Shown here piece after piece: positions 1-64,000 of a DNA stretch of 64,000 nucleotides (positions are counted from its first letter, which is position 1; every line of letters starts with the position of its first letter). Origin of the DNA: Clostridia bacterium. Lineage in GTDB: Bacteria > Bacillota > Clostridia > Peptostreptococcales > JAAYPU01. A program made the translations under genes and the position numbers. The notes below the pieces were generated by a model, which saw only the letters and a list, made by a program, of their open reading frames with translations, had not been told where the DNA came from and did no database searches. The stretch spans positions 1 to 64,000 of the forward strand of contig JADQBM010000008.1 of assembly GCA_016278615.1 (NCBI GenBank), given 5' to 3'.

Positions 1-26
1 ATGTTCAGAATTTTGCAAAAACTCCC

Positions 27-55
27 TTGCATTTTTTGTATTCTTTTGTTACAAT
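27..55 (+). promoter_or_regulatory. sigma-A promoter of a putative small RNA
   Basis: A -35 box TTGCAT (27-32) and a -10 box TACAAT (50-55) are separated by 17 bp. No plausible coding sequence follows on this strand before the terminator at 199-241, so the promoter appears to drive a short untranslated transcript. Confidence 0.55.
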
Positions 56-61
56 ATATCT

Positions 62-241
62 AAGCAAAGTATTTTGCTATAAAAAAGCTAAAATAACTTA
101 GCAGAAAGAGGTGATTCCCCTTAAAGATTAAGTTGAAAACTAATTGAAAGAGGGTGGTCCCACCAAAATTATGAGCGATAACATTGAAAATTATTAGAGC
201 CAATCCAATTAATAGTATTATTGGATTGGCTCGATTATTTT
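62..241 (+). ncRNA. candidate small RNA of about 180 nt
   Basis: The interval between the promoter at 27-55 and the hairpin at 199-241 has no ORF with a start and ribosome binding site beyond a few codons. It contains AGAGGTGATT (109-118), which resembles a Shine-Dalgarno sequence but leads only into a 4-codon TTG frame, and AGGGTGG followed by TCCCACC near 151-164, which can fold on itself. AGGGTGG recalls the T-box core, but the remaining T-box consensus is absent and the next gene is on the other strand. The class is unknown. Confidence 0.35.
199..241 (+). terminator. intrinsic terminator
   Basis: Arms GAGCCAATCCAAT and ATTGGATTGGCTC enclose TAATAGTATT and are followed by GATTATTTTTT. The T-rich tail lies on the + side. 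The hairpin ends the putative small RNA and could also serve the convergent nfo gene. Confidence 0.75.
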
Positions 242-248
242 TTGTGAT

Positions 249-1082
249 CTATTCACCTAAAATATCCCTAAGCATAGCAATTTCCTCTCCATGTTCCTTT
301 GTTTCAAGAGGTGTTTCCAGAATAAAAGGAAGCATTTTTAACTTAGGGTGAGAAACAAATTTAACGATTGACTCTAGCCCTATGGTGCCCTGACCTATTC
401 TCGCATGTCTATCTTTTTTACTATTAAAAGGATACATGCTATCGTTGAGATGGATTGCTTTAATGCGATGAACCCCTACAAGCTGATCCAATTCCTCTAA
501 AACGCCCTCTAAGTTATTTACAATATCATAACCTGCACTATAAAGATGACAAGTATCCAGACAAATACCCATTTTTTCTGAAAGATCAATTTTATCAATA
601 ATATCCTTTAAATCCTCAAAGGTTTGCCCTATCTCGCTACCCTTACCCGACATTGTTTCTAATAAAACAGTGGTTTTTACATCTTCGGTCAATGATTCAT
701 TTATAATATTCGCAATTTGGGTGATTCCTTGTTCACGACCTTGTCCTGTATGACTTCCGGGATGAAAATTGTAGAGATTAGATGGTATTCTTTTGAGTCT
801 TTCTAAGTCATCTTGTAAAATCATTTTTGCAAATTCAAGAGTTCTGGGATTCGCCGAAGCCATATTTAATGTATAAGGCGAATGCACCATGATGTCTCCA
901 AAATTATTTTTTATTAAAATATTTCTCAATGCGTCTAAATCGGATTGAATCAATTTCCTTGCCGTTCCACCTCTAGGATTTCTGGAAAAAAACTGAAAAG
1001 TATTTGCATTAATTCTTACTGCTGTTTCTCCCATTTTTCTAAATCCATTGGAAGTAGATAAATGGCATCCAAGTATATACAT
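249..1082 (-). CDS. nfo: Endonuclease IV (AP endonuclease)
   Basis: Cleaves DNA 5' of abasic sites and starts base-excision repair in the cytoplasm. The 277-residue length is normal for the family. The full trinuclear zinc site of the TIM barrel is readable: H67 (HSPYT), H107 (NFHPGSH), E142 (LLETMSGKG), D176 and H179 (CLDTCH), H211 (HLNDS), D224 and H226 (DRHARIGQG) and E256 (ILETP). The gene lies 12 nt downstream of the nucleoside kinase on the same strand and is the last gene before the left-end terminator. The start ATG has AAGAGGAGAAGTCT just upstream. No anomalies. Confidence 0.96.
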   Translation of the reverse strand: MYILGCHLSTSNGFRKMGETAVRINANTFQFFSRNPRGGTARKLIQSDLDALRNILIKNNFGDIMVHSPYTLNMASANPRTLEFAKMILQDDLERLKRIPSNLYNFHPGSHTGQGREQGITQIANIINESLTEDVKTTVLLETMSGKGSEIGQTFEDLKDIIDKIDLSEKMGICLDTCHLYSAGYDIVNNLEGVLEELDQLVGVHRIKAIHLNDSMYPFNSKKDRHARIGQGTIGLESIVKFVSHPKLKMLPFILETPLETKEHGEEIAMLRDILGE

Positions 1083-1094
1083 AGACTTCTCCTC

Positions 1095-2771
1095 TTATTT
1101 ATCCTGGTAAAAACAATTTCCCCCAATAAACTCTTTTATAATGGAATTATTTAATATGGCATTTTCGTTTTCTATTGACAGAAAATAACTGAGAAATTTT
1201 AGTAAACGTCTTGCTTCAAAGTATTCTTTGTCATCTTTATTTATTTCTTTTAATAATGGCTCTGCATACTTCTTTAGTACTGCTAATTCATATACCAATG
1301 CAGAATTAAACATAACATCGGATTCTTCTTGAAAAGGAAATATATTTGTTTCTTCTCCCTTCCTCACTGCTGGCCATAATTGAAGAGTGGTTTTTGCAGA
1401 ATGCCCTCTGAATTGGCTGTCTCGGACAATTCGCCTGATTAACCTTGAATCTGTTGTAGGTATTCGATTATGATCATCAATGTTCAACTGAGTTAATGCA
1501 CTGATATATATTCTGAATTTATCCTTCTCAGGAATCTCATGAGTCAAACTACTATTTAACCCATGAATTCCCTCAATAATAATAGGCTGATTTGAAGAGA
1601 CTTTTAGAATTTTTTTGCCAAATCCCTTTTTACCTTTTATGAAGTCAAAAATTGGAATATCTACTTCTTTTCCTTCAATGAGGTCTTTTAATTGTGTATT
1701 AAACAATTCTAAATCCAGAGCCTTTAAAGACTCAAAATCAAAATCACCATTTTCATCTTTGGGCGTTTGATCTCTTTCCACAAAGTAATCATCTGTAGAA
1801 AAAGCAATGGGATCTAAACCGTTAACTTTTAATTGGATGGACAATCTTTGTGCGAAAGTGGTTTTCCCCGAAGATGAAGGCCCTGCTATTAATATAATTC
1901 TTTTGTTTTCCTTCGTGATCTTATCGGCTATATACGCAATTTTTTTCTCATGGAGTGCTTCAGCAATTCTTATGACCTCCTCATAAGTATCTGTCTCAAT
2001 TCGTTCATTCAAATCTGATACATAGGGGAGCTTCATCAGGTGCCCCCAATTCTCTGTTTCCTTAAATATCTCTGCAAGTTTCTTCTGCTCAAAATACTCT
2101 GGCAGGCCATGAGGGTTGTTCTTTTGGGGAAATCTCAAAAGAACACCTGGCTTATGGTATTTAAGATCAAAAATATCGATATACCCTGTACTGGGAACCA
2201 TATGCCCATAAAAATAGTTTTTTATCCCGCCACAAGTATAAATGACAATCTCATCTTTTTCTCGGAACTTCAGAAGTTTCACCTTTGATTCCATGTTTTG
2301 CTCTTTAAAAATAGTCATTGCCTCGCTTTTTGATATTCGTTCCTTTATAAAAGGAATGTCCTGCTGGATGATTTCTTGCATTCTCACTTTAATATCCATG
2401 ACATCACTTTCATTTATCTCTCTGGAATATTTTATTTCGCAATACAATCCTTTGCTTAAAGAATGCTCTATGGTCACATAGCAATCTCCCAGGATCTCTC
2501 TTGCTGCTTTTATGAAAATAAAACTCAAACCTCTTTGATAAATTCTATTACCATCTATATCGGATAAATCAAGAAACTCTATCTGACAATCCTCGCATAG
2601 CGCATGAGTCAATTCCTTGATACTGTTGTTAACCTTTGCAGCAACATTCCTATGTTTAAATGCCATATTTTGTACTGGCATCAGGTCTTGTATAAGTGTC
2701 CCTGATTTAACCTTTTTTTCAGAATAGTGGTGATCCGTTTTTATTTTAATATTAAGCAAATCTCCATTCAT
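1095..2771 (-). CDS. Uridine kinase-like nucleoside kinase with ThrRS-like N-terminus
   Basis: The C-terminal half is a P-loop kinase of the uridine kinase/phosphoribulokinase fold with Walker A GPSSSGKTT at about residues 297-305 and the SxDDYF-type substrate loop after it. The N-terminal half resembles threonyl-tRNA synthetase accessory regions: a TGS-like stretch (about 1-65) and a SAD-like segment containing GGIKNYFYGHMVP (about 181-193). This fusion is a known clostridial family of about 550 residues usually called nucleoside kinase; its physiological substrate is not clear from sequence. The ATG is preceded by GAAAGGGTGATAAT, a good ribosome binding site. It is followed closely by nfo and is probably cotranscribed with it. 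Confidence 0.85.
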   Translation of the reverse strand: MNGDLLNIKIKTDHHYSEKKVKSGTLIQDLMPVQNMAFKHRNVAAKVNNSIKELTHALCEDCQIEFLDLSDIDGNRIYQRGLSFIFIKAAREILGDCYVTIEHSLSKGLYCEIKYSREINESDVMDIKVRMQEIIQQDIPFIKERISKSEAMTIFKEQNMESKVKLLKFREKDEIVIYTCGGIKNYFYGHMVPSTGYIDIFDLKYHKPGVLLRFPQKNNPHGLPEYFEQKKLAEIFKETENWGHLMKLPYVSDLNERIETDTYEEVIRIAEALHEKKIAYIADKITKENKRIILIAGPSSSGKTTFAQRLSIQLKVNGLDPIAFSTDDYFVERDQTPKDENGDFDFESLKALDLELFNTQLKDLIEGKEVDIPIFDFIKGKKGFGKKILKVSSNQPIIIEGIHGLNSSLTHEIPEKDKFRIYISALTQLNIDDHNRIPTTDSRLIRRIVRDSQFRGHSAKTTLQLWPAVRKGEETNIFPFQEESDVMFNSALVYELAVLKKYAEPLLKEINKDDKEYFEARRLLKFLSYFLSIENENAILNNSIIKEFIGGNCFYQDK

Positions 2772-2850
2772 ATTATCACCCTTTCGATTCTTATCTTAAT
2801 ACCCTATTATACCAGAATATCAAGCTCAGAAATACACAAACTGCCTTTTC

Positions 2851-2979
2851 TATAAAAAAGGTGGCTTCCGCCACTCCGCTATGGAACCCTATGGTTCCCT
2901 TCGGCGACTGCTATCACAGTCTGAGCACCCTCCTTTACCGGCAAAGGGGATTCCCCTCTGCACTTCCCCCTTTTTTATA
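2851..2979. repeat. structured element bounded by 11-bp inverted repeat
   Basis: TATAAAAAAGG (2851-2861) and its exact complement CCTTTTTTATA (2969-2979) bracket a locally GC-rich insert. Inside are several short hairpins: GTGGC/GCCAC (2861-2874), GGAACC/GGTTCC (about 2885-2900) and GACTG/CAGTC (about 2908-2922). Base composition differs sharply from the AT-rich surroundings, which suggests a mobile or conserved structured element rather than random spacer. Confidence 0.55.
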
Positions 2980-3008
2980 TAACAGAAAATCGATATTTCC
3001 TATTATAT

Positions 3009-3042
3009 AAAAAAAGGATGCCTTTCGTAATAGAAAGGCATC
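3009..3042 (-). terminator. terminator of the CBS-domain gene
   Basis: Perfect 10-bp stem GATGCCTTTC/GAAAGGCATC (3017-3026, 3033-3042). On the minus strand it is followed by CC and a run of seven T, so it ends the rnr-CBS transcription unit. Confidence 0.85.
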
Positions 3043-3085
3043 TCTTGATTTTGAAAACAGTTAAGTTAAGATATAAAGAAGATCC

Positions 3086-3508
3086 TTAACTGAAATGCCC
3101 AGGCTTTGATATGGCACTTAGAGCATCTCCTGCTTCATCTACATAAATATTTTTTCTTGCAATGTCGGCCATTGCAAGCATTCCAACAAGTCTATTGTTG
3201 TCCACTACAGGAAGTCTTCTAATCTGATTTTTTGCCATAAGATTAGCTGCCTCATGTGCATTGGTGTTGGAATCTACATAGACTACATTGGTACTCATGA
3301 TATCCCGTGCAGTCATGCTTGGAGTGCCAGCAGATACAGCTCTTAAAACAATGTCCCTATCTGTCACAATTCCAACTGCTTCTCCGTTATCATTACAGAC
3401 TGGAATAGAACCTATATCATGTTGTTTCATATATTGTGCAATTTCTTCCATGGGCGTTTCCGGTCTAACATATTGAACATTACTTGACATTAAATCTTTT
3501 ACTTTCAT
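3086..3508 (-). CDS. Tandem CBS-domain protein
   Basis: A 140-residue cytoplasmic protein made almost only of two CBS motifs (about 1-60 and 70-125), each with the typical sequence IGSIPVCNDNGEAVGIVTDR or a close variant (RLPVVDNNRLVGMLAMAD). Paired CBS modules bind adenosyl ligands such as AMP, ATP or SAM and act as energy or ligand sensors. The partner of this stand-alone unit cannot be read from sequence; it resembles B. subtilis YhcV. It lies 62 nt downstream of rnr and has AGGAGG before its ATG. Confidence 0.85.
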   Translation of the reverse strand: MKVKDLMSSNVQYVRPETPMEEIAQYMKQHDIGSIPVCNDNGEAVGIVTDRDIVLRAVSAGTPSMTARDIMSTNVVYVDSNTNAHEAANLMAKNQIRRLPVVDNNRLVGMLAMADIARKNIYVDEAGDALSAISKPGHFS

Positions 3509-3570
3509 CCGTTAATTTTCCTCCTAAAATATTTTTCATCTTTTAGGTTGTGCAATTTTAGGAGAAATAG

Positions 3571-5736
3571 TCATAATATTTCTTTTTTTTCTGGATTTTT
3601 CAACTCAAAATCAATCTCGCGATTGGGTATGTTAACGCCAATGACTTTTATGGTCACTTCTTCTCCTAAAGAAAAAATCCTCTTGGTTCTTTCTCCAATA
3701 AGCTGATACTTTTCTTTCTCATAAATGTAATAATCGTCATCAATACTACTGATTCTTACCAAACCCTCAATTGTGTTTTCAAGTTCCACAAATATTCCAA
3801 AGGATGTAACACCACTGATAATCCCTGTATGGATTTCTCCTATATGGTTGGACATATACTCTGCTTTCTTTAAATCTTCAACTTCTCTTTCAATACCCTC
3901 AGCAATTTTTTCTGCCTCAGATGATCTCTTGGAAGCAATTTCAACAAAGGCCTTCAATTTCTTAGCTCTTTTTTCGTTAAGATGCCCTTTTTCAATGGTT
4001 TCCTTAATAATACGATGAATGGTTAAATCTGGATATCTTCTTATGGGAGATGTAAAATGACAGTAATAATCTGCTGCCAGGCCAAAATGTCCATAACAAT
4101 GTGGCGAATAAGATGCTTTCTTTAATGAACGAAGCATAACGGTGCTAATCACATTTTCTTCTCTTTTTCCTTTAATTTGTCTTGTAATATCTTGTAGCGT
4201 CTTGGGACGAACTTCATCATTAGCGCCTTTTAAAACATATCCAAAATTATAGATAAACTTTTTAAACTCATTGATTTTATCTATATCCGGCTCCTCATGG
4301 ACTCTATAGACAAAAGGAATTTCCATCCAGTGAAAATGCTCTGCAATGGTCTCATTGGCTTTTAACATAAATTCTTCTATAATCCTATTAGCTGTTCTTC
4401 TTTCCGCAGTCTCGACTTTTGTGGGGATACCCTTCTCATTTAAATGAATGAACGCTTCGTCAAAATCAAAGTCAATACTCCCCCTCTCATCTCTGTGTTT
4501 ATTGAGTATTTTCGCAAGCTCATGCATGCGTAATAAATCCTGGTAAATGCCTTCATATTTTTTAATGAGTTCCTCATCTTTGTCCTCTAAAATATCAGAG
4601 ACATCCGTATAAGTCATTCGTTCCTTAGAATTAATGATGCTATTAAAAATATTATGGGCGACCACTTTTCCTGAAGGGTCTATTTCCATTTCTATTGAAA
4701 GTGTGAGCCTGTCCGTTCTTGGATTTAGACTGCAGACACCATTTGATAAGTTTTCAGGCAGCATTGGCAAAACTTTATTAATTAAATAAACACTACAGCC
4801 CCTTTTAAGCGCTTCCTTATCTAATTCACCATTTTCTTTTACGTAAAAACTTACATCTGCTATATGCACACCCAAAAGATAATTTCCATTATTGAGCTTT
4901 TCTACAGAAACAGCATCATCTAAATCTTTTGCATCAGCCCCATCAATTGTGATAATACTTTTATCTCTATAGTCAGCACGTTTTTCTATCTCTTCTTGTG
5001 GTATCTCCAAAGGAATACGATCTGCTTCTTCCCGAACTTTAAGCGGAAATACTTCAGAAAGCTTATGCTGGCGAATAATTCCTGCAATATCTGTTCCTGC
5101 TTCATCTTTTTTCCCTAATATCTCTATTATTTTGCCCTCTGGACTTCTCCTTTTTTCCGGCCATACCAATATTTGCGCAACAACCTTATCTCCTGTTTTA
5201 GCGCCATTAATCCCTTCTTGAGAGATGAAAATATCTGTGCCTAATTTAGAATCATTGGGTACAACAAATCCAAAGTTGTTACCATTTTCAAAATTTCCTA
5301 CTACTTCATAATTTTCTCTTTTAATAACTTTTATGATTTCTCCTTCTCTTTTTTTGTCACCCTCTTTTTCATATAATAATCTTACTGCCACTTTATCGTT
5401 ATTCATGGCTCCGTTCATTTCACCAGATGCAATATAGACATCACCTTTACTATCGCTTTCAGGTAAAACAAACCCAAAACCCTTTCTATGCATTTTTAGA
5501 ATGCCAACTACAAGATTTATTCTGTTTGGCAAAACATATTTCTTTTTCTTTGTCTTAAATATGATGCCATCATTCTCCATTTCATCCAGCTGTTTAAGAA
5601 AAACCCCTGTTTTGCTTCTTTCAACACTAAGGTGCTTTAATATGGCTTCATCTGTCATAGGGCTATAATCTTTATTACTAAGGACCTCTATAATACTTTT
5701 ATTTATCTCCATCTTTATATCTGTCTTTATATCCAT
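3571..5736 (-). CDS. rnr: Ribonuclease R (3'-5' exoribonuclease)
   Basis: A processive hydrolytic exoribonuclease that degrades structured RNA. Domains in order: winged-helix N-terminus (about 10-70), two cold-shock-type OB folds (about 75-140 and 145-205), the RNB catalytic domain with DGADAKDLDDA at about 265-275 providing the acidic metal ligands, TSPIRRYPDL near its end, and a C-terminal S1 domain (about 635-710). The 721-residue length is usual. The first ATG is chosen because GGAGGT lies 5 nt upstream; an in-frame ATG 8 codons later lacks this. In many Firmicutes rnr sits beside secG and smpB; here secG is two genes upstream and smpB is not in the window. Confidence 0.95.
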   Translation of the reverse strand: MDIKTDIKMEINKSIIEVLSNKDYSPMTDEAILKHLSVERSKTGVFLKQLDEMENDGIIFKTKKKKYVLPNRINLVVGILKMHRKGFGFVLPESDSKGDVYIASGEMNGAMNNDKVAVRLLYEKEGDKKREGEIIKVIKRENYEVVGNFENGNNFGFVVPNDSKLGTDIFISQEGINGAKTGDKVVAQILVWPEKRRSPEGKIIEILGKKDEAGTDIAGIIRQHKLSEVFPLKVREEADRIPLEIPQEEIEKRADYRDKSIITIDGADAKDLDDAVSVEKLNNGNYLLGVHIADVSFYVKENGELDKEALKRGCSVYLINKVLPMLPENLSNGVCSLNPRTDRLTLSIEMEIDPSGKVVAHNIFNSIINSKERMTYTDVSDILEDKDEELIKKYEGIYQDLLRMHELAKILNKHRDERGSIDFDFDEAFIHLNEKGIPTKVETAERRTANRIIEEFMLKANETIAEHFHWMEIPFVYRVHEEPDIDKINEFKKFIYNFGYVLKGANDEVRPKTLQDITRQIKGKREENVISTVMLRSLKKASYSPHCYGHFGLAADYYCHFTSPIRRYPDLTIHRIIKETIEKGHLNEKRAKKLKAFVEIASKRSSEAEKIAEGIEREVEDLKKAEYMSNHIGEIHTGIISGVTSFGIFVELENTIEGLVRISSIDDDYYIYEKEKYQLIGERTKRIFSLGEEVTIKVIGVNIPNREIDFELKNPEKKEIL

Positions 5737-5836
5737 CTTTTACCTCCATCTTTATTTTATAGTTTATTCTTTCCTTATTTTGTAATTATATCATAACTCT
5801 TTAATAATTTAAGAACATTAGGTCTCCTTTGGACGT

Positions 5837-5870
5837 AAAAAAACATTCTGCCAGAAGCAGAATGCTTTTA
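5837..5870 (-). terminator. terminator of the lipoprotein gene
   Basis: Perfect 8-bp stem CATTCTGC/GCAGAATG (5844-5851, 5857-5864) followed on the minus strand by seven T. The + side also has a weak T tract, so it may work in both directions. Confidence 0.8.
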
Positions 5871-5891
5871 AATTTTTTCTTCTAAATTTTT

Positions 5892-6263
5892 TTAGTCTAG
5901 TACTTCTATTGACTGAATAATATTTTGTCCTTGATCGTTGACCTCATAAGTGATACGAACGTTTTTCCCATCAAGCTCATCATCTGGCATTGCAACATCT
6001 TCATTGATTCTTATAGCATAAGGGGCATCATTTGCAACGACCTCAAAACTATTGTTATCAATCCAGCCCGTAAAGGTACCTTCAATGGTCTGTTCATCGA
6101 TATTATCTTCTATGTTTTCATCATCATTAGGCGCTACTGGATCTTCACCCTCAATAGGATCTACTGGATCATCAATAGTCCCATCATCAGGAGTTCCAGC
6201 ACATCCAAATGAAACCAAAGAAAAAATAAGTAAAAATACAAGTAACATGGTTATTTTTTTCAT
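5892..6263 (-). CDS. Small secreted lipoprotein of unknown function
   Basis: Starts MKKITMLLVFLLIFSLVSFG and then Cys, a classical lipoprotein signal peptide with lipobox SFG-C, so the mature protein begins at Cys21 and is anchored outside the membrane. A very acidic linker rich in Asp, Glu, Asn and Pro (about 25-60) precedes a compact domain of about 65 residues with alternating beta-type segments (EGTFTGWIDNNSFEV, YAIRINEDV, KNVRITYEV). I do not recognise the domain. The ATG at 6263 is preferred because AAAGGAG lies 12 nt upstream; the in-frame TTG at 6275 directly abuts that site. The gene has its own terminator. Confidence 0.8.
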   Translation of the reverse strand: MKKITMLLVFLLIFSLVSFGCAGTPDDGTIDDPVDPIEGEDPVAPNDDENIEDNIDEQTIEGTFTGWIDNNSFEVVANDAPYAIRINEDVAMPDDELDGKNVRITYEVNDQGQNIIQSIEVLD

Positions 6264-6401
6264 GTTTAATCTCAACTCCTTTCACACTCTATTATTTCAT
6301 GTTTTGGACTTTTTAAACAAAAAAATATAATATATTTTTGTTTATTATCTCTTTAGACTAAGACTTCAAGTGTTTTGTTCCATCATTTAAAGGAAAATAA
6401 A

Positions 6402-6428
6402 GAAAAAACACCCATTCAGATGGGCGTC
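6402..6428 (-). terminator. terminator of the secG-hppA unit
   Basis: Stem GCCCAT/ATGGGT around TCAG (centre about 6416), followed on the minus strand by TGTTTTTTC. It lies about 105 nt past the hppA stop codon. Confidence 0.7.
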
Positions 6429-6533
6429 TTTTCCGAATTATTAATGTACCTTACCTTCTTCTCCCCCATTAATTCTTAAGAAAAGCACAATAATAATTCT
6501 TTTATAAAACTCATAAATTGAATGATAGCTCTT

Positions 6534-8522
6534 TTAAAAAAGGCCTCCATTTATAAATAACGGACCAAAGACTACAGCAACAATTGTCATTAACTTTATC
6601 AATATGTTAATAGAAGGCCCTGATGTATCTTTAAAGGGATCTCCTACTGTATCTCCAACAACTGCCGCCTTATGCGCTTCGCTTCCTTTTCCTCCATGGT
6701 TGCCTTCTTCAATATATTTCTTTGCATTATCCCATGCACCACCGGCATTTGCCATCATAATTGCAAGCAATACACCTGATACAAGGGCCCCTGCTAATAA
6801 ACCTCCTAAGGCTTCCGGTCCAAGAATAAATCCCATAGCAATAGGCGCAACAACTGCCATAATACCTGGAATTAGCATTTCTTTTAGCGCTGCTGCAGTA
6901 CTGATATCAACACATTTTGCATATTCTGGTTTGCCTGTACCTTCCATGATTCCTGGAATCTCTTTAAATTGTCTTCTGACTTCTTCAATCATTTGATTTG
7001 CAGCTCGTCCCACGGCATCCATTGTAAGGGCCGAAAACAAGAAGGGAAGCATTCCACCAATGAAAAGGCCTACAACAACTTTAGGATTAAGAATATCGAT
7101 AGTAGCCAACCCAACAACCTGTGAATAGGATGCGAAAAGAGCAAGAGCCGTTAAAGCAGCTGAGCCAATTGCAAATCCTTTTCCTATGGCAGCTGTTGTA
7201 TTCCCTACTGAATCCAACTTATCTGTAATCTGTCTTACTTCCTTTGGAAGTTCCGCCATCTCGGCGATTCCACCTGCATTATCAGCAATAGGACCATAGG
7301 CATCCACAGCTACTGTAATGCCCGCAGTTGATAACATACCAACCGCAGCCAGAGCGATCCCATATAAGCCTTCCAATTTGAATGCAATCAAGATAGCTGT
7401 AGCAATCAATATAACCGGCCATGCTGTTGAAATCATACCAACACCTAGTCCACTAATAATGGTTGTAGCAGGTCCTGTTTCAGATTGTTTGGCAATTTTT
7501 TTCACATATTTGAAATCACCAGAAGTATATATTTCTGTAATCTTTCCAATAAGTATTCCAACGATTAATCCCGCTATTACAGCATAGAAAGGATTCAAAT
7601 CACCGAAGAAGTATCTACTCAGAAAAAATGTAGCAATTATTACAATGAGCCCACTCACATAAGTACCTCTATGTAAAGCATTGGCTGGGTTGGTATTCTC
7701 GTCACCTTTTACAAATAAAGTTCCAATAATAGAAGCAATAATACCAACAGCTGCAAGTAAGAGGGGGAAGACAGATCCATTTAAGGGATCTATATTGGGA
7801 AGCATCACGGCAAGGGTAATAGCAGAGACAATTGAACCAACATAAGATTCAAATAAGTCAGCACCCATTCCTGCTACATCTCCAACATTATCTCCAACGT
7901 TATCTGCTATAACTGCAGGGTTCCTTGGATCATCTTCAGGGATTCCTGCTTCAACTTTTCCCACAAGGTCTGCACCTACGTCAGCAGCTTTTGTATAGAT
8001 ACCACCACCAACTCGTCCAAAAAGAGCAATTGAAGAAGCCCCTAAACTAAAACCTGTGATAATAGCTACTTTGTTTACTCCAAGGAGAATAAACAGCCCT
8101 CCGATTCCCAGAAGACCAAGGCCTACTACTGACATTCCCATGACCGCCCCGCCTTTAAAGGAGACGCTTAAAGCTTTATTCATGCCACCTTCTCTGGCCG
8201 CATTGGCAGTTCGAACATTTGCCTTGGTGGCAACTCTCATTCCGAAATAACCGGCTAATACTGAAAAAATTGCGCCTACAAGAAAGGTTCCTGCTGTTTC
8301 CCAGTTAATTCCAAATCCAAGGACTACAAATAATACCGCTGAAAAAATAACAAGAGCCTTATATTCTCTTGTCAGAAACGCCATTGCACCTTCTCTTATA
8401 TAGGATGCTATTTCTTTCATTCTATCTGTGCCTTCTTCTACTGTGTTAATGTACCTTGCAAGAAGATAAGCAAAGACAAGTGCTACAATCCCTGCAATAG
8501 GTGCAAATATCTCGTAACCCAT
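6534..8522 (-). CDS. hppA: K+-dependent membrane-bound pyrophosphatase
   Basis: An integral membrane ion pump that couples hydrolysis of pyrophosphate to H+ or Na+ export. The 662 residues form about 16 hydrophobic helices. The pyrophosphate/Mg-binding loops [13 protein letters not shown] (181-193) and [20 protein letters not shown] (207-226) are intact. The subclass marker in GNTTAA is Ala444; this position is Lys in K+-independent enzymes, so I infer K+ stimulation. Whether the pumped ion is Na+ or H+ cannot be read safely. The gene lies 72 nt behind secG and probably shares its promoter. Such pumps let energy-limited anaerobes recover energy from biosynthetic pyrophosphate. Confidence 0.95.
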
Positions 8523-8594
8523 TTTTATACTGCCTCCTTATTCTTTTGTATTGTTTGATTCATGATTGATCTCTCTCAAAAAAACGCATTACTT

Positions 8595-8825
8595 TTACTC
8601 TATTGTTACTAATAATAATGAACAAATAATAAATAATACTGCGCCAACAGTAGTAATTTTACTTAAAAGTGCTTCATAACCTCTTCCTTTTTTCTTACCA
8701 AACAATTGTTCTGCTCCACCGCCAATGGACCCAGATAATCCAGCACTTTTTCCTGACTGCATTAAAATACTTGTTATGAGAATAATGGATGCCACTACTT
8801 GAAAAACCATTAAAGCGATTCTCAT
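8595..8825 (-). CDS. secG: Preprotein translocase subunit SecG
   Basis: A small accessory subunit of the SecYEG channel. The 76 residues hold two transmembrane helices (about 2-19 and 54-74) joined by the conserved glycine-rich loop with QSGKSAGLSGSIGGGAEQLF. Length and topology are typical. The ATG follows TAGGAGGTGTAAAG. It has its own promoter at 8893-8921 and precedes hppA; in many Firmicutes eno-secG-rnr is a conserved neighbourhood, here interrupted by hppA and a lipoprotein gene. Confidence 0.93.
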   Translation of the reverse strand: MRIALMVFQVVASIILITSILMQSGKSAGLSGSIGGGAEQLFGKKKGRGYEALLSKITTVGAVLFIICSLLLVTIE

Positions 8826-8892
8826 CTTTACACCTCCTAATCATTCAATTATAATGAAATAATTAACTCTATTTTTTCTTTAAATCACTATT

Positions 8893-8921
8893 AATATAAG
8901 TAATTTGCGTCTTAAAGTCAA
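8893..8921 (-). promoter_or_regulatory. sigma-A promoter of secG
   Basis: On the minus strand TTGACT (8921-8916), a 17-bp spacer and TATATT (8898-8893). It lies about 68 nt upstream of the secG start. The rest of the 8826-9170 gap shows only AT-rich spacer and the eno terminator. Confidence 0.75.
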
Positions 8922-9118
8922 CAGAAAGATTTTATCATATGTCATATTTAAAATCAATGGATATAGAAATTAATTAAATATTTGGGAATATTCAATCTAT
9001 ACTGATTATTCTATACCATCTTACTCTTATTTATCAATACAAACAAAAAACAATACGAAAAGAACTGCTGAGGCTATAAGTAAGTAACATTTTCAACTTT
9101 GCTTTATGAGTGATAAAG

Positions 9119-9140
9119 GCCGAAAGCATAGGCTTTCGGC
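9119..9140 (-). terminator. terminator of the glycolytic operon
   Basis: Stem GCCGAAAG/CTTTCGGC (9119-9126, 9133-9140), 30 nt past the eno stop. The tail on the minus strand is only CTTTATC, so termination may be partial. Confidence 0.6.
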
Positions 9141-9170
9141 TTATAATTTTGTTTCATAGTTGAAACGAGT

Positions 9171-11221
<2,051 letters not shown>

Positions 11222-11242
11222 TTTTTCCTCCTTAATACTATA

Positions 11243-12430
11243 TTAATGATCATCCAAAGCAGCAACTCCTGGCAACTCTTTTCCCTCAAGGAATTCTAAA
11301 GAGGCGCCTCCGCCTGTGGAAATATGTGTCATCTTAGATGCAAATCCCATTTGTTCTACTGCAGCTGCACTGTCACCGCCTCCGATGATGGTAAGCGCAT
11401 CACTATCTGATAACGCCCATGCGATGCCTTCAGTTCCTTTAGCAAAATTAGACATTTCGAACACACCCATAGGACCATTCCATATAATGGTCCTTGATTG
11501 AGAAATCTCTTTGGAAAATATTTCAATGGTCTTCTTTCCAATATCGAGACCCATCCAACCTGATGGAATTTCATCTTTTTTTACACACTTATATTCTGTA
11601 TCATTTTTAAACTCTTTTGCTACTACTACATCTTCAGGAAGCAGTAACTTTACATTTTTTTTCTTGGCTTCTTCCAATAAAGACTTAGCTAATTCAACTT
11701 TATCTTCTTCTAGTATGGATTTTCCCACTTCATAACCTTGAGCTTTCAAGAAGGTGAATGCCATCCCCCCTCCAATAATAAGGGTGTCGACTTTATGTAA
11801 TAAATTTCGAATGACGCCTATCTTATCACTTACCTTAGCACCCCCAAGAATTGCCGTAAAGGGTCTTTGAGGATTATCTAAAGCACTTCCCATAATATCC
11901 AATTCTTTTTTTATAAGATATCCTGATACAGAAGGCAGATACTGTGCGATTCCAGCTGTCGATGCATGGGCTCTATGGGCTGACCCAAAAGCGTCATTTA
12001 CAAATATGTCTCCTAATGATGCAAGCTCTTTAGAGAAATTTGGATCATTATCGGTTTCTTCTTTTCTAAAACGAACATTTTCAAGAAGTACGATTTCGCC
12101 TTCTTTCATATTAGCCACAACTTTTTTTGTCTTTTCCCCAACAATTAAATCATCTTCTGCAAAAATAATTTCTGTCTCTAATAATTGATTTAACTGCTTT
12201 GCAACAGGTTCTAAGCTATATTTTTTATCTACCGTTCCTTTAGGTCTGCCTAAATGAGACATGAGAATAATTTTAGCATGATGTTCCTGCAAGTATTTGA
12301 TGGTTGGGAGAGCACTCCTTATTCTCATGTCATCTGTAATATTTTTATCTTCATCCATTGGTACATTAAAATCGCACCGTACCAGTACCCTTTTTCCATT
12401 AACAGAAATATCTTCAATACTCTTCTTCAC
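11243..12430 (-). CDS. pgk: Phosphoglycerate kinase
   Basis: Transfers phosphate from 1,3-bisphosphoglycerate to ADP. The family signature [10 protein letters not shown] lies near the N-terminus; other marks are [10 protein letters not shown], the nucleotide-binding [23 protein letters not shown] and GGGDSAAA. I choose the GTG at 12430 ([12 protein letters not shown], 395 residues) because AGGGGTG lies 5 nt upstream; an in-frame ATG 7 codons earlier would put that site inside the gene. A 281-nt repeat-bearing gap separates it from gap, which is unusual inside this operon. Confidence 0.95.
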
Positions 12431-12461
12431 AATAACACCCCTAACAAACATTTGTGATTTA

Positions 12462-12556
12462 GGATTTAAGATTTAAGATTGAATGAAGATTTTGCTTTGA
12501 ACCAAAGCAAAATCCCCGATAATTCTTAATTCTTAATTTTTAATTCTTAATTCTTG
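12462..12556. repeat. heptamer arrays flanking a hairpin
   Basis: Left copies of a TTTAAGA-type heptamer (12462-12482) and right copies of an AATTCTT-type heptamer (about 12519-12556) are approximate inverted complements. Between them lies a hairpin with arms GATTTTGCTTT/AAAGCAAAATC (about 12487-12513). The element sits between gap and pgk, inside the glycolytic operon. Confidence 0.7.
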
Positions 12557-12566
12557 AAGCCCTAGC

Positions 12567-12683
12567 TCAAATCTTCGATTTGATGTGCAGGTCTCATACA
12601 AGTGGAACTTTCTAATCTATGATTAGTTAAAGTTGCCATTCGCTCCGTGGAAACTCTCCAATCTTTGATTGGCTAAGAGTTTT
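12567..12683. repeat. three-hairpin element between gap and pgk
   Basis: Three short hairpins follow each other: TCAAATC/GATTTGA (12567-12583), AACTTTCTAATC/GATTAG-TTAAAGTT (12606-12634) and AAACTCTCCAATC/GATTGG-CTAAGAGTTT (12651-12683). The last two share the same layout, including an unpaired TAA-type bulge on the right arm, so they look like diverged copies of one module. Confidence 0.55.
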
Positions 12684-12711
12684 TCAGTTAATTATTAATT
12701 ATTAATTTATT

Positions 12712-13719
12712 TTATATGCCTTTTTCAATAACATAAGAAATAAGATCTGCAACTCTACAAGAATATGCCCATTCATTATCATACCAAGACATAATTTTCA
12801 CCATATTGCCATCAATAACCATTGTTGAAAGGCCATCTACAATAGAGGATCTTGTGTCTTGTTTATAATCAACAGATACCAAAGGCTCTTCACTAAATCC
12901 CAGTATGCCTTTCAACTCATTATCTGCCGCTGCTTTGAGCGCAGAATTGAGTTCTTCTACTGTCGCACTTTTTTCCAATTCGCATACTAAGTCCACAACA
13001 GAAACGGTAGGAGAAGGTACTCTCATCGCTAAACCGTTCAACTTACCCTTTAACTGTGGGAGAACTAATGCTACAGCCTTTGCAGCTCCCGTTGTAGTTG
13101 GAATAATAGATTGGGCTGCGGCTCTTGCCCTTCTAAGGTCACTATGGGGCAAATCAAGAATTTTTTGATCATTTGTATAGGAATGAACCGTTGTCATAAG
13201 GCCCCGCTTAATACCGAATTTACTATCAATAACTTTAGCTAAAGGTGCAAGACAGTTTGTTGTACAGGAAGCATTAGAAATAACATGATGTGCTTTAGGA
13301 TCATATTTTTCTTCATTGACACCCAATACGATTGTTATATCTTCTTCTTTTGCTGGGGCAGAAATAATAACCTTCTTTGCTCCAGCCTTTATATGCTTTT
13401 CAGCATCTGCTTTTTTTGTAAACAAGCCTGTAGACTCAAGAACAATTTCAACTCCCATCTCTTTCCACGGAAGATTTTCAGGATTTCTTTCAGATAAAAT
13501 CTTGATTTCCTTTCCATTAACAACAATTGCCCCTTCTTTTGCTTCAACAGTCCCATTAAATTTACCATATACACTGTCATATTTAAGCAGATGTGCCAAT
13601 GTATTAGGATCAGTCAAATCATTAATTGCAACAATTTCGTAATTTGACTTTTCAAGTGCTGCTTTAAATGCATTTCGTCCAATCCTTCCAAACCCATTAA
13701 TTCCAACTTTTACACTCAT
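12712..13719 (-). CDS. gap: Glyceraldehyde-3-phosphate dehydrogenase
   Basis: NAD-dependent glycolytic enzyme forming 1,3-bisphosphoglycerate. The Rossmann loop [14 protein letters not shown] starts at residue 5, the catalytic Cys152 lies in [12 protein letters not shown], and the C-terminus has [12 protein letters not shown]. The 335-residue length is standard. It follows cggR by 83 nt, and AAGGAGGAAAATGTT precedes the ATG, giving the classical cggR-gap-pgk-tpi order. Being first after the repressor, it is expected to share the CggR-controlled promoter upstream of cggR. Confidence 0.97.
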
Positions 13720-13802
13720 AACATTTTCCTCCTTAAATTTATATGTATTACTTAGTTTTAAAACTTTAAGCTTTAACTAAGATAGCATCATCACAGCAAA
13801 AA

Positions 13803-14837
13803 CTAATCTTCAAGAATCGACTTTGCCAAACCTTCATCAATAACCAATACCAAATTGGGATTTAATTTACTGACAGCTTTTATTGCCGTCGCTTTTTCTA
13901 CTCCAGAAGCAACACAAATCACATGCTCCAGACCACTATACTGATCCAAAGTAATGCCTACAGTATTGACGACATCGACTATTTTTCCCTTTTTATCAAA
14001 ATAATATCCAAATGCTTCTGCCACAGCGCCTTTTTCTTTAAGGAGTATTCTATGGTTTTCTTTAAGGTGACGTCGTTGGGACATTACATCTGCCCTCCCA
14101 ATACCAAATACCAAAACATTAATTTTTTGAATGCCTTCTATGGTCTCTCTTATTTCCGGATATTCTTTTAGAGATTCCAGTAGCTCTTTAGAAAGATTCT
14201 CTGCAAGGTGAAGGAGTTTATATGAACAATTTAGCTTTTCTGCTAAACTTGCAGCAATATTATTGGCTTGTATCTCTACATCTTCTCCTAACCCACCTCT
14301 GGCAGGAACAATGGTAATGTTTTTATTTTTATGATTAGATTTTGGCATCTCTTTAACCGTCGCTGCCATTGTAGAACCGCCTGTAATGCCTATGGTCATA
14401 TCCTCACAAATAATAGATTTAAGATATTCTGCAGCTTTTTTTCCAGTTTCCTGCAGTATCAGCATTTTATTATTGGTTTCGCGAAAAGATATGATTACTT
14501 TTTTAACAGACAAAACCGCTGCCAGTTCTTTTTGAGTATCATCCAGTGCTTTTAACTTATATACCCAAGGTTCGGCATCTTCCAATACTTTTCTGCCTTC
14601 ATGGGTAATATACATGCCTTGATTATCTATATGTATCAATAATTTATCCTGTAAAAGCGCAGCTTCATTTCGAGCTGTTTTTTCTCCTATGCCAAGCAAA
14701 ACCGATAGACTTCTTCTGCCAATGGGTTCATGAGAAGCAATGGTATTAAGAATTTCATATCTTCTGAAAAATACAGTCATCATCTCTGGAACTACTATTT
14801 TTTGAATTCTAAGAGCATCCTGAAGTAGTGATTCCAT
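13803..14837 (-). CDS. cggR: Central glycolytic genes regulator (SorC/DeoR family)
   Basis: Repressor of the gap operon that in Bacillus is relieved by fructose-1,6-bisphosphate. The N-terminal winged helix covers about residues 15-85 (RYEILNTIASHEPIGRRSLSVLLGIGEKTARNEAALL); the C-terminal sugar-phosphate-binding SorC domain follows, with TGGSTMAATV and ATAIKAVSKL. Start: the ATG at 14837 (MESLLQDAL) has GGAGG 6 nt upstream and gives 344 residues, close to B. subtilis CggR; an in-frame alternative 13 codons upstream would run through the operator. It is autoregulated if the operator at 14851-14886 is real. Confidence 0.92.
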   Translation of the reverse strand: MESLLQDALRIQKIVVPEMMTVFFRRYEILNTIASHEPIGRRSLSVLLGIGEKTARNEAALLQDKLLIHIDNQGMYITHEGRKVLEDAEPWVYKLKALDDTQKELAAVLSVKKVIISFRETNNKMLILQETGKKAAEYLKSIICEDMTIGITGGSTMAATVKEMPKSNHKNKNITIVPARGGLGEDVEIQANNIAASLAEKLNCSYKLLHLAENLSKELLESLKEYPEIRETIEGIQKINVLVFGIGRADVMSQRRHLKENHRILLKEKGAVAEAFGYYFDKKGKIVDVVNTVGITLDQYSGLEHVICVASGVEKATAIKAVSKLNPNLVLVIDEGLAKSILED

Positions 14838-14850
14838 GTTTTTCCTCCAT

Positions 14851-14886
14851 GGGACTAAAAAAGTCCTATATGTCAAAATAAGTCCC
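14851..14886 (-). promoter_or_regulatory. CggR-type operator
   Basis: Reading the minus strand: AGGGAC, 6 nt, TGAC, 3 nt, TAGGAC, 6 nt, AGTC. This matches the Bacillus CggR operator plan of two direct half-site pairs (CGGGAC-N6-TGTC), with 3 rather than 4 nt between them. It lies between the -10 box and the cggR ribosome binding site, as expected for a roadblock operator. Confidence 0.7.
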
Positions 14887-14894
14887 TCTCTATG

Positions 14895-14922
14895 AGTATA
14901 TCATACTTCATTTCTAAATCAA
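14895..14922 (-). promoter_or_regulatory. sigma-A promoter of the cggR-gap operon
   Basis: Minus-strand TTGATT (14922-14917), 16-bp spacer, TATACT (14900-14895). The expected start site is near 14888, at the edge of the operator. Confidence 0.7.
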
Positions 14923-14982
14923 TAAAAATATTGTTATTAAATTCCTATTAATATATACCCTTTATTGATAAAAGCCTTAAAG

Positions 14983-15018
14983 GTAAAAATAACGCTTTAT
15001 CTTTTAAGATAAAGCGTT
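14983..15018 (-). terminator. terminator of rpoN overlapping its stop codon
   Basis: Perfect 12-bp stem AACGCTTTATCT/AGATAAAGCGTT (14991-15002, 15007-15018) followed on the minus strand by ATTTTTACC. Its upstream arm includes part of the rpoN stop codon at 15017-15019. Confidence 0.85.
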
Positions 15019-16444
15019 AATATCTTCTCCGTTTGGACGAAGATGCGATATGCATCTCTTCTCTGTATTTTGCAATTGTTCTTCGTGATATCTCTATCTG
15101 CTTTTCATTAAGCATCTCAGTAATTTGCTGATCACTTAAGGGCTTCTTTTGGTCTTCTCCATCAACTAATTCTTTTATCATTGTCTTTATGCTTTCTGAA
15201 GCCACTCCCTGACCATGGGAATAGGATACTCCACTTGAGAAAAAGAATTTTATTTCAAATATGCCTCTGCCACATTGAAGATACTTCCCATTAATCGCCC
15301 TACTTACTGTAGATTCATGGATGCCTACTTCTTCAGCAACTTGTTTTAAAGTCATTGGCACGAGATATTTCTTTCCGTGTTCAAAAAAACCATATTGGTA
15401 ATCCACAATGGTCTTCACCACATTGTAAATGGTTTGTCTTCGCTGCTCAATGCTTTTTATAAGCCACATAGCAGAATTGAGCTTACCCGTTAGATACTTC
15501 GAAATTTGTGATTCTTTCTCTGAATCCACAAGCATTCTTCTATAATACGAATTAATATAAAGCCGAGGCGCTGTTGTATCGTTGACATTAATAATATATT
15601 TGTCACCGACTTTTTCTAAATTCACATCGGGAACAATGTATTTGGTATCAGTATTGGAGCTGAATTGTCTTCCAGGCTTTGGTTCAAATTTTTTAATGAT
15701 ATCTGCATAGGACTGGACTTCTTCTACTGATATATTTAAAGATTTTGAAATGTTGTTTAATCTATTATCTGCTATATCATGAAGGTGATCACTTATAATC
15801 TTTTCAAGCTTTTTATCTTCAATTCTTTTATGTTTCATCTGAAGCAAAAGACATTCCTGTAAATTACGAGCCGCAATCCCTGAAGGATCAAAGCTTTGAA
15901 TAACAGACAAGACCTCTTCCACCATTTGACTTTCCACTTTAAATCTTGCCGCTATTTCATCAATGGATACAGTTAAATATCCGTTGGAATCAAGGGCTTC
16001 AACAATATATCTTCCAATTTTTTTTATATATTTATTATCATCTGAAAATTGTAATTGAAACAGCAAATGCTCCGATAGCGTGATCTCATTTGAAACATAT
16101 TGTTCATAAGACATTTCTTTAGACTCATCACGATATTCTCTTTGCTTATAACTGATATCATCATAATCTTTAAAATATTCTTTCCAATCTATCTCCCCAA
16201 GGTTATTTTCATCATATTGCTTTTCTTCTTCGTTTTCAGGTTGCTTTGACTCATCTGCTTGCTGTTTTTCAGAATTTTCTGTTAGTGTGCTTGTATCCAA
16301 TACAGGATTTACCAACAACTGTTCATCAATAAAACTTTCTAATTCCTGCGTGTTAAATTGGAGTATCTGGATTGCTTGGATCAACTCCGGTGTCATAACA
16401 AGTTTCTGAATTTGTGAAATACTTAAATCGAATCCTAATCTCAT
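15017..16444 (-). CDS. rpoN: RNA polymerase sigma-54 factor
   Basis: Alternative sigma factor that recognises -24/-12 promoters and needs an AAA+ activator. Region I is the Gln/Leu-rich N-terminus (QKLVMTPELIQAIQILQFNT), followed by an acidic linker (about 50-110), the core-binding region, the HTH that reads the -12 element (TLKQVAEEVGIHESTVSRAI) and the RpoN box RRTIAKYRE at 454-462. The 475-residue length is typical. The ATG follows AAGGTGGTGAGTAT. It sits upstream of cggR, as in several clostridia. A matching target promoter is seen at 32255-32270. Confidence 0.96.
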   Translation of the reverse strand: MRLGFDLSISQIQKLVMTPELIQAIQILQFNTQELESFIDEQLLVNPVLDTSTLTENSEKQQADESKQPENEEEKQYDENNLGEIDWKEYFKDYDDISYKQREYRDESKEMSYEQYVSNEITLSEHLLFQLQFSDDNKYIKKIGRYIVEALDSNGYLTVSIDEIAARFKVESQMVEEVLSVIQSFDPSGIAARNLQECLLLQMKHKRIEDKKLEKIISDHLHDIADNRLNNISKSLNISVEEVQSYADIIKKFEPKPGRQFSSNTDTKYIVPDVNLEKVGDKYIINVNDTTAPRLYINSYYRRMLVDSEKESQISKYLTGKLNSAMWLIKSIEQRRQTIYNVVKTIVDYQYGFFEHGKKYLVPMTLKQVAEEVGIHESTVSRAINGKYLQCGRGIFEIKFFFSSGVSYSHGQGVASESIKTMIKELVDGEDQKKPLSDQQITEMLNEKQIEISRRTIAKYREEMHIASSSKRRRY

Positions 16445-16499
16445 ATACTCACCACCTTCTAGTGAACTTGTTTCTTGAAACGAAACATGTGATTAGTTA

Positions 16500-16529
16500 A
16501 TTATAACATAATTCTACACGATTCAGCAA
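16500..16529 (-). promoter_or_regulatory. sigma-A promoter of rpoN
   Basis: Minus-strand TTGCTG (16529-16524), 18-bp spacer, TATAAT (16505-16500), followed by a short GTTTC/GAAAC inverted repeat before the rpoN ribosome binding site. Confidence 0.6.
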
Positions 16530-16580
16530 AATGTTTTTTCAATATGGCATCACTTTTGCATTACATGTATAAAATATCTG

Positions 16581-17522
16581 TCATTTTATTCGATCCACAT
16601 ACTTTTCAGCCTCTACTGCAGCAATAGCACCATCAGAAACAGCTGTAACAACTTGCCTTAAAGGTTTATCACGAATATCTCCTGCTGCATACACACCCTT
16701 TACATTTGTAGCCATTCTCTCATCTGTGACAATATATCCAGAAGCATCTATTGCAATGATCTCTTTCAAAATTTCCGTATTAGGTGTATAACCAATTAGC
16801 ACAAAAACACCTACAATACCATCCTCTGGATTTGCCTTATACTCCGTCAACTCTCCTGTTACAGTGTCTTTAAACACAACAGACTCTACCGCTCCGTCTC
16901 CTCGTATTTCTTCTACAACTGAATTAAATCTAAACTCTATTTTATCATTCTTAAATGCTTTATCTTGGATAGATTTTGCCGCTCTTAATTCATCTCTTCT
17001 ATGCACAATCATCACTTTTCTTGCAAATCGCGTGAGAAAAATTGCCTCTTCCACAGCCGCATCTCCACCCCCAACAACAAATACTTCTAAGCCGGAATAA
17101 AAACTCCCATCACAAGTGGCGCAGTACGAGACACCTTGTCCAATATGTTCTTTCTCTCCCTTGCACCCTATGGTCTTAGGTACAGCTCCCGTTGCAATGA
17201 TAATGGCTCTGGATTTATATTGTCCCAGGCTTCCTTCCACGCTCTTAATATCATCAATTATATCCATTTTAATAATTTCATCCGTTACAAACTCAGCACC
17301 AAACTCTTCAGCTTGCTGTTTCATTCTTTCAGAAAGAACTGGGCCTGTAGCATTTTCCATTGATCCCGGATAATTGTCTACTTCACTAGTAGTAAAAATC
17401 AATCCTCCCGGCACACCTTTTTCTATTATGAGGGTTTTCATTTTTGCTCTTGCAGCATAAATCCCTGCTGATAAACCTGCGGGTCCGGCACCCAATATAA
17501 TCACATCATATATGTCCTTCAT
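16581..17522 (-). CDS. trxB: Thioredoxin reductase
   Basis: FAD/NADPH flavoenzyme that reduces thioredoxin. FAD-binding GAGPAGLSAG is at 11-20, the redox-active CATC at 134-137, the NADPH-binding VGGGDAAVEEA follows, and the C-terminal FAD motif VYAAGDIRDKPLRQV closes the protein. At 313 residues the length is normal. A ribosome binding site GGAGGAGAAGAAATAAC precedes the ATG. No ferredoxin-dependent variant signature is apparent; NADPH preference is by family. Confidence 0.94.
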   Translation of the reverse strand: MKDIYDVIILGAGPAGLSAGIYAARAKMKTLIIEKGVPGGLIFTTSEVDNYPGSMENATGPVLSERMKQQAEEFGAEFVTDEIIKMDIIDDIKSVEGSLGQYKSRAIIIATGAVPKTIGCKGEKEHIGQGVSYCATCDGSFYSGLEVFVVGGGDAAVEEAIFLTRFARKVMIVHRRDELRAAKSIQDKAFKNDKIEFRFNSVVEEIRGDGAVESVVFKDTVTGELTEYKANPEDGIVGVFVLIGYTPNTEILKEIIAIDASGYIVTDERMATNVKGVYAAGDIRDKPLRQVVTAVSDGAIAAVEAEKYVDRIK

Positions 17523-17573
17523 GTTATTTCTTCTCCTCCTTCATGTATATTGTTATTTATTATCATTATACCA

Positions 17574-17607
17574 AAAAAGCAGTCCGATAATCATCGAACT
17601 GCTTTTT
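17574..17607 (-). terminator. terminator of the trmL-Na/Pi unit
   Basis: 10-bp outer stem AAAAAGCAGT/ACTGCTTTTT (17574-17583, 17598-17607) with an inner CGAT/ATCG pairing. T tracts lie on both sides, so it can act in both directions. Confidence 0.85.
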
Positions 17608-17612
17608 ATCTT

Positions 17613-19244
17613 TTATTTAGTTGTGTCAATAACATAATAAGCAATTTTTTCAGCATGGTCTGCAATTCTTTCCATATTTGTAATGGCATCTAAGAAAATA
17701 ATCCCTGAACCCGTGGAGCAATTTTTTTTGTTTAATCGATCAATATGACTTGCCCTCAATTCTCTTTCAATTTTATCAATCTTTACTTCCCGAGAAAGAA
17801 TTTTGCGAGCAAGATCCACATCACTTGTTTCCATAGCCTCTACAACCTGCCTACAAGATTTCATTACCTTATGATGCATCATCAATATCTCATCAACGGC
17901 TTGATCACTGAAAGGAAGATTATGTTCTATTCTGTATTCAGCAAGTTCAGCAATATTTTCAGCATGATCCCCAATTCGTTCTACATCACTAATAATCCCT
18001 AACATTAAATTCACTTTTTCATGCTGTGACGCAGATAGACTTTCATTGGTCAACTTAACTAAATATTCTTCAATGCTTCTTTGTTTAGCATTAATTACTT
18101 CTTCAACTTTTAATACTTTTTCAATTTTTTTCTCATTTTTTTCAATAACTGCATGAATACTTAAATCATAATTCTCCAAAGCAATATTAGCCATTCCTAC
18201 GATTTCTTTAGTGACTTGACCCAATGCAATGCTCGCAGTTCCTAACATTCTATCATCAAGATAGGTGACATATTCATCTTCCTCATCTTCTTTAATGGGA
18301 ATAATTTTGGTTGCCAACTTCACAAGATAATCTGAAAAGGGAAGTAAAAGTAGCGTATTGGTAATATTGAAAAAGGTATGAGCATTTGCCAACTGTCTTG
18401 CAACACTATTAGGAGACAAAGCAATGGCAACATAAGAAATAATATTCCTAAAAAATATAATAAAAATAATGGTTCCTATTATATTAAACAACATATGAAT
18501 AGCTGCAGCTCTTTTCGCCGTTCTACTGGCACCAATACTTGAAATCAGAGCGGTAACACAAGTTCCGATATTGGTTCCAAAAATAATAGGCAATGCAATA
18601 TCTAAAGTGATTAAACCTTCAAAAGCCATGGCAATTAAGATTCCAGTGGTTGCACTACTGCTTTGTACCACTGCAGTGAAGGCAAAACCAATAAATATAG
18701 CTGCCAAATAAGCTTTTATGGAGCTGGGGTCAAAAGATAGAATAATATTCTGAAAGGTTTCCATCTCTCTCAAAGGCTTCAAGGATTCCTTCATCAATTC
18801 CATACCCAAAAACAAAATACCAAAACCAATAAATATTTCTGCAACATTTCTTATTTTTCTGTTTTTAGAAAAAATCCAGACAGCAACTGCTATACCCACT
18901 ACAGCAGGAGCCAACTCACTTAAATTTAATGAAACCATTTGCGCCGTAACAGTGGTACCAATATTAGCGCCCATAATAACGCCTGTCGCCTGTATCAAGG
19001 ACATAATCCCCGCATTAACAAATCCTATAACCATAACCGTTGTGGCACTACTGCTTTGGATGACCATAGTTACAAAGGCGCCTACCATCATGCCAATGAT
19101 TTTATTAGTGGTAAGGACTTCAATGGTTTTCTTTAATTTAGCACCTGCTGATTTTTGCAATCCATCTGCCATAATGGTCATGCCATAAATAAACAGCCCC
19201 AAACCTCCAATAATTCCAACTACTATTTCAATCTCCTCCTTCAC
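17613..19244 (-). CDS. Na/phosphate cotransporter with PhoU-like domain
   Basis: NptA/YjbB-type transporter. Two inverted Na_Pi_cotrans repeats make up the membrane part (about 1-310), each marked by QSSSATT (VIQSSSATTVMVIGF near 60, VVQSSSATTGILIAM near 200). The C-terminal 200 residues are a helical PhoU-like domain (SLSASQHEKVNLMLGIISDV, MERIADHAEKIAYYV). The family moves phosphate coupled to Na+; direction cannot be read. It starts 2 nt after the trmL stop, so the two are cotranscribed. Confidence 0.9.
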   Translation of the reverse strand: MKEEIEIVVGIIGGLGLFIYGMTIMADGLQKSAGAKLKKTIEVLTTNKIIGMMVGAFVTMVIQSSSATTVMVIGFVNAGIMSLIQATGVIMGANIGTTVTAQMVSLNLSELAPAVVGIAVAVWIFSKNRKIRNVAEIFIGFGILFLGMELMKESLKPLREMETFQNIILSFDPSSIKAYLAAIFIGFAFTAVVQSSSATTGILIAMAFEGLITLDIALPIIFGTNIGTCVTALISSIGASRTAKRAAAIHMLFNIIGTIIFIIFFRNIISYVAIALSPNSVARQLANAHTFFNITNTLLLLPFSDYLVKLATKIIPIKEDEEDEYVTYLDDRMLGTASIALGQVTKEIVGMANIALENYDLSIHAVIEKNEKKIEKVLKVEEVINAKQRSIEEYLVKLTNESLSASQHEKVNLMLGIISDVERIGDHAENIAELAEYRIEHNLPFSDQAVDEILMMHHKVMKSCRQVVEAMETSDVDLARKILSREVKIDKIERELRASHIDRLNKKNCSTGSGIIFLDAITNMERIADHAEKIAYYVIDTTK

Positions 19245-19246
19245 TT

Positions 19247-19717
19247 TCAGAGTAATCCTATAAAACCTGTCTGTCTCAGGGCTTCATAAAGAATAATGTT
19301 AACTGAATTTGAAAGATTCAGTGATCTTTCTCCAGTTTCTTTATTCATAGGAATTCTTATATTCATTTCTGGGTGTGTAGCCAACAGCCATTTTGGAAGT
19401 CCGGCTGTTTCTTTCCCAAATAAAATAAAGCAGTCTTGATCATAGCATACATTGGTGTAAAGATTCTTGCCCCTTGTGGTAGAAAGAAACATCTTAGATT
19501 TTTTGTATTTCTCCAAAAAAACTTCAAGACTACTGTGAATCTCTAAATCAACATATTTCCAATAATCCAAGCCTGCCCGTTTAAGGTGCTTGTCCTCTAT
19601 AGAAAAGCCCAAAGGCTCTACAAGATGTAGCCGTGTACCTGTAGCAGCACACGTTCTTGCGATATTTCCTGTATTAGGCGGTATCTCAGGTTCTACAAGC
19701 ACAATCTGGAATGCCAT
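19247..19717 (-). CDS. trmL: tRNA (cytidine(34)-2'-O)-methyltransferase
   Basis: SPOUT-class enzyme that methylates the wobble nucleotide of tRNA-Leu using SAM. The 156 residues show the family landmarks EPEIPPNTGNIARTCAATG at the N-terminus, LDYWKYV, the knot motif LFGKETAGLPKWL and the C-terminal RIPMNKETGERSLNLSNSV. The ATG has GAAGGTGATGAG upstream. It is the first gene of a two-gene unit with the Na/Pi transporter and diverges from hom. Confidence 0.92.
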   Translation of the reverse strand: MAFQIVLVEPEIPPNTGNIARTCAATGTRLHLVEPLGFSIEDKHLKRAGLDYWKYVDLEIHSSLEVFLEKYKKSKMFLSTTRGKNLYTNVCYDQDCFILFGKETAGLPKWLLATHPEMNIRIPMNKETGERSLNLSNSVNIILYEALRQTGFIGLL

Positions 19718-19888
19718 CTCATCACCTTCTTAAACATCATTACCGAGTTATTATAACATCTTTTATTGTTTCTTTTTATAATTTTTTGTTATTTTTCGTT
19801 ATTTTTTTATTTTTTATTATTTTTTCTAAAGACAAACCATTATCAGTGTAATATAATACTTTATATTCAGTAAAAGGAGGTTTTTTCA

Positions 19889-21172
19889 TTGAAAAAAATT
19901 AACATAGGACTTTTAGGGTTAGGAAATGTCGGCACCGGTGTCTACAGCATCTTTCAAACCAATCACGACAAGATTAGCCTTTCAGCACAAAAAGAACTAT
20001 CCATTAAAAAGATACTTGTTAACAATTTAAATAAAGACCGAGAGGTATCTGTATCACCCGATACTTTGACCACTTCAGCAAAAGACCTATTTAACGATCC
20101 GGAAATTGATATTATTGTAGAATTGCTTGGTGGCATTCATCCAGCTTACGATTACATAAAAGAAGCATTAAAAGCAAAAAAACACGTGGTAACAGCGAAC
20201 AAAGCTGTAATTGCCACTTATGGAAGAGAATTAATACAAATTGCTATTGACAATCATGTAGCCCTAAGATATGAAGCAAGTGTTGGTGGCGGTATTCCCA
20301 TTATCAATACTCTTTCAAAGCCTTTAAGTGTCAATCACTTTGAGGAAATGATAGGAATTGTAAACGGAACAACCAATTATATATTGACACAAATGACTGA
20401 TTATGGCCTAGATTATGATGAAGTGCTAAAAGCTGCTCAAGATAAAGGTTTTGCTGAAGCCGATCCTACTTCAGATGTAGAAGGCGAAGATGCTGCCTAT
20501 AAATTGTCCATCCTCATTTCCACTGCTTTTGGCATGGAAGTGCCACCCGCCAGCATTCCACGTGAGGGTATCACAAAAATTTCAAAAGATGATATTGAAT
20601 ACGCATCCCAATTTGGGTATAAGATAAAACTCCTTGCTACAGCAAAAAAATCAGATGATCATCTTGAATTTCACGTGCATCCTACTTTAGTTCCCAATAC
20701 ACATCCTCTTGCTTCTGTAAGCAATGAGTTTAATGCCCTGTTTTTAAAAGGAAACGCGGTAGACGAACTCATGCTATATGGCAAGGGCGCAGGCTCTCTT
20801 CCAACAGGAAGTGCCGTTGTAGGTGACATTGTTGAAATTGCTAAGATCATTGGCACAAATTTCGACCCAACGATTTCCATTCCTGAAAATTCTGGAAATC
20901 TTAAGCCTTCTGGAGAAGGCATAAGCAAATACTATATTCACTTCAGAGTTGAGGACAAACCTGGTGCATTGGGAATCATTTCAACAGCTTTTGGAAACAA
21001 TGGCATCAGCATCGAAACCGTTATGCAACGCTCAAGAGGAGAAAAATACGTGCCCGTCATCTACATCCTTCATGATTGTACACGGGAACAACTCAACAGT
21101 ACCTTTGATGATATTTCAAAAGATAATACTGTAAAAGAAGTTAGAAGCATATTAAGAGTGGAAGAGTATTAA
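19889..21172 (+). CDS. hom: Homoserine dehydrogenase with ACT domain
   Basis: NAD(P)H-dependent reduction of aspartate semialdehyde to homoserine for threonine and methionine synthesis. The Rossmann motif GLLGLGNVGTGVY is at 6-18; the conserved VEGEDAAYKLSIL region binds the substrate; a C-terminal ACT domain (about 352-427, FRVEDKPGALGIISTAFGNN) suggests feedback control by threonine. Translation starts at TTG 19889, with AAAGGAGG 8 nt upstream; no ATG fits. It stands alone on the + strand, away from the other aspartate-pathway genes at 39.6-43.1 kb. Confidence 0.95.
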   Translation: MKKINIGLLGLGNVGTGVYSIFQTNHDKISLSAQKELSIKKILVNNLNKDREVSVSPDTLTTSAKDLFNDPEIDIIVELLGGIHPAYDYIKEALKAKKHVVTANKAVIATYGRELIQIAIDNHVALRYEASVGGGIPIINTLSKPLSVNHFEEMIGIVNGTTNYILTQMTDYGLDYDEVLKAAQDKGFAEADPTSDVEGEDAAYKLSILISTAFGMEVPPASIPREGITKISKDDIEYASQFGYKIKLLATAKKSDDHLEFHVHPTLVPNTHPLASVSNEFNALFLKGNAVDELMLYGKGAGSLPTGSAVVGDIVEIAKIIGTNFDPTISIPENSGNLKPSGEGISKYYIHFRVEDKPGALGIISTAFGNNGISIETVMQRSRGEKYVPVIYILHDCTREQLNSTFDDISKDNTVKEVRSILRVEEY

Positions 21173-21176
21173 AAAT

Positions 21177-21371
21177 CTAAAGTGTAAGTTTAAGGATAAG
21201 TTGAAGTGTAAGTATAAGTTTAAGCGTAAGTTGAAGTTTAAGTATAAGTTTAAGTGTAAGTTGAAGTTTAAGTAAAAGTGTAAGCAGTAGGGGCTGGTCT
21301 TGTGCCTGCCCGTGAAAAGTAAGTATAAAGTATAAGTGTAAACTGTAGGGGCTGGTCCCGTGCCTGCCCGT
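21177..21371. repeat. hexamer array with two GTAGGGGC palindromes
   Basis: Directly after the hom stop, about 110 nt of irregular six-nucleotide repeats (AAGTTT, AAGTGT, AAGTAT) run to 21286. Two copies of the family-A palindrome follow at 21287-21313 and 21345-21371 (GTAGGGGCTGGTC then GCCTGCCCGT). Long open frames through the array encode only low-complexity peptide and are not genes. Confidence 0.8.
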
Positions 21372-21490
21372 ATAAAAGGTAAAAGCAAGCACAAGTTTGA
21401 AAATTTAGAAAGAATAGATACTCAACTTAAACTACTCCGAAGGAATTATTCAAACTTAGCACTTAAAATATTTTAATAAGGTGGAAAAAA

Positions 21491-21985
21491 ATGAAAATAT
21501 ACGATCAATGGCAAGAAATCATTTCAAATCAGACGGAAGAATCCTTTTCTTCTTTCTGGGATAAGTACAGTGAAACTGAAAAAAGAATTTATACAGATAT
21601 TCTTAAAAGTTACGAAAGCCCATTTGGTGGGGTTTTTAAGGATCTTGTCCAAAAATATGATGCAACTGAAATTCTTTTTATGGGATTTTTAGACGGAATC
21701 AATTCAAGCTTAAAAGAAGAGCTAAATTTAAGCAAAATAGATGAAAATTCAGAAATTAACCTGATAATTGATTTTGAAAAGCTCTATTTTAATATGTTAG
21801 AAGCAAAAGCAGACTATCTATATACCCTTTCAGAGTGGCAATCTGTTTTTACTCAAGAAAAACTTGATGAAATTACAAAAACACAAAAACGTTCCAAAAC
21901 AATAATAAATGCCAACAAAATTGGTCGAAATGAACCCTGCCCATGTGGAAGCGGAAAAAAATACAAGAAATGCTGTTCTAAATAG
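21491..21985 (+). CDS. SEC-C motif protein
   Basis: 164 residues ending in a SEC-C zinc motif, [18 protein letters not shown], the same metal-binding tail found at the SecA C-terminus. The preceding 140 residues are helical, charged and not recognised. Such small proteins are common in Firmicutes and lack a firm function; the tail suggests binding to SecB-like or nucleic-acid partners. GGTGG sits upstream of the ATG (AAGGTGGAAAAAA). A strong terminator follows at 22019-22064. Confidence 0.75.
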
Positions 21986-22018
21986 CAGATTGGCAAATCC
22001 AAATGGAGTTAACAAAAG

Positions 22019-22064
22019 AGGTTGTCTTAAAATGTCATTACTACATTAAAAGACAACCTTTTAA
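22019..22064 (+). terminator. terminator of the SEC-C gene
   Basis: Stem AGGTTGTCTT/AAGACAACCT (22019-22028, 22050-22059) with an inner AATGT/ACATT pairing and a TTTT tail on the + strand. Confidence 0.85.
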
Positions 22065-22100
22065 TATCTGTTTAATATCTGTAAAATTTCTACACATGTC

Positions 22101-23372
22101 TTAATATATTTTGAGATATCCTTTTTTCGATGTGTTCATAACAAACTTTTCCAGTCTGTCTTGTCGACTTATGATGACTTCTATTTGCTCATCGGGGAAC
22201 GAAAAATAATTTAAGATTTGTTTGTGTTTTTTATTTATCTCTATAATAATCCATTTCACATTACCTTTTTCAAAATAATACAAATCTTTCATTTCTATTT
22301 TACTTTTTAGTATACAGGTCCTTTGATTTATCTTGAGATTAATTCTTCCTTTGCCTAAAATGACAATCCCCAAATAATCTTTATCTCTAATTCTCGATTT
22401 TATATGCCTTCCTCTAACATCTCCTGTCAGAATCTTTGTAATAATATCAAAGCTGCTCATAATCAATCCAGAATGATTTGCATTTTCAACACAATACCGT
22501 TTTCCGCTCATTGCTTCAGCACTGTTTCTTAATACGGTTCCATCTCCATCAAGAGAATTGATTTTCCCCTTGACTTTACCATACTCTGTTATGTTTCCTA
22601 CTTCGTCAAAGACAACTTTATCCAATTGAAGTGATTTTCCAGTTGCATTTCCTGTCCCACAGATTAAATGACTATTAATGCCTTTTTTAAGATATATTCC
22701 ATTCATTTGATTCAATCGATCTAAAAAAGAATTCTTATATTTCAAATTGTTATATGAAATGTACTTCATGATATGATTTTCATCTAGATAGTATAGGTAT
22801 TTTCCAAAACCATATGAAGGAAGCAACTCATGAATACTTTTAAACTCTTCATGTATTTGCTCTTTCATAGATGAATTATTATGGAAATAAACTGTCAGGA
22901 AACCTTCTAGAATAATATGATGCAAAAACGGCCTTGATCCGTTCCTTTCGGGAACCTTTCCTTCAGCCCATGCATAATAAGCATCCGTGGCTCCAGCATT
23001 TGGGCATCCTATTAATATTAGCTTATTTACATCATTACCATATTGCTTGCTGCAAATATAACTTCTTGATACCAACCCTCCCAAGCTATGGGCTATAATA
23101 TCAACTTTTTGACTACCCGTTGCTCTTTTTACGTTCCGTATTGTTTCAGAAAGATATTTTTGAGCGTTATAGGCACATTCTTTTTTCCAATTATAAAAGC
23201 AAATAAATAAATTTTCATCCCTTTTATACCCAATAGACTCCAATTTATAAATAAACTCATTATAGACCATCCCTGCAGGTCCAAAACTAAAGTCCCCTGT
23301 GCCAGGTATGATTTCATCCCCCATAGACCCAAATAAGCCAGGGATAAATATTAATGGTTGATTCGTACCCAC
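22101..23372 (-). CDS. Alpha/beta-hydrolase, lipase/LCAT-like
   Basis: A 423-residue alpha/beta-hydrolase. The N-terminus has the oxyanion region IFIPGLFGS; the nucleophile elbow is AHSLGG with Ser96; a candidate acid lies in DGDGTV (about 285) and the His in NANHSGL (about 307). The layout resembles PGAP1/LCAT-type lipases and acyltransferases. There is no signal peptide, so a cytoplasmic role is likely. The C-terminal 80 residues are Lys/Ile-rich and unrecognised. The start is GTG at 23372 with GGGGGGTGA upstream. It is monocistronic and framed by repeats; substrate unknown. Confidence 0.75.
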   Translation of the reverse strand: MGTNQPLIFIPGLFGSMGDEIIPGTGDFSFGPAGMVYNEFIYKLESIGYKRDENLFICFYNWKKECAYNAQKYLSETIRNVKRATGSQKVDIIAHSLGGLVSRSYICSKQYGNDVNKLILIGCPNAGATDAYYAWAEGKVPERNGSRPFLHHIILEGFLTVYFHNNSSMKEQIHEEFKSIHELLPSYGFGKYLYYLDENHIMKYISYNNLKYKNSFLDRLNQMNGIYLKKGINSHLICGTGNATGKSLQLDKVVFDEVGNITEYGKVKGKINSLDGDGTVLRNSAEAMSGKRYCVENANHSGLIMSSFDIITKILTGDVRGRHIKSRIRDKDYLGIVILGKGRINLKINQRTCILKSKIEMKDLYYFEKGNVKWIIIEINKKHKQILNYFSFPDEQIEVIISRQDRLEKFVMNTSKKGYLKIY

Positions 23373-23402
23373 GTCATCTCACCCCCCTTCTCTCTGTCTT
23401 AA

Positions 23403-23514
23403 GGACAACCGTAAGAGTCGTCTCTACACATCCCTAATCCCTTGTCGCGGACAACCGCAAGGGTCATCCCTACACATCCCTAATCTCTAATCTCTAATCC
23501 CTAATCTCTAATCT
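23403..23514. repeat. two family-B palindromes plus heptamer array
   Basis: Two copies of GGACAACCGYAAGRG...TCYCTACA (23403-23428 and 23449-23475), then TAATCTC/TAATCCC heptamers (about 23480-23517) that run into the stop codon of ogt on the minus strand. Confidence 0.8.
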
Positions 23515-24030
23515 CTAAACAACAACTTTCCCTTCTCTAACTGAAAGCCCTTCAATTTCTAAAAGCTTTATCTTCTTTTCAATACCTCCAGAAAATCCGG
23601 TTAGTTCTTTGTTGCTCCCGATAATGCGGTGGCAGGGTATAATGATTGGAATTTTATTAGCTCCAACTGCTCCTCCAACACCTCTTGCACCATTAGGTTT
23701 TCCAACTCTACAAGAAATATCTTTGTAGGAAGCTGTCCTCCCATATGATACTTCAAGAAGCTCTTTCCAAACAGATTTTTGAAATTTAGACCCGATGATG
23801 TGTAGTTTAACCTCGAAATCTTTGATTTCCTTTTTAAAATATTTATTTAATTGGTCCATTATATATACATTGTATTCACTAGATTCTTCTACAATGTCAA
23901 AATATCTGTTTAGCCATTGGTTCATTTCAGTATCTTTACCAAACCAAATGCCACATAGCCCCTCCTCCGATGAAGAAATAGCCAAATCCCCCACGGGAGA
24001 TTCCATATGACTGATATATACTTTATTCAT
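23515..24030 (-). CDS. ogt: Methylated-DNA-protein-cysteine methyltransferase
   Basis: Suicide repair protein that removes alkyl groups from O6-alkylguanine. The acceptor Cys133 lies in IPCHRIIG, with the DNA-recognition region SYKDISCRVGKPNGARGVGG before it. At 171 residues it is a stand-alone Ogt-type protein without an Ada domain. The TAG stop is formed by the first unit of the adjacent heptamer array. An AGAGGTGTAAAGGG stretch precedes the ATG. Confidence 0.93.
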   Translation of the reverse strand: MNKVYISHMESPVGDLAISSSEEGLCGIWFGKDTEMNQWLNRYFDIVEESSEYNVYIMDQLNKYFKKEIKDFEVKLHIIGSKFQKSVWKELLEVSYGRTASYKDISCRVGKPNGARGVGGAVGANKIPIIIPCHRIIGSNKELTGFSGGIEKKIKLLEIEGLSVREGKVVV

Positions 24031-24100
24031 CCCTTTACACCTCTTTCCATATCTTTTCTACAATTTTATCACTAAAAGACGAAGAAAAAAATAACAAAAA

Positions 24101-24172
24101 AGACTTTGCCCAAAGCAAAGTCTCTCCTTAATTATTCATTATTCATTGTTCATTATTCATTGCTTATTTATT
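24101..24172. repeat. hairpin and heptamer array at the lysA 3' end
   Basis: A perfect 9-bp hairpin AGACTTTGC/GCAAAGTCT (24101-24109, 24115-24123) is followed by ATTATTC/ATTGTTC heptamers (about 24130-24172). The array includes the TAA stop of lysA. The hairpin can end lysA transcription; on the minus strand a T run follows it. Confidence 0.8.
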
Positions 24173-25460
24173 CATTAAACAAAACGTCTCTTCTGATCAA
24201 ATCTTCATACATTTCTCTTCTAACAACAACTCGTGAATTTCCTTCTTTCACCATAATGACTGCTGGTCTTGGTAGCTTGTTGTAATTATTTGACATGGAA
24301 TAATTGTATGCACCTGTCCGCATTACAGCAAGAATATCTCCTGGTTCAACTGCTGGCACTTTCAAATCCCATATTAATATGTCTCCTGATTCACAACATT
24401 TACCCGCTATGGTCACCATCTCATCTTCTACTTTATCGTATTTATTAGCAATCACCGCTTCATATTTTGCATTATAAAGGGATGGTCTTGGGTTGTCTGG
24501 CATACCGCCATCAACACTTGCATAAGTCCTGACTCCGGGAATATCTTTTATAGACCCCATGGTATACAGTGTCATTCCTGCCTCGCCAACAATCCATCTT
24601 CCGGGTTCTATCACAACTTGCGGGATTGAAAGAGAATGCAATTGACACTTCTCATAAATTTTATCCATCATGGGTTCAATAAAATACTTGATTCCTCTTG
24701 GCTCGTCTTCTTTTGTATAAGGAATCCCAAAGCCGCCACCCAGATTAATCTCAGAAGTTTCAAAACCAATTGTATCTCTTAAGTCTTTTATTAAGTTCAG
24801 CAGTACTTCCAAAGCCATTAAATGGGCTTCATTGTCTAAAAGTTGTGAGCCAATATGGAAGTGAAATCCCTCCAACTTTATGTGGGACATCTTTTCTATT
24901 TCACAAACATAATCATGCAATGTATTATTTTGAAAAGGAACTCCAAACTTTGAATCCACCTGACCTGTAGAAATATATTTATGTGTTTTTACATCGATTC
25001 CCGGCGTCATTCTAAATAGTATATGGACGATTTTATTTTCTTCTTTGGCGATTTGACTTAACATCTGAAGTTCATAACCGTTATCTACTACAATTCTTCC
25101 AACATCATAAGAAACCGCCATCTTTAATTCATCCAAGCTTTTATTATTACCATGAAAAACAACATCTTTCATGGGTACATTTCCTTTAATTGCAGTATAA
25201 AGCTCTCCTCCAGAGACCACATCTAATCCTAAGCCTTCCCTGGTAATAAGCTTGCACATTTCTATATTTAGGAATGCTTTACTTGCATACACAGCCTTTG
25301 TATTTTTATATTTTCTTAAAAAATCTTCGTGGATTTCCCTGCACTTATTTATGATACAAGTCTCTGAAACAATATAAAGAGGTGTCTTGTATTGTTTTGC
25401 TAATTCTACTGTATCACAACCATCAAAAATTAAATGGTTCCCCTTGGACTCCTGGTTCAT
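24168..25460 (-). CDS. lysA: Diaminopimelate decarboxylase
   Basis: PLP enzyme making L-lysine from meso-diaminopimelate. The PLP lysine is K61 in YASKAFLN; the barrel residues include GFHFHIGSQL and the glycine loop NLGGGFGIPY; the C-terminal domain has CESGDI and GAYNYSMSNNYN. The ATG at 25460 (MNQESKG, 430 residues) is preferred because AAGGAGG lies 9-10 nt upstream; an in-frame GTG three codons earlier overlaps that site. It is separate from the dap operon, which lacks lysA. The C-terminal residues and stop lie in a heptamer array. Confidence 0.95.
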   Translation of the reverse strand: MNQESKGNHLIFDGCDTVELAKQYKTPLYIVSETCIINKCREIHEDFLRKYKNTKAVYASKAFLNIEMCKLITREGLGLDVVSGGELYTAIKGNVPMKDVVFHGNNKSLDELKMAVSYDVGRIVVDNGYELQMLSQIAKEENKIVHILFRMTPGIDVKTHKYISTGQVDSKFGVPFQNNTLHDYVCEIEKMSHIKLEGFHFHIGSQLLDNEAHLMALEVLLNLIKDLRDTIGFETSEINLGGGFGIPYTKEDEPRGIKYFIEPMMDKIYEKCQLHSLSIPQVVIEPGRWIVGEAGMTLYTMGSIKDIPGVRTYASVDGGMPDNPRPSLYNAKYEAVIANKYDKVEDEMVTIAGKCCESGDILIWDLKVPAVEPGDILAVMRTGAYNYSMSNNYNKLPRPAVIMVKEGNSRVVVRREMYEDLIRRDVLFNE

Positions 25461-25546
25461 GAAGCTCACTCCTCCTTGTGTAATTTATACAACTCATAAA
25501 CTTTTAAGATTATAACATATTATCTTCAAAGTTTATAACACTTTAT

Positions 25547-26185
25547 CTACAGAATTTTGTTTTCATATAGACACAAAGGATTTATTTGGCAAATGCTGCA
25601 TTTAGGATTCCTTGCTATACATACTCTTCTTCCATGCCAGATAAGCATATGATGAGCAAGAATCCATTTCTCCTTAGGAACCACATCCATAAGCTGTTTT
25701 TCAGTTTTCAAAACATCCTGGGCTTTGGCAAGGCCTATTCGGTTCGAGACTCTAAAAACATGAGTATCCACTGCAATTGCAGGAATCGAAAAAGCATTGC
25801 TCATCAAAACATTGGCTGTTTTTCGACCAACACCTGGCAATCTAATTAACTCTTCATATGTGCCGGGCACTTTACCGCCATACTCATCCTTAACCATTCT
25901 ACAGAGGTTCTTTATATTTTTAGCTTTATTTCTATACAACCCAATCTTTTTGATAAAATTTTGAAGTTCTTCTTCTGAAAGCTTTAGAATACTGTCTAAA
26001 TCAGGATAATCCTTAAACAAAAGCTTGGTCACTTCATTAACCTTTTTATCAGTAGTCTGAGCCGAAAGCACAACCGCAATAAGCAGCTGAAACGGTGTTT
26101 TATAATCAAGCTCACATTCCGCATCTGGGTACATGTCTTGAAGAAGATCAAGTACTTTCTTTATTTCAACTTTAGATAATTCCAC
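25547..26185 (-). CDS. nth: Endonuclease III
   Basis: Bifunctional DNA glycosylase/AP lyase for oxidised pyrimidines. The HhH motif LPGVGRKTANV carries the catalytic Lys (K122 in the 212-residue form) and the catalytic Asp is in AVDTHVFRVSNR (D140). The C-terminal [4Fe-4S] ligands follow Cys-x6-Cys-x2-Cys-x5-Cys (C189, C196, C199, C205). Start: GTG 26185 has GGAG about 10 nt upstream; the GTG at 26194 is the alternative but is only 1 nt from that site. Lies upstream of lysA on the same strand with 86 nt between. Confidence 0.94.
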   Translation of the reverse strand: MELSKVEIKKVLDLLQDMYPDAECELDYKTPFQLLIAVVLSAQTTDKKVNEVTKLLFKDYPDLDSILKLSEEELQNFIKKIGLYRNKAKNIKNLCRMVKDEYGGKVPGTYEELIRLPGVGRKTANVLMSNAFSIPAIAVDTHVFRVSNRIGLAKAQDVLKTEKQLMDVVPKEKWILAHHMLIWHGRRVCIARNPKCSICQINPLCLYENKIL

Positions 26186-26207
26186 CAGAGTCACTCTCCT
26201 ATTTAGG

Positions 26208-26335
26208 ATTTAAGATTTAAGATTTAAGGAGGAAATTTGCTTAAGCAAATTCATTGATTTTGAAATTAATTATTGAGATATTGCCACAGGGCAATATCTC
26301 TACCTTCAATCCTAAATCCTAAATCTTAAATAAAC
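26208..26335. repeat. inverted heptamer arrays bracketing two hairpins
   Basis: Left array of ATTTAAG/ATTTAGG units (26208-26228) and right array of CTAAATC units (about 26310-26333) are inverted complements. Inside lie AATTTGCTTAAGCAAATT (about 26233-26250) and a perfect 11-bp hairpin GAGATATTGCC/GGCAATATCTC (26275-26300). The complete element can fold into one long cruciform. Confidence 0.85.
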
Positions 26336-26366
26336 TCAAACTTAAACTTAAACTTCCACTTACTCT

Positions 26367-26672
26367 TTATTCCCCAAACAAACTTACATACTCAATTTCT
26401 TGATTAATCATTTCAACCCTTCCATCTTTCTCAACAAAGGAAATAATGCTATCAAGCATTTGATTCGCATGCTTTGTTTCCGTACTGACACAGGCAAAAC
26501 CAATTTCTGATCGCCCCCACAATTCGTGTAGTCCTACCTCTGATATTGAAACATTAAATCTTGACCTGATACGTCCAATAAGACTCTTTATAACCATCCT
26601 TTTTTCTTTCAGAGAACTTGCCTCAAAAATAATCATCTCAATTCTACATATACCCGTTATCAATCCCGCCAC
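26367..26672 (-). CDS. DUF503 family protein
   Basis: Small (101 residues), in the family of B. subtilis YlxP, often encoded near infB/rbfA and thought to be linked to ribosomes. The core SSLKEKRMVIKSLIGRIRSR and HELWGRSEIGFACVSTE match the family. I choose GTG 26672; the longer frame up to 26732 would add 20 residues encoded by repeat-like sequence and lacks a ribosome binding site. The site for GTG is weak (AAGGA, 1-2 nt away), so the start is uncertain. It is detached from the usual nusA-infB neighbourhood. Confidence 0.75.
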   Translation of the reverse strand: MAGLITGICRIEMIIFEASSLKEKRMVIKSLIGRIRSRFNVSISEVGLHELWGRSEIGFACVSTETKHANQMLDSIISFVEKDGRVEMINQEIEYVSLFGE

Positions 26673-26718
26673 ATCCTTACTACAATTTATAATGAACAAT
26701 GAATAATTATGGAGTATT

Positions 26719-26785
26719 ACGGACAACCGCAAGGGTCGTCCCTACATATCTTGTCTTACGGACAACCGCAAGGGTCGTCCCTACA
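26719..26785. repeat. two tandem family-B palindromes
   Basis: Two near-identical 28-nt copies, ACGGACAACCGCAAGGG then TCGTCCCTACA, at 26719-26746 and 26758-26785, followed by TCCCTAATCTCTTATC. Each copy is an imperfect palindrome. Confidence 0.85.
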
Positions 26786-26917
26786 TATCCCTAATCTCTT
26801 ATCTGGCCTCTGTCTTATATTATAAGAAACTTTTCAAAAATAAACCACACCTTAAAAAAATTAATCAACAACGGTAAATAATGAATAATTAAGGATTGTT
26901 TTGTAATATATTTTCTA

Positions 26918-26946
26918 TTGACATAATAAAACTGAATTAGTATGAT
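26918..26946 (+). promoter_or_regulatory. sigma-A promoter of the RND operon
   Basis: TTGACA (26918-26923), 17-bp spacer, TATGAT (26941-26946). A strong consensus promoter whose start site would lie about 10 nt before the palindromic operator. Confidence 0.85.
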
Positions 26947-26962
26947 GTATTAAGAATAGAAC

Positions 26963-26976
26963 CGACCCGCGGGTCG
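26963..26976 (+). promoter_or_regulatory. palindromic TetR-type operator
   Basis: CGACCCGCGGGTCG is a perfect 14-bp palindrome in AT-rich sequence, placed between the transcription start and the ribosome binding site of the efflux operon that ends with a tetR-family gene. Autoregulation is therefore likely. Confidence 0.75.
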
Positions 26977-26991
26977 ATGGAGGTATATTTT

Positions 26992-28140
26992 ATGTTTTAT
27001 AACAAGAAAAATAATGAGATGGAAGCAGATCCTTCAATAAAAAAGAAAAGAATCAGCAAGAAAAAAATAATAGGAATTATTATCCTTATTATTATCATCC
27101 TCACAGCTATACGGATATTTACTCTAAACAATACTTCAACGCCTGAGGAAACAGACAATAAGGCTATCAATGTTAAAACTACTCAAGTCAAAAGGATGGA
27201 TTTAGAAATAACAGCACCCCTTTCAGGACGGATCCAACCTGTCCATGAAGCTTCTATTGTCCCCCTGATTTCCGGTAAAGTTATGAAAGTTCATGCCAAA
27301 TTAGGGACTAAAGTATCAAAAGGCACACCCCTCTTTGAGTTAGATAAAGATCAAATGCAAAATGCATACAATCAGGCACTTGCAGGTTATAACCAAGCAA
27401 ATGCTTCCTACTTAAATGCCCAGTCAAATTTTGTAAGAGTTGAAGCACTCTATAAAGAAGGTGCGGTGTCCCAGCAGCAACACGAACAGTCTCAACTTCA
27501 ATATAGTACATCCGCTCAGGCATTGACTCAGGCTCAATCCGCGCTGAACAATGCAAAAGATGCATTGGATAATTGCATCGTTACCTCTCCAATAGATGGT
27601 TATGTAACCCTTATTAACATAAATGAAGGTGAAATGGCTTCACAGGCTATGCCTGCCGTGGCAGTTGCCAATCTTGATACAGTTGAGATCGAAACCAGTA
27701 TCTCGGAAAATCTTATCAATAAAATAGCCATTGGGGATCCCGTAAAAGTATTTGTAAAATCAGCTTCAGCCCAGGAATTTGATGGTACTATATCTGAACT
27801 ATCCCCTGCACCTGCTCAAGGCTCATTAACTTATCCCCTTAAAGTGTCCATAGATAATAATGATACCCTTATTAAATCAGGTATGTTTGCTGAAGTCAGA
27901 ATTGTTTCAGCCAATAATAAGAATGTCTTAGCTGTTCCTTCAGATTCTGTCATTATTAAAGGTGGAGAATCTGTTGTTGCAGTATTAGAAAAGGATCATG
28001 CAACCTTTAGAAAAGTCATTACGGGTATTGATAACGGCAATTATGTTGAAATCCTGCAAGGTTTAAATGAAGGAGATACAGTTATCACTGAAGGTCAGTA
28101 TTATTTAGATGAAGGCAGTCAAGTAACTGTAATCAACTAG
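26992..28140 (+). CDS. RND efflux periplasmic-adaptor-type subunit (HlyD family)
   Basis: Membrane-fusion protein. An N-terminal Lys-rich stretch and one hydrophobic anchor (about 22-40) are followed by the lipoyl half-motif (GKVMKVHAKLGTKVSKGTPL), a helical hairpin rich in Ala and Gln (about 110-185), the second lipoyl half (SPIDGYVTLININEGEMA) and beta-barrel domains to residue 382. ATG 26992 is chosen because GGAGGT lies 7 nt upstream; an ATG five codons earlier overlaps this site. First gene of an operon with the RND pump and TetR regulator. No outer-membrane factor is encoded, as expected for a one-membrane cell. Confidence 0.92.
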   Translation: MFYNKKNNEMEADPSIKKKRISKKKIIGIIILIIIILTAIRIFTLNNTSTPEETDNKAINVKTTQVKRMDLEITAPLSGRIQPVHEASIVPLISGKVMKVHAKLGTKVSKGTPLFELDKDQMQNAYNQALAGYNQANASYLNAQSNFVRVEALYKEGAVSQQQHEQSQLQYSTSAQALTQAQSALNNAKDALDNCIVTSPIDGYVTLININEGEMASQAMPAVAVANLDTVEIETSISENLINKIAIGDPVKVFVKSASAQEFDGTISELSPAPAQGSLTYPLKVSIDNNDTLIKSGMFAEVRIVSANNKNVLAVPSDSVIIKGGESVVAVLEKDHATFRKVITGIDNGNYVEILQGLNEGDTVITEGQYYLDEGSQVTVIN

Positions 28141-28149
28141 GAGGATTTT

Positions 28150-31100
28150 ATGAATATATCAAAACTTTCTGTCAAACGTCCAGTCACAACCCTTATGTTT
28201 ATGCTTATTGTCATCGTCTTGGGGTTTGTATCTTTTACGCAAATTCCATTGGATTTGTACCCTAGCATGGAGATTCCCGTTGCCATCGGCATTGTACAAT
28301 ATCCAAATACTTCTCCTGAGGAAATAGAAAACCTCATAACCAAACCTATAGAATCACAATTGGCAACTGTAGAAGATTTGAAAAGTTTAACATCAGTCTC
28401 AAGTGAAGGAATGTCCTTAGTTGTTGCTGAATTTGAATATGGTACAGATATGAATTTTGCTTCATTGGAAATGAGGGAGAAAGTAGCACTGATTAGTGAA
28501 TATTTACCTGAAAAATCCTCTGACCCTATGATTTTTAAGATCAATCCACAGATGATGCCTATTATGGAAATAGAATTTTCTTCTGATAAACCATTGTCTG
28601 AGCTTTATACGTTAGTCGATAAAGAAATCGATTCTAAGCTAGAGAGAATTAATGGTGTTGCTTCTGCCGATATCTTTGGCGGACTTGAAAAAGAAGTCTC
28701 AATTCTAATCGACCAAGAAAAGCTCACTGGCTACAACCTTAGTTTGAGTCAAATCAGCGCTACCCTTTCAGGGGAGAATATCAATCTTCCAAGTGGTAAC
28801 GTTAATAAAGGCTCTAAGGAGTTACTGGTAAGAACTATGGGAGAATTTAAATCTCTTGATGATATAAAAAATGTACCTATTTTACTCCCCACAGGAGAAA
28901 TTATTGTATTATCGGACATTGCCCATATACAGGAAGACTATAAATCACAGGATGCCATTAGTAGAGTCAATGGAAAGCCTTCTGTAGGAATCATTATTAC
29001 AAAGCAATCCACTGCCAACACTGTTACCACAGCGGACAATATTTTATCAACCCTGGATGATATTAAAACCCAATATCCTGATATTCAGATTACAGTAGGC
29101 TTTAATCAGGCAGATTTCATCAATAAAGCCGTTTCAAATGTAGCAAGAAGTGCAATTTTTGGAGGGATATTAGCAATATTTGTGTTATTTGTTTTCCTTA
29201 GAAATTTACGTTCGACTTCTATTATCGCCATCGCTATCCCTGTATCCGTTATTGCCACCTTTGCACTCATGTACTTTAATCACATGACTTTAAATATCAT
29301 ATCTTTAGGGGGTTTGTCCTTAGGTGTTGGCATGCTCGTTGATAACTCCATTGTCGTTCTTGAAAACATTTATCGATTAAGAGAAGATGGGCTATCCAGT
29401 ATAGATGCCTCTATTAATGGTGCGCGGGAGGTCACGGTTGCCATTTTTGCTTCTACCATGACAACCATTGCTGTATTTTTGCCTATTGTTTTTGTAAAAG
29501 GTTTTACAGCTATTTTGTTCAAGGAACTTTCTTTAACGGTTACGTTTTCTTTATTGGCATCATTTGTTATAGCTGTAACAGTAGTGCCCATGCTTTGCTC
29601 ACGATTTCTGACGGTAGATAAAATAGATGAAAAACCAACAAAGTATAAGTTTAAAATATTACCTGTTTTTACAAAGATTTTAGATTTTATTGCTAAGGAA
29701 TATATCATCCTATTAGAAAAATCCCTAGGCATGAGGAAACGCATTATAGCCTTTGCCGTCATTCTTTTTATTTTATCTTTGAGCCTCATTGGAGTGGTAG
29801 GTGGCGAACTTTTCCCACAAGCTGATGAGGGTAGTTTCACCGTTAGTGTAGAAACACCTTTTGGCACCTCTATTGAAGCATCCGATAAAATTATTTCTGA
29901 AATTGAAAAATATATTCTTAGTATTGATGAAGTAGAAACCTGCACAGTGTCTATCGGCGCTTCTTCATTTTTTTCCATGAGCAACAACACGAATTCCGCT
30001 ACCCTTCGTGTAGACCTGATTAACAGAAAGGAACGAAATCAAACCACTTCTGAGGTAGCAAATGAAGTGAGGGAACAACTAACAAAAGTTGTAGGCGCAA
30101 AAACGTCTATTACCGAATCTGCTCAATCTGCAGGAGGAACTGGCTCAGCAAATCCTATTAGCATAAAAATTCAAGGAGATAATCTTGAAACCCTTAGTCA
30201 AGTTGCAGAAGATTTTAAAGGTATTGTGCGCTCCGTTAATGGAACCATAGAAGTTTCTTCTGATATAGAGGAAGGCAATCCCGAAGTGCGTGTTTTCTTA
30301 GATAGGCAGAAATCTATTTTTTATGGTGTCACCGCTTATCAACTTGCAACAACACTGGAATCTTCATTATCGGGTAACACTTCAGGTCAGTATAAATTAG
30401 AGGGTGATGAAATAAATATCTCATTATCTCTCAGCTCTTCTAAAGATGCTACTGTAGAGGATATGAAACAAATCTCCATCAAATCTCCCACGGGACAATA
30501 TGTCTCTGTTGGGCAAATTGCAAGCTTTGAATTTGGTAATTCTCCTTCTCAAATTACAAGGGAGGATCAGGTTCGAACAGTAACCGTTACGTCTCAACTC
30601 TCAGGCAGGGATTTAAAATCCGTTTCACAAGAAATATCTGAAGAGTTGGAATCCTATCCAATGCCTTTTGGGTATTCATATGATATAGGCGGCCAACAAC
30701 AAGATATGCAGGAATCCTTTGGCAATCTCTTCTTAGCTCTATTACTGTCTATTGCCTTAATATATATGATTCTTGCTTCACAGTTTGAATCATTAATTCA
30801 ACCTTTCATCATTATGATGTCAGTACCTTTTGCCTTTACTGGTGCTTTCTTGGGACTCTTTATTATGGGCAAACCTCTTTCACTACCGGCTTTCATAGGC
30901 CTCATTGTCCTTGCGGGAATTGTGGTCAATAATGCCATTGTTCTCATTGACTTCATCAACCAACAGCGTAAAGCAGGAATCCCTCGTAAAGAAGCCATCA
31001 TCAATGCAGGCAAATTCAGACTCAGACCCATTTTGATGACCATGTTTACAACGGTACTTGCATTAGTTCCCTTATCAATTGGAATCGGTGAAGGATCAGA

Positions 31101-31245
31101 GACCATATCGCCAATGGGGATTTCAGTTATTGGTGGCTTAAGTTTCTCCACACTCATTACACTAATATTTATACCTGTTTTGTACTCCATCTTTGATGAT
31201 CTATCAAAAAAAATAAGTAAAAATCCTAAGATTGCGGGTGAGTAA
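28150..31245 (+). CDS. RND multidrug efflux transporter
   Basis: Proton-driven efflux pump of the AcrB/HAE1 superfamily, closest in type to Firmicutes SwrC/YerP. The 1031 residues show the duplicated 6-TM layout with two large extracytoplasmic loops. The TM4 relay reads GMLVDNSIVVLEN: the first Asp of the AcrB pair is kept and the second is Asn, while the TM10 region has GIVVNNAIVLIDF. The ribosome binding site overlaps the stop of the adaptor gene (TAGGAGGATTTT), so the two are coupled. Substrates cannot be deduced; SwrC exports surfactin and bile-like amphiphiles. Confidence 0.94.
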   Translation: MNISKLSVKRPVTTLMFMLIVIVLGFVSFTQIPLDLYPSMEIPVAIGIVQYPNTSPEEIENLITKPIESQLATVEDLKSLTSVSSEGMSLVVAEFEYGTDMNFASLEMREKVALISEYLPEKSSDPMIFKINPQMMPIMEIEFSSDKPLSELYTLVDKEIDSKLERINGVASADIFGGLEKEVSILIDQEKLTGYNLSLSQISATLSGENINLPSGNVNKGSKELLVRTMGEFKSLDDIKNVPILLPTGEIIVLSDIAHIQEDYKSQDAISRVNGKPSVGIIITKQSTANTVTTADNILSTLDDIKTQYPDIQITVGFNQADFINKAVSNVARSAIFGGILAIFVLFVFLRNLRSTSIIAIAIPVSVIATFALMYFNHMTLNIISLGGLSLGVGMLVDNSIVVLENIYRLREDGLSSIDASINGAREVTVAIFASTMTTIAVFLPIVFVKGFTAILFKELSLTVTFSLLASFVIAVTVVPMLCSRFLTVDKIDEKPTKYKFKILPVFTKILDFIAKEYIILLEKSLGMRKRIIAFAVILFILSLSLIGVVGGELFPQADEGSFTVSVETPFGTSIEASDKIISEIEKYILSIDEVETCTVSIGASSFFSMSNNTNSATLRVDLINRKERNQTTSEVANEVREQLTKVVGAKTSITESAQSAGGTGSANPISIKIQGDNLETLSQVAEDFKGIVRSVNGTIEVSSDIEEGNPEVRVFLDRQKSIFYGVTAYQLATTLESSLSGNTSGQYKLEGDEINISLSLSSSKDATVEDMKQISIKSPTGQYVSVGQIASFEFGNSPSQITREDQVRTVTVTSQLSGRDLKSVSQEISEELESYPMPFGYSYDIGGQQQDMQESFGNLFLALLLSIALIYMILASQFESLIQPFIIMMSVPFAFTGAFLGLFIMGKPLSLPAFIGLIVLAGIVVNNAIVLIDFINQQRKAGIPRKEAIINAGKFRLRPILMTMFTTVLALVPLSIGIGEGSETISPMGISVIGGLSFSTLITLIFIPVLYSIFDDLSKKISKNPKIAGE

Positions 31246-31848
31246 ATGGAAGCAAACAATAAAAAGGAATTAATTCTACAAGCTGCGTTTGAACTTTTTG
31301 CATCAAAGGGCTATTATAATACCAAAATGATAGATATAGCAGAAATGGCTGGCATTGGAAAGGGAACCATTTATGAATACTTCCCAAGCAAAGATACCCT
31401 CTATATAGAATTTATTCGAGAAAAGTTTTTAAGCTTTTATAAATCTACAGACAGTATTTTTGAAATAGACTCTAGTTCTTCCCAGAAACTTCAAAAATTT
31501 ATTTGTTTTGAATCTGAGAACATTTATGCAAACGGAAAAATCCTTGGTCTTATTCAACATGAAACTAATAGTTCCCAGCAGTGCACCAACCCGGATATTC
31601 ATAAAATCTTTTTTGAAGTACAGAATCTGAGGTTCAACATTGTTAAAAAAATCCTTGAAACAGGTATCAATTCAAAAGAATTTAAACAAATAAACCCTAA
31701 TACAGCTGCCTTAGCTGTATTAGGGTCACTAACTGCCTTCTTGTTCTTTAATCATAATCTCCATCCATTATCTGAAAAAATAGTTGATGACACCATTTCT
31801 ATAGATGAATTTATGGAAATTTTATTATCTGGTCTGAATCATGATTAA
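31246..31848 (+). CDS. TetR/AcrR-family transcriptional regulator
   Basis: 200 residues with the N-terminal TetR helix-turn-helix (LILQAAFELFASKGYYNTKM and IAEMAGIGKGTIYEYFPSKD) and a variable ligand-binding C-terminus with a late hydrophobic segment (about 155-175). The ATG directly follows the TAA of the pump gene, so the three genes are one operon, and the likely target is the palindrome at 26963-26976. A perfect 14-bp inverted repeat lies inside the coding sequence at 31694-31726. The inducer is unknown. Confidence 0.93.
   Translation: MEANNKKELILQAAFELFASKGYYNTKMIDIAEMAGIGKGTIYEYFPSKDTLYIEFIREKFLSFYKSTDSIFEIDSSSSQKLQKFICFESENIYANGKILGLIQHETNSSQQCTNPDIHKIFFEVQNLRFNIVKKILETGINSKEFKQINPNTAALAVLGSLTAFLFFNHNLHPLSEKIVDDTISIDEFMEILLSGLNHD
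31694..31726 (+). other. perfect hairpin inside tetR coding sequence
   Basis: Arms ACCCTAATACAGCT and AGCTGTATTAGGGT (14 bp, no mismatch) with loop GCCTT, encoding NPNTAALAVLGS. There is no T run after it. Confidence 0.8.
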
Positions 31849-32393
31849 TCCCTAAAATAATGTCTAATTACAATATTTATCCAAATAGATTTATTGTAAT
31901 TTACAATTAGAATAAGTTATGATAAAATCTTATTAGATAAGATTTCCGATACATAAATGCATCTTAACCCCTATTTTACTTGAAATATAATCTGTATTAA
32001 ATATAAATCTAATCAGTTGATTTATTCATTTTTCAAGGTTCAATGCAAAACTCTATTGGCAAACCTCCCCACATAAAGATATGGGAATACATGATTTATT
32101 TTTGTATCAACCCTTACAACATCTTGTATCGCTTCATTTTTCAGAATCTTTAAGCAATTTTTGTCATTATTTTTGATTTAATTATGAATCATTTTTTCAT
32201 AAAATTGCATTCATTTATAATGGATTTTGTCCAAGACAAGCTTTTTGCTATCTATGGCATAATTTTTGCAGAAATAGTCCATGATATATAAGAATCACCA
32301 GAACCCAACTAAAGGAGGTGAAAAAAGGTTTCTGGATTATAATAAATTGTCTTTATTTTTAATTATTAAAAATTTATGGAGGTGTAGACCAAT
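31849..32393 (+). promoter_or_regulatory. regulatory region upstream of the permease
   Basis: 545 nt without a gene. It holds an inverted repeat AATTACAATA/TATTGTAATT (about 31865-31902) after tetR, repeated TTGTATC words near 32103 and 32132, TTGTC-CAA-GACAA (32228-32240), the sigma-54 promoter (32255-32270) and an AAAGGAGGTG sequence near 32311 with no start codon at a normal distance. The TTGTATC words or the GACAA palindrome are candidate activator sites. Confidence 0.5.
32255..32270 (+). promoter_or_regulatory. sigma-54 (-24/-12) promoter
   Basis: TGGCAT, 5 nt, TTGCA. The GG and GC doublets are 10 nt apart as required. It precedes the permease start by 124 nt, and rpoN is in the same window. 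Confidence 0.75.
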
Positions 32394-33890
32394 ATGGCAA
32401 AAATTTCTCAAAGAGAAGTCGATGGTTTATTTGAATTAACAGATGGCGCGAGAGCCGAATTACAAAGTTCTACTTATTTTAACGATGACTTGGCACCCAC
32501 TAAGTTAGCAGAAAGAACTTGGGGCACTTATCACATAGCATCTTTATGGGTTGGTATGTCTGTGTGTATTCCAACATACATGATGGCATCCGGAATGATG
32601 GCTGCTGGTCTTTCATGGTGGCAAGCAATTTTGAACATTGCACTTGGTAACTTAATCGTTTTAATTCCTATGCAATTAAACTCACATGCTGGTACAAAAT
32701 ATGGTATTCCTTATCCTGTATTTGCACGTCTTGCATTTGGTATTAAAGGTGCACATATTGCATCCATTGCTCGTGCACTCGTTGCAGCTGGCTGGTTTGG
32801 CATCCAAACATGGATCGGCGGCGGCGCATTAAATACTGTTGTTGGCGCTTTAAGTCCTGGCTGGCAAGCTTGGGCTGGTGGTATCTGGGTATCCTTCTTT
32901 GTTTTCTGGGCTTTAAATGTTGTTATTGCCTACAGAGGTGCAGATGCAATAAAATTCATGGAAGCTTGGGGTGCTCCTATACTTGGATTCTTATCCATCG
33001 CTCTTATGGTTTGGGCATATACTGCAGTTCAAGCTGCTGGTTTTACAACAGCAGATATTTTAAATATGCCTGCTACTTATGAACCAGGGACTTTCTGGAA
33101 AATCTGGATGGGTGGACTTACTGGAAACATTGCATTTTGGTCAACCCTTGCCTTAAACATTCCTGACTTCAGTAGATATGCAAAAGATCAAAAATCACAA
33201 TTCAATGGTCAATTATTAGGACTCCCTACAACCATGGCAGCATTTGCTTTTGTTGGTGTATTTGTAACTGGCGCAACAGGGCTCATCTTTGGCGAATTCC
33301 TTTGGGATCCTGTAGCGGTTGTTGCTAATATCGGCAGTCCAATAGCAGCTATTTTAGGTGCCATTGGAATCGTTATTGCAACACTCACAACCAATATTGC
33401 AGCTAATGTTGTAGCTCCTGCAAATGGTATCTCTAATATTAACCCACAAAAAATAACTTATAAAACAGGTGCATTAATCACAGGTATTTTAGGTGTTGCG
33501 ATCATGCCTTGGAAGCTTCTTGAAACAGCTGGTGCTTATATCTTTGGATGGTTGGGAACATACGGCTTATTCTTAGGACCTCTTGCAGGTATGTACATCG
33601 CTGACTATTACATTTATAGGAAGAAAAAATTAAATGTTATGGACTTATTCAAGGGTGAAGGCAGTATATATTGGTACAAAAATGGTATCAACAACAAGGC
33701 ACTACTTACATGGTTCCTTTCTGCTATATTACCACTTTTAGGTAAATTCGTTCCTGCCCTTGCATTCTTCTTTGATAATGGTTGGATAATTGGTTTCGTA
33801 CTTGCTCTAATCATCTATCCAATACTTATGAAGAATGAAACTTCTTCTCTCATTAGTGACCAAGATGAAGCAGATATTACAGAGAGATAA
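32394..33890 (+). CDS. NCS1-family nucleobase/hydantoin/allantoin permease
   Basis: 498-residue integral membrane transporter with about 12 helices, of the cytosine/purine/uracil/thiamine/allantoin family. Marks: an N-terminal hydrophilic stretch, TWGTYHIASLWVGMSVCIPT in TM1, HAGTKYGIPYPVFARLAFG, and WIGGGALNTVVG. Paired with the hydantoinase gene downstream, the cargo is most likely a cyclic ureide (hydantoin, dihydropyrimidine or allantoin). GGAGGTG lies upstream of the ATG. Transcription appears sigma-54 dependent. A long perfect palindrome at 33905-33930 separates it from the hydantoinase. Confidence 0.9.
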   Translation: MAKISQREVDGLFELTDGARAELQSSTYFNDDLAPTKLAERTWGTYHIASLWVGMSVCIPTYMMASGMMAAGLSWWQAILNIALGNLIVLIPMQLNSHAGTKYGIPYPVFARLAFGIKGAHIASIARALVAAGWFGIQTWIGGGALNTVVGALSPGWQAWAGGIWVSFFVFWALNVVIAYRGADAIKFMEAWGAPILGFLSIALMVWAYTAVQAAGFTTADILNMPATYEPGTFWKIWMGGLTGNIAFWSTLALNIPDFSRYAKDQKSQFNGQLLGLPTTMAAFAFVGVFVTGATGLIFGEFLWDPVAVVANIGSPIAAILGAIGIVIATLTTNIAANVVAPANGISNINPQKITYKTGALITGILGVAIMPWKLLETAGAYIFGWLGTYGLFLGPLAGMYIADYYIYRKKKLNVMDLFKGEGSIYWYKNGINNKALLTWFLSAILPLLGKFVPALAFFFDNGWIIGFVLALIIYPILMKNETSSLISDQDEADITER

Positions 33891-33904
33891 ACCATTTAAA
33901 ATGT

Positions 33905-33934
33905 AGCAAAGGGGAATATTCCCCTTTGCTTTTA
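33905..33934 (+). terminator. terminator between permease and hydantoinase
   Basis: A 26-nt perfect palindrome with 13-nt arms AGCAAAGGGGAAT and ATTCCCCTTTGCT, followed by TTTTATT. It should reduce transcription into the hydantoinase unless read through. Confidence 0.85.
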
Positions 33935-34103
33935 TTAAATCTATATTCCATTGGAAATAAATTTTTTATACCTTAAGAAATCTATTTTTTCGTTCACCAT
34001 GAGAAATTATTCTTAATTCACAGATATGATAAATTAAATTGAAAATACGCTCATTTTTTAGGGTCTTTAAAATATATTGAACAGGTAAAAGGAGGCTTTT
34101 TTT

Positions 34104-35480
34104 ATGGACTTAGTTATTAAAAACGGCACAATTGTAACTTCAACTGACAGCTATAAAGCAGATATCGCTGTTAAAGATGGTAAAATAACCATGATTGCAG
34201 AAAGTATTGACCCACAAAATGCCGAAGTGGTTGATGCATCTGGCAAATTGGTTCTTCCAGGAGCTATTGATGCCCATACTCACTTAGCAATGCCTTTTGG
34301 CGGGACCATCTCAGCTGATGGATATGAGTCAGGCACAAGAGCAGCCGCCTGCGGTGGCGTCACAACTGTGTTTGATTTTGTCATCCAAGCAAAGGGTGAA
34401 GGTCTTATAGACGCTGTCAAGCGAAGAGATGCTTTATGTGAACCAGAAGCATGTGTGGATTATGCATTTCATACGGCCATAACGGATTTAAACGATGATA
34501 TACTTGAAGAAATGGGTGCATCTGTAAAATACGGTGTACCAAGTTTCAAGGTTTTTATGGTTTATGACTTTGGTGTTAGCGATGGTGTCTTTTATAAAGT
34601 GCTTCAAAAGTCAAAAGAAGTAGGTGCACTCATCGGCGTTCATGCCGAAAATAAAGAAATCATAGATACTTTAGTTGCAGATTTTATGAAAGAAGGAAAA
34701 ACTTCAGCATGGTATCATTATATGAGCAGACCCGAGTTTGCTGAAGCTGAAGCGGATCTTAGAGCCATTCACTGGGCAAAAGAACTACATGCGCCCCTTT
34801 ACATAGTACATTTAGCAAATGCTGAAGGTGTAGCTGCTGTTACAAAAGCACGGGATGAAGGCTATCCTATCTTTGCAGAAACTTGCCCACACTATCTTAA
34901 TTTCACAAGGGATGTCTATAAAAGAGAAGACGGACGAAACTTTGTCTGTTCTCCACCCATTAAAGGTCAAGAAAGCCAGGATGCATTATGGGCTGCTATT
35001 AAAAGAGGCGATATTGCTACAATAGCAACGGACCACTGCCCATTCCAATCTTATGAAAAGGATTGGGGCAAAGATAATTTCACAAAGATTCCAAACGGTT
35101 GTATGGGCATTGAGAACCTTTATCCATATATGTTAAGTGAAGCAAACAAAGGTAGAATTTCATTTAATAAAGCAGTAGAAGTTTGCTCTACAAATGTTGC
35201 GAAGGTCTTTGGATGCGCACCTCAAAAAGGAGTAATCGCTCCAGGTAGCGATGCGGATTTAGTGGTTTATGACCCTGAAAAAGACTTCACGGTTACTCAG
35301 AAAAACATGCATTCAAATATCGACCATACCATTTGGGAGGGTGTTGAAGTAAAAGGTTATCCTGTCATGACCTTCTCAAGAGGCAAACTGGTTTACAAAG
35401 ATGGAGAATTTGTAGGCACTAAAGGATATGGCAAATTCGTAAAATGTAATCCAATCCATCTTGATGGACCCGACCTTTAA
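34104..35480 (+). CDS. hydA: Dihydropyrimidinase / D-hydantoinase
   Basis: Zn-dependent cyclic amidohydrolase that opens dihydropyrimidines or 5-substituted hydantoins to N-carbamoyl acids. The binuclear site is complete: H58 and H60 (DAHTHLAMP), the carboxylated Lys K149 (PSFKVFMVY), H180 (GVHAEN), H236 (IVHLANAEG) and D310 (ATDHCPF). The 458-residue length fits. AAAGGAGG precedes the ATG. No carbamoylase lies beside it; the nearest M20 hydrolase, at 37942, is on the other strand. Physiological substrate is unresolved between pyrimidine breakdown and hydantoin use. Confidence 0.93.
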   Translation: MDLVIKNGTIVTSTDSYKADIAVKDGKITMIAESIDPQNAEVVDASGKLVLPGAIDAHTHLAMPFGGTISADGYESGTRAAACGGVTTVFDFVIQAKGEGLIDAVKRRDALCEPEACVDYAFHTAITDLNDDILEEMGASVKYGVPSFKVFMVYDFGVSDGVFYKVLQKSKEVGALIGVHAENKEIIDTLVADFMKEGKTSAWYHYMSRPEFAEAEADLRAIHWAKELHAPLYIVHLANAEGVAAVTKARDEGYPIFAETCPHYLNFTRDVYKREDGRNFVCSPPIKGQESQDALWAAIKRGDIATIATDHCPFQSYEKDWGKDNFTKIPNGCMGIENLYPYMLSEANKGRISFNKAVEVCSTNVAKVFGCAPQKGVIAPGSDADLVVYDPEKDFTVTQKNMHSNIDHTIWEGVEVKGYPVMTFSRGKLVYKDGEFVGTKGYGKFVKCNPIHLDGPDL

Positions 35481-35518
35481 ATACAATTAATAATTAGTAA
35501 TGAATAATGAATAATGAA

Positions 35519-35553
35519 GGAGATTTTGTTTTTTAAACAAAATCTCCTTTTTT
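35519..35553 (+). terminator. terminator of the hydantoinase gene
   Basis: 13-bp stem GGAGATTTTGTTT/AAACAAAATCTCC with loop TTT, followed by TTTTTT. Confidence 0.9.
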
Positions 35554-35579
35554 GGAAAATCTTTTACTTAATAGAATCA

Positions 35580-35849
35580 AGAGGGCACAAGTCCCTCCCC
35601 TTACAACTTACACTTATACTTCAACTTATTTTTCTCGGGCAGGCACAGGACCAGCCTCTACATTTTCAAAATGAAGATTTTGGAACAAAATCCTCCTCAA
35701 CTTTTATCTTTTATCTTTTATCTTTTATCTTTTATCTATTATCTCTTATCTATCACCTGTTTTAAGGACAACCGCAAGGGTTGTCCCTACACATCTCTAA
35801 TCTCTAATCTCTTATTTGTTCCCTGTCACCTGTCACCTGTTCCCTATCA
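35580..35849. repeat. composite intergenic repeat region
   Basis: In order: a degenerate family-A-like palindrome (GAGGGCACAAGTCCCTC, about 35580), a family-A copy (35636-35661, reverse orientation), the hairpin GATTTTGGAACAAAATC (about 35676-35692), TTTTATC heptamers (about 35700-35755), a family-B copy (35766-35791), TAATCTC heptamers, and CACCTGT heptamers that run into the hslO coding end. Confidence 0.8.
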
Positions 35850-36720
35850 CTTCTGAAAGAATCCTTTCAAGATGTTCTTTATCAAAATGGTATTTCTTAG
35901 AACAGAATTGACAAACCAGCTCTGCTTCTCCATCTTCTTGTAAAATTTGTTCCAATTCCTCTTTACCTAAACTAATCAACGCACTCTCAAACCGCTCCCA
36001 AGCGCAATCACATTTATAGTCCACTTCCTTCTCTTCAAGAACCTTCATATTGAAACCATAAAATAGCGCTTTATGAAATTCACTTACAGACTTAGATGCT
36101 TCTATTAAATTTGTTATTGAAGTAATGGAAGTCGCTCTCTCTTCCAACTTAGAGATTATATCTTCATCAGCATTGGGCATTACTTGAATAATACAACCGC
36201 CTGCTGCTTTAATAGAATAATCTGTGTCCACCAGAACTCCTAACATAACAGAAGAAGGTTGTTGCTCTGAATAAGCAAAATATGCTGTTAAATCCTCTGC
36301 TATTTCTCCTGAGATTAATTTCGAATTGCCAACATAGGGGTCACGCAACCCTAAATCCTTAATGACTGTAAGGGTCCCCTTATGGCCCACAGCAGTCCCC
36401 ACATCAAGTTTTCCCTCTGACTTTAAGGGAACTTCCACATTGGGATTTTCAATGTAGCCTTTCACATTACCTTCCGAATTAGATACAGCAATAATTTGCC
36501 CTGCTGGGCCATCTCCTTTAACTATGGTGGTAAGCTTGTCAGATTGTCCTTTTAGCATAAGGCCCATCATGGATGAGCAAATAATCACTCTCCCAAGTGC
36601 AGCCGATGCTGTGGGAGATGTAACATGCATCTTTCTCATTTTTTCAACCATTTCCGTAGCATATAATGTATATGCTCTAAAATTCATATCCTCATCCATA
36701 GATATTATTATCTTATTCAT
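35833..36720 (-). CDS. hslO: Hsp33 redox-regulated chaperonin
   Basis: Holdase chaperone activated by oxidative unfolding. The C-terminal zinc switch is complete: C237 and C239 (KCDCAW), C270 and C273 (VCQFCS). N-terminal and middle regions show TSPTASAALGRVIICSSMMG and AGGCIIQVMPNADE. At 295 residues it has normal size. AGAAGGGATCATGTAA precedes the ATG. The final codons and TGA stop (IGNR-stop) are read from a CACCTGT-type heptamer array. The spore SASP gene lies 37 nt upstream on the same strand. Confidence 0.94.
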   Translation of the reverse strand: MNKIIISMDEDMNFRAYTLYATEMVEKMRKMHVTSPTASAALGRVIICSSMMGLMLKGQSDKLTTIVKGDGPAGQIIAVSNSEGNVKGYIENPNVEVPLKSEGKLDVGTAVGHKGTLTVIKDLGLRDPYVGNSKLISGEIAEDLTAYFAYSEQQPSSVMLGVLVDTDYSIKAAGGCIIQVMPNADEDIISKLEERATSITSITNLIEASKSVSEFHKALFYGFNMKVLEEKEVDYKCDCAWERFESALISLGKEELEQILQEDGEAELVCQFCSKKYHFDKEHLERILSEVIGNR

Positions 36721-36757
36721 TTACATGATCCCTTCTACAATGCCATACATTACTAAC

Positions 36758-36934
36758 TTAGTTTTTTTTGTTTTTAACCTTGCGAGAAGTCATAATACCA
36801 CCAATTCTTCCAGTTTCCTTAGCAGAAAGTCCTCCCCATCCAACTTCCTTTATTTTCTCCACAAGTCCCAATTCCTCTGCGATTTCATATTTCATCAAAT
36901 CACTTTCCGTCAATTTCTTCTTTTTCTTAGTCAT
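36758..36934 (-). CDS. Minor alpha/beta-type small acid-soluble spore protein (SspF-like)
   Basis: A 58-residue protein. The segments LMKYEIAEELGL and GWGGLSAKETGRIGG match the minor SASP SspF, which binds DNA in the spore core and is cut by the germination protease at the YEIAEELG-type site. The ends are strongly basic (MTKKKKKL and RKVKNKKN). AAAGGAG lies 8 nt upstream of the ATG. It is easily overlooked because of its length. It probably depends on forespore sigma-G. Confidence 0.88.
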   Translation of the reverse strand: MTKKKKKLTESDLMKYEIAEELGLVEKIKEVGWGGLSAKETGRIGGIMTSRKVKNKKN

Positions 36935-37024
36935 ATTCTATACTCCTTTTTATATTTAAAACTATTTTAAGGAATATATCTTAAATTTATACCTCTAAGT
37001 GATCATTTTTAATCCCATAAAACA

Positions 37025-37930
37025 CTATAGGATGATCACAAGAGTATTGATAACCAGATAGGCACCCATGACTGCTATAACAGGAACCCACGGCATCATT
37101 CCTATTTCGGCAATAAAGGTGTACTCAACATTCAATTCTGTCTTCATTTCTTTATCGCTAAGCTTATTCATTAGAAACTTGACCATAAAAATACATGCCA
37201 TTGCGATAATCCCTACAAAAATAATACTTCCAATTAAATCATACGCATCAATTGGGCTTTCGACCCCCGTAGTCTGTGGTGCAATAATTAATGATAGATA
37301 GGCAATGGTCAAAGAAATCATATTATGTGTAATATGTCCAATCATAGCAGCAAATAAGCTTCCTGTTCTATAGACAAAGTATCCGAAAATCAAACCTAAT
37401 ATAACAGGTCCCACAATATTTTGAAAGTTAAAATGAAACACCCCAAAAAGGACCGCAGAAAGAATAATAGCATTTCTTCTTCCAAAAATCTTAAAACGGG
37501 ACATAATCACCCCTCTGAAAAGAAACTCCTCACATATTCCTGCTGATAAAACCATTACCGGAATATATAAAAGATACTCATTAAAATCATTTGGAAGGGG
37601 TATTGAATTAAATTCAAAGTCAATAAATAACTTTAAGAAAAAAAGAAAGGTAATATTTAAGAATATAATAACCGGATATAAAAAAACGGTAATAAGAACC
37701 ACTAAAATTCCGTCATTAAACTTCAAAGGTTTCAAGCGAATTTCACTAAGGGGAATCTTGAAAATCTTCATAAAGAGATAAGTTGGTACCAAAACAAGTA
37801 ACCATTCTGTAATGAGCAAACCACTTATAAGGTCCCTTCCCTGAACCATCGTTCCCACTACTAATAACAAAACCGCAGAGACCATATAAAATAAATTGGT
37901 TACAAAAATATTTTTTGCTATTCTATTCAT
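37025..37930 (-). CDS. CPBP-family intramembrane metalloprotease
   Basis: 301-residue multi-helix membrane protein of the CAAX protease/bacteriocin-immunity family. The catalytic motifs are EEFLFRGV (about 135-142), FGVFHFNF and the third conserved His in IGHITHN. Family members process prenylated or signalling peptides or give immunity; no partner is evident here. The start MNRIAKN is chosen because GAGGG lies 8 nt upstream of ATG 37930; a TTG five codons earlier overlaps that site. It begins 11 nt after the M20 amidohydrolase stop, so the two are probably cotranscribed. Confidence 0.88.
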   Translation of the reverse strand: MNRIAKNIFVTNLFYMVSAVLLLVVGTMVQGRDLISGLLITEWLLVLVPTYLFMKIFKIPLSEIRLKPLKFNDGILVVLITVFLYPVIIFLNITFLFFLKLFIDFEFNSIPLPNDFNEYLLYIPVMVLSAGICEEFLFRGVIMSRFKIFGRRNAIILSAVLFGVFHFNFQNIVGPVILGLIFGYFVYRTGSLFAAMIGHITHNMISLTIAYLSLIIAPQTTGVESPIDAYDLIGSIIFVGIIAMACIFMVKFLMNKLSDKEMKTELNVEYTFIAEIGMMPWVPVIAVMGAYLVINTLVIIL

Positions 37931-37941
37931 GATACATTCCC

Positions 37942-39093
37942 TCAAATTTCATTTAACAAGTTGGCATAAACTTGAACGCCATTAAGTAAAATATCTTCAT
38001 CAAAGTTAAATTTTGAACTATGTAGTGGATGAATATAGCCTTTCTCTTCATTAAAAGAACCTAAGAAGAAGAATACGCCAGGGACTACCTTTTGAAAAAA
38101 AGAAAAGTCTTCCGAAATCATAAATTGTTCTGATGGGGTATAGCTTTCTGGCCCCACCGCTCTTTTCAAGGCTTTTTCCAAGGATTCATCATTCTCCACA
38201 ACTCGATACATATGATTGAATTCAACCTCTATCTGACACTTATATATAACTTCAATCCCTTTAGCTATCTCATGAATTCTTTCAACAATCGTTCCATAGA
38301 CTTCGTCACTAAAAGCACGCATGGTGCCACCAATGGTCACTTCATCTGCAATAACATTAACAGCGTCCCCACCATGTATTTTACCAAAGGTCAAGACAGC
38401 ACTTTCTAAGGGATTAATACTTCTACTCATTATACTTTGACAAGCTGTCAGCAAGTTTGCAGCTGCAAGGATCGCATCAATTCCTTTATCAGGCATTGCG
38501 CCATGGGCTTTCTTACCACTTACTCTAATGGTAATCTCACCATTTCGGGCCATTAACGCTCCCGATTTAGATGCGACTTTACCTTGAGGATACTCAGGAA
38601 AAATATGCAAGCCCATAATGCGATCTATATTATATTGTTCTACAATGCCTTCAGAAATCATTACTTCCGCCCCGCCCGGTCCTTCTTCCGCTGGCTGGAA
38701 AATAAAAACAAGATTATCCTTTATCTGATCCCTATGGATGACTGCATACTTAGCAAATCCCAATAATATGGCCATATGCCCGTCATGTCCGCATGCGTGC
38801 ATAAATCCTTCTTTCACAGATTTATATTCTAGGTTATTTTCTTCTTTAACTGGGAGACCATCCATATCTGAGCGAAAAGCTGTTGTCTTTTCACCAACAC
38901 TCCCTCTTAAACATCCTACTATTCCGGTTTTTGCTATGGAGTGCACCTCATCTACACCATATTCCTTTAGTTTTGTCTTTATGTATTCTGAAGTCTTAAA
39001 CTCTTCAAAACCTTTTTCAGGATTTTGATGAATCTTCCTACGAAGTTCTATTAATTCACTTTTCAGATCTTGGATATCTTTTTCAATATACAT
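37942..39093 (-). CDS. M20-family amidohydrolase (N-acyl-amino acid hydrolase)
   Basis: Zn-dependent aminoacylase/IAA-amidohydrolase-type enzyme that releases amino acids from N-acyl derivatives. Metal and catalytic motifs: MHACGHDGHMA, QPAEEGPGGA (general-base Glu pair), GLHIFPEYPQG, and a late SEDFSFF with His in FLGSFNEEKGYIHPLHS. The start MYIEKDIQD at 39093 has AAAGGAG upstream and gives 383 residues; the frame continues further 5' but without support. Close homologues include N-acetyldiaminopimelate deacetylase; because the nearby dap operon has an acetylating dapH, that role is possible but unproven. Confidence 0.88.
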   Translation of the reverse strand: MYIEKDIQDLKSELIELRRKIHQNPEKGFEEFKTSEYIKTKLKEYGVDEVHSIAKTGIVGCLRGSVGEKTTAFRSDMDGLPVKEENNLEYKSVKEGFMHACGHDGHMAILLGFAKYAVIHRDQIKDNLVFIFQPAEEGPGGAEVMISEGIVEQYNIDRIMGLHIFPEYPQGKVASKSGALMARNGEITIRVSGKKAHGAMPDKGIDAILAAANLLTACQSIMSRSINPLESAVLTFGKIHGGDAVNVIADEVTIGGTMRAFSDEVYGTIVERIHEIAKGIEVIYKCQIEVEFNHMYRVVENDESLEKALKRAVGPESYTPSEQFMISEDFSFFQKVVPGVFFFLGSFNEEKGYIHPLHSSKFNFDEDILLNGVQVYANLLNEI

Positions 39094-39306
39094 CCTTAAA
39101 TCTCCTTTTAAAAAAAGATTTTGCTTTAGCAAAACCACTATGATGATACAAAGTATACATCGAAATACTATGGGGAAAAATGTTACAATTAAATAAGTCA
39201 CACGTCTTCGTATATATCGTAACAAAAGCTAAAATTTTTTCCACTAAATATATCACATTCACAATAATTATAGCATATAATAATCATTAATAATAGCTTT
39301 TTATCG

Positions 39307-39336
39307 TTGACAGCCCCTGTCTAACTGTGTTACGAT
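39307..39336 (+). promoter_or_regulatory. sigma-A promoter of the lysine operon
   Basis: TTGACA (39307-39312), 18-bp spacer, TACGAT (39331-39336), directly upstream of the lysine riboswitch. Confidence 0.8.
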
Positions 39337-39344
39337 ACCTTATA

Positions 39345-39605
39345 GTTTAATAGGATGGCGTGTGTTAAAGAGGTCGCGGTAAGTAATCAGTATCACAAAC
39401 AGTTGATGAAGGGGATTCATAAGATTGTGTGAAAGGTATTGCCGCCGAAGTGGTGTTTTTTCCCTTGAAAATACCATTGGGGTCATGTAAAATATGCATG
39501 GCACTGTCGTTGATAATTCTGCAGTTATCAACGGTGCGCTTTCACAGGCAGCAGATTTACTTAGGATGAGATCGTGAGTTTTTCTGCTCACGTTTTTGTT
39601 TTATC
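39345..39605 (+). ncRNA. lysine riboswitch (L box)
   Basis: Contains the L-box conserved blocks in order: AGAGGTCGCGG (39369-39379), AAGTAATCAG, GAAGGGGAT (about 39408-39416), GTGTGAAAGG (39427-39436) and GCCGCCGAAG (39441-39450). The expression platform is a terminator hairpin CGTGAG/CTCACG (39573-39592) with a GTTTTTGTTTT-type tail. Lysine binding should terminate transcription before asd. It directly precedes asd-dapA-dapB-dapH. Confidence 0.93.
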
Positions 39606-39647
39606 CAAAAATATTAAAACAGCAGAAAAAACATAGGAGGTAGGTAA

Positions 39648-40634
39648 ATGAAAAATCCAAATTTAGCAATAGTTGGAGTAACTGGAATGGTAGGACGTAC
39701 TTTCTTGAAAGTACTTGAAGAAAGAAATTTTCCTTTTAATCGTCTTTATTTATTTGCATCTTCTAAATCTGCAGGAGAGATGATTCCTTTAAAAGGAAAA
39801 GATTATCGGGTCGAAGAGTTGACTGAGCATTCTTTTGATAGAGACATAGACATTGCTTTATTCTCAGCAGGAGGTTCTATCAGTAAGACCTATGCACCCA
39901 TCGCAGCTGAGCATGGCGTAATCGTCATTGATAACAGTAGTGCATGGAGAATGGATGACACCGTTCCATTAATCGTTCCCGAAGTAAATCCACAAGATCT
40001 AAAAAATCATAAAGGTATTATTGCGAACCCCAATTGTTCTACGATTCAAGCTGTGGTCCCATTAAAGCCTCTACATGATGCATATACTATTAAAAGAATC
40101 ATTTATTCAACTTATCAAGCCGTATCTGGTTCTGGCATCAAAGGGGTCAAAGAATTGGAAGAAGGTTTAAAAGGAAACGATTTGAATCTGGCCTATCCCC
40201 ATCCCATTGCAGGAAATTGTCTTCCACACATTGACGTTTTCTTGGATAATGGTTATACCAAAGAAGAAATAAAAATGATTAATGAAACCATTAAAATTAT
40301 GGGTGATAGTCAGTTGAAAATTACCGCAACTACCGTTAGAGTTCCTGTAAAAGACTGTCACAGCGAATCCATTAACGTAGAATTTGAAAAGCCCTTCAAA
40401 TTAGAAGATGTCAAAGAACTTTTGAAGAATGCACCTGGTATTATACTTCAGGATGATTTTGAAAATAATATATATCCTTTAGCACGGTCTGTCGCGGGTT
40501 GCAATGAAGTATACGTGGGCAGGCTCCGCAGAGATTTTAGTGTTGAAAACGGATTAAACATGTGGGTAGTGGCTGATAACATTCGTAAAGGTGCAGCTAC
40601 CAACGCAGTACAAATAGCTGAATTACTACTATAA
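39648..40634 (+). CDS. asd: Aspartate-semialdehyde dehydrogenase
   Basis: NADPH-dependent reduction of aspartyl phosphate to aspartate semialdehyde, the branch-point precursor for lysine and homoserine. NADP-binding GVTGMVGRTFL is at 10-20, the catalytic Cys130 lies in ANPNCSTIQ, and VSGSGIKG and the His-containing PIAGNCLPHID region follow. At 328 residues it is typical. AGGAGG precedes the ATG. First gene of the riboswitch-controlled lysine operon. Confidence 0.95.
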   Translation: MKNPNLAIVGVTGMVGRTFLKVLEERNFPFNRLYLFASSKSAGEMIPLKGKDYRVEELTEHSFDRDIDIALFSAGGSISKTYAPIAAEHGVIVIDNSSAWRMDDTVPLIVPEVNPQDLKNHKGIIANPNCSTIQAVVPLKPLHDAYTIKRIIYSTYQAVSGSGIKGVKELEEGLKGNDLNLAYPHPIAGNCLPHIDVFLDNGYTKEEIKMINETIKIMGDSQLKITATTVRVPVKDCHSESINVEFEKPFKLEDVKELLKNAPGIILQDDFENNIYPLARSVAGCNEVYVGRLRRDFSVENGLNMWVVADNIRKGAATNAVQIAELLL

Positions 40635-40685
40635 AGCACTTGATGAAAAAAAATATGATTTATTTAAAATGAAAGGATGTCATAT

Positions 40686-41564
40686 ATGAGTATCTTTAAA
40701 GGTTCAGGGGTTGCAATCATAACTCCCTTTGCTGATGGCAAAGTCAATAAAAAAAGTCTTGGTACTCTTCTTGAAAGACAAATAGAACAAGGAACTGATG
40801 CGGTTATTATTTGTGGCACTACAGGTGAAGCCTCTACCATGTCAGATGAAGAGCATTTAGATACGATTAAATTTACAGCGGAAAAAGTCAATGGCCGCAT
40901 TCCTGTTATTGCAGGTGTAGGAAGTAATGATACAGCTCATGCCATATATTTGAGCAAGGAAGCAAATAAAATAGGTGTTGATGGCTTACTTAGTGTGACG
41001 CCCTACTATAATAAAGCAACTCAAAAAGGCTTATTGAACCATTTTTGGTCTATTGCTGACAGTGTCAATATTCCTGTTATTTTATACAACGTTCCCTCAA
41101 GAACAGGTGTTAACCTGTTACCCAATACAATAGCTGAATTATCGAAACACCCAAATATTAAAGGTATCAAAGAAGCCAGTGGGAGCATTACACAAGTCGC
41201 CGAAATATCAAGAGTTACACCCAATGATTTTTACCTTTATTCAGGAAACGATGATATGATTGTCCCGCTCCTTTCTTTAGGTGGCTCTGGTGTTATTTCT
41301 GTTGTGGCAAATATTGCACCAAAAGATACCCATGATATGGTAATGAAATACTTAAATGGTGATACAAAAGGTGCCTGTGAACTTCAATTACGCATGAAGC
41401 CTCTTATAGACGCATTGTTTGTTGAAGTAAATCCCATCCCTGTTAAAACAGCTGTACGCCTTTTGGGCTTGGATGGTGGAGATTTAAGAGCCCCTTTATG
41501 TGAAATGGAAGAAAAGAACTTGGAAATATTAAAAGATGAGATGCATAAATACGGTCTCATTTAA
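40686..41564 (+). CDS. dapA: 4-hydroxy-tetrahydrodipicolinate synthase
   Basis: Condenses pyruvate with aspartate semialdehyde. Schiff-base Lys162 lies in IKEASGS; the catalytic triad residues are Thr45/46 (CGTTGEAS), Tyr134 (LYNVPSRTG) and Tyr108 (TPYYNK); Arg139 binds the substrate carboxylate. 292 residues. ATG 40686 is used because AAAGGA lies 8 nt upstream, while ATG 40677 overlaps that site. A second DapA-family gene occurs at 57378; this one is the biosynthetic copy by its operon context. In a spore former it also feeds dipicolinate synthesis. Confidence 0.95.
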   Translation: MSIFKGSGVAIITPFADGKVNKKSLGTLLERQIEQGTDAVIICGTTGEASTMSDEEHLDTIKFTAEKVNGRIPVIAGVGSNDTAHAIYLSKEANKIGVDGLLSVTPYYNKATQKGLLNHFWSIADSVNIPVILYNVPSRTGVNLLPNTIAELSKHPNIKGIKEASGSITQVAEISRVTPNDFYLYSGNDDMIVPLLSLGGSGVISVVANIAPKDTHDMVMKYLNGDTKGACELQLRMKPLIDALFVEVNPIPVKTAVRLLGLDGGDLRAPLCEMEEKNLEILKDEMHKYGLI

Positions 41565-41599
41565 TGTGTATTACAATTCAATAATAAGGAGCGATAACA

Positions 41600-42370
41600 A
41601 TGTTAAAAGTGATCATACATGGAATCAACGGTCGTATGGGAAAAGTTCTGGAAGAAGTCATAAAAAAAGATTCCGAATTACTAATTGCAGCAGGAATTGA
41701 TTTGAATACCAATAATGAAAATAGCCCCTATCCTATTTACGCTTCTCCCGCAGAGTGCAAGAAAAAGGCTGATGTGGTCATCGATTTTTCTCATCATACT
41801 GCTATTCCTGATTTACTGGATTATTGTTTGTCTACCAATACACCAGTGGTTATTTCAACGACAGCTCTAAGCAAGGAAACTCTCGAACTTATAGAAAACG
41901 CATCTCGAAAAATTCCTGTTTTTCAAAGTGCCAATATGTCCTTGGGGATCAGTTTGGTTCTTGAAATGTTGAAATTATGTGTTCCTATTTTAGAAGACAA
42001 CTATAACATAGAAATTATTGAAAAACATCACTTTAACAAGGTAGATGCGCCCAGCGGAACAGCCTTTCTTCTTGCGGATACCATAAATGACTCATGTAAT
42101 ATTAAAAAGGACTATGTTTACGGAAGACAAGGCACATCCAACGAAAATAAAATAACAGATTTAGGGATTCATGCCGTAAGGGGTGGAAATATGCCAAGCG
42201 AGCATACCGTTTTATTTGCCGCCGATGATGAAGTAATAGAAATAAAACATGCCGCTTTCTCGAGAAATGTATTGGTGCACGGTGCAATAAAAGCAGCAAA
42301 ATATATTGCCACAGCTCAACCCGGACTCTATAATATGTCTTTTTTACTTAACGAAAAAAATAGTATATAA
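41600..42370 (+). CDS. dapB: 4-hydroxy-tetrahydrodipicolinate reductase
   Basis: NAD(P)H-dependent second step of the diaminopimelate branch. The dinucleotide motif GINGRMGKVL is at the N-terminus; the catalytic signature EIIEKHHFNKVDAPSGTA (about 139-156) and the closing GGNMPSEHTVLFA are present. 256 residues, normal for the family. AAGGAG precedes the ATG. Sits between dapA and dapH in the lysine operon. Confidence 0.95.
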   Translation: MLKVIIHGINGRMGKVLEEVIKKDSELLIAAGIDLNTNNENSPYPIYASPAECKKKADVVIDFSHHTAIPDLLDYCLSTNTPVVISTTALSKETLELIENASRKIPVFQSANMSLGISLVLEMLKLCVPILEDNYNIEIIEKHHFNKVDAPSGTAFLLADTINDSCNIKKDYVYGRQGTSNENKITDLGIHAVRGGNMPSEHTVLFAADDEVIEIKHAAFSRNVLVHGAIKAAKYIATAQPGLYNMSFLLNEKNSI

Positions 42371-42404
42371 TTAGAATATAGTATTTAAGAAAGGATTTGA
42401 ACGA

Positions 42405-43121
42405 ATGACAAATAATTCATTAGATTTAATAAACCCCTATGCAATCGCAAAATATATTAAAGAAGCAACAAAAACAACTCCTGCAAAAGCTTACATCAAT
42501 GGGGATATGTCTGAGATTGCCTCAGAAAGTGTTAAAGTTTTTGGTGGAAATGGTTCTTGGATTTTAATTGGCGAGCATAAAGAGATAAAAGCCATTATTG
42601 AGACTTATAAAGAAAAAATTACTTGCTACCATATAGAAAATGATCGTAGAAACTCTGCTATACCTATGTTGGACATTTCAGAGATTGATGCCCGAATTGA
42701 GCCTGGTGCTATCATCCGAGATAGAGTTAAAATAGGCAAACATGCCATTATTATGATGGGATCTATTTTAAATATTGGAACGGAAGTGGGAGAAGGATCT
42801 ATGGTCGACATGAATGCGGTTCTTGGAGCAAGGGTTCTTGTGGGTAAGAATTGCCATGTTGGTGCTGGATCTGTTTTGGCTGGTGTTTTGGAACCCCCCA
42901 ATGCATCCCCTGTTATCATAGAAGATAATGTTATGATTGGAGCAAATGCAGTAATTCTTGAAGGGGTTCGAGTTGGGGAGGGCGCCGTTGTTGCAGCAGG
43001 TGCTATTGTCACAAAAGATGTCCCTGCCAGAAGTGTTGTAGCAGGTTCTCCGGCTAAAGTGATTAAGATGAAAGACGAAAAAACAACTGAGAAAACAAAA
43101 CTTTTAGAGGACCTGCGGTAG
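42405..43121 (+). CDS. dapH: Tetrahydrodipicolinate N-acetyltransferase
   Basis: Acetyl-CoA-dependent enzyme of the acetylated diaminopimelate branch. The N-terminal domain starts with [20 protein letters not shown], typical of the acetylase (DapH) rather than the succinylase; a left-handed beta-helix of hexapeptide repeats covers about 85-215 ([31 protein letters not shown]). 238 residues. Last gene of the operon, followed by a strong terminator. The matching aminotransferase and deacetylase are not in this operon. Confidence 0.93.
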
Positions 43122-43125
43122 TTTA

Positions 43126-43300
43126 AGTTTGAGTTTAAGTTTAAGATTTAAGATTTAGGATTTAGGATTTAAGATTTAAGGAAAGGAATTTTGTGAAAAA
43201 CAAAATTCCTTTTTTATTATTTAATATCTTTAGCTAAAAAATAAGATTCTTCTTAAAAAGAAGAATCTTCCTTCAACCTTAAATCTTAAATCCTAAATTA
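43126..43300. repeat. inverted heptamer arrays bracketing two hairpins
   Basis: Left array of TTTAAGA/TTTAGGA units (about 43140-43180) and right array of CTTAAAT/CCTAAAT units (about 43275-43298) are inverted complements. Inside lie the terminator hairpin at 43182-43216 and a perfect 12-bp hairpin AAGATTCTTCTT/AAGAAGAATCTT (43243-43269). Same architecture as 26208-26335. Confidence 0.85.
43182..43216 (+). terminator. terminator of the lysine operon
   Basis: 12-bp stem AAAGGAATTTTG/CAAAATTCCTTT (43182-43193, 43201-43212) followed by TTTT. It lies inside the repeat element at 43126-43300. Confidence 0.85.
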
Positions 43301-43311
43301 ATATTTGCTTC

Positions 43312-43461
43312 CTAATAGTCTTTATTCTTATTTATCCGTAACACCTCTTTTATTTCTTTTAATACTGTGAGAATTTTATTAAGGGTATACTGGATGGAAA
43401 CTAGAATTATAAAAAGAATGATAACGGCTACAAAAATAAAATCATTGCTGATATTTATCAT
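43312..43461 (-). CDS. Small single-pass membrane protein of unknown function
   Basis: 49 residues: a hydrophobic helix (FIFVAVIILFIILVSI, about 8-23) followed by a charged amphipathic tail (KILTVLKEIKEVLRINKNKD). A good ribosome binding site GAAAGTGGTGATGGA precedes the ATG, which supports real translation. It lies 64 nt downstream of rpmF on the same strand, and the lysine-operon repeat element follows. I do not recognise a family. Confidence 0.6.
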   Translation of the reverse strand: MINISNDFIFVAVIILFIILVSIQYTLNKILTVLKEIKEVLRINKNKDY

Positions 43462-43525
43462 TCCATCACCACTTTCCTAAAATTTGATGATTAAAAATAA
43501 AAAGCTGCTTAAAAGCAGCTTTTTA

Positions 43526-43708
43526 TTATTTTTCCGCAGCGATAACTTCTTTCCCATCATAATAATTACAACTTGGGCATATGTGATGAGGAAGTTTTGG
43601 TTCATGACATTGTGAACATTTAACCAAATTAGGCGGGGTCATTTTTATGTTCGCCGACCTTCTTTTGTCTCTTCTCGATTTGGATATTTTTCTTTTTGGC
43701 ACTGCCAT
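43526..43708 (-). CDS. rpmF: 50S ribosomal protein L32
   Basis: 60 residues beginning MAVPKRKISKSRRDKRRS, the classical L32 start, with the zinc-ribbon Cys pairs CSQC (about 32-35) and CPSC (about 44-47), so it is the Zn-binding form. AGGAGGTGTTTGT precedes the ATG. It follows the DUF177 gene by 12 nt, the usual order. The fapR/plsX/fab genes that commonly come next are absent. Confidence 0.96.
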   Translation of the reverse strand: MAVPKRKISKSRRDKRRSANIKMTPPNLVKCSQCHEPKLPHHICPSCNYYDGKEVIAAEK

Positions 43709-43720
43709 ACAAACACCTCC

Positions 43721-44224
43721 TTAATCCTGCTTCAATAGTTCCTTTAGCTTAACTAATCTAATATCTATATTTCCCTTATCACAACTGCATTCTGAGTTGT
43801 TGAGGTTTGTACCGCACTGAGCGCATAGTCCCTTGCAATCATGATCACATAAAAACCTCATGGGTAGTTTAAGTATAAGCAATCTCTCTACAAAATCTTC
43901 TAAGCTAAAACACTCATTTTCCACATCCACTATGATGTCCTGGGTCTCTTCTTCATTTTCTGCCTTGATAATTTCATCAAAAGAAATAGATTTATTGGTA
44001 ATAACTTCATCAAGACATCTGCAACATTCTGTTTGAATAGCTACATCTAAGGTTCCGGAAAAAAGAATGCTTTCTTCTACTCTATAAAGATTGCCGTTTA
44101 CCGATACAGGCTTCATCAACTGTATTAATTCGCATCCGCGACGAATGTTCTCTATATCAACTTTTGTCTCAATAGATATTTTATCGCATTTTTTGAAAAT
44201 AAGGTCTGAAATATTGATTTTCAT
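43721..44224 (-). CDS. DUF177 / YceD family protein
   Basis: Family linked to 23S rRNA accumulation in E. coli and plants, nearly always encoded next to rpmF. The 167 residues contain the paired Cys motif CCRCLDEV and a C-terminal cysteine cluster (CDHDCKGLCAQCGTNLN, then CSC) that probably binds zinc. ATG 44224 is chosen because GAGGTG lies 9 nt upstream; the ATG at 44236 sits 1 nt from it. Positioned between ackA and rpmF. Confidence 0.88.
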   Translation of the reverse strand: MKINISDLIFKKCDKISIETKVDIENIRRGCELIQLMKPVSVNGNLYRVEESILFSGTLDVAIQTECCRCLDEVITNKSISFDEIIKAENEEETQDIIVDVENECFSLEDFVERLLILKLPMRFLCDHDCKGLCAQCGTNLNNSECSCDKGNIDIRLVKLKELLKQD

Positions 44225-44302
44225 TATAGCATACACCTCAATGATTTTAAAGCTAACAGATTAATTATACAAATGCCTTAAGATATTGTCAAGAAGTATT
44301 TA

Positions 44303-45502
44303 CTAAAGGCTATTAACAATTTCTGTAGTATCTAAGGCAATCATTAGTTCCTCGTTTGTAGGAACCACAAGCACTTTTATCTTGGAGTCATCTGTACTAA
44401 CTTCTGCATCCTTACCTCTTATATTGTTTTTATTATTATCAATTTTTATTCCTAAGAATTCTAAGTCCTTACAAATACTTTCTCTCATTGTGATGCCATT
44501 TTCACCAATTCCGGCAGTAAAGATAATTGCATCTGCACCATTCATCTCCGCTATATAAGCACCAATATACTTTTTCACTTTCATGGCAAATATATCCAAA
44601 GCTAACTTAGCTCTTTCATCTCCTTTGTTCGCAGCCTCTTCTATGTCCCTAAAATCACTACTAACACCTGAAATGCCTAATACGCCAGACTTCTTTTGAA
44701 GAATATTATCTATGTCTGCTATATCTTTTCCTTCTTTTTCCATAATAAATTTAATGATGGCAGGGTCAATATCCCCACTTCTTGTCCCCATGGTAAGCCC
44801 TTCTAAAGGAGTGAATCCCATGGTTGTATCAATGGACTTTCCATTTTTAATGGCTGCTATACTAGAACCATTTCCAAGATGACATGATACCAATTTAAGG
44901 TCCTCTGCTTTTTTACCTAAAATTTGTGCTGCTCTTTGGGAAACATATCTATGACTTGTTCCATGAAAACCATATCTTCTTACTTTATACTTTTCATAGT
45001 ATTCATAGGGCAGGGAATAAAGATAGGATACAGCAGGCATGGTTTGATGAAAAGCAGTATCAAATACGCCAATCATAGGTGTTTTAGGCATAAGCTGTTG
45101 ACATGCTTTAATCCCCATAATATTGGGAGGATTATGTAGCGGTGCTAAGTCAATACATTCTTCTAAAGCATTAATGACATCCTCAGTAATAAGCACAGAT
45201 CCACTATATTTTTCGCCAGCATGTACCACACGATGACCTACAGCTGAAATTTCACTCATCTCTTTGATAACACCATTTGTATCATCTACTAATACTTCTA
45301 ATACCAAACCAATTGCGTCTTTGTGATCTTTCATGGGTTTTTGGATGGACACTTTTTCAGAACCCGTTTTCTCATGTTTTAAAACAGAGCCTTCAATACC
45401 AATTCGTTCAACAAGTCCTTTTGCTAGAAGGCTTTCATCTGTCATATCAAGTATCTGATATTTTAAAGACGAACTCCCACAATTTACTACTAATACTTTC
45501 AT
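44303..45502 (-). CDS. ackA: Acetate kinase
   Basis: ATP-forming conversion of acetyl phosphate to acetate, a main ATP source in fermenting clostridia. Signatures: [14 protein letters not shown] at the N-terminus, [20 protein letters not shown] and [10 protein letters not shown]. 399 residues, normal. GGGAGGAACAAA precedes the ATG. The partner phosphotransacetylase gene is not adjacent: upstream is a divergent repeat region and tmcAL, downstream DUF177-rpmF. Confidence 0.96.
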
Positions 45503-45567
45503 TTTGTTCCTCCCTATTTTAGTTGTTTTATTTAAAAATCATATTTTTAACAAAGTCTCACATATCT

Positions 45568-45595
45568 ATTATAGATTAATGGACTGTTTTTTCAA
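45568..45595 (-). promoter_or_regulatory. sigma-A promoter of ackA
   Basis: Minus-strand TTGAAA (45595-45590), 16-bp spacer, TATAAT (45573-45568), about 65 nt upstream of the ackA start. Confidence 0.7.
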
Positions 45596-45622
45596 GTGTA
45601 ATAGGCAGATTTCTATATAAAC

Positions 45623-45652
45623 TTGTATATTTTCCTAAAAATCATGTATGAT
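45623..45652 (+). promoter_or_regulatory. possible promoter of tmcAL
   Basis: TTGTAT (45623-45628), 18-bp spacer, TATGAT (45647-45652). It would give a leader of about 340 nt containing the repeat element at 45685-45918, so it is uncertain. Confidence 0.45.
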
Positions 45653-45684
45653 ATTGATACAGGAGACAGTAAAAGAAAGAAAAG

Positions 45685-45918
45685 ATAGATAATAGATAAG
45701 AGATAACAGATAACAGTTAAGGTGGATTTTTTTCCAAAATCTTTATCTTGTCATTGGGATCTCATTAATTTATGTAGGGGCTGGTCTTGTGCCTGCCCGT
45801 GATTAGATTCAATTTAAAACGGGGGATAGAGGAAAACTCTATATCTACACTATTTAGTCTATGTTAACTGGAAACCTCGTACTTCGAACAATGGGCAGGC
45901 ACGGGGACCAGCCCCTAC
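45685..45918. repeat. heptamer array and inverted pair of family-A palindromes
   Basis: AGATAAC/AGATAAT-type heptamers (about 45685-45718) and a GGATTTTTTTCCAAAATC hairpin precede a direct family-A copy (45774-45800). A second copy in inverse orientation lies at 45893-45918. The two copies can pair to form a stem enclosing about 92 nt. Confidence 0.8.
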
Positions 45919-45995
45919 GAACTTACACTACTCCGAAGGAGTCTATTTATACTTAAACTTCAGAGTTAAAGTTTTTTTGAAAGGCGAATGATTAA

Positions 45996-47231
45996 ATGAA
46001 TGTATTGGGTATTGTAGCTGAGTATAATCCGTTTCATAATGGTCATCTTTACCACCTAAATCGGTCTGTAGAAATTTGCAAAGCAGATTATACTGTGTGT
46101 GTTATGAGTGGTAATTTTGTACAAAGAGGCGAACCTGCCTTGTTTAATAAATGGATACGTGCAGAAGCAGCTGTGAAAAATGGAATTGACCTTGTCATAG
46201 AGCTACCATTCGCCTTTGCAAGCAGTAGCGCTGAGCACTTCTCTCAGGGAGCAGTTTCTATTTTAAACAAGCTAGGATGTGTGACTCACATTTCTTTTGG
46301 AAGTGAAACCGGGCGTATTGAGCCTCTATATTCGGCTGCCAAAATTCTATCTCATGAATCCCTCCTCTTTAAAGAACATTTGAAAAATAATCTTTCAAAA
46401 GGGATTTCCTTTCCTAATGCAAGGGAGATCAGTTTAAATAAAATTGCTAAGGACTCCAGTTCCACTAATGTCTTAAATCAACCCAACAATATACTGGGGG
46501 TTGAGTATTTAAAATGGCTCATCCGTTTAAATAGTACTATAGAGCCTATTACCATTCCCAGACATATCGCCGACTATAATGATGACAGCATTATACATAG
46601 CATCTGTAGCGCAACCGCTATCCGAAAACTTATGGAAGATACCAAAGAACCCGAACCATTGAAAAATATAACGCCTTCTCTTACCTATGAAACCATTTTA
46701 GAACATATGAATAATGGGGTTACACCTTTATTTATATGTGATGTGTTTCATTATATTAAATACAAACTTTTAATGAGTGACCCCACAGAAATACGAGATA
46801 TTTTTTCTGTCTCAGAAGGCATAGAAAACCGTATATGCAATCTAACCTATCGTCAAAATACCATGGAAGATCTAATAAGCCATATTAAAACAAAACGCTA
46901 TACCCGTACAAGCATTCAACGCATATTAATACATATACTTATGGGTTTATCTAAAATGGATATGCATACCTTTCAAGTCGATGAAAATTGCCTATACGCC
47001 CGCATTCTTGGTTTCTCCCTCAAAGGGTCTCAGCTTATTCGCTTGATCAAGGAATCAGACACAACGACGCTCCCGCTTCTTACAAATATTAATAAAGAAG
47101 CAACTGAGAATTCTTCTTTTTATCCCCTTTTAAAATACGATATTTTATCCTCTGATGTCTACCATCTCGCTTCAGGAAAGTATGACATGTACCAAGAATC
47201 CGACTATGTTAAGAAACCGTTTATACTATAG
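45996..47231 (+). CDS. tmcAL: tRNA(Met) cytidine acetate ligase
   Basis: Makes N4-acetylcytidine at the wobble position of elongator tRNA-Met from acetate and ATP (former DUF795, YlbM). The nucleotidyltransferase-like N-terminus has IVAEYNPFHNGHLYHL with the HxGH motif, then CVMSGNFVQRGEPAL and VIELPFAFASSSAEHF. 411 residues. The enzyme uses free acetate, and ackA lies just across the intergenic region. Ribosome binding site GAAAGG is about 11 nt upstream. The gene ends directly at a heptamer array. Confidence 0.93.
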   Translation: MNVLGIVAEYNPFHNGHLYHLNRSVEICKADYTVCVMSGNFVQRGEPALFNKWIRAEAAVKNGIDLVIELPFAFASSSAEHFSQGAVSILNKLGCVTHISFGSETGRIEPLYSAAKILSHESLLFKEHLKNNLSKGISFPNAREISLNKIAKDSSSTNVLNQPNNILGVEYLKWLIRLNSTIEPITIPRHIADYNDDSIIHSICSATAIRKLMEDTKEPEPLKNITPSLTYETILEHMNNGVTPLFICDVFHYIKYKLLMSDPTEIRDIFSVSEGIENRICNLTYRQNTMEDLISHIKTKRYTRTSIQRILIHILMGLSKMDMHTFQVDENCLYARILGFSLKGSQLIRLIKESDTTTLPLLTNINKEATENSSFYPLLKYDILSSDVYHLASGKYDMYQESDYVKKPFIL

Positions 47232-47440
47232 AACAGGGGACAGGGGACAGGGAACAGGGAACAGGGAAAGACCCGATCCTACATCACACAACTTGTCTTC
47301 TCCCTATAACAAGATGAAGATTTTGGAACAAAATCCACCTAAACTGTTATCTCTTATCTGTTATCTGTCTTTTCCCTGTCACCTGTCACCTGTCACCTGT
47401 CACCTGTCACCTGTCACCTGTCACCTGTCACCTGTCACCT
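47231..47440. repeat. inverted heptamer arrays (ACAGGGG / CACCTGT)
   Basis: Directly after the tmcAL stop are five ACAGGGG/ACAGGGA units (about 47235-47269). From 47380 to 47440 there are eight perfect CACCTGT units plus CACCT. The two arrays are roughly inverted complements and enclose a GATTTTGGAACAAAATC hairpin (about 47310-47326) and TTATCTC/TTATCTG units. Confidence 0.9.
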
Positions 47441-47484
47441 AAATTTTAATTCTTAATCCATTTCTCGCTGAATATAATTGTCAT

Positions 47485-48666
47485 ATGAATAATGATAAGC
47501 GTTCTTACATGAATTACATATTGGCACTTTTTCTATCCATTCTCGTTGCTATTATGATGGTTGTTTTTCCAAGGGAATCTCTTGCAGCCTCAAAGTATGG
47601 CATTGACTTATGGTTCAATAACGTTCTGCCGGCATTGCTACCTTTTTTTGTTTGCACCAAAGTCATGACCCGCCTTGGTGTTTCAAAAATCATTGGTAGG
47701 TTTTTAGAGCCTATTATGCGACCTATTTTTCGCGTTCCTGGAGAAGCTTCCTTTGTATTTGTGGTTAGTATCACTTCGGGCTATCCCATTGGCATAAAGT
47801 TAGTGACTGAAATGCGTCAAAAGAAAACCATTACTCAAAATGAAGCAGAAAGAATGCTATCATTTTGCAGCACTTCCGGTCCTCTATTTATTTTAGGCGC
47901 GGTTGGTGTTGGTATGTTTGGGAATACAGCTCTTGGATGGAGCATTGCATTTTCCCACTTCGCTGGCGCCCTTCTTAACGGAATCATTTTCAGATTTCAC
48001 GGGAAGTCCAATAGATTTTATCAAGAAAGAAAGAGCTTTTCAGAAGTTTTCAAGGACGCGAAGATAGAAAGCAGAAGCAATCAATCATTTATTGTTTTTT
48101 TAGGAGAAGCTATTATAGATTCATTTAAAACCTTACTGCTAATCTGTGGCTATATTGTCCTTTTTTCCATATTTGTAACCTTATTTGAAAAATTTTTTCT
48201 CCTCCATTTATTATCTGCCTTAGATTGCTTTCATGGCAATATGGAAGTTCTATCTTCTTGTTTAAAAGGTTTTTTCGAAATGACCATTGGATGCAGTGCA
48301 GTATCACAAGTTTCAAATATTTCCTTTATAACCACCTCTATACTATGTACTGCCATAGTGTCCTGGGGAGGACTCTCTACTCTTGCTCAGGCCTTAACTT
48401 TCATCTCCCAAACCGATATTAATGGCACACTGTATACGGTTTCAAAACTCTCTCATGCTTTTTGTTCCATATTATGTGCCTTTATCTTTGTACCTCTAAT
48501 GCTTAAATATCAACCCGTCGCCTCTAATGTATTCAACGTTTCCAACACAGTAATTAACAGCAGTTTTGTTTACAAACTGCTGTTTTCTACAAAATTAATG
48601 ATGGTGGTCATACTTGTTTTTATTCTTACAGCTATATTAAGTCAAATAAAGTCCAGAAAAAAATAA
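47485..48666 (+). CDS. ylbJ: Sporulation integral membrane protein YlbJ
   Basis: 393-residue polytopic membrane protein with nucleoside-recognition (Gate) domains, required for spore heat resistance in Bacillus. Marks: LWFNNVLPALLPFFVCTKVM, SITSGYPIGIKLVTEM, SFCSTSGPLFILGAVG and the later SCLKGFFEMTIGCSAVS. Neighbours tmcAL, coaD and rsmD are also ylb-cluster genes in Bacillus, though reordered here. The ATG at 47485 has no clear Shine-Dalgarno; an ATG 8 codons later is an alternative. A terminator-like hairpin lies inside the gene at 48556-48584. Confidence 0.92.
   Translation: MNNDKRSYMNYILALFLSILVAIMMVVFPRESLAASKYGIDLWFNNVLPALLPFFVCTKVMTRLGVSKIIGRFLEPIMRPIFRVPGEASFVFVVSITSGYPIGIKLVTEMRQKKTITQNEAERMLSFCSTSGPLFILGAVGVGMFGNTALGWSIAFSHFAGALLNGIIFRFHGKSNRFYQERKSFSEVFKDAKIESRSNQSFIVFLGEAIIDSFKTLLLICGYIVLFSIFVTLFEKFFLLHLLSALDCFHGNMEVLSSCLKGFFEMTIGCSAVSQVSNISFITTSILCTAIVSWGGLSTLAQALTFISQTDINGTLYTVSKLSHAFCSILCAFIFVPLMLKYQPVASNVFNVSNTVINSSFVYKLLFSTKLMMVVILVFILTAILSQIKSRKK
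48556..48584 (+). other. terminator-like hairpin inside ylbJ
   Basis: 11-bp stem AACAGCAGTTT/AAACTGCTGTT with loop TGTTTAC, followed by TTCTAC, about 80 nt before the ylbJ stop codon. Confidence 0.65.
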
Positions 48667-48678
48667 CATCGAAATAAT

Positions 48679-49218
48679 TTATGCTTCTTCAGAAGCTTTT
48701 TCATTTTGTGTTTTATACATCATGGTTCGTATTTCATTTCTATTGTTAGCTAGAGTTTCTCCCATATTCTCAAAGTTTCTCTGAAGACTCGCAAACATTT
48801 CATCCATGTATGTAGATTGGAGTTTCTCTATTTTTGTTTGGGCATCTCCAAGAATACTATCAACATATTCAAGGGCATTCTTTTTCATTTCTCTTGCACT
48901 TTCTTCTGAGATCCTCATTATCTCTTCAGCTCTAGCACGTGCTTTCAGTGATAAATCATCATTTTCTATCATGGATTCAATGTTTGATCTTGCATCTTTA
49001 ATCATCATTTCTGATTCTTTTTGTGCTTCTGCAAGAATTCTTTGTCTCTCCTCTTTAATCCATTGTGCCTGTTGTATTTCATCGGGAAGTTCTACCCTTA
49101 TTTCTTTAACGATTTCCAAAACCTCATTACCATCTACTAGAATTTTTCCAGTCAAAGGAAAGCCGGAACTATTTTCTATAACATCTTCTAATTCATCAAG
49201 TAAATGTAGCACCTTCAT
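48679..49218 (-). CDS. Coiled-coil protein, DivIVA/ATPase-stalk-like
   Basis: 179 residues, mostly a long Ala/Glu/Lys-rich coiled coil (about 55-165, for example QWIKEERQRILAEAQKESEM), with a short N-terminal domain (MKVLHLLDELEDVIENSSG). Database-style names vary between ATP synthase subunit b-like and DivIVA-like; no membrane anchor is present, so I do not assign it to an ATPase. It is a conserved clostridial neighbour of coaD. ATG 49218 has GGAGGGG 6 nt upstream. It begins 16 nt after coaD. Confidence 0.7.
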   Translation of the reverse strand: MKVLHLLDELEDVIENSSGFPLTGKILVDGNEVLEIVKEIRVELPDEIQQAQWIKEERQRILAEAQKESEMMIKDARSNIESMIENDDLSLKARARAEEIMRISEESAREMKKNALEYVDSILGDAQTKIEKLQSTYMDEMFASLQRNFENMGETLANNRNEIRTMMYKTQNEKASEEA

Positions 49219-49234
49219 TATTGTCCCCTCCATT

Positions 49235-49714
49235 TTAATTATTAAGCTTCTTCTTCATATATTCTATTACCTTTTCAGGTACAAGGTCTTCGATATTTCC
49301 GCCAAACATAAACACTTCTTTCACTAAACTTGAGCTAATATATGAATAGTCTGATTTCGTCATTAAAAACAATGTTTCCATTTGTGAATAGAGTTTTCTA
49401 TTCATTTGAGCCATTTGGAATTCATATTCAAAGTCCGTTGTAGCTCGAAGCCCTCTTATGACAGCATCAATATCATTTCTTTTTACATAGTTAATTAATA
49501 ATCCCGAAAAACTATCAACTACAATATTGCCCAATCCGTCAGTCACTTCTTTAATCATTTCTATTCGTTCCTCAACAGAAAAGAAAGGGACTTTTGAGGG
49601 ATTGTTTAATACTCCAATAACCAACTTGTCAGAAAATTTAACCGCCCTATTGATCATATCCATGTGCCCATTTGTAATGGGGTCAAAGGTTCCTGGATAC
49701 AGGTTGATTCGCAT
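49235..49714 (-). CDS. coaD: Phosphopantetheine adenylyltransferase
   Basis: Penultimate step of coenzyme A synthesis. The nucleotidyltransferase motif YPGTFDPITNGHMDMI (T/HxGH) is at about 6-21 and the C-terminal ISSSLVKEV near 128-136. 159 residues, usual length. AGGAGGAAATC precedes the ATG. Follows rsmD by 42 nt; the rsmD-coaD pair is conserved in Firmicutes. Confidence 0.95.
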   Translation of the reverse strand: MRINLYPGTFDPITNGHMDMINRAVKFSDKLVIGVLNNPSKVPFFSVEERIEMIKEVTDGLGNIVVDSFSGLLINYVKRNDIDAVIRGLRATTDFEYEFQMAQMNRKLYSQMETLFLMTKSDYSYISSSLVKEVFMFGGNIEDLVPEKVIEYMKKKLNN

Positions 49715-49756
49715 ACATGATTTCCTCCTATTTCAGATACGATGATGGTATCCCCC

Positions 49757-50302
49757 TTAATATTGTGAATACCTTAAAATAGAAATAGTTGTTATACCGT
49801 ACCTTTTTCTTTTAATTAATTGGAATTTTTCATATTTATCTGGTACTTCTTCTTTATTGTGCTCTATCACAAGGATTCCTTCATGGGAGACTTTCTCATA
49901 TGAAGAAATGCACCGGACACAATCCATCACATATCCTTTATTATAAGGAGGGTCTAAAAAAAAGATATCTGCTTTTTGCGGAATGTCCTTTAATGCTCTT
50001 TCATAATGACCTTTGATTATCGAGCTTTGTTCTGAAAAACCTGTAATGGAAATATTCTCTTTCACCATCTCTAAGCTTAAAGGACTACTGTCAACAAAAT
50101 AAACTTTTTCTGCACCCCTGCTGATGGCTTCTAACCCTAAATTTCCAGTTCCAGCAAAAACGTCAACCACAACAGCTCCCCCTACATAAGGACTTATCAT
50201 ATTGAAAATAGATTCCTTAACTCTATCTCCGGTAGGTCTTATATCTAGGTTTTTTGGCACAATGAGTTTTCTTCCTTTGGCCTCTCCTGCAATAATTCTC
50301 AT
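49757..50302 (-). CDS. rsmD: 16S rRNA (guanine(966)-N2)-methyltransferase
   Basis: SAM-dependent methyltransferase. Marks: MRIIAGEAKGRKL at the start, RPTGDRVKESIFNMI, the SAM-binding VVDVFAGTGNLGLEA and the catalytic motif FLDPPYNKG. 181 residues. Precedes coaD as in B. subtilis ylbH-ylbI. Confidence 0.94.
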   Translation of the reverse strand: MRIIAGEAKGRKLIVPKNLDIRPTGDRVKESIFNMISPYVGGAVVVDVFAGTGNLGLEAISRGAEKVYFVDSSPLSLEMVKENISITGFSEQSSIIKGHYERALKDIPQKADIFFLDPPYNKGYVMDCVRCISSYEKVSHEGILVIEHNKEEVPDKYEKFQLIKRKRYGITTISILRYSQY

Positions 50303-50354
50303 ATCTTTACCCTCTTAATATTATATTTTATCATATAGAATAGAAAGTGCAATA

Positions 50355-50390
50355 CTAAAGGACATGCTTGAAGACATGTCCTTTAGTTTA
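50355..50390 (-). terminator. terminator after the SASP gene
   Basis: Perfect 12-bp stem CTAAAGGACATG/CATGTCCTTTAG (50355-50366, 50375-50386). The T-rich side (TTTATATG) lies on the + strand; on the minus strand the tail is weak. Confidence 0.65.
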
Positions 50391-50397
50391 TATGTAA

Positions 50398-50419
50398 GAT
50401 CTGTGACATGTCACAGATC
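50398..50419. promoter_or_regulatory. 22-bp perfect palindrome
   Basis: Two 11-bp arms, GATCTGTGACA and TGTCACAGATC, with no loop. It lies between the SASP stop and the 12-bp hairpin at 50355. It could be a second terminator stem or a protein-binding site. Confidence 0.55.
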
Positions 50420-50443
50420 CATATTATCTATGTTTTTTAAAAA

Positions 50444-50665
50444 TTACATAGATTGATTTTTTCCTGCTAACTGCTGTTCAGCCATTTGAACAAGGTTTCT
50501 CGTAATATAACCTCCAACATAACCGTTTTGTCTTGAGGTTAAGTTTCCTTTATCCATGTTCGCGTAATTGCTGAGACCTAGTTCATTAGCGATTTCAGTT
50601 TTCATGTTGTTTAGTGCAGCTTTTGCTTCAGGAACTACTTTGCTATTTGTGTTATTTGTAGCCAT
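50444..50665 (-). CDS. Alpha/beta-type small acid-soluble spore protein
   Basis: Major spore DNA-binding protein that protects DNA from UV and heat. 73 residues starting MATNNTNSK; the germination-protease site KTEIANELGL and the C-terminal GNLTSRQNGYVGGYITRNLV are diagnostic. ATG 50665 has AGGAGGTG 6 nt upstream; an in-frame GTG at 50674 lies within that site. Shows that the organism forms endospores. Expected to be read by sigma-G. Confidence 0.95.
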   Translation of the reverse strand: MATNNTNSKVVPEAKAALNNMKTEIANELGLSNYANMDKGNLTSRQNGYVGGYITRNLVQMAEQQLAGKNQSM

Positions 50666-50761
50666 TTTTTTCACCTCCTATTGTATTGTAGTATTAATTT
50701 AACCAACAGAGGCAGAAGTATGACAAGCAAGTTTTTACCCTTTTTCCTTTTATTAGTACCG

Positions 50762-52816
50762 TTAAATGCTAAAGTTATCCATTTTTTTAAAAAGTAAAGC
50801 AATTCTAACCTTCGCTTTTTCATTGTCTTCTTGTAGTAAGAATGGATCTTCTCCTAAAAGAATATTTGATTCCACCTGTACCTGTTTCAAAATTCTGATA
50901 TGCTTAAATAAATTTGCTGTTTTCAGCTCAGGAATGCCGTGTTGCCTGGTTCCAAAAAATTCACCTGGTCCTCGAATATCTAAATCTTTCTCTGCAATGA
51001 GGAATCCATTATTTGTCTCTTCCATTATACTCATTCTCTCTTTAGCAATCTCATTGTTGCTGGCAAAGATTAATAGACAATAAGATTGATGTGCGCCTCG
51101 GCCCACTCTTCCTCTAAGCTGATGCAATTGAGCCAATCCAAATCTTTCAGAATTTTCCACCACCATTACAGTTGCATTTGGAACATTTATTCCAACTTCA
51201 ATTAATACTGTAGATATAAGAATATGTATTTCTTCTTTAATAAAACAATCCATAAGTTTTTCTTTTTCTGCCTGCTTAAGATTCCCATGTATGACAGCCA
51301 CCTTATGGTCTTTAAAAAATATTTTAAGCTCGTCATATAGGCTTTCCACTGACTTAACATCAGAACTCTCTGAATCCTCAATAAGCGGCGCAACAATATA
51401 AGCTTGTCTCCCTTTCCCTACTTCTTCCAGGACCCTTTCATAAGCTTTTAATCTATCCGATGAAGGAATACTATTTGTTTTAATATCTTTTCTGCCTGGA
51501 GGCAATTCAGTAATTAGGGATATATCCAAATCTCCATATAGTATTAAAGCCAATGTCCTTGGTATTGGTGTTGCTGTCATAACCAATACCTCTGGCCTCA
51601 AACCTTTTTCTGCAAGTGCAGCACGTTGGTTTACCCCAAAACGATGCTGTTCATCTGTAATAACAAGTCCAAGCTTTTGAAAGACAACATTTTCTTGTAT
51701 AACAGCATGGGTTCCTATTAATAAATCAATTTTCCCAGATTGCAAGTCCAAGAATAGTTGTCGCTTTTCTTTAAGGGGAATACTTTTAGACAAAAACTCT
51801 ATTCGAAAAGAGAATGATTTAAAAAACTCTTTAAAGGTTTCGAAATGTTGGCGTGCTAAAATCTCAGTAGGCGCCATTAAAACAGCCTGATAAGAAGAGA
51901 TAACCGCTTTATATACAGCTACCGCCGCAATAACCGTCTTCCCTGAGCCTACATCTCCCTGTATTAATCGATTGGTTACTTTGGAGCTCTCCATGTCTTT
52001 TGACATTTCGTCCATGACTTTTTGTTGGGAAATTGTCAACGAAAAAGGAAGTTGACTGATAAATGGATCCACCGATTCTTTGGAAAAAGCAAAGCCGGCT
52101 TTTCCAGTCTGAATCTTACTTTTTATCATAAACAACCCTGTTTGTAGAAAAAAAAGTTCCTCAAAAACCAGACGATATCTTGCTTCCTTTAGAGATTCTA
52201 AAGTGTTTGGAAAATGAATGGCTTCCAAAGCATATTGAATACCACAAAGCCGATTTCTGCTTAGGGTCTTCGAGGGCAGATATTCATCTATTTCCTCAAC
52301 ATGCAACATGACTTTTCGCTGAATTTTTCTTCTTTCATTTTGGGTCATGCCTTCAGTTAGTGGATATACAGGTATCAAGCCTTTCATTTCTTCTGTGTCA
52401 GTTTCAGAAAAATCAGGATGAACCATTTGTTTCTTTCCGTGAGAAAAAGATCCTTTTCCATAGAAGTAATACGATTTACCTCTTTCGAAAGTTTTTAAAT
52501 AGTAAGTAGCATTGAAAAAAATAATATCTATTTTTCCGGAATCATCTTCCACCCATAAGCTCAATATTTGTTTCCTATTCCTAACAAAATTACTTTTACT
52601 AATTTTTATAACTTTTCCCAAGATAAGTGCAGGTTCGTTATCCAATACTTCTGTTATAGGCTTAACATTGCGCCTGTCTTCATAATCTCTTGGAAAAGAA
52701 TATAAGAGTTCCTTAACAGAATGAATACCCATTTTGTTAAATTTGTCGGCTTTTTTGGGTCCTATGCCTTTAATAGCCGTAATGGGCTTTTGTAAAAAGT
52801 CTTCATTGAAATCCAT
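50762..52816 (-). CDS. recG: ATP-dependent DNA helicase RecG
   Basis: Branch-migrating helicase that remodels stalled forks and recombination intermediates. N-terminal wedge/OB domain (about 1-150, with ITAIKGIGPKKADKF), Walker A GDVGSGKT at 287-294, DEQHRFG, MTATPIPRTLAL, and in the second RecA fold QLRGRVGRGAHQSYCLL. 684 residues, normal. Starts 6 nt after the Asp23-family gene. The fakA/yloV gene that usually separates these two in Firmicutes is missing. Confidence 0.96.
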   Translation of the reverse strand: MDFNEDFLQKPITAIKGIGPKKADKFNKMGIHSVKELLYSFPRDYEDRRNVKPITEVLDNEPALILGKVIKISKSNFVRNRKQILSLWVEDDSGKIDIIFFNATYYLKTFERGKSYYFYGKGSFSHGKKQMVHPDFSETDTEEMKGLIPVYPLTEGMTQNERRKIQRKVMLHVEEIDEYLPSKTLSRNRLCGIQYALEAIHFPNTLESLKEARYRLVFEELFFLQTGLFMIKSKIQTGKAGFAFSKESVDPFISQLPFSLTISQQKVMDEMSKDMESSKVTNRLIQGDVGSGKTVIAAVAVYKAVISSYQAVLMAPTEILARQHFETFKEFFKSFSFRIEFLSKSIPLKEKRQLFLDLQSGKIDLLIGTHAVIQENVVFQKLGLVITDEQHRFGVNQRAALAEKGLRPEVLVMTATPIPRTLALILYGDLDISLITELPPGRKDIKTNSIPSSDRLKAYERVLEEVGKGRQAYIVAPLIEDSESSDVKSVESLYDELKIFFKDHKVAVIHGNLKQAEKEKLMDCFIKEEIHILISTVLIEVGINVPNATVMVVENSERFGLAQLHQLRGRVGRGAHQSYCLLIFASNNEIAKERMSIMEETNNGFLIAEKDLDIRGPGEFFGTRQHGIPELKTANLFKHIRILKQVQVESNILLGEDPFLLQEDNEKAKVRIALLFKKMDNFSI

Positions 52817-52822
52817 ATCATA

Positions 52823-53209
52823 TCAACCCTTAATCAAAATATCTCTTTTTGCAATTTTTCTTGATTTGATTCCCTTTATATAAATAAAAATGGTCTGAGG
52901 CATCATTCCAGTTGATTCCAACATGTTCTGTCTGATTTCTTTTATCATCTTATGGGTAATATGCTTGATACTAACTCCAAATTTAAGGATGACATACAAT
53001 CGAATCATGATATTGCCTTCGTCGCTTTTTCTGACATCCACAAGATAACTATCTATATTCGCTGATATAAGATTGATAACAGCCTGTCCCTTTGAATTGG
53101 TAAGACATACAACTTCAGGATTATCTTTAATGGTATACTTGACTATTTTTTCTATAACTCTTTTATCAATATGGATATTTCCAAATTCATTTTTTGACTT
53201 AATAAACAT
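52823..53209 (-). CDS. Asp23/Gls24 family envelope-stress protein
   Basis: 128-residue DUF322 protein related to B. subtilis YloU. The core GNIHIDKRVIEKIVKYTIKD and the later VSIKHITHKMIKEIRQNM match the family pattern; the C-terminus is unusually basic (KGIKSRKIAKRDILIKG). ATG 53209 has AAGGTGATTATT upstream. It diverges from rpmB and is coupled to recG; rpmB-yloU is the usual order, although here rpmB is on the opposite strand. Confidence 0.83.
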   Translation of the reverse strand: MFIKSKNEFGNIHIDKRVIEKIVKYTIKDNPEVVCLTNSKGQAVINLISANIDSYLVDVRKSDEGNIMIRLYVILKFGVSIKHITHKMIKEIRQNMLESTGMMPQTIFIYIKGIKSRKIAKRDILIKG

Positions 53210-53366
53210 AATAATCACCTTATTCTTTATTCTTTGTGTTATCATCTTATTATATCTAAGTTTATTATTTAAAACAAAGTTTTTTGCAATCTTTTAAATT
53301 GTATGATACCAAAAATTTTGCAAATATTCAATTTGTAATTCTTTCAATCTCTTTCTCATATTTTGT

Positions 53367-53395
53367 TTTACACTTATAAGAATATATGTTATAAT
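53367..53395 (+). promoter_or_regulatory. sigma-A promoter of rpmB
   Basis: TTTACA (53367-53372), 17-bp spacer, TATAAT (53390-53395), about 70 nt upstream of rpmB. Confidence 0.85.
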
Positions 53396-53468
53396 ACCTT
53401 TGTTTCACGCAAAAAATTTCTATGAAATTCATTATATTATTTGATTTGCCATTGAGGAGGTGTTTTAA

Positions 53469-53660
53469 ATGTCCAGGACTTGCGAAGTGTGCGGTAGAGG
53501 TCAGATTTCTGGTAATCAGGTCAGCCATTCAAACAGACACACAAAAAGAAAATGGAATGTAAATGTACAAAAAATCAGAATCATTGAAGGTAGTTCTGTT
53601 ATCAGAAAAACAGTTTGTACAAGATGTATCCGATCAAATAAAATCACAAGAGCAATGTGA
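53469..53660 (+). CDS. rpmB: 50S ribosomal protein L28
   Basis: 63 residues. [20 protein letters not shown] and the second Cys pair CTRC make this the zinc-binding form of L28. AGGAGGTGTTTTAA precedes the ATG. It is monocistronic, with promoter and terminator on either side. Confidence 0.96.
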
Positions 53661-53683
53661 GATTGATATCAAAGGATATAAAA

Positions 53684-53736
53684 GGGCGGTTCTTTTTAGC
53701 TTTATGTTAAAGTTAAAAAGAACCGTTCTTTTCTTA
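53684..53736 (+). terminator. terminator of rpmB
   Basis: Long stem GGGCGGTTCTTTTTA/TAAAAAGAACCGTTC around GCTTTATGTTAAAGT, followed by TTTTCTT. Its right part touches the 3' end of the convergent small gene at 53734. Confidence 0.85.
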
Positions 53737-53901
53737 GCAAAAAAGTTTATATCCCAAGTATATAAGCATAAAACCAATGATAACCAGCCAAAGCCTGTAT
53801 GGAAGAACAAGAATGCCAATGATAGATACCCCAAGTATTAATAAGACCAATCCTATTATTTTCATTTCTGCATTCCAAAAAGAATACCTACCTCGTCTCA
53901 T
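53734..53901 (-). CDS. Small two-helix membrane protein
   Basis: 55 residues, MRRGRYSFWNAEMKIIG followed by two hydrophobic helices (about 14-32 and 36-52) split by PYRLW. The ATG at 53901 has AGGGGTGATAAG upstream, a strong ribosome binding site; a longer frame to 53934 lacks one. Its start lies 13 nt after the stop of the other small membrane gene, so they form a pair. No known family recognised. Confidence 0.62.
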   Translation of the reverse strand: MRRGRYSFWNAEMKIIGLVLLILGVSIIGILVLPYRLWLVIIGFMLIYLGYKLFC

Positions 53902-53914
53902 CTTATCACCCCTA

Positions 53915-54091
53915 TCATATGAAGATATACACAATCAGTGTACAGATTAAACTTCCTAAAATAATGTACCAAAAGAGCAGTGGGGCTCCTTCTATTATTA
54001 TAATACCACCTGCAACAGCCATAATAATTCCAATAATTTTCTTTGAAAAGTTTTTTTTTTCAAAGTAACCACCCTTATATTTTAAGTCCAT
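53915..54091 (-). CDS. Second small membrane protein
   Basis: 58 residues: a basic N-terminus (MDLKYKGGYFEKKNFSKK) and two hydrophobic stretches (IIGIIMAVAGGIIII and LLFWYIILGSLICTLIVYIFI). The ATG at 54091 has no convincing ribosome binding site, and a TTG at 54063 is out of frame, so the start is uncertain. It directly precedes the other small membrane gene in the same orientation. Confidence 0.45.
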   Translation of the reverse strand: MDLKYKGGYFEKKNFSKKIIGIIMAVAGGIIIIEGAPLLFWYIILGSLICTLIVYIFI

Positions 54092-54156
54092 ATATCATTT
54101 TATAATATTAAGAAAGGGAAACCTTTGTGACAAATAATAGGTTTTATATATTTTAT

Positions 54157-54201
54157 GTGAATAAAATAAAAGAAATGAAAGATATCTCCCTTTCATTTCT
54201 T
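54157..54201 (-). terminator. terminator of the catabolic operon
   Basis: Perfect 12-bp stem AAGAAATGAAAG/CTTTCATTTCTT (54170-54181, 54190-54201) followed on the minus strand by TTTATTTTATTC. It lies 6 nt past the aminotransferase stop. Confidence 0.85.
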
Positions 54202-54206
54202 CATGA

Positions 54207-55403
54207 CTATACTAATTTCTTTAAAACCCGCTCCATTTTATCCATTCCCATTGAAATATTTTCTATTGAGTTTGAATAAGAAATTCTCAGGTTGTTGGGT
54301 GCATAAAAGGCTTCTCCAGGGACCACTGCGATCTGCCCTTCCATCAAGATGACTTCCGCAAGGTCCTTAGGGGTTTTTATGATATGGTTATTTATTCTTT
54401 TTCCAAAATAATATTCTACATTTGGAAAAGCATAAAATGCCCCTTTAGGAGAAATACAAGTAATCCCTTCCATATCATTCAATCTATTAACCATATAGTT
54501 TCGTCTTCTGCCAAATTCTTCTCTCATGGAGACAACATATGCTTTTGTATTGGTCAAAGCCTCAACAGAAGCATATTGGCTGGGGGAATTGGCATTAGAA
54601 GTCGTATGGGACTGGAGGTTCACCATTGCTTTAATTATATCACTGGGTCCCGCGGCATATCCAATCCTCCAACCAGTCATAGCATAGGTCTTCGAGACGC
54701 CATTCACCGTAAGGGTATGATTCTTTATCTCCTGAGACAATGATGAAATAGAAATATGCTCATAATCCTCATAGATCAATTTTTCATAGATTTCATCGGA
54801 AATAATCAAAAAATTATTAGTCACGGCCAAATGACCTAACCTCTCTAATTGATCTTTATTGTAAACGGCACCCGTAGGATTATTGGGTGAATTAATAATA
54901 AGGGCTTTTGTTTTATTCGTAATGGCACTTTCTATTTTACTTACATCTAACGAAAAACCATCTTTCTCATTCATTGGTATTAATTTGGGCACGCCTCCTG
55001 CAAGTTTAATCATCTCAATATAGCTTACCCAGCAAGGTGTGGGAACAAGTATTTCATCTCCCTTATTACAGATGGCCATTATCGCATTAAATAAAGCTTG
55101 TTTCGCACCATTTGTCACAAGAATATCGCATGGCATATAGTTAATATGATTCTCTACAAGAAGCTTATGAGATATGGCTTCTCTCAGATACAAAGCCCCT
55201 TCTGCAGGTGTATATTTTGTAATACCTTCGTTCAAGGCCTCAATTCCTTTTTCAATGATGTTTTCTGGTGTATTGAAATCCGGCTCCCCCAAATTAAAGG
55301 CAATAATATTTTTCTTTTGCCTTTTCATTTGCGCAACTTTTGAAGAAAGGGCTAATGTAGCAGATGGTTCCATATTGTTCATTCTCTGACTGATGTCAAT
55401 CAA
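54207..55403 (-). CDS. Class I/II aminotransferase (aspartate aminotransferase-like)
   Basis: PLP aminotransferase of the AspB/subgroup I-gamma type. NLGEPDFNTPENI near the N-terminus, NSPNNPTGAVY, and the PLP-lysine region NGVSKTYAMTGWRIGY (Lys at about 236) are intact. 398 residues. As last gene of the island it could move an amino group between glutamate and a 2-oxo acid; the exact substrate is not readable. It begins 49 nt after the 4Fe-4S gene, so cotranscription is likely but not certain. GGGGGAGATT precedes the ATG. Confidence 0.85.
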   Translation of the reverse strand: MIDISQRMNNMEPSATLALSSKVAQMKRQKKNIIAFNLGEPDFNTPENIIEKGIEALNEGITKYTPAEGALYLREAISHKLLVENHINYMPCDILVTNGAKQALFNAIMAICNKGDEILVPTPCWVSYIEMIKLAGGVPKLIPMNEKDGFSLDVSKIESAITNKTKALIINSPNNPTGAVYNKDQLERLGHLAVTNNFLIISDEIYEKLIYEDYEHISISSLSQEIKNHTLTVNGVSKTYAMTGWRIGYAAGPSDIIKAMVNLQSHTTSNANSPSQYASVEALTNTKAYVVSMREEFGRRRNYMVNRLNDMEGITCISPKGAFYAFPNVEYYFGKRINNHIIKTPKDLAEVILMEGQIAVVPGEAFYAPNNLRISYSNSIENISMGMDKMERVLKKLV

Positions 55404-55452
55404 TCATAATCTCCCCCATTTCATACAAAAATAAGTAATTATTAGAAATGCA

Positions 55453-55959
55453 TTACTCCTTATCTAATCTTTTCATTGAGACAACATTTTCATAGTGCTC
55501 TTTAGAAAATGTCGCAGAAATTAAAGCCGTATGATCATAAAGATCATGATTGATGACCTTCACAACTCTTCCGACGCAAACAGATTCTCCTAATCGATTA
55601 ACCAGAGAGATGGTTTGGCCTTTTTGGGGAAGCGGCAGATATTCAAATGGGAAGGTTATTAAAGCTTCTTTTTCGTTATAGTTTAAATGGAGTATATAGA
55701 TAGCAAGTCCCGGACACTTTGCGATACAAGTTCCACAGCCTGTACATTGGCTAAAATCAATGGTAGGTTGGTTTGTAATGGGATTGCCTACTTTTATGGC
55801 TCCCTTTGGACAAACTGTCTCACAAGGATTACAAGGTATCTCTTCGGTACACTCTATTATGGGAATTGGCCCACGTTGGTAATCATTTGCTTTGGGAAAT
55901 GCCGTTGACAGCTTGAGTTCCTCCATCGAAGGGGCTCCTATTGTTTTTAAAGTTTGCAT
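55453..55959 (-). CDS. 4Fe-4S dicluster protein of the oxidoreductase complex
   Basis: 168 residues. Two [4Fe-4S] motifs: CNPCETVCPKG with a preceding Cys (about 37-53), and CTGCGTCIAKCPG (about 72-84). The C-terminal 80 residues form an unrecognised beta-rich domain. The N-terminus, LSTAFPKANDYQRGPIPIIECTEEIPC cut short here, is typical of small ferredoxin-like subunits encoded with HcnB-type oxidoreductases. ATG 55959 has GGAGG 9 nt upstream; the reading frame overlaps the previous gene by 77 nt. Likely an electron-transfer subunit. Confidence 0.82.
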   Translation of the reverse strand: MQTLKTIGAPSMEELKLSTAFPKANDYQRGPIPIIECTEEIPCNPCETVCPKGAIKVGNPITNQPTIDFSQCTGCGTCIAKCPGLAIYILHLNYNEKEALITFPFEYLPLPQKGQTISLVNRLGESVCVGRVVKVINHDLYDHTALISATFSKEHYENVVSMKRLDKE

Positions 55960-57064
55960 CTTGCATTTCCTCCCATTTAATTAATATTTCATCTTTTGAC
56001 ATTTTTCTTTTGAGTCCAAATTGACCACATCTTAATAAATTCAACCTTCTCCATTCTTCATTAATGAGCATATCTGCTTTTTCATTATCATAATATCCCA
56101 AAGACCAAGCAGCACTTATACCTGCTAAACGCCCTTCTTCCATTGCGGTACTGGCTTCCTCAATTCCGGATACATCTCCAGCAACATAAATACCTTTGAC
56201 CGTGGTTTCCATATACTTGTTATGGATGGGTACATGTCCTCCCATCTTATCTAAATAAGTAAATTGACAACCCGATAGCCAAGCCAATTCTATAAGAGGC
56301 GTTAATCCCACAGCAAGACAAATGGTATCCACTTCAACAATTCTCTCGCTGCCTTGAACAGTATTCCAATTTGAATCTAATTTCACAATCTCAGCCGCTT
56401 CAACATGTTCTTTTCCCAATGCCTGTTTCACCGTATAGCCGGTATAAAAGGGGACTCCTGCTCTTCTTACTTTTGCCGTATGAACCCCATACCCACCAAG
56501 AACAGGTGCGGCCTCAAGGATCCCTACCACTTCTGCACCAGCTTGCAGCAATTGATATGAAACAATAACCCCCACATTCCCAGAGCCAATCATCATAATC
56601 CTTTTCCCCGGTAATACTCTGTGACAATTCATCATAGTTTGGGCAGCGCCCGCCCCCATAACCCCCGGCAATGTCCATCCTTCAAAAGGAATGGAATTTT
56701 CTGTTGCTCCCGAGGCAATAATAATTTTTTTTGCTTGTATACAATGGGATTTCTCTTTTTGTTTGGTAATCCAGATTGATTTATCTTGATCCATTCCACA
56801 TACTTCAGAATCAAGCCATACTTCAATGCTCAACTCCTCTGTTTCCTTTAATAGCTGTTCTCCAATATGAATGCCTCTAATACCTGCTTTATGCTCTTTA
56901 GAACCAAAAAATTTATGGATCTGCTTAAACAATTGCCCCCCCGGTTGATTGTTTTCATCTATTACCAATACCTTTGCACCCGCCTTAGCACATTCGATTG
57001 CTGCAGAGAGTCCAGCCGGGCCTGCGCCAACAATTACAACTTCATATTCATTCATCCTGGTCAC
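55883..57064 (-). CDS. FAD/NAD(P)-dependent oxidoreductase (HcnB-like)
   Basis: 393 residues related to the beta subunits of opine, D-hydroxyproline and proline dehydrogenases. FAD-binding VVIVGAGPAGLSAAIE is at about 10-25 and a second dinucleotide site MMIGSGNVGVIV near 157-168; a C-terminal VAGDVSGIEEAS binds the flavin. Start is GTG 57064 or ATG 57055; both overlap the end of the [2Fe-2S] gene. The overlaps with both neighbours and the Fe-S subunits indicate one multi-subunit complex that passes electrons from the oxidase subunit to a carrier. Confidence 0.85.
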   Translation of the reverse strand: MTRMNEYEVVIVGAGPAGLSAAIECAKAGAKVLVIDENNQPGGQLFKQIHKFFGSKEHKAGIRGIHIGEQLLKETEELSIEVWLDSEVCGMDQDKSIWITKQKEKSHCIQAKKIIIASGATENSIPFEGWTLPGVMGAGAAQTMMNCHRVLPGKRIMMIGSGNVGVIVSYQLLQAGAEVVGILEAAPVLGGYGVHTAKVRRAGVPFYTGYTVKQALGKEHVEAAEIVKLDSNWNTVQGSERIVEVDTICLAVGLTPLIELAWLSGCQFTYLDKMGGHVPIHNKYMETTVKGIYVAGDVSGIEEASTAMEEGRLAGISAAWSLGYYDNEKADMLINEEWRRLNLLRCGQFGLKRKMSKDEILIKWEEMQDANFKNNRSPFDGGTQAVNGISQSK

Positions 57065-57374
57065 TTCTCTCCCAACTTCCTAAACCTTCTTGAGTCTTAA
57101 TAACCATTCCATCTTCTACAGGGGTAATACAAGTCCTTACATTAGGTATGCCGTCAACCATCATCACACAGTCCGTGCATCTTCCAATACCGCAATAAAG
57201 CCCTCTGGGTTTATTGTTCTTTTTAGTATATCTAAATGTTTGAATGCCATTGGCTATTAATGCCGCTGCGATCATTTCCCCTTCGTATGCCTTTATTTCT
57301 TTGCCATCATAAAACACTGTAACGATTCTTCTTCTGCTCTCATCCCCTAAAATTGGATGTTTCATAACTCGCAT
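57048..57374 (-). CDS. [2Fe-2S] subunit (HcnA / SoxA N-terminal type)
   Basis: 108 residues with the four-cysteine pattern of the family in YCGIGRCTDCVMMVDG and VRTC (Cys-x4-Cys-x2-Cys-x11-Cys). IVTVFYDGKEIKAYEGEMIA at the N-terminus is the usual beginning. Such proteins are the small electron-transfer subunit of heteromeric amine or imino-acid dehydrogenases. Overlaps the FAD subunit gene; begins 3 nt after the DapA-like gene. Confidence 0.85.
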   Translation of the reverse strand: MRVMKHPILGDESRRRIVTVFYDGKEIKAYEGEMIAAALIANGIQTFRYTKKNNKPRGLYCGIGRCTDCVMMVDGIPNVRTCITPVEDGMVIKTQEGLGSWERSDQDE

Positions 57375-57377
57375 ATG

Positions 57378-58256
57378 TCAACCTCTCAACTTTAATTCTG
57401 AAAGGCAATTTTTCACCAACGCTATGATTTCATCGGAAGCCCCTGTCAGTGGCAACCTACATCCACCAACATTCATACCACTAAGATTTAGAGCCGTTTT
57501 AATGGGTATGGGACTGGTGGTGGCAAAGAGGCAATCAAATAGTTTCGTTAATTTTTTATTAATTGCAATGGCTTCACTATAATTCCCTATGAAATACTCA
57601 TAAATCATCTGCTCCATTTTTAATCCCACAATATTTGATGCAACACTTACGACACCATAAGCACCAACTGCCAAACTAGGCAGTGTTAAAATATCATCTC
57701 CCGTGTATATAGAAAAATCATCGGGTACTACACAAACCATTCTAGATAGTTGAGCAGAATCTCCACCCGCTTCTTTCAATGCAACAATATTGTCAATCTC
57801 AGCTAATTTAGATAAAGTTTCAACAGACATGTTCACACCGGTTCGTCCTGGCACATTATACATCATGATAGGTAAATCCGTATTCTTCGACACTTCACAA
57901 AAGTGTGCATAAATGGATTCTTGATTTGGTTTATTGTAATAAGGGACAATAACCAATAGCCCATCCACTTGGCATTCGGAAATGCTCTTTATGTTTTCAA
58001 TTGTTTTTCGAGTGCAGTTTGTTCCTACCCCTGCAATAACAGGAATGGTCACATTTTCCTTAACCGTATTTAATAAAGGGACTACTTCTTCACTTGTTAT
58101 GGTTGGACATTCACCAGTGGTTCCATTAATCAATAACGCGCCGCTGCCTTCATTTTCCATTTTTTTTGCATGTTCAGCCACTTTGTCATAATTGATATTC
58201 AACTTTTCATCAAAAGGAGTAACCATTGCAGTAATAATTCTGCCCCATTCCTTCAT
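57378..58256 (-). CDS. DapA-family lyase/deaminase (second paralogue)
   Basis: 292-residue TIM-barrel Schiff-base lyase. Lys161 (ALKEAGGD), Tyr133 and Arg138 (YNVPGRTG), the Thr pair 46/47 (NGTTGEC) and Tyr in VPYYNK are all kept, so it could act as dihydrodipicolinate synthase. Its position in an amino-acid oxidase operon, and the separate biosynthetic dapA at 40686, argue for a catabolic role. The same family contains Delta1-pyrroline-4-hydroxy-2-carboxylate deaminase of hydroxyproline breakdown. Sequence alone does not decide between these. Two hairpins lie just upstream at 58297-58398. Confidence 0.8.
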   Translation of the reverse strand: MKEWGRIITAMVTPFDEKLNINYDKVAEHAKKMENEGSGALLINGTTGECPTITSEEVVPLLNTVKENVTIPVIAGVGTNCTRKTIENIKSISECQVDGLLVIVPYYNKPNQESIYAHFCEVSKNTDLPIMMYNVPGRTGVNMSVETLSKLAEIDNIVALKEAGGDSAQLSRMVCVVPDDFSIYTGDDILTLPSLAVGAYGVVSVASNIVGLKMEQMIYEYFIGNYSEAIAINKKLTKLFDCLFATTSPIPIKTALNLSGMNVGGCRLPLTGASDEIIALVKNCLSELKLRG

Positions 58257-58296
58257 ATGCCCTGACCTCCATCATCACAATTATTTTATCTCATTA

Positions 58297-58398
58297 AGCA
58301 GCTCTAAGACTCCTACCTCTATAGGTAGCGCAAGAGCTGCTAAATTCGAAATTTGTTCGTCTTGCCATCAGTGGAGAGTCTGAAACTCCCACTGATGG
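58297..58398. repeat. multi-hairpin element within the operon
   Basis: Outer stem AGCAGCTCT/AGAGCTGCT (58297-58305, 58333-58341) with inner CTACCT/AGGTAG; then AAATT-CGA-AATTT (58342-58354); then CCATCAGTGG/CCACTGATGG (58365-58374, 58389-58398) with inner GAGT/ACTC. It lies between the BFD-type gene and the DapA-like gene and may attenuate or stabilise parts of the operon transcript. Confidence 0.65.
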
Positions 58399-58401
58399 GT
58401 C

Positions 58402-58653
58402 TCACTTCATTAACCCTAACTTGATTGGTCGAACTGGCTTTCTATAACTGGAAGGTTTTATATTCTCCAGTTTCTGGCCTGTTTCCTTTGAAAGTATCCT
58501 CTCAATGGCCTTTCGGCAAGTTCTCCCTTGACACAACCCCATGTTTGCCCGGGAAAATTTTTTTATTTCATTGACAGTACTTGCACCACTTGCTATTGCT
58601 TCAATAATCTCATCTTCTGTTATTTCCTCACATCTACATATTATCTTACTCAT
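58402..58653 (-). CDS. BFD-like [2Fe-2S] protein
   Basis: 83 residues. The four Cys of the BFD fold are present as CRC (6 and 8) and CQGRTC (about 41-46), in the sequences ICRCEEITEDEIIEAI and ANMGLCQGRTCRKAIERIL. In homologous systems this domain is often fused to the HcnB-type FAD subunit; here it is a separate gene. It probably serves as an electron-transfer module of the oxidase complex. Starts 21 nt after the regulator gene. Confidence 0.85.
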   Translation of the reverse strand: MSKIICRCEEITEDEIIEAIASGASTVNEIKKFSRANMGLCQGRTCRKAIERILSKETGQKLENIKPSSYRKPVRPIKLGLMK

Positions 58654-58674
58654 AAATTTTTCACTTCCTATAAA

Positions 58675-59415
58675 TCATTCTTCTGTTTCACTGTTTTTAT
58701 ATCTGCCCCAAAACGCCAAAACATCTTTCATTAGATTATCCAAATGCTCTTCCATAATATTTTTGGCAAGTAACTCATCTCCTTTTTTTATCGCTTTATA
58801 TATCATTTCATGATATTTGCTGTAAGGAGAATTAACCTGTTCCCTTAAGTCCTCAAAAATCCTTGATTGTTGCTTGAAAGTAGCGATTATATTATACAGG
58901 GATTCCAAAACAATATTTCTGGATGCTTTGGCAATGGTTTTATGAAATTCAATATCTTCCTCTGCAATACTCTCATTGTTGACAGATTTTATTTTTTGTG
59001 TTTTGAGAATATCTTCTAAGTGATCTAATTCTTCTTCAGTAATATATTTCGTCGCCAAAACAACCGTTTCTCTTTCGATGGCTTTTCTGGCCTGGATAAC
59101 CATACTAAAATTCTCTAATAATTCACTTGTTATGATTTGATCAATTTTTTGTTTATGAAAATTAATTTTGTTAATGGTTTCAGCTTTTTGAATCGCTGTT
59201 CTACCCTCTTCTGTAATGTTTCTACCTTTATTTTTTTCTTTTTTTAAATAATGATTGTTCTCTAATTTAGACAACACTCTGCCAATTGTTGCTGTACTGA
59301 TCTCAATATTTTTCTCTTTTAATCTGCTTTCAATGACCCAGGAGCCTAAAGGCTTATCAGAAGAAGATATTATTTTTAAAATAGAAATTTCATATTTATC
59401 AAGGATTTGCTGCAT
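58675..59415 (-). CDS. FCD-domain transcriptional regulator with RNase R-type winged helix
   Basis: 246 residues. The C-terminal part (about 100-235) is an FCD ligand-binding domain with metal/ligand residues in EDIEFHKTIAKASRN, YHEMIYKAI and MEEHLDN. The N-terminus is not a GntR helix but fits the RNase R/NrpR-type winged helix (IGRVLSKLENNHYLKKEKNK then GRNITEEG). The start ATG 59415 has AAAAGGTGATTATC upstream. Third gene of the operon and the best candidate to bind the palindromes at 62186 and 62341. The ligand is probably the substrate or an intermediate. Confidence 0.85.
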   Translation of the reverse strand: MQQILDKYEISILKIISSSDKPLGSWVIESRLKEKNIEISTATIGRVLSKLENNHYLKKEKNKGRNITEEGRTAIQKAETINKINFHKQKIDQIITSELLENFSMVIQARKAIERETVVLATKYITEEELDHLEDILKTQKIKSVNNESIAEEDIEFHKTIAKASRNIVLESLYNIIATFKQQSRIFEDLREQVNSPYSKYHEMIYKAIKKGDELLAKNIMEEHLDNLMKDVLAFWGRYKNSETEE

Positions 59416-59498
59416 GATAATCACCTTTTTCCATTAAATTTTATTTTGAAACAACAATAAGATCTTATACTTGTCAACAACAAATCCTTGAAAAAAGT

Positions 59499-60944
59499 CT
59501 ATTCTATATCGCTTTGTTGTTTTTGTCCAGTTATCATTGAAATGACAATGATTAATATGGCTGATATGGCTAATGCAATCAAGACTCGGTTGGCACCTAA
59601 AGCCGAGACCTGTGTAAGAGCAGCTCCTACTACAATTCCAGTTCGAGCGCCCCAAGGTGTTACTTTACTATTTTTCATCCCTTTTTCATGGGCTTCATCA
59701 GGTCTTTGCTTCCAAAGCAACCCAATTATCAATAATGGTACTAATCCTGCACCTGCCATTTGGTACGCGGCAGAAAACAAACTTAATATAGAGCTTGCGT
59801 AGATGGCTGCCACAGCTGCAAATACTCCTACTACTACCGTAAGTATTTTTGCATATCTTACTAAATCTTTATCTGTTGCCTCAGTTTTAAATGGCTTAAT
59901 TAAGTCATTTACAACTAAGATGGCTGCAGAGTTCAAGTTTGAGTCTGCTGAAGACATTCCGGCCGCAAGAACCAGTGCAAATATCATAGCCGCTATAACC
60001 GGTGGTACATAATTCATCATAAACCATGGCATAGCCGAATCTGGTTCTAATCCTTGATTCATAGTAAAAATAATCATTCCTACAAAAGCGGTCAACATAA
60101 CTGCTAAAATGGCTATAATACCACTCCATAATAACCCGTGTTTCGCTGTTCTTGAATCTTTAGAAGCGAAACATCTTTGCCAATATATTTGTGCAACAAT
60201 GATTCCAATACACCCTGTAACAAATTTTGTAATTAAACCCATATAATCGGTCTCGGCCCCTCCTAAGAAAGACCACATATCCGGCCTATTTAATTCATTT
60301 AACCTTGTTCCAATTTCAGCAATGGAAAAGTTAACGGGCATAAATGCGTAAATATAGAATATGACTCCGAAAATTAAAACCAACACCCCTTGAAGCAAGT
60401 CTGTCCAGGCAACCGAATAAATGCCCCCTAAAGTTGTATACAATATAAATACTGCTGAAAAAAGGAAGATGATGGGAATAGGGTTAACGCCTGTTATAAT
60501 ATTAAAAATACTTCCTAAAGCTTTCCCTTGTCCACCTACCCATGCAATCATAATCATAGAAGCTAAAACACCTGCTAGAGCTCTTGTTACTCTGTCTTTT
60601 GTAATTAAATCATCCAGCAACTCAGGAAAAGTATTATAGGTAAATTTTCCTGCAAATCCCGCCAAGAATAGTGCAAATATAATTTTAGATCCTTGCTCAC
60701 CTAATATGAATGCCATCCATGGCAACCCAATAGCATAACCTTTTCCGGCATGGCCAACAAAATTACCCACTCCCATAATAGTAGCAAATTGTGTAAAAAA
60801 TATCAGATACATGGGAAAAGATTTATTCCCAATAGCATAACTGGAGAAGCTCTGACCTGCCTGATCTTTGAAACGCAATGAAATAGCTAAGAATGCACCA
60901 CACATTATAATCGTAACAATCCACAGAATAGTTCCTAACGTCAT
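59499..60944 (-). CDS. Sodium:solute symporter (SSS family)
   Basis: 481 residues and about 13 membrane helices. The family signature appears as YTTLGGIYSVAWTDLLQGVL; AAGMSSADSNLNSAAILVVND matches the Na+-binding TM8 region of PutP-type transporters. Its location directly behind the FAD oxidase gene makes an amino or imino acid such as proline or hydroxyproline a likely cargo, but other SSS substrates cannot be excluded. Lies 63 nt after the oxidase gene. Confidence 0.9.
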   Translation of the reverse strand: MTLGTILWIVTIIMCGAFLAISLRFKDQAGQSFSSYAIGNKSFPMYLIFFTQFATIMGVGNFVGHAGKGYAIGLPWMAFILGEQGSKIIFALFLAGFAGKFTYNTFPELLDDLITKDRVTRALAGVLASMIMIAWVGGQGKALGSIFNIITGVNPIPIIFLFSAVFILYTTLGGIYSVAWTDLLQGVLVLIFGVIFYIYAFMPVNFSIAEIGTRLNELNRPDMWSFLGGAETDYMGLITKFVTGCIGIIVAQIYWQRCFASKDSRTAKHGLLWSGIIAILAVMLTAFVGMIIFTMNQGLEPDSAMPWFMMNYVPPVIAAMIFALVLAAGMSSADSNLNSAAILVVNDLIKPFKTEATDKDLVRYAKILTVVVGVFAAVAAIYASSILSLFSAAYQMAGAGLVPLLIIGLLWKQRPDEAHEKGMKNSKVTPWGARTGIVVGAALTQVSALGANRVLIALAISAILIIVISMITGQKQQSDIE

Positions 60945-61007
60945 AATAAACCCTCCTTTTTTTCATAATTCTATTTGAAGATTTGGAATCCTCTACACAC
61001 CCTCCTT

Positions 61008-62168
61008 TCATCCAAATCTACTAATATTCAACTCATCAATAGCCATTGAAGTTTTTTCATGGCACACCAATTGGGACAATAATTTTCCTGTAATGGGCGC
61101 CAAAGCAATGCCATCTCCGCCGTGGCCTGTTGCAATAAAAAACCCTTCATTTTCTTTTACCTCACAAATTATAGGTTTTCCATCTTGAGATAAGGGTCGA
61201 AAACCAGCAAAAGATCGGATCATGTTTATCTTTTTTAGAATAGGAAAAAAATATGTGATTTGTTTTGTCAGTGTTTCAATAGCTTCATAAGTTGTATTTT
61301 TATTAAAGTTCCCCTTTTCTCTTGTGCTTCCAATTAAATAATTTCCATCAGCTGTTTGACTAAAAGCTAGACCTATACCCAATCTTTTATCAATGGAATC
61401 TGCTTCAATTAATTCCGGTTTCAATTTAGAAACAATATAATCTGAACTCCAAATATTTTCTTTTCCCAGTGAAGGCAACTGCTCTGTTACCAAGATCTGC
61501 CCTTTCAACGGGGTTACTGGAATATCCACATGGACAAGCTTCCCAATGTCAGAAGACCATGATCCCGCAGCATTTATTATGGTCTCCGTTTCAATACTGC
61601 TGCCATCATCAAATCTTATCTGCCACCAACTGCTGAGTTTATTAATCTCACTGATGTTCTTATTTCTGTATAAATCCATGCCCATATCTAAATTGCTCTT
61701 TAGAAAAGCTTTCATTACTCTCATAGGATCTACTTGGGAATCTCTTGTTCCAAAAGTGGAAGCAATAATCCCTTCTTTAACATAAGGGTGCTTTTTCTTA
61801 ACTTGTTTCTTATCAATTATTTCGATGTCTAAACCATACTTTCTTTGAGAATCAACATAGCTTTCCATTAAGCCCAAATGCTCTTTTTTATCAATTAGTA
61901 TCATACCACCTCGTGTATGAAACCCAATATCCATTCCTAAATCATTGGATAAATTCTTATAAATCTCTAAACTCTCAATGGCAAGTTCAAGACTAATACC
62001 TGGTGCCTTAGATTGTAAAAGGATCATATCATCACATGCGCCTGAAGCGCCTGCACCTATTTCATTTTTTTCTACTAAAGATACTTTTTTTCCTCTTTTT
62101 AAAAGATAGTACGCACAGGATAGGCCTATAATGCCTCCTCCAACGACCACTGCATCATATGTTTTCAT
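61008..62168 (-). CDS. FAD-dependent amino/imino acid oxidoreductase (DAO family)
   Basis: 386 residues with Rossmann VVVGGGIIGLSCAYYLLKRG (about 7-26), the ATG-type FAD motif INAAGSWSSDIG, PLKGQILVTEQ and the C-terminal ATGHGGDGIALAP. This is the architecture of glycine/sarcosine oxidases, D-amino-acid dehydrogenases and the alpha subunit of D-hydroxyproline or proline dehydrogenase. With HcnA-, HcnB- and BFD-type subunits in the same operon it is probably the substrate-oxidising subunit of a dehydrogenase complex. First gene of the operon; its promoter carries operator 62186-62201. Confidence 0.87.
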   Translation of the reverse strand: MKTYDAVVVGGGIIGLSCAYYLLKRGKKVSLVEKNEIGAGASGACDDMILLQSKAPGISLELAIESLEIYKNLSNDLGMDIGFHTRGGMILIDKKEHLGLMESYVDSQRKYGLDIEIIDKKQVKKKHPYVKEGIIASTFGTRDSQVDPMRVMKAFLKSNLDMGMDLYRNKNISEINKLSSWWQIRFDDGSSIETETIINAAGSWSSDIGKLVHVDIPVTPLKGQILVTEQLPSLGKENIWSSDYIVSKLKPELIEADSIDKRLGIGLAFSQTADGNYLIGSTREKGNFNKNTTYEAIETLTKQITYFFPILKKINMIRSFAGFRPLSQDGKPIICEVKENEGFFIATGHGGDGIALAPITGKLLSQLVCHEKTSMAIDELNISRFG

Positions 62169-62185
62169 TTACGTTTCCCCCATTG

Positions 62186-62201
62186 CTCATCATGTGATGA
62201 G
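62186..62201 (-). promoter_or_regulatory. operator copy 1 (oxidase side)
   Basis: CTCATCA-TG-TGATGAG, a perfect 16-bp palindrome. It lies between the -10 box of the minus-strand promoter and the oxidase gene. Read on the minus strand it matches operator copy 2 at 17 of 18 positions. Confidence 0.8.
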
Positions 62202-62213
62202 TGCTTATGCTAT

Positions 62214-62243
62214 ATAATATCTCCATGAAGTATTACTTGTCAA
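62214..62243 (-). promoter_or_regulatory. sigma-A promoter of the oxidase operon
   Basis: Minus-strand TTGACA (62243-62238), 18-bp spacer, TATTAT (62219-62214). The operator begins about 12 nt downstream of the -10. Confidence 0.85.
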
Positions 62244-62301
62244 TATAAAATCTGAAAATTTTAAATTATTTAAATATTCCCATTTTATTAGATATTTCCT
62301 G

Positions 62302-62331
62302 TTGACTCTGGGCTTATATGTCATATATAAT
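62302..62331 (+). promoter_or_regulatory. sigma-A promoter of the AOR gene
   Basis: TTGACT (62302-62307), 18-bp spacer, TATAAT (62326-62331). It mirrors the divergent promoter in spacing and operator position. Confidence 0.85.
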
Positions 62332-62340
62332 AAAATCACT

Positions 62341-62358
62341 ACTCATCACATGATGAGT
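62341..62358 (+). promoter_or_regulatory. operator copy 2 (AOR side)
   Basis: ACTCATCA-CA-TGATGAGT, a perfect 18-bp palindrome starting 9 nt after the -10 box of the AOR promoter. Confidence 0.82.
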
Positions 62359-62387
62359 CAATCATCCGAATAAGGGGGCGTTTATAA

Positions 62388-64000
62388 ATGTCAGGTAAAC
62401 TATTGATCATTGACCTTACCTCAGAGAAGATATCCCAACAAATAATATCCAAAGAAATATACAAAAAGTATATCGGGGGAAAAGGATTAGGTGCTTATTT
62501 ACTAATGAATATGTTGGAAAAAGGAACCGATGCATTGGCAGCTGAAAACCCTTTAATCTTTCTAACAGGTCCTATTACTGGCAGTCTCTTCCCTACTTCC
62601 GGAAGGATGGTTGTTGTAAGCAAATCTCCCTTAACAGGCACTTTTACAGATTCTCATGTTGGAGGTTTTTTAGGAAATGAAATTAAAAAAACAGGTTATG
62701 ATGGCATTATCATTACGGGAAAATGCCATGATAGAAAGTATTTGTGGATACAGGATGAAAAGGTGGAATTCAGAGATTGCTCCCATCTATGGGGTGAAAA
62801 AGTATCAATAACTGTAGATCAACTCCGTCAAGAAACGGACCTCAAAGCAAGGGTCGCATGTATCGGTCCTGCTGGAGAAAATCTTTCTTTAATTTCCACT
62901 ATTATGATGGACAAAGACAGTGACAAAACCAGAGCGGGCATTGCTGGGCGAACTGGTTTAGGTGCTGTAATGGGTTCCAAAAACTTGAAGGGTATAGTTG
63001 TTATGGGGACTCATAAGCTCTCATATGAAAATGAAAGCCTTATGAAGGACAGTCGACAAGATACTGTTAATGTTATAAAATCAACAGATTTTATGAAAGT
63101 TAGAAATCAATACGGTAGTGCCAATCTCATAGGCCCTATGAATGAACAGGGCTTTCTGCCTACCCGAAATTTTAAAGAAGGCTTTATTGAAAATGGTGAA
63201 GAACTGTACTGCGAGAATATGAACAGACATAAAAGCAGAAACGTCACCTGTTTTAACTGCCCCATTGTATGTGGTCAGATTATTAAGACAAAAAAAGAGA
63301 CTGAAATAAAAATAGAATATGAAAGCATTGCACTATTAGGCAGTAACAATGGCATCACAGGCTTTATGGATGTAGCTGATGCTTGTTTGATTTGTAATGA
63401 ATTGGGAATTGATACCATGTCAGCAGGTGTTGTCATAGGTTTTGCTATGGAATGCAAAGAAAAAAATTTAATTCATACAGGTCCCGATTTTGGCGATGCA
63501 AAAGGTCAACTGGAATTGCTTGAAGATTTGGCCTATCGTAAGAATTTAGGAAAAATATTTGCGGATGGTGTAAGACGTGCTTCTGAAAAAATAGGCCAAG
63601 GCAGTTACAAGTTTGCCATTCATGTAAAAGGTCTTGAAATGGCAGGCTATGAACCGAGAACCTCATGGGGAATGGCTTTAGCTTATGCAACAGCTGATAG
63701 AGGTGCTTGTCACCAAAGATGTTGGACCGTAAACACTGAAAGGACCGGAGGATTAAAGATGTTCTCCTTTGAAGATAAACCTGAATTCATTATAGACATT
63801 CAGAATGAAAGAGCTGCCGCTTTTTCTATGCTTATATGTGACTTTTTACCCTTTGAACAAACAAGTATGCTGTCTGCATGGGAAGCTGTAATGGGCATGC
63901 CGCTTTCTGAGAAAGAATATATTTTAGCAGGAGAAAGAATCTGGAATTTGATAAAACTGTTCAACATCCGAGAAGGTTTAAGTAGAAAAGAGGATATCCT
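62388..64000 (+). CDS. Aldehyde:ferredoxin oxidoreductase (partial, runs off window)
   Basis: Tungsten or molybdenum bis-pterin enzyme that oxidises aldehydes to acids and reduces ferredoxin. 537 codons are present without a stop, so the C-terminus lies outside. IGGKGLGAYLL (29-39) and GRTGLGAVMGSKNLKG (187-202) are family landmarks. The [4Fe-4S] ligands are C288, C291 and C295 (CFNCPIVC), the same numbers as in Pyrococcus AOR, with C484 (MLICDFLPF) a candidate fourth ligand. E312 and H442 (DRGACHQR) match the catalytic Glu and His. AAGGGGGCG precedes the ATG. It shares its operator with the divergent oxidase operon, suggesting it oxidises an aldehyde made there. Confidence 0.92.
   Translation, partial: MSGKLLIIDLTSEKISQQIISKEIYKKYIGGKGLGAYLLMNMLEKGTDALAAENPLIFLTGPITGSLFPTSGRMVVVSKSPLTGTFTDSHVGGFLGNEIKKTGYDGIIITGKCHDRKYLWIQDEKVEFRDCSHLWGEKVSITVDQLRQETDLKARVACIGPAGENLSLISTIMMDKDSDKTRAGIAGRTGLGAVMGSKNLKGIVVMGTHKLSYENESLMKDSRQDTVNVIKSTDFMKVRNQYGSANLIGPMNEQGFLPTRNFKEGFIENGEELYCENMNRHKSRNVTCFNCPIVCGQIIKTKKETEIKIEYESIALLGSNNGITGFMDVADACLICNELGIDTMSAGVVIGFAMECKEKNLIHTGPDFGDAKGQLELLEDLAYRKNLGKIFADGVRRASEKIGQGSYKFAIHVKGLEMAGYEPRTSWGMALAYATADRGACHQRCWTVNTERTGGLKMFSFEDKPEFIIDIQNERAAAFSMLICDFLPFEQTSMLSAWEAVMGMPLSEKEYILAGERIWNLIKLFNIREGLSRKEDI

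Follow-up and report, generated by a model that had tools for sequence, protein, structure and literature searches.

A T-run-associated repeat with an RF02937 RNA core is probably a non-autonomous mobile element in Clostridia and related bacteria

The window, i.e., the whole 64,000-nt stretch of DNA analysed here, contains one copy of a short dispersed repeat (about 2854–3008 on the minus strand, length about 150–155 nt), which in our assessment is probably a mobile, non-autonomous element of Clostridia and related bacteria that has the RNA RF02937 as its core, targets T runs and is moved in trans as single-stranded DNA. We observed a repeat family with boundaries defined by three empty sites, a T-run target, covarying helices and, in one genome, very similar copies.

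The copy in the window

The element, GC-rich over 2851–2979, lies in an AT-rich intergenic gap flanked by two minus-strand genes, which encode CBS domains (3086–3508, minus strand; 5′ of the element) and, on its other side, a phosphoribulokinase/uridine kinase domain (1095–2771, minus strand). The intrinsic terminator of the CBS-domain gene, including its T7 tail, stops where the element starts. An Rfam scan of the window returned two families at gathering score. One is RF02937 (Clostridiales-2 RNA), matched over its full length with 75.7 bits vs a gathering score of 58.6; the other is a lysine riboswitch at 39360–39549 on the plus strand (100.8 bits).

The original prediction, made from the letters of the DNA, had described a GC-rich, hairpin-forming unit at 2851–2979 within an AT-rich gap, bounded by an 11-bp inverted repeat. 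The composition is as described, and the stretch folds at −43.9 kcal/mol on the plus strand (z −4.8) and −55.6 kcal/mol on the minus strand (z −5.3), and on neither strand did any of 200 shuffles do as well. The inverted repeat is likewise exact, with TATAAAAAAGG at 2851–2861, its complement CCTTTTTTATA at 2969–2979 and 107 nt between them. It is not the boundary of the element, however, as an AT-rich hairpin extends the element to about 3008. This hairpin is present in other copies and absent from empty sites; because it belongs to the element, 2851–2979 omits part of it. What stands out as an 11-bp inverted repeat is formed by the A run that follows the 5′ hairpin and the T run that closes the terminal hairpin, which face each other (Table 1).

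Table 1. Features of the window copy and of the adjoining target
Feature	Position	Strand	Evidence
Intrinsic-terminator stem-loop of the CBS-domain gene, outside the element	3017..3042	-	10-pair stem with tail CTTTTTTTAT in the terminator scan
Target T run (T7 on the minus strand), immediately 5′ of the element	3009..3015	-	sequence
5′ AT-rich hairpin ATATAATAG-GAAATATCGATTTT-CTGTTATAT, one G-U pair in the window copy	2977..3008	-	recognised in 75/121 distinct copies
A run, opposite two T runs, the target upstream and the one at the 3′ end of the element	2971..2976	-	sequence
Helix P1 (GCAGAGGGG-AAT-CCCCTTTGC); takes long insert modules in some other copies	2941..2961	-	covariation
Conserved stretch GGAGGGTGCTCAG	2921..2933	-	columns invariant or at least 90% conserved, 30 sequences
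Helix P2 (GACTGTGATAGCAGTC)	2906..2921	-	covariation; missing in a subset of own-genome copies
Helix P3 (CCGAAGGGAACCATAGGGTTCCATAGCGG); takes module A in some other copies	2876..2904	-	closing-pair covariation
Terminal hairpin P4 (GTGGCGGAAGCCAC), terminator-like	2861..2874	-	covariation; terminator scan
3′ T run (T6), end of the element	2854..2859	-	sequence; terminator scan
RF02937 match, core of the element	2894..2975	-	75.7 bits, model 1-82/82

Of the 121 distinct copies, 70 allowed the inverted repeat to be scored at both ends, and 11 of these kept at least 9 bp of it. By group, this applied to 6 of 17 copies in the own genome, 1 of 14 in Geosporobacter, none of 9 in UR.bin184/Go_SlDig, none of 4 in GWB2, 1 of 5 in Emergencia and 3 of 21 in the others. 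The inverted repeat is therefore no conserved transposon terminus and not a feature of the family. The suggestion of a MITE-like insertion holds insofar as the element is a dispersed, inserting repeat; its terminal repeat does not stand.

A conserved structured RNA core

Sequence comparison identifies the core of the element as a predicted conserved structured RNA, the family RF02937, with covarying helices. For 30 chosen sequences from many genera, we evaluated a named structure with 27 pairs, in which 91.8% of the cells were paired. Double changes occurred in 15 of the 27 pairs (102 cells), a number reached by 0 of 500 shuffles, and the covariation score was 0.331 vs 0.150 for shuffled sequences and at most 0.099 for slid partners. 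One of the five covariation measures, the number of further pair types, was not above the shuffles (33 vs 30.3; 65 of 500 as high). Changes on both sides were found in 6 of 8 pairs of P1 (87.1% of cells paired), 3 of 5 pairs of P2 and all 5 pairs of P4 (81.5% of cells paired). The closing pair of P3 was U-A in 16 and C-G in 14 of the 30 sequences; the six upper pairs of this helix were invariant and hence uninformative on covariation. Outside the named structure, the arms of the 5′ hairpin matched each other copy by copy in 28 own-genome copies, with 9.18 contiguous pairs vs 5.91 in shuffled combinations (0 of 5000 as high). The counts of G-U and A-C cells (28 vs 19) are indecisive for the RNA strand; the RNA-sense strand was assigned from Rfam and from the orientation of the terminal hairpin. 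The original prediction had offered an unknown structured RNA as its second option, and proposed covariance modelling as a check. The 75.7-bit match and the double changes confirm a conserved structured family, which is already contained in Rfam and so not unknown.

Most of the copies that were read in RNA orientation share a common order. A terminator hairpin, which differs from copy to copy, and its T run are followed by the AT-rich 5′ hairpin, the A run, P1, the conserved stretch, P2 (absent from a subset), P3 and the terminal hairpin, and a second T run closes the unit. Some copies are truncated or cut by contig ends, and some are enlarged by insert modules, either within P1 or within P3 (module A). 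The latter was present in 12 distinct sequences: the home genome contributes eight, while Clostridium aminobutyricum, Sinanaerobacter and two MAGs contribute a single one each. With its insert modules, the longest own-genome copy (L133) reaches 341 nt. Further variants were noted. Three own-genome copies (L130, L134, L135) retain nothing beyond the 5′ hairpin and some 20 further nt, breaking off at nearly the same place in P1; deletion, partial insertion or the ends of another element are possible causes. In the MAG Rs511_bin13, the loci L049, L050, L052, L062, L108 and L116 show a form without the AT-rich 5′ hairpin, and L108 resembles a tandem.

Distribution

By DNA similarity, the home genome holds at least 45 pieces in at least 35 places merged by position, among the best 40 of 50 candidates scored. 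Several of these places lie at contig ends, and two halves of one copy may fall on separate contigs. The RF02937 model gave at least 22 matches in this genome (best 150 of 204 candidates scored). An exact core pattern was found in 89 stretches of the genome collection, all titled Clostridia or Bacillota/Firmicutes with the exception of two in a record titled Calditrichales. These two copies (L043, L065), assigned to a bacterium far from Clostridia, may point to transfer or to a mislabelled genome.

RF02937 matches occurred in 6 of 60 relatives and, under stricter filters and with at most the best 11 matches scored per genome, in 29 of 391 genomes of the class Clostridia (the home genome is included in both counts); 21 of the 29 had two or more matches, and 362 genomes of the class had none. 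The search for copies in the genome and its relatives that the original prediction called for thus revealed a multi-copy element, and, with its covarying helices, this is far from a single copy lacking structure conservation. Carriage by phages or plasmids was considered and rejected: phage and plasmid records contained no match to the 129-nt query at E 1e-5, and the core pattern was absent from viral contigs.

Insertion at T runs

The element inserts immediately 3′ of a T run, and in most cases this T run belongs to an intrinsic terminator. Filled and empty sites were compared between two MAGs whose flanks were about 95–98% identical at the compared sites. Four sites were compared, and two further sites in the joined query gave no contiguous match. 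Three pairs were clear (L040/L142, L162/L220, L164/L219). Their empty sites contain a single run of 4–7 T, and in the filled sites the element follows right behind a T run, with 5–8 T on both sides. The sequence of the element's 5′ hairpin was absent from the target in all three empty sites. A check for target duplication revealed nothing but the T runs at both sides, compatible with a duplication of T alone. Among the three targets, L040 alone passes the rule for a terminator hairpin, whereas those of L162 (identical with the L089 site) and L164 do not, so that the minimal target may be the T run and not the hairpin before it. The empty sites could also be precise excisions.

The fourth site, L168/L221, differs. 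Here the element lies between direct repeats of 21 nt derived from the 5′ arm, and the element-less site also contains some of this arm; a deletion between the repeats or an earlier relic could explain this.

Our rule recognised the 5′ hairpin in 75 of 121 distinct copies, the others being cut by contig ends, truly lacking it or missed by the rule (in L038, L043 and L113 it is visible yet missed). A T run was present at the 5′ edge of 66 of these 75 copies, and in 53 of the 66 a terminator hairpin preceded it. Among control T runs with at least 4, 5 and 6 T (n = 1,398–10,498), the shares passing the same stem rule were 19.5%, 19.3% and 20.7%, respectively; these controls were taken from the 89 pattern loci on both strands, in coding and non-coding sequence, and are unmatched for position behind genes. 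An ORF within 400 nt upstream was co-oriented with the element in 83 of 100 copies, the remaining 21 of 121 having no such ORF, and 12 of 121 copies overlapped a predicted ORF of at least 90 aa.

We also considered that each copy might store a reverse-complement record of its own target, an idea drawn from arms such as CTGTTTTT/AAAAACAG. It was rejected, as none of the three clear empty sites contains the 5′ arms and the lengths of T run and A run showed no significant correlation across 28 own copies (Spearman 0.29, p 0.14). The arms covary within the element instead.

The terminal hairpin

A terminal hairpin of −4 kcal/mol or better was found in 67 of 84 scorable copies. Two copies lie directly behind T-box leader terminators: in L120 (1744–2202) the terminal hairpin is broken (0.0 kcal/mol), and L029 (1–337) is cut by the contig end. 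An internally deleted copy, L131 (884–1220), is located between the terminator of a glycine riboswitch and the next ORF and has lost most of the core together with the 5′ arm of the terminal hairpin. The loss or breakage of this hairpin in the leader copies L131 and L120, few and exploratory cases, gives a hint that the element's own terminator may work. A value of 0.0 kcal/mol was obtained for L058, L059 and L188 as well (of 84), although at least L188 was scored with its AU-rich stem cut off.

Similarity of copies and possible movers

The most similar copies were found in Geosporobacter ferrireducens, where 14 scorable copies had a median identity of 99.1%, including 7 identical cores (comparison within the Geosporobacter loci alone); for 9 module-free copies of the home genome the median was 89.6%. 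In Geosporobacter, the RNA strand of the element has leading-strand sense in 16 of 17 copies, judged by the GC skew of the fetched stretches and with the origin taken as the change in GC skew between 2.72 and 2.95 Mb, a bias that is confounded with gene orientation, which could produce the same pattern. A divergent copy in this species (L188, 1–653) stops about ten bases short of the point where a 16S rRNA match begins.

As for a mobilising enzyme, Y1_Tnp matches were present in 10 of 12 element-bearing genomes; Emergencia timonensis (G064) and the MAG G060 had none, though both carry copies. DNA comparison placed the element next to the Y1 gene in 0 of 18 fetched Y1_Tnp stretches. Clustering of the ORFs in loci L031–L126 made no parent element or shared mobilising gene apparent: the largest ORF family, from 18 loci, encodes a two-component histidine kinase/response regulator (one member scanned) and the next large one ABC-transporter-like proteins (named by eye). 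Nor was a parent element seen in the loci that were read.

Discussion

We propose that the RNA-sense strand of the element would be placed at the 3′ edge of a T run, mostly that of an intrinsic terminator. By such a placement the upstream gene would keep its terminator, and the element would add a second terminator-like hairpin at its own 3′ end. Movement in trans would most likely involve hairpin-folded single-stranded DNA and a putative hairpin-recognising (HUH-type) enzyme. Insertion may be nearly harmless owing to its position, given that the terminator stays and the site is usually outside genes. A more far-reaching idea, which we regard as rather unlikely, is that the element represents a separate class of mobile elements, neither intron nor IS derivative: its folded RNA-sense strand would be the recognition device, the 5′ hairpin and A run would locate T runs that become accessible at transcription terminators or replication forks, a host enzyme other than an RVT_1-type reverse transcriptase would seal the junction, and the swap-in RNA modules would be cargo or adaptors.

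Several other explanations have to be weighed against movement as single-stranded DNA. A retroelement, whose RNA would end in U6–7 at its own terminator and be copied by target-primed synthesis at T runs through a trans-acting reverse transcriptase, would agree with the conserved, covarying RNA; a U-run 3′ end would also fit the T-run target, and RVT_1 matches occur in 8 of 12 element-bearing genomes. Yet there was no RVT_1 match in Geosporobacter ferrireducens (G062), in G001 or in the MAGs G060 and G061. The result for Geosporobacter ferrireducens, the bearer of the most similar copies, speaks against retrotransposition and made us lower the standing of a reverse-transcriptase mover. Target-primed copying is, moreover, expected to truncate the RNA 5′ end, the very end that the truncated own copies L130, L134 and L135 retain, and we consider this route quite improbable. 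The missing RVT_1 match in Geosporobacter also counts against a derivative of a group II (IIC-type) intron. Group IIC introns insert directly behind intrinsic terminators, and the target type is the same, with a terminator hairpin in 53 of 66 copies vs about 20% of the unmatched control T runs. However, neither the window nor any of 10 loci bearing the element gave a group II intron family at gathering score, and none was listed up to E 5 when 501 bases around the longest own copy were scanned permissively. An intron remnant was rejected, as Rfam found no intron core (domain V) in the window, the 10 loci or the longest own copy, and we assign next to no probability to this origin.

The 11-bp inverted repeat of the window copy brings to mind a classical MITE, with this repeat as its terminal repeat and a DDE transposase as its mover. 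Such an element would be short, non-coding and multi-copy, as observed, and a target duplication of T only is compatible with the filled/empty pairs. The conservation of at least 9 bp of the repeat in only 11 of 70 scorable copies and the lack of a parent element in the loci read make it very unlikely. Equally slim are the chances of a host sRNA or regulatory leader family that spread mainly via descent and duplication and was selected behind terminators. Rfam types RF02937 as an sRNA gene and its structure is conserved, but close genomes differ, with precise junctions, in whether a site holds the element, copies that are very similar follow different terminators and, under the stricter filters, 362 of 391 genomes of the class are without a match. 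A host role of single copies is possible.

If the proposed mobility is correct, an orphan Rfam sRNA family becomes a mobile element with a defined target, which would explain the many copies of RF02937 and their location at contig ends and would caution against seeking a ligand or a single regulated gene for it. The element also offers a testable case of a transposable element that would use some of the least harmful sites in a compact genome, the T runs behind terminators. The literature searched, including PMC2864571, contained no paper on the element in the parts it covered, and the likely source paper of RF02937 lies outside this search. The RNA family is known; within the literature searched, its T-run-targeting mobile behaviour seems to be new.

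As a mobile element, the repeat would operate in the manner of a MITE or an IS200/IS605-type derivative, with differences from each of the known systems. MITEs such as bcr1 of the Bacillus cereus group are likewise short, non-coding, dispersed and structured; a conserved terminal repeat was not found in our element. Non-autonomous derivatives of IS200/IS605 and the REP/TnpA-REP system share with it hairpins close to either end, a single orientation relative to a short fixed sequence that precedes them and the absence of a clear target duplication, and Y1_Tnp matches accompany the element in 10 of 12 genomes. It differs from them by its T-run target and its conserved RNA core with modules, and it was carried by 0 of the 18 fetched Y1 stretches. 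REP elements have a GTAG-type tag at the foot of the palindrome. Group IIC introns use the same site directly behind intrinsic terminators, whereas the element has no intron core according to Rfam, and the genome with the most similar copies has no RVT_1 match. To Rfam RF02937 the core itself belongs, over the full model length and above the cut-off. The Rfam entry comprises 82 model positions typed as sRNA, whereas the repeated unit described here covers about 155 nt. It includes a 5′ hairpin, a terminator-like end hairpin and sometimes insert modules, and its behaviour is that of a mobile repeat located in T runs.

Follow-up and report, generated by a model that had tools for sequence, protein, structure and literature searches.

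Which compound enters the pathway encoded by the island at the right end of this window (the whole 64,000-nucleotide stretch that was analysed), and in which direction does that pathway run? A sequence-only reading had proposed a route from D-hydroxyproline to 2-oxoglutarate semialdehyde and on to 2-oxoglutarate, with an AOR at the aldehyde step. By comparison with about 40 related loci from anaerobes of two phyla, we arrive instead at a single substrate-induced catabolic regulon that probably runs the entry to lysine synthesis backwards to aspartate. Gene content, active sites, module exclusivity, and operators are read from the sequences themselves; the direction, the cleavage of 4-hydroxytetrahydrodipicolinate (HTPA), and the substrate are what we infer.

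Gene organization of the island

Each gene named in the earlier reading was found in its place (open reading frames and domain matches), with the island genes on the minus strand, starting at 62168 and ending at 54207, and the AOR gene divergent from them. Nearest to the AOR is a DAO-type FAD oxidoreductase (61008–62168; PF01266), the proposed catalytic subunit of a flavoprotein complex, followed by a Na+:solute symporter of the SSS type (59499–60944; PF00474) as the proposed substrate importer, an FCD/HTH_12 transcription regulator that had gone unnamed in the earlier reading (58675–59424; PF07729 and PF08461), a BFD-type 2Fe-2S subunit (58402–58653; PF04324 and PF17806) that is kept in related loci, and a DapA-family enzyme (57378–58256; PF00701). 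Next are an HcnA-type 2Fe-2S subunit (57048–57374; PF13510), an HcnB/SoxA-type subunit with FAD and NAD(P) folds (55883–57064; PF07992), and a 4Fe-4S ferredoxin-like subunit (55453–55959; Fer4 matches). The nearest PDB match of the HcnB-type subunit is sarcosine oxidase alpha, and its gene overlaps both neighbours, including that of HcnA, while the 4Fe-4S subunit is kept in nearly all related loci. Only 50 bp behind the 4Fe-4S gene lies a class I aminotransferase of the aspartate-aminotransferase type (54207–55403; PF00155), for which the best PDB matches are aspartate aminotransferases and which probably converts aspartate to oxaloacetate. Such a gene also adjoins the cluster in L034/L046, L047, and L048.

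On the plus strand, the tungsten-type AOR (604 residues; PF02730/PF01314) spans 62388–64000 in the window. Extension of the contig to the right, as the earlier reading had suggested, showed that this gene runs to 64202 and that a gene for a ThiS-family protein of 71 residues comes next (contig positions 64199–64414, past the window). The AOR has the AFOR_N and AFOR_C domains, with the CxxCxxxC motif and the distal cysteine all present, and its nearest PDB chains are AORs (PDB IDs: 1aor and 9mqx), with which the cluster cysteines align. In agreement with that reading, a domain search of the island turned up no aldehyde dehydrogenase of the NAD(P) type. Elsewhere in the window, at positions 39648–43121, lies a full set of lysine genes in one cluster (asd-dapA-dapB-dapH), and so the island DapA is a second copy. 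The host genome (3.5 Mb, 98.97% complete) has a single long aspartokinase (AK) and a single biosynthetic aspartate-semialdehyde dehydrogenase (ASD).

Operators and regulator

A palindrome with an exact 16-base core, CTCATCANNTGATGAG, precedes the DAO gene (operator 1; 62185–62202), and its counterpart, ACTCATCACATGATGAGT, precedes the AOR gene (operator 2; 62341–62358). Just upstream of operator 1 is a promoter-like TTGACA-18-TATTAT element for the DAO operon (62214–62243, minus strand), and just upstream of operator 2 is a TTGACT-18-TATAAT element for the AOR (62302–62331, plus strand), each with 11 of 12 positions matching and each a consensus match only. The exact palindrome occurs once at either divergent promoter and at no other exact site in the genome, which supports the coregulation of the AOR with the island. 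The FCD protein is probably a repressor of both promoters, acting through the two operators. In fact, most FCD-bearing relatives share the CTCATCANNTGATGAG operator at the operon start, and the loci that lack the regulator lack the operator as well. Among the relatives, the operator precedes ASD and DAO in L052–L055, the gene for the TAXI importer in the majority of spirochaete loci, and AK in L056, L058, L059, L061, and L063. In these last five it sits between ddh and AK, which places ddh and dapB outside the regulon.

The aldehyde module

In most relatives, the position of the AOR is taken by ASD and AK. Across 41 loci, we counted the AOR in nine and ASD/AK in 26, with no locus carrying both (Fisher p 1.4e-5, uncorrected for relatedness); the six or so with neither module nearby count against the regulon model. 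On the DAO tree, four switches between the two modules are needed, three of them forced by well-supported branches, and one switch separates Sedimentibacter saalensis from S. hydroxybenzoicus. The relatives' ASD scores 459 bits against TIGR01296 (cut-off 324) and has its key residues intact, as does the AK with its AA_kinase domain, these residues having been checked in correctly framed copies with the L077 AK row left out. A domain search detected no ACT domain on the relatives' cluster AK. In L075, a PEP carboxykinase gene lies beside ASD. Because a true ASD and AK replace the AOR in relatives, the aldehyde is almost certainly aspartate semialdehyde, and not the 2-oxoglutarate semialdehyde first suggested. 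Oxidation of aspartate semialdehyde by the AOR itself is a role proposed from this replacement, and, as judged by titles and abstracts, none of the papers found to mention both deals with an AOR acting on this aldehyde.

The DapA-type enzyme and the hydroxyproline route

The island DapA scores 306 bits against TIGR00674 (cut-off 206) and has a complete DHDPS active site. In the alignment, Thr44, Thr45, Tyr107, Tyr133, Arg138, and Lys161 are all kept, as they are in 39 of 39 cluster members, whereas the DapAs of four hydroxyproline clusters have Asp or Thr at position 138 and Ser/Leu or Ser/Thr at positions 44/45. DapA-family genes in DAO clusters are then of two kinds, distinguishable by one active-site residue. 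We propose that the island enzyme is an HTPA retro-aldolase yielding pyruvate and aspartate semialdehyde. The sequence-only reading had counted a DapA that only makes dihydrodipicolinate as evidence against itself; what we see is close to that enzyme, except that it probably works in reverse.

The epimerase reported as missing from the window is missing from the whole genome too, where the proline-racemase family (PF05544) has no match, and tblastn found no proline racemase or epimerase in the ~40 related loci. Neither does the island contain an ALDH-family 2-oxoglutarate-semialdehyde dehydrogenase, and its relatives carry an AOR or ASD and AK. By contrast, racemases and ALDH are both present in the genuine hydroxyproline clusters taken as controls (carried on plasmids of Priestia, Bacillus, Paenibacillus, and Streptomyces); a pSymB region chosen as another such control gave no DapA match. 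In the DAO tree, the island-type DAOs form their own clade apart from the hydroxyproline DAOs (support of 100/100). Two proline-racemase DAO clusters with an AOR of ~725 residues (L041 and L044) at first seemed to favour the hydroxyproline route but were set aside, as their DAOs belong to another group (27–29% identity to the island DAO). From the earlier reading, the outline of a coregulated cluster of catabolic type survives, in which an imino-acid-type dehydrogenase complex is joined to a DapA-family enzyme, with an AOR at the aldehyde-oxidising step. Although the gene content is broadly like that of hydroxyproline clusters, the absent racemase, the retained DHDPS site, the interchange of AOR with ASD and AK, and the separate DAO clade make hydroxyproline a barely credible substrate, and the pathway is rejected as far as sequence can do so.

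Proposed pathway and its substrate

In the lysine-entry pathway that we favour, the symporter, swapped in spirochaetes for a TRAP-TAXI importer whose presence in the operons points to uptake, would bring in a C7 acid built on the pyridine- or piperidine-2,6-dicarboxylate skeleton, which the complex of five subunits (DAO, HcnB, HcnA, BFD, and 4Fe-4S) would take to the HTPA level in one redox step. Cleavage of HTPA by the DapA-type retro-aldolase would give pyruvate together with L-aspartate-4-semialdehyde. From the latter, the AOR would form aspartate and reduced ferredoxin, with the aminotransferase leading on to oxaloacetate, while in most relatives ASD and an AK without a recognisable ACT domain would act in reverse to give aspartate, NAD(P)H, and ATP.

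As the likeliest single substrate, we tentatively put forward dipicolinate, with the complex as a dipicolinate reductase in an undescribed anaerobic pathway. Dipicolinate would be reduced to dihydrodipicolinate and hydrated to HTPA, and the ferredoxin electrons from the AOR step would be fed back to the reductase, leaving the regulon redox neutral. The equation dipicolinate + 4 H2O -> acetate + propionate + 2 CO2 + NH3 balances exactly, and dipicolinate fits both the redox balance and the known fermentation products. Dipicolinate makes up 5–15% of spore dry weight (PMC9826295), and its fermentation to acetate, propionate, NH3, and CO2 is recorded for a coculture only (Seyfried and Schink, 1990, as cited in PMC9826295), by enzymes stated to be unknown (PMC9826295). 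For anaerobic dipicolinate and diaminopimelate pathways, our literature search returned just this statement about dipicolinate. A residue conservation analysis of the DAO for a second-carboxylate pocket revealed no clade-specific invariant basic residue. To our knowledge, DAO-fold enzymes are oxidases and not pyridine reductases, and a two-cysteine Asp/Glu-racemase-like protein encoded in some spirochaete operons is odd for an achiral substrate.

Other possible substrates are a hydroxylated imino diacid and diaminopimelate. The racemase-like gene would suit a chiral compound, such as 4-hydroxypiperidine-2,6-dicarboxylate or 4-hydroxydiaminopimelate, that the complex might oxidise to HTPA ahead of DapA and the AOR. 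Such an entry would exactly parallel D-hydroxyproline dehydrogenase and would not require dapB; DAO complexes of this kind are oxidative in hydroxyproline clusters, whose DAOs are the nearest plasmid relatives of the island DAO (30–33% identity). Both compounds, however, are rare in nature, which sits poorly with a regulon found in anaerobes of two phyla, and four surplus electrons would be left per substrate, so that we regard this entry as rather unlikely. Less probable again is the oxidation of meso-diaminopimelate at its D-centre to tetrahydrodipicolinate, with DapB in reverse giving HTPA for DapA and then ASD/AK or the AOR. While dapB and/or ddh adjoin the cluster in about ten loci, the operator position described above leaves them outside the regulon in five, dapB is missing from most loci, and the reverse DapB step with NADP+ is strongly uphill. 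Still, a dapB gene or a DapB-ACT fusion beside the cluster genes in L075, L079, and L125, with the fusion immediately before DAO in the first two, hints at a tetrahydrodipicolinate step there.

Whether the cluster might make dipicolinate was weighed against the operon for its synthesis in B. subtilis, spoVFAB-asd-dapG-dapA, with which it shares asd, a DapG-like kinase, and dapA. Spo0A scores above its cut-off in 13 of 15 cluster genomes and DpaA above its own in none, a profile that gives no separation of catabolism from synthesis. Against synthesis, Spo0A does not reach its cut-off in G148, a cluster genome that is, however, just 86% complete; the operon occurs together with a TRAP importer in spirochaetes, which are not known to sporulate; and, within the order, just 9 of 394 genomes have the cluster. 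Moreover, an AOR in place of ASD and AK suits an oxidation but hardly the conversion of aspartate to aspartate semialdehyde, and we consider a biosynthetic role very unlikely.

If the favoured catabolic pathway is true, lysine-pathway enzymes are run backwards for energy, ATP is formed at a new site by an aspartokinase working in reverse, and the AOR has a new physiological substrate in aspartate semialdehyde. The regulon also offers a named and cultivable test case for dipicolinate breakdown in Sedimentibacter, Anaerovirgula, and Geosporobacter.

Comparison with known systems

The island has the same heteromeric complex as the trans-4-hydroxyproline clusters (DAO/HcnAB/BFD, a DapA-family Pyr4H2C deaminase, ALDH, and 4HypE), and likewise a DapA-family enzyme followed by an aldehyde-oxidising step. 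It differs in having neither racemases nor ALDH, in a DapA of the DHDPS type, in a separate DAO clade, and in an aldehyde module that is AOR or ASD and AK. With the entry to lysine and diaminopimelate (aspartokinase, ASD, and DapA), island-type clusters have the three reactions in common, with active sites that are likewise intact, but their genes are second copies in a regulon with an importer, the kinase has no detected ACT domain, the AOR can replace ASD and AK, and the proposed direction is reversed. The B. subtilis spoVFAB operon likewise combines asd, a DapG-type kinase, and dapA with an enzyme that works at the level of dihydrodipicolinate. SpoVFA/B are absent here, however, with the DAO/HcnAB complex, an importer, and the FCD regulator found instead, and the regulon extends to a phylum without known sporulation. 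The pairing of a DAO-type beta subunit with an HcnB/HcnA-type alpha subunit is also seen in the dye-linked L-proline dehydrogenase PDH1 of Pyrococcus (PDB ID: 1y56) and in heterotetrameric sarcosine oxidase, whose substrates and pathways are different and to which the island adds a 4Fe-4S subunit and DapA. Lastly, the island AOR shares its domains and iron-sulfur cysteines with the tungsten AORs 1aor and 9mqx, from which it would be set apart by its proposed substrate, aspartate semialdehyde.

Gene content of the island and its relatives

The genes that the sequence-only reading had listed for the island were all found in place. Leftward from a divergent gap, the minus strand carries DAO (62168-61008), a symporter, an FCD/HTH_12 regulator, BFD, a DapA-family gene, HcnA, HcnB, 4Fe-4S and, last in the series, an aspartate-type aminotransferase (ending at 54207), while rightward the aldehyde:ferredoxin oxidoreductase (AOR) gene extends beyond the window, ending at contig position 64202, with a gene for a ThiS-like protein behind it. 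Read from their sequences, the flanks look like housekeeping DNA (recG and coaD type genes on the left; thiN, rpe, rsgA and prkC type genes on the right). A separate asd-dapA-dapB-dapH cluster for lysine synthesis lies at 39648-43121 in the window, which makes the island DapA-family gene an extra copy. Here, the genome holds only the biosynthetic aspartate-semialdehyde dehydrogenase (ASD) and one long aspartokinase (AK). Nine AOR matches, paralogues within one genome, were seen in the whole genome G000.

Searching 85,000 species genomes with the island DAO protein as query yielded 37 loci, mostly from anaerobic Bacillota and Spirochaetota, with a conserved core of DAO, importer, FCD, BFD, DapA, HcnA, HcnB and 4Fe-4S. 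Among 15 cluster-bearing genomes, Spo0A scored above its cut-off in 13 and dipicolinate synthase DpaA in none (G754, 288 of 320 bits). Geosporobacter has a second, solitary DAO copy (L101, L102; 49-51% identity) with no partner genes adjoining. Moreover, DAO/HcnAB/BFD/4Fe-4S modules at L123-L126, L128, L130 and L132 include a two-cysteine Asp/Glu-racemase-like protein and adjoin neither DapA nor FCD; frequent companions are DctM-type permeases and a sigma-54 regulator bearing an N-terminal NAD-fold domain.

Operators and extent of the regulon

The 219-base DAO-AOR gap contains two copies of the palindrome ACTCATCANNTGATGAGT, each directly downstream of a promoter-like site, one facing DAO and the other AOR. 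The core, CTCATCANNTGATGAG, has no exact match elsewhere in the 3.5-Mb genome, exact matches are likewise cluster-confined in the searched Geosporobacter and Anaerosolibacter-type genomes, and shuffled loci (0.68 Mb, two mismatches allowed) gave 0 palindrome matches. In relatives, the palindrome lies upstream of ASD and of DAO (L052-L055), of ASD-AK-DAO operons (L048, L057, L065-L067, L070) and of AK, with ddh just upstream (L056, L058, L059, L061, L063); most spirochaetes have it before the TAXI importer gene, and DAO modules without an FCD gene lack it. These positions indicate a regulon running from importer to aspartate, with dapB and ddh outside.

AOR and ASD/AK replace one another

Most AOR-less loci have, in its stead, a ~336-aa ASD and/or a ~340-390-aa aspartokinase. 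The one ASD scanned scored 459 bits against the TIGR01296 cut-off of 324, and no ACT domain was detected in the two cluster kinases scanned. Cys135, Gln162, Arg267 and His274 are kept in all cluster ASDs, as are Lys8, Ser39, Glu119, Arg198 and Asp202 in all correctly read cluster kinases. AOR occurs without ASD/AK at 9 loci, ASD and/or AK without AOR at 26, neither at 6 and both at 0 (Fisher p 1.4e-5, treating loci as if unrelated), leaving out of the AOR count an unrelated AOR (29% identity) 4 kb beyond the L066 cluster. The DAO tree calls for four changes of state, of which three are forced by starred branches; one contrast lies between sister species, Sedimentibacter saalensis with AOR and S. 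hydroxybenzoicus with ASD+AK. The simplest reading of these sequence patterns is that both share one job, aspartate semialdehyde to aspartate, and we regard aspartate semialdehyde as very likely the aldehyde.

The flavoprotein complex and the DapA-type enzyme are all that the regulon offers for the steps from importer to semialdehyde, so the complex would have to bring the imported compound to the level of hydroxytetrahydrodipicolinate (HTPA), or of dihydrodipicolinate in equilibrium with it, in one redox step. The DapA-type enzyme, with its dihydrodipicolinate synthase (DHDPS) site, would then split HTPA to aspartate semialdehyde; HTPA cleavage within a catabolic regulon is probable. The catabolic direction is suggested by the importing TRAP-TAXI and SSS systems, by the aldehyde oxidation that AOR favours, by the PEP carboxykinase gene adjoining ASD in L075, and by the sparseness of the regulon (close DAO in 9 of 394 genomes of the order).

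Candidate substrates

Hydroxyproline, which the sequence-only reading had routed through 2-oxoglutarate semialdehyde with AOR at the aldehyde step, is rejected as substrate, because no proline-racemase-family protein was found in the whole genome (98.97% complete) and the island DapA-family site is of DHDPS type, unlike those of four genuine, plasmid-borne hydroxyproline clusters (Priestia megaterium, Bacillus badius, Paenibacillus, Streptomyces), which have racemases, ALDH and a DapA-family protein. At E. coli DHDPS positions 44, 45, 107, 133, 138 and 161, the latter four proteins read S-L-N-Y-D-K, S-T-Y-Y-T-K, S-L-Q-Y-D-K and S-L-A-Y-D-K, and the island protein and 38/38 cluster relatives T-T-Y-Y-R-K, identical to E. 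coli DapA; in DHDPS, Arg138 binds the aspartate semialdehyde carboxylate. Two hydroxyproline-cluster genes (L089:1480-2361, L092:11664-12554) are annotated as lysine-pathway dapA yet lack Arg138, probably a misannotation. Separately, DAO/HcnAB/4Fe-4S clusters of order relatives include a proline racemase in L041:6184-13386 and L044:1610-11316, with similar clusters lacking it in L038, L039 and L043; all five continue with a ferredoxin-like protein and a 639-761-aa AOR, after which a ThiS-like protein comes in most cases, and these clusters may represent a real anaerobic proline- or hydroxyproline-type pathway with AOR.

Two kinds of compound fit the proposed HTPA cleavage: a more oxidised one, dipicolinate, or a more reduced, already hydroxylated one such as 4-hydroxypiperidine-2,6-dicarboxylate. 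Diaminopimelate, which would require DapB in reverse, is a weaker candidate at most loci, but we keep it for the spirochaete loci L075 and L079, where fusions of DapB with a C-terminal ACT pair (L075:8620-9858, L079:277-1512) lie directly upstream of DAO. With dipicolinate, its two-electron reduction would be offset by two-electron semialdehyde oxidation, and pyruvate oxidation by fumarate reduction; the sum C7H5NO4 + 4 H2O = C2H4O2 + C3H6O2 + 2 CO2 + NH3 balances. PMC9826295 (citing Seyfried & Schink 1990) gives exactly these products for a dipicolinate-fermenting coculture, and states that its enzymes are not known. Because the electrons cancel, the sum balances and the products match, dipicolinate is the first candidate worth attention, albeit a tentative one at roughly one chance in three. 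Against it count the racemase-like gene in some spirochaete operons and the chemistry, as pyridine reduction is not known for DAO-fold enzymes.

We found no description of the combination and proposed direction of this regulon in the literature searched, though it is built from enzyme families that are all known already.
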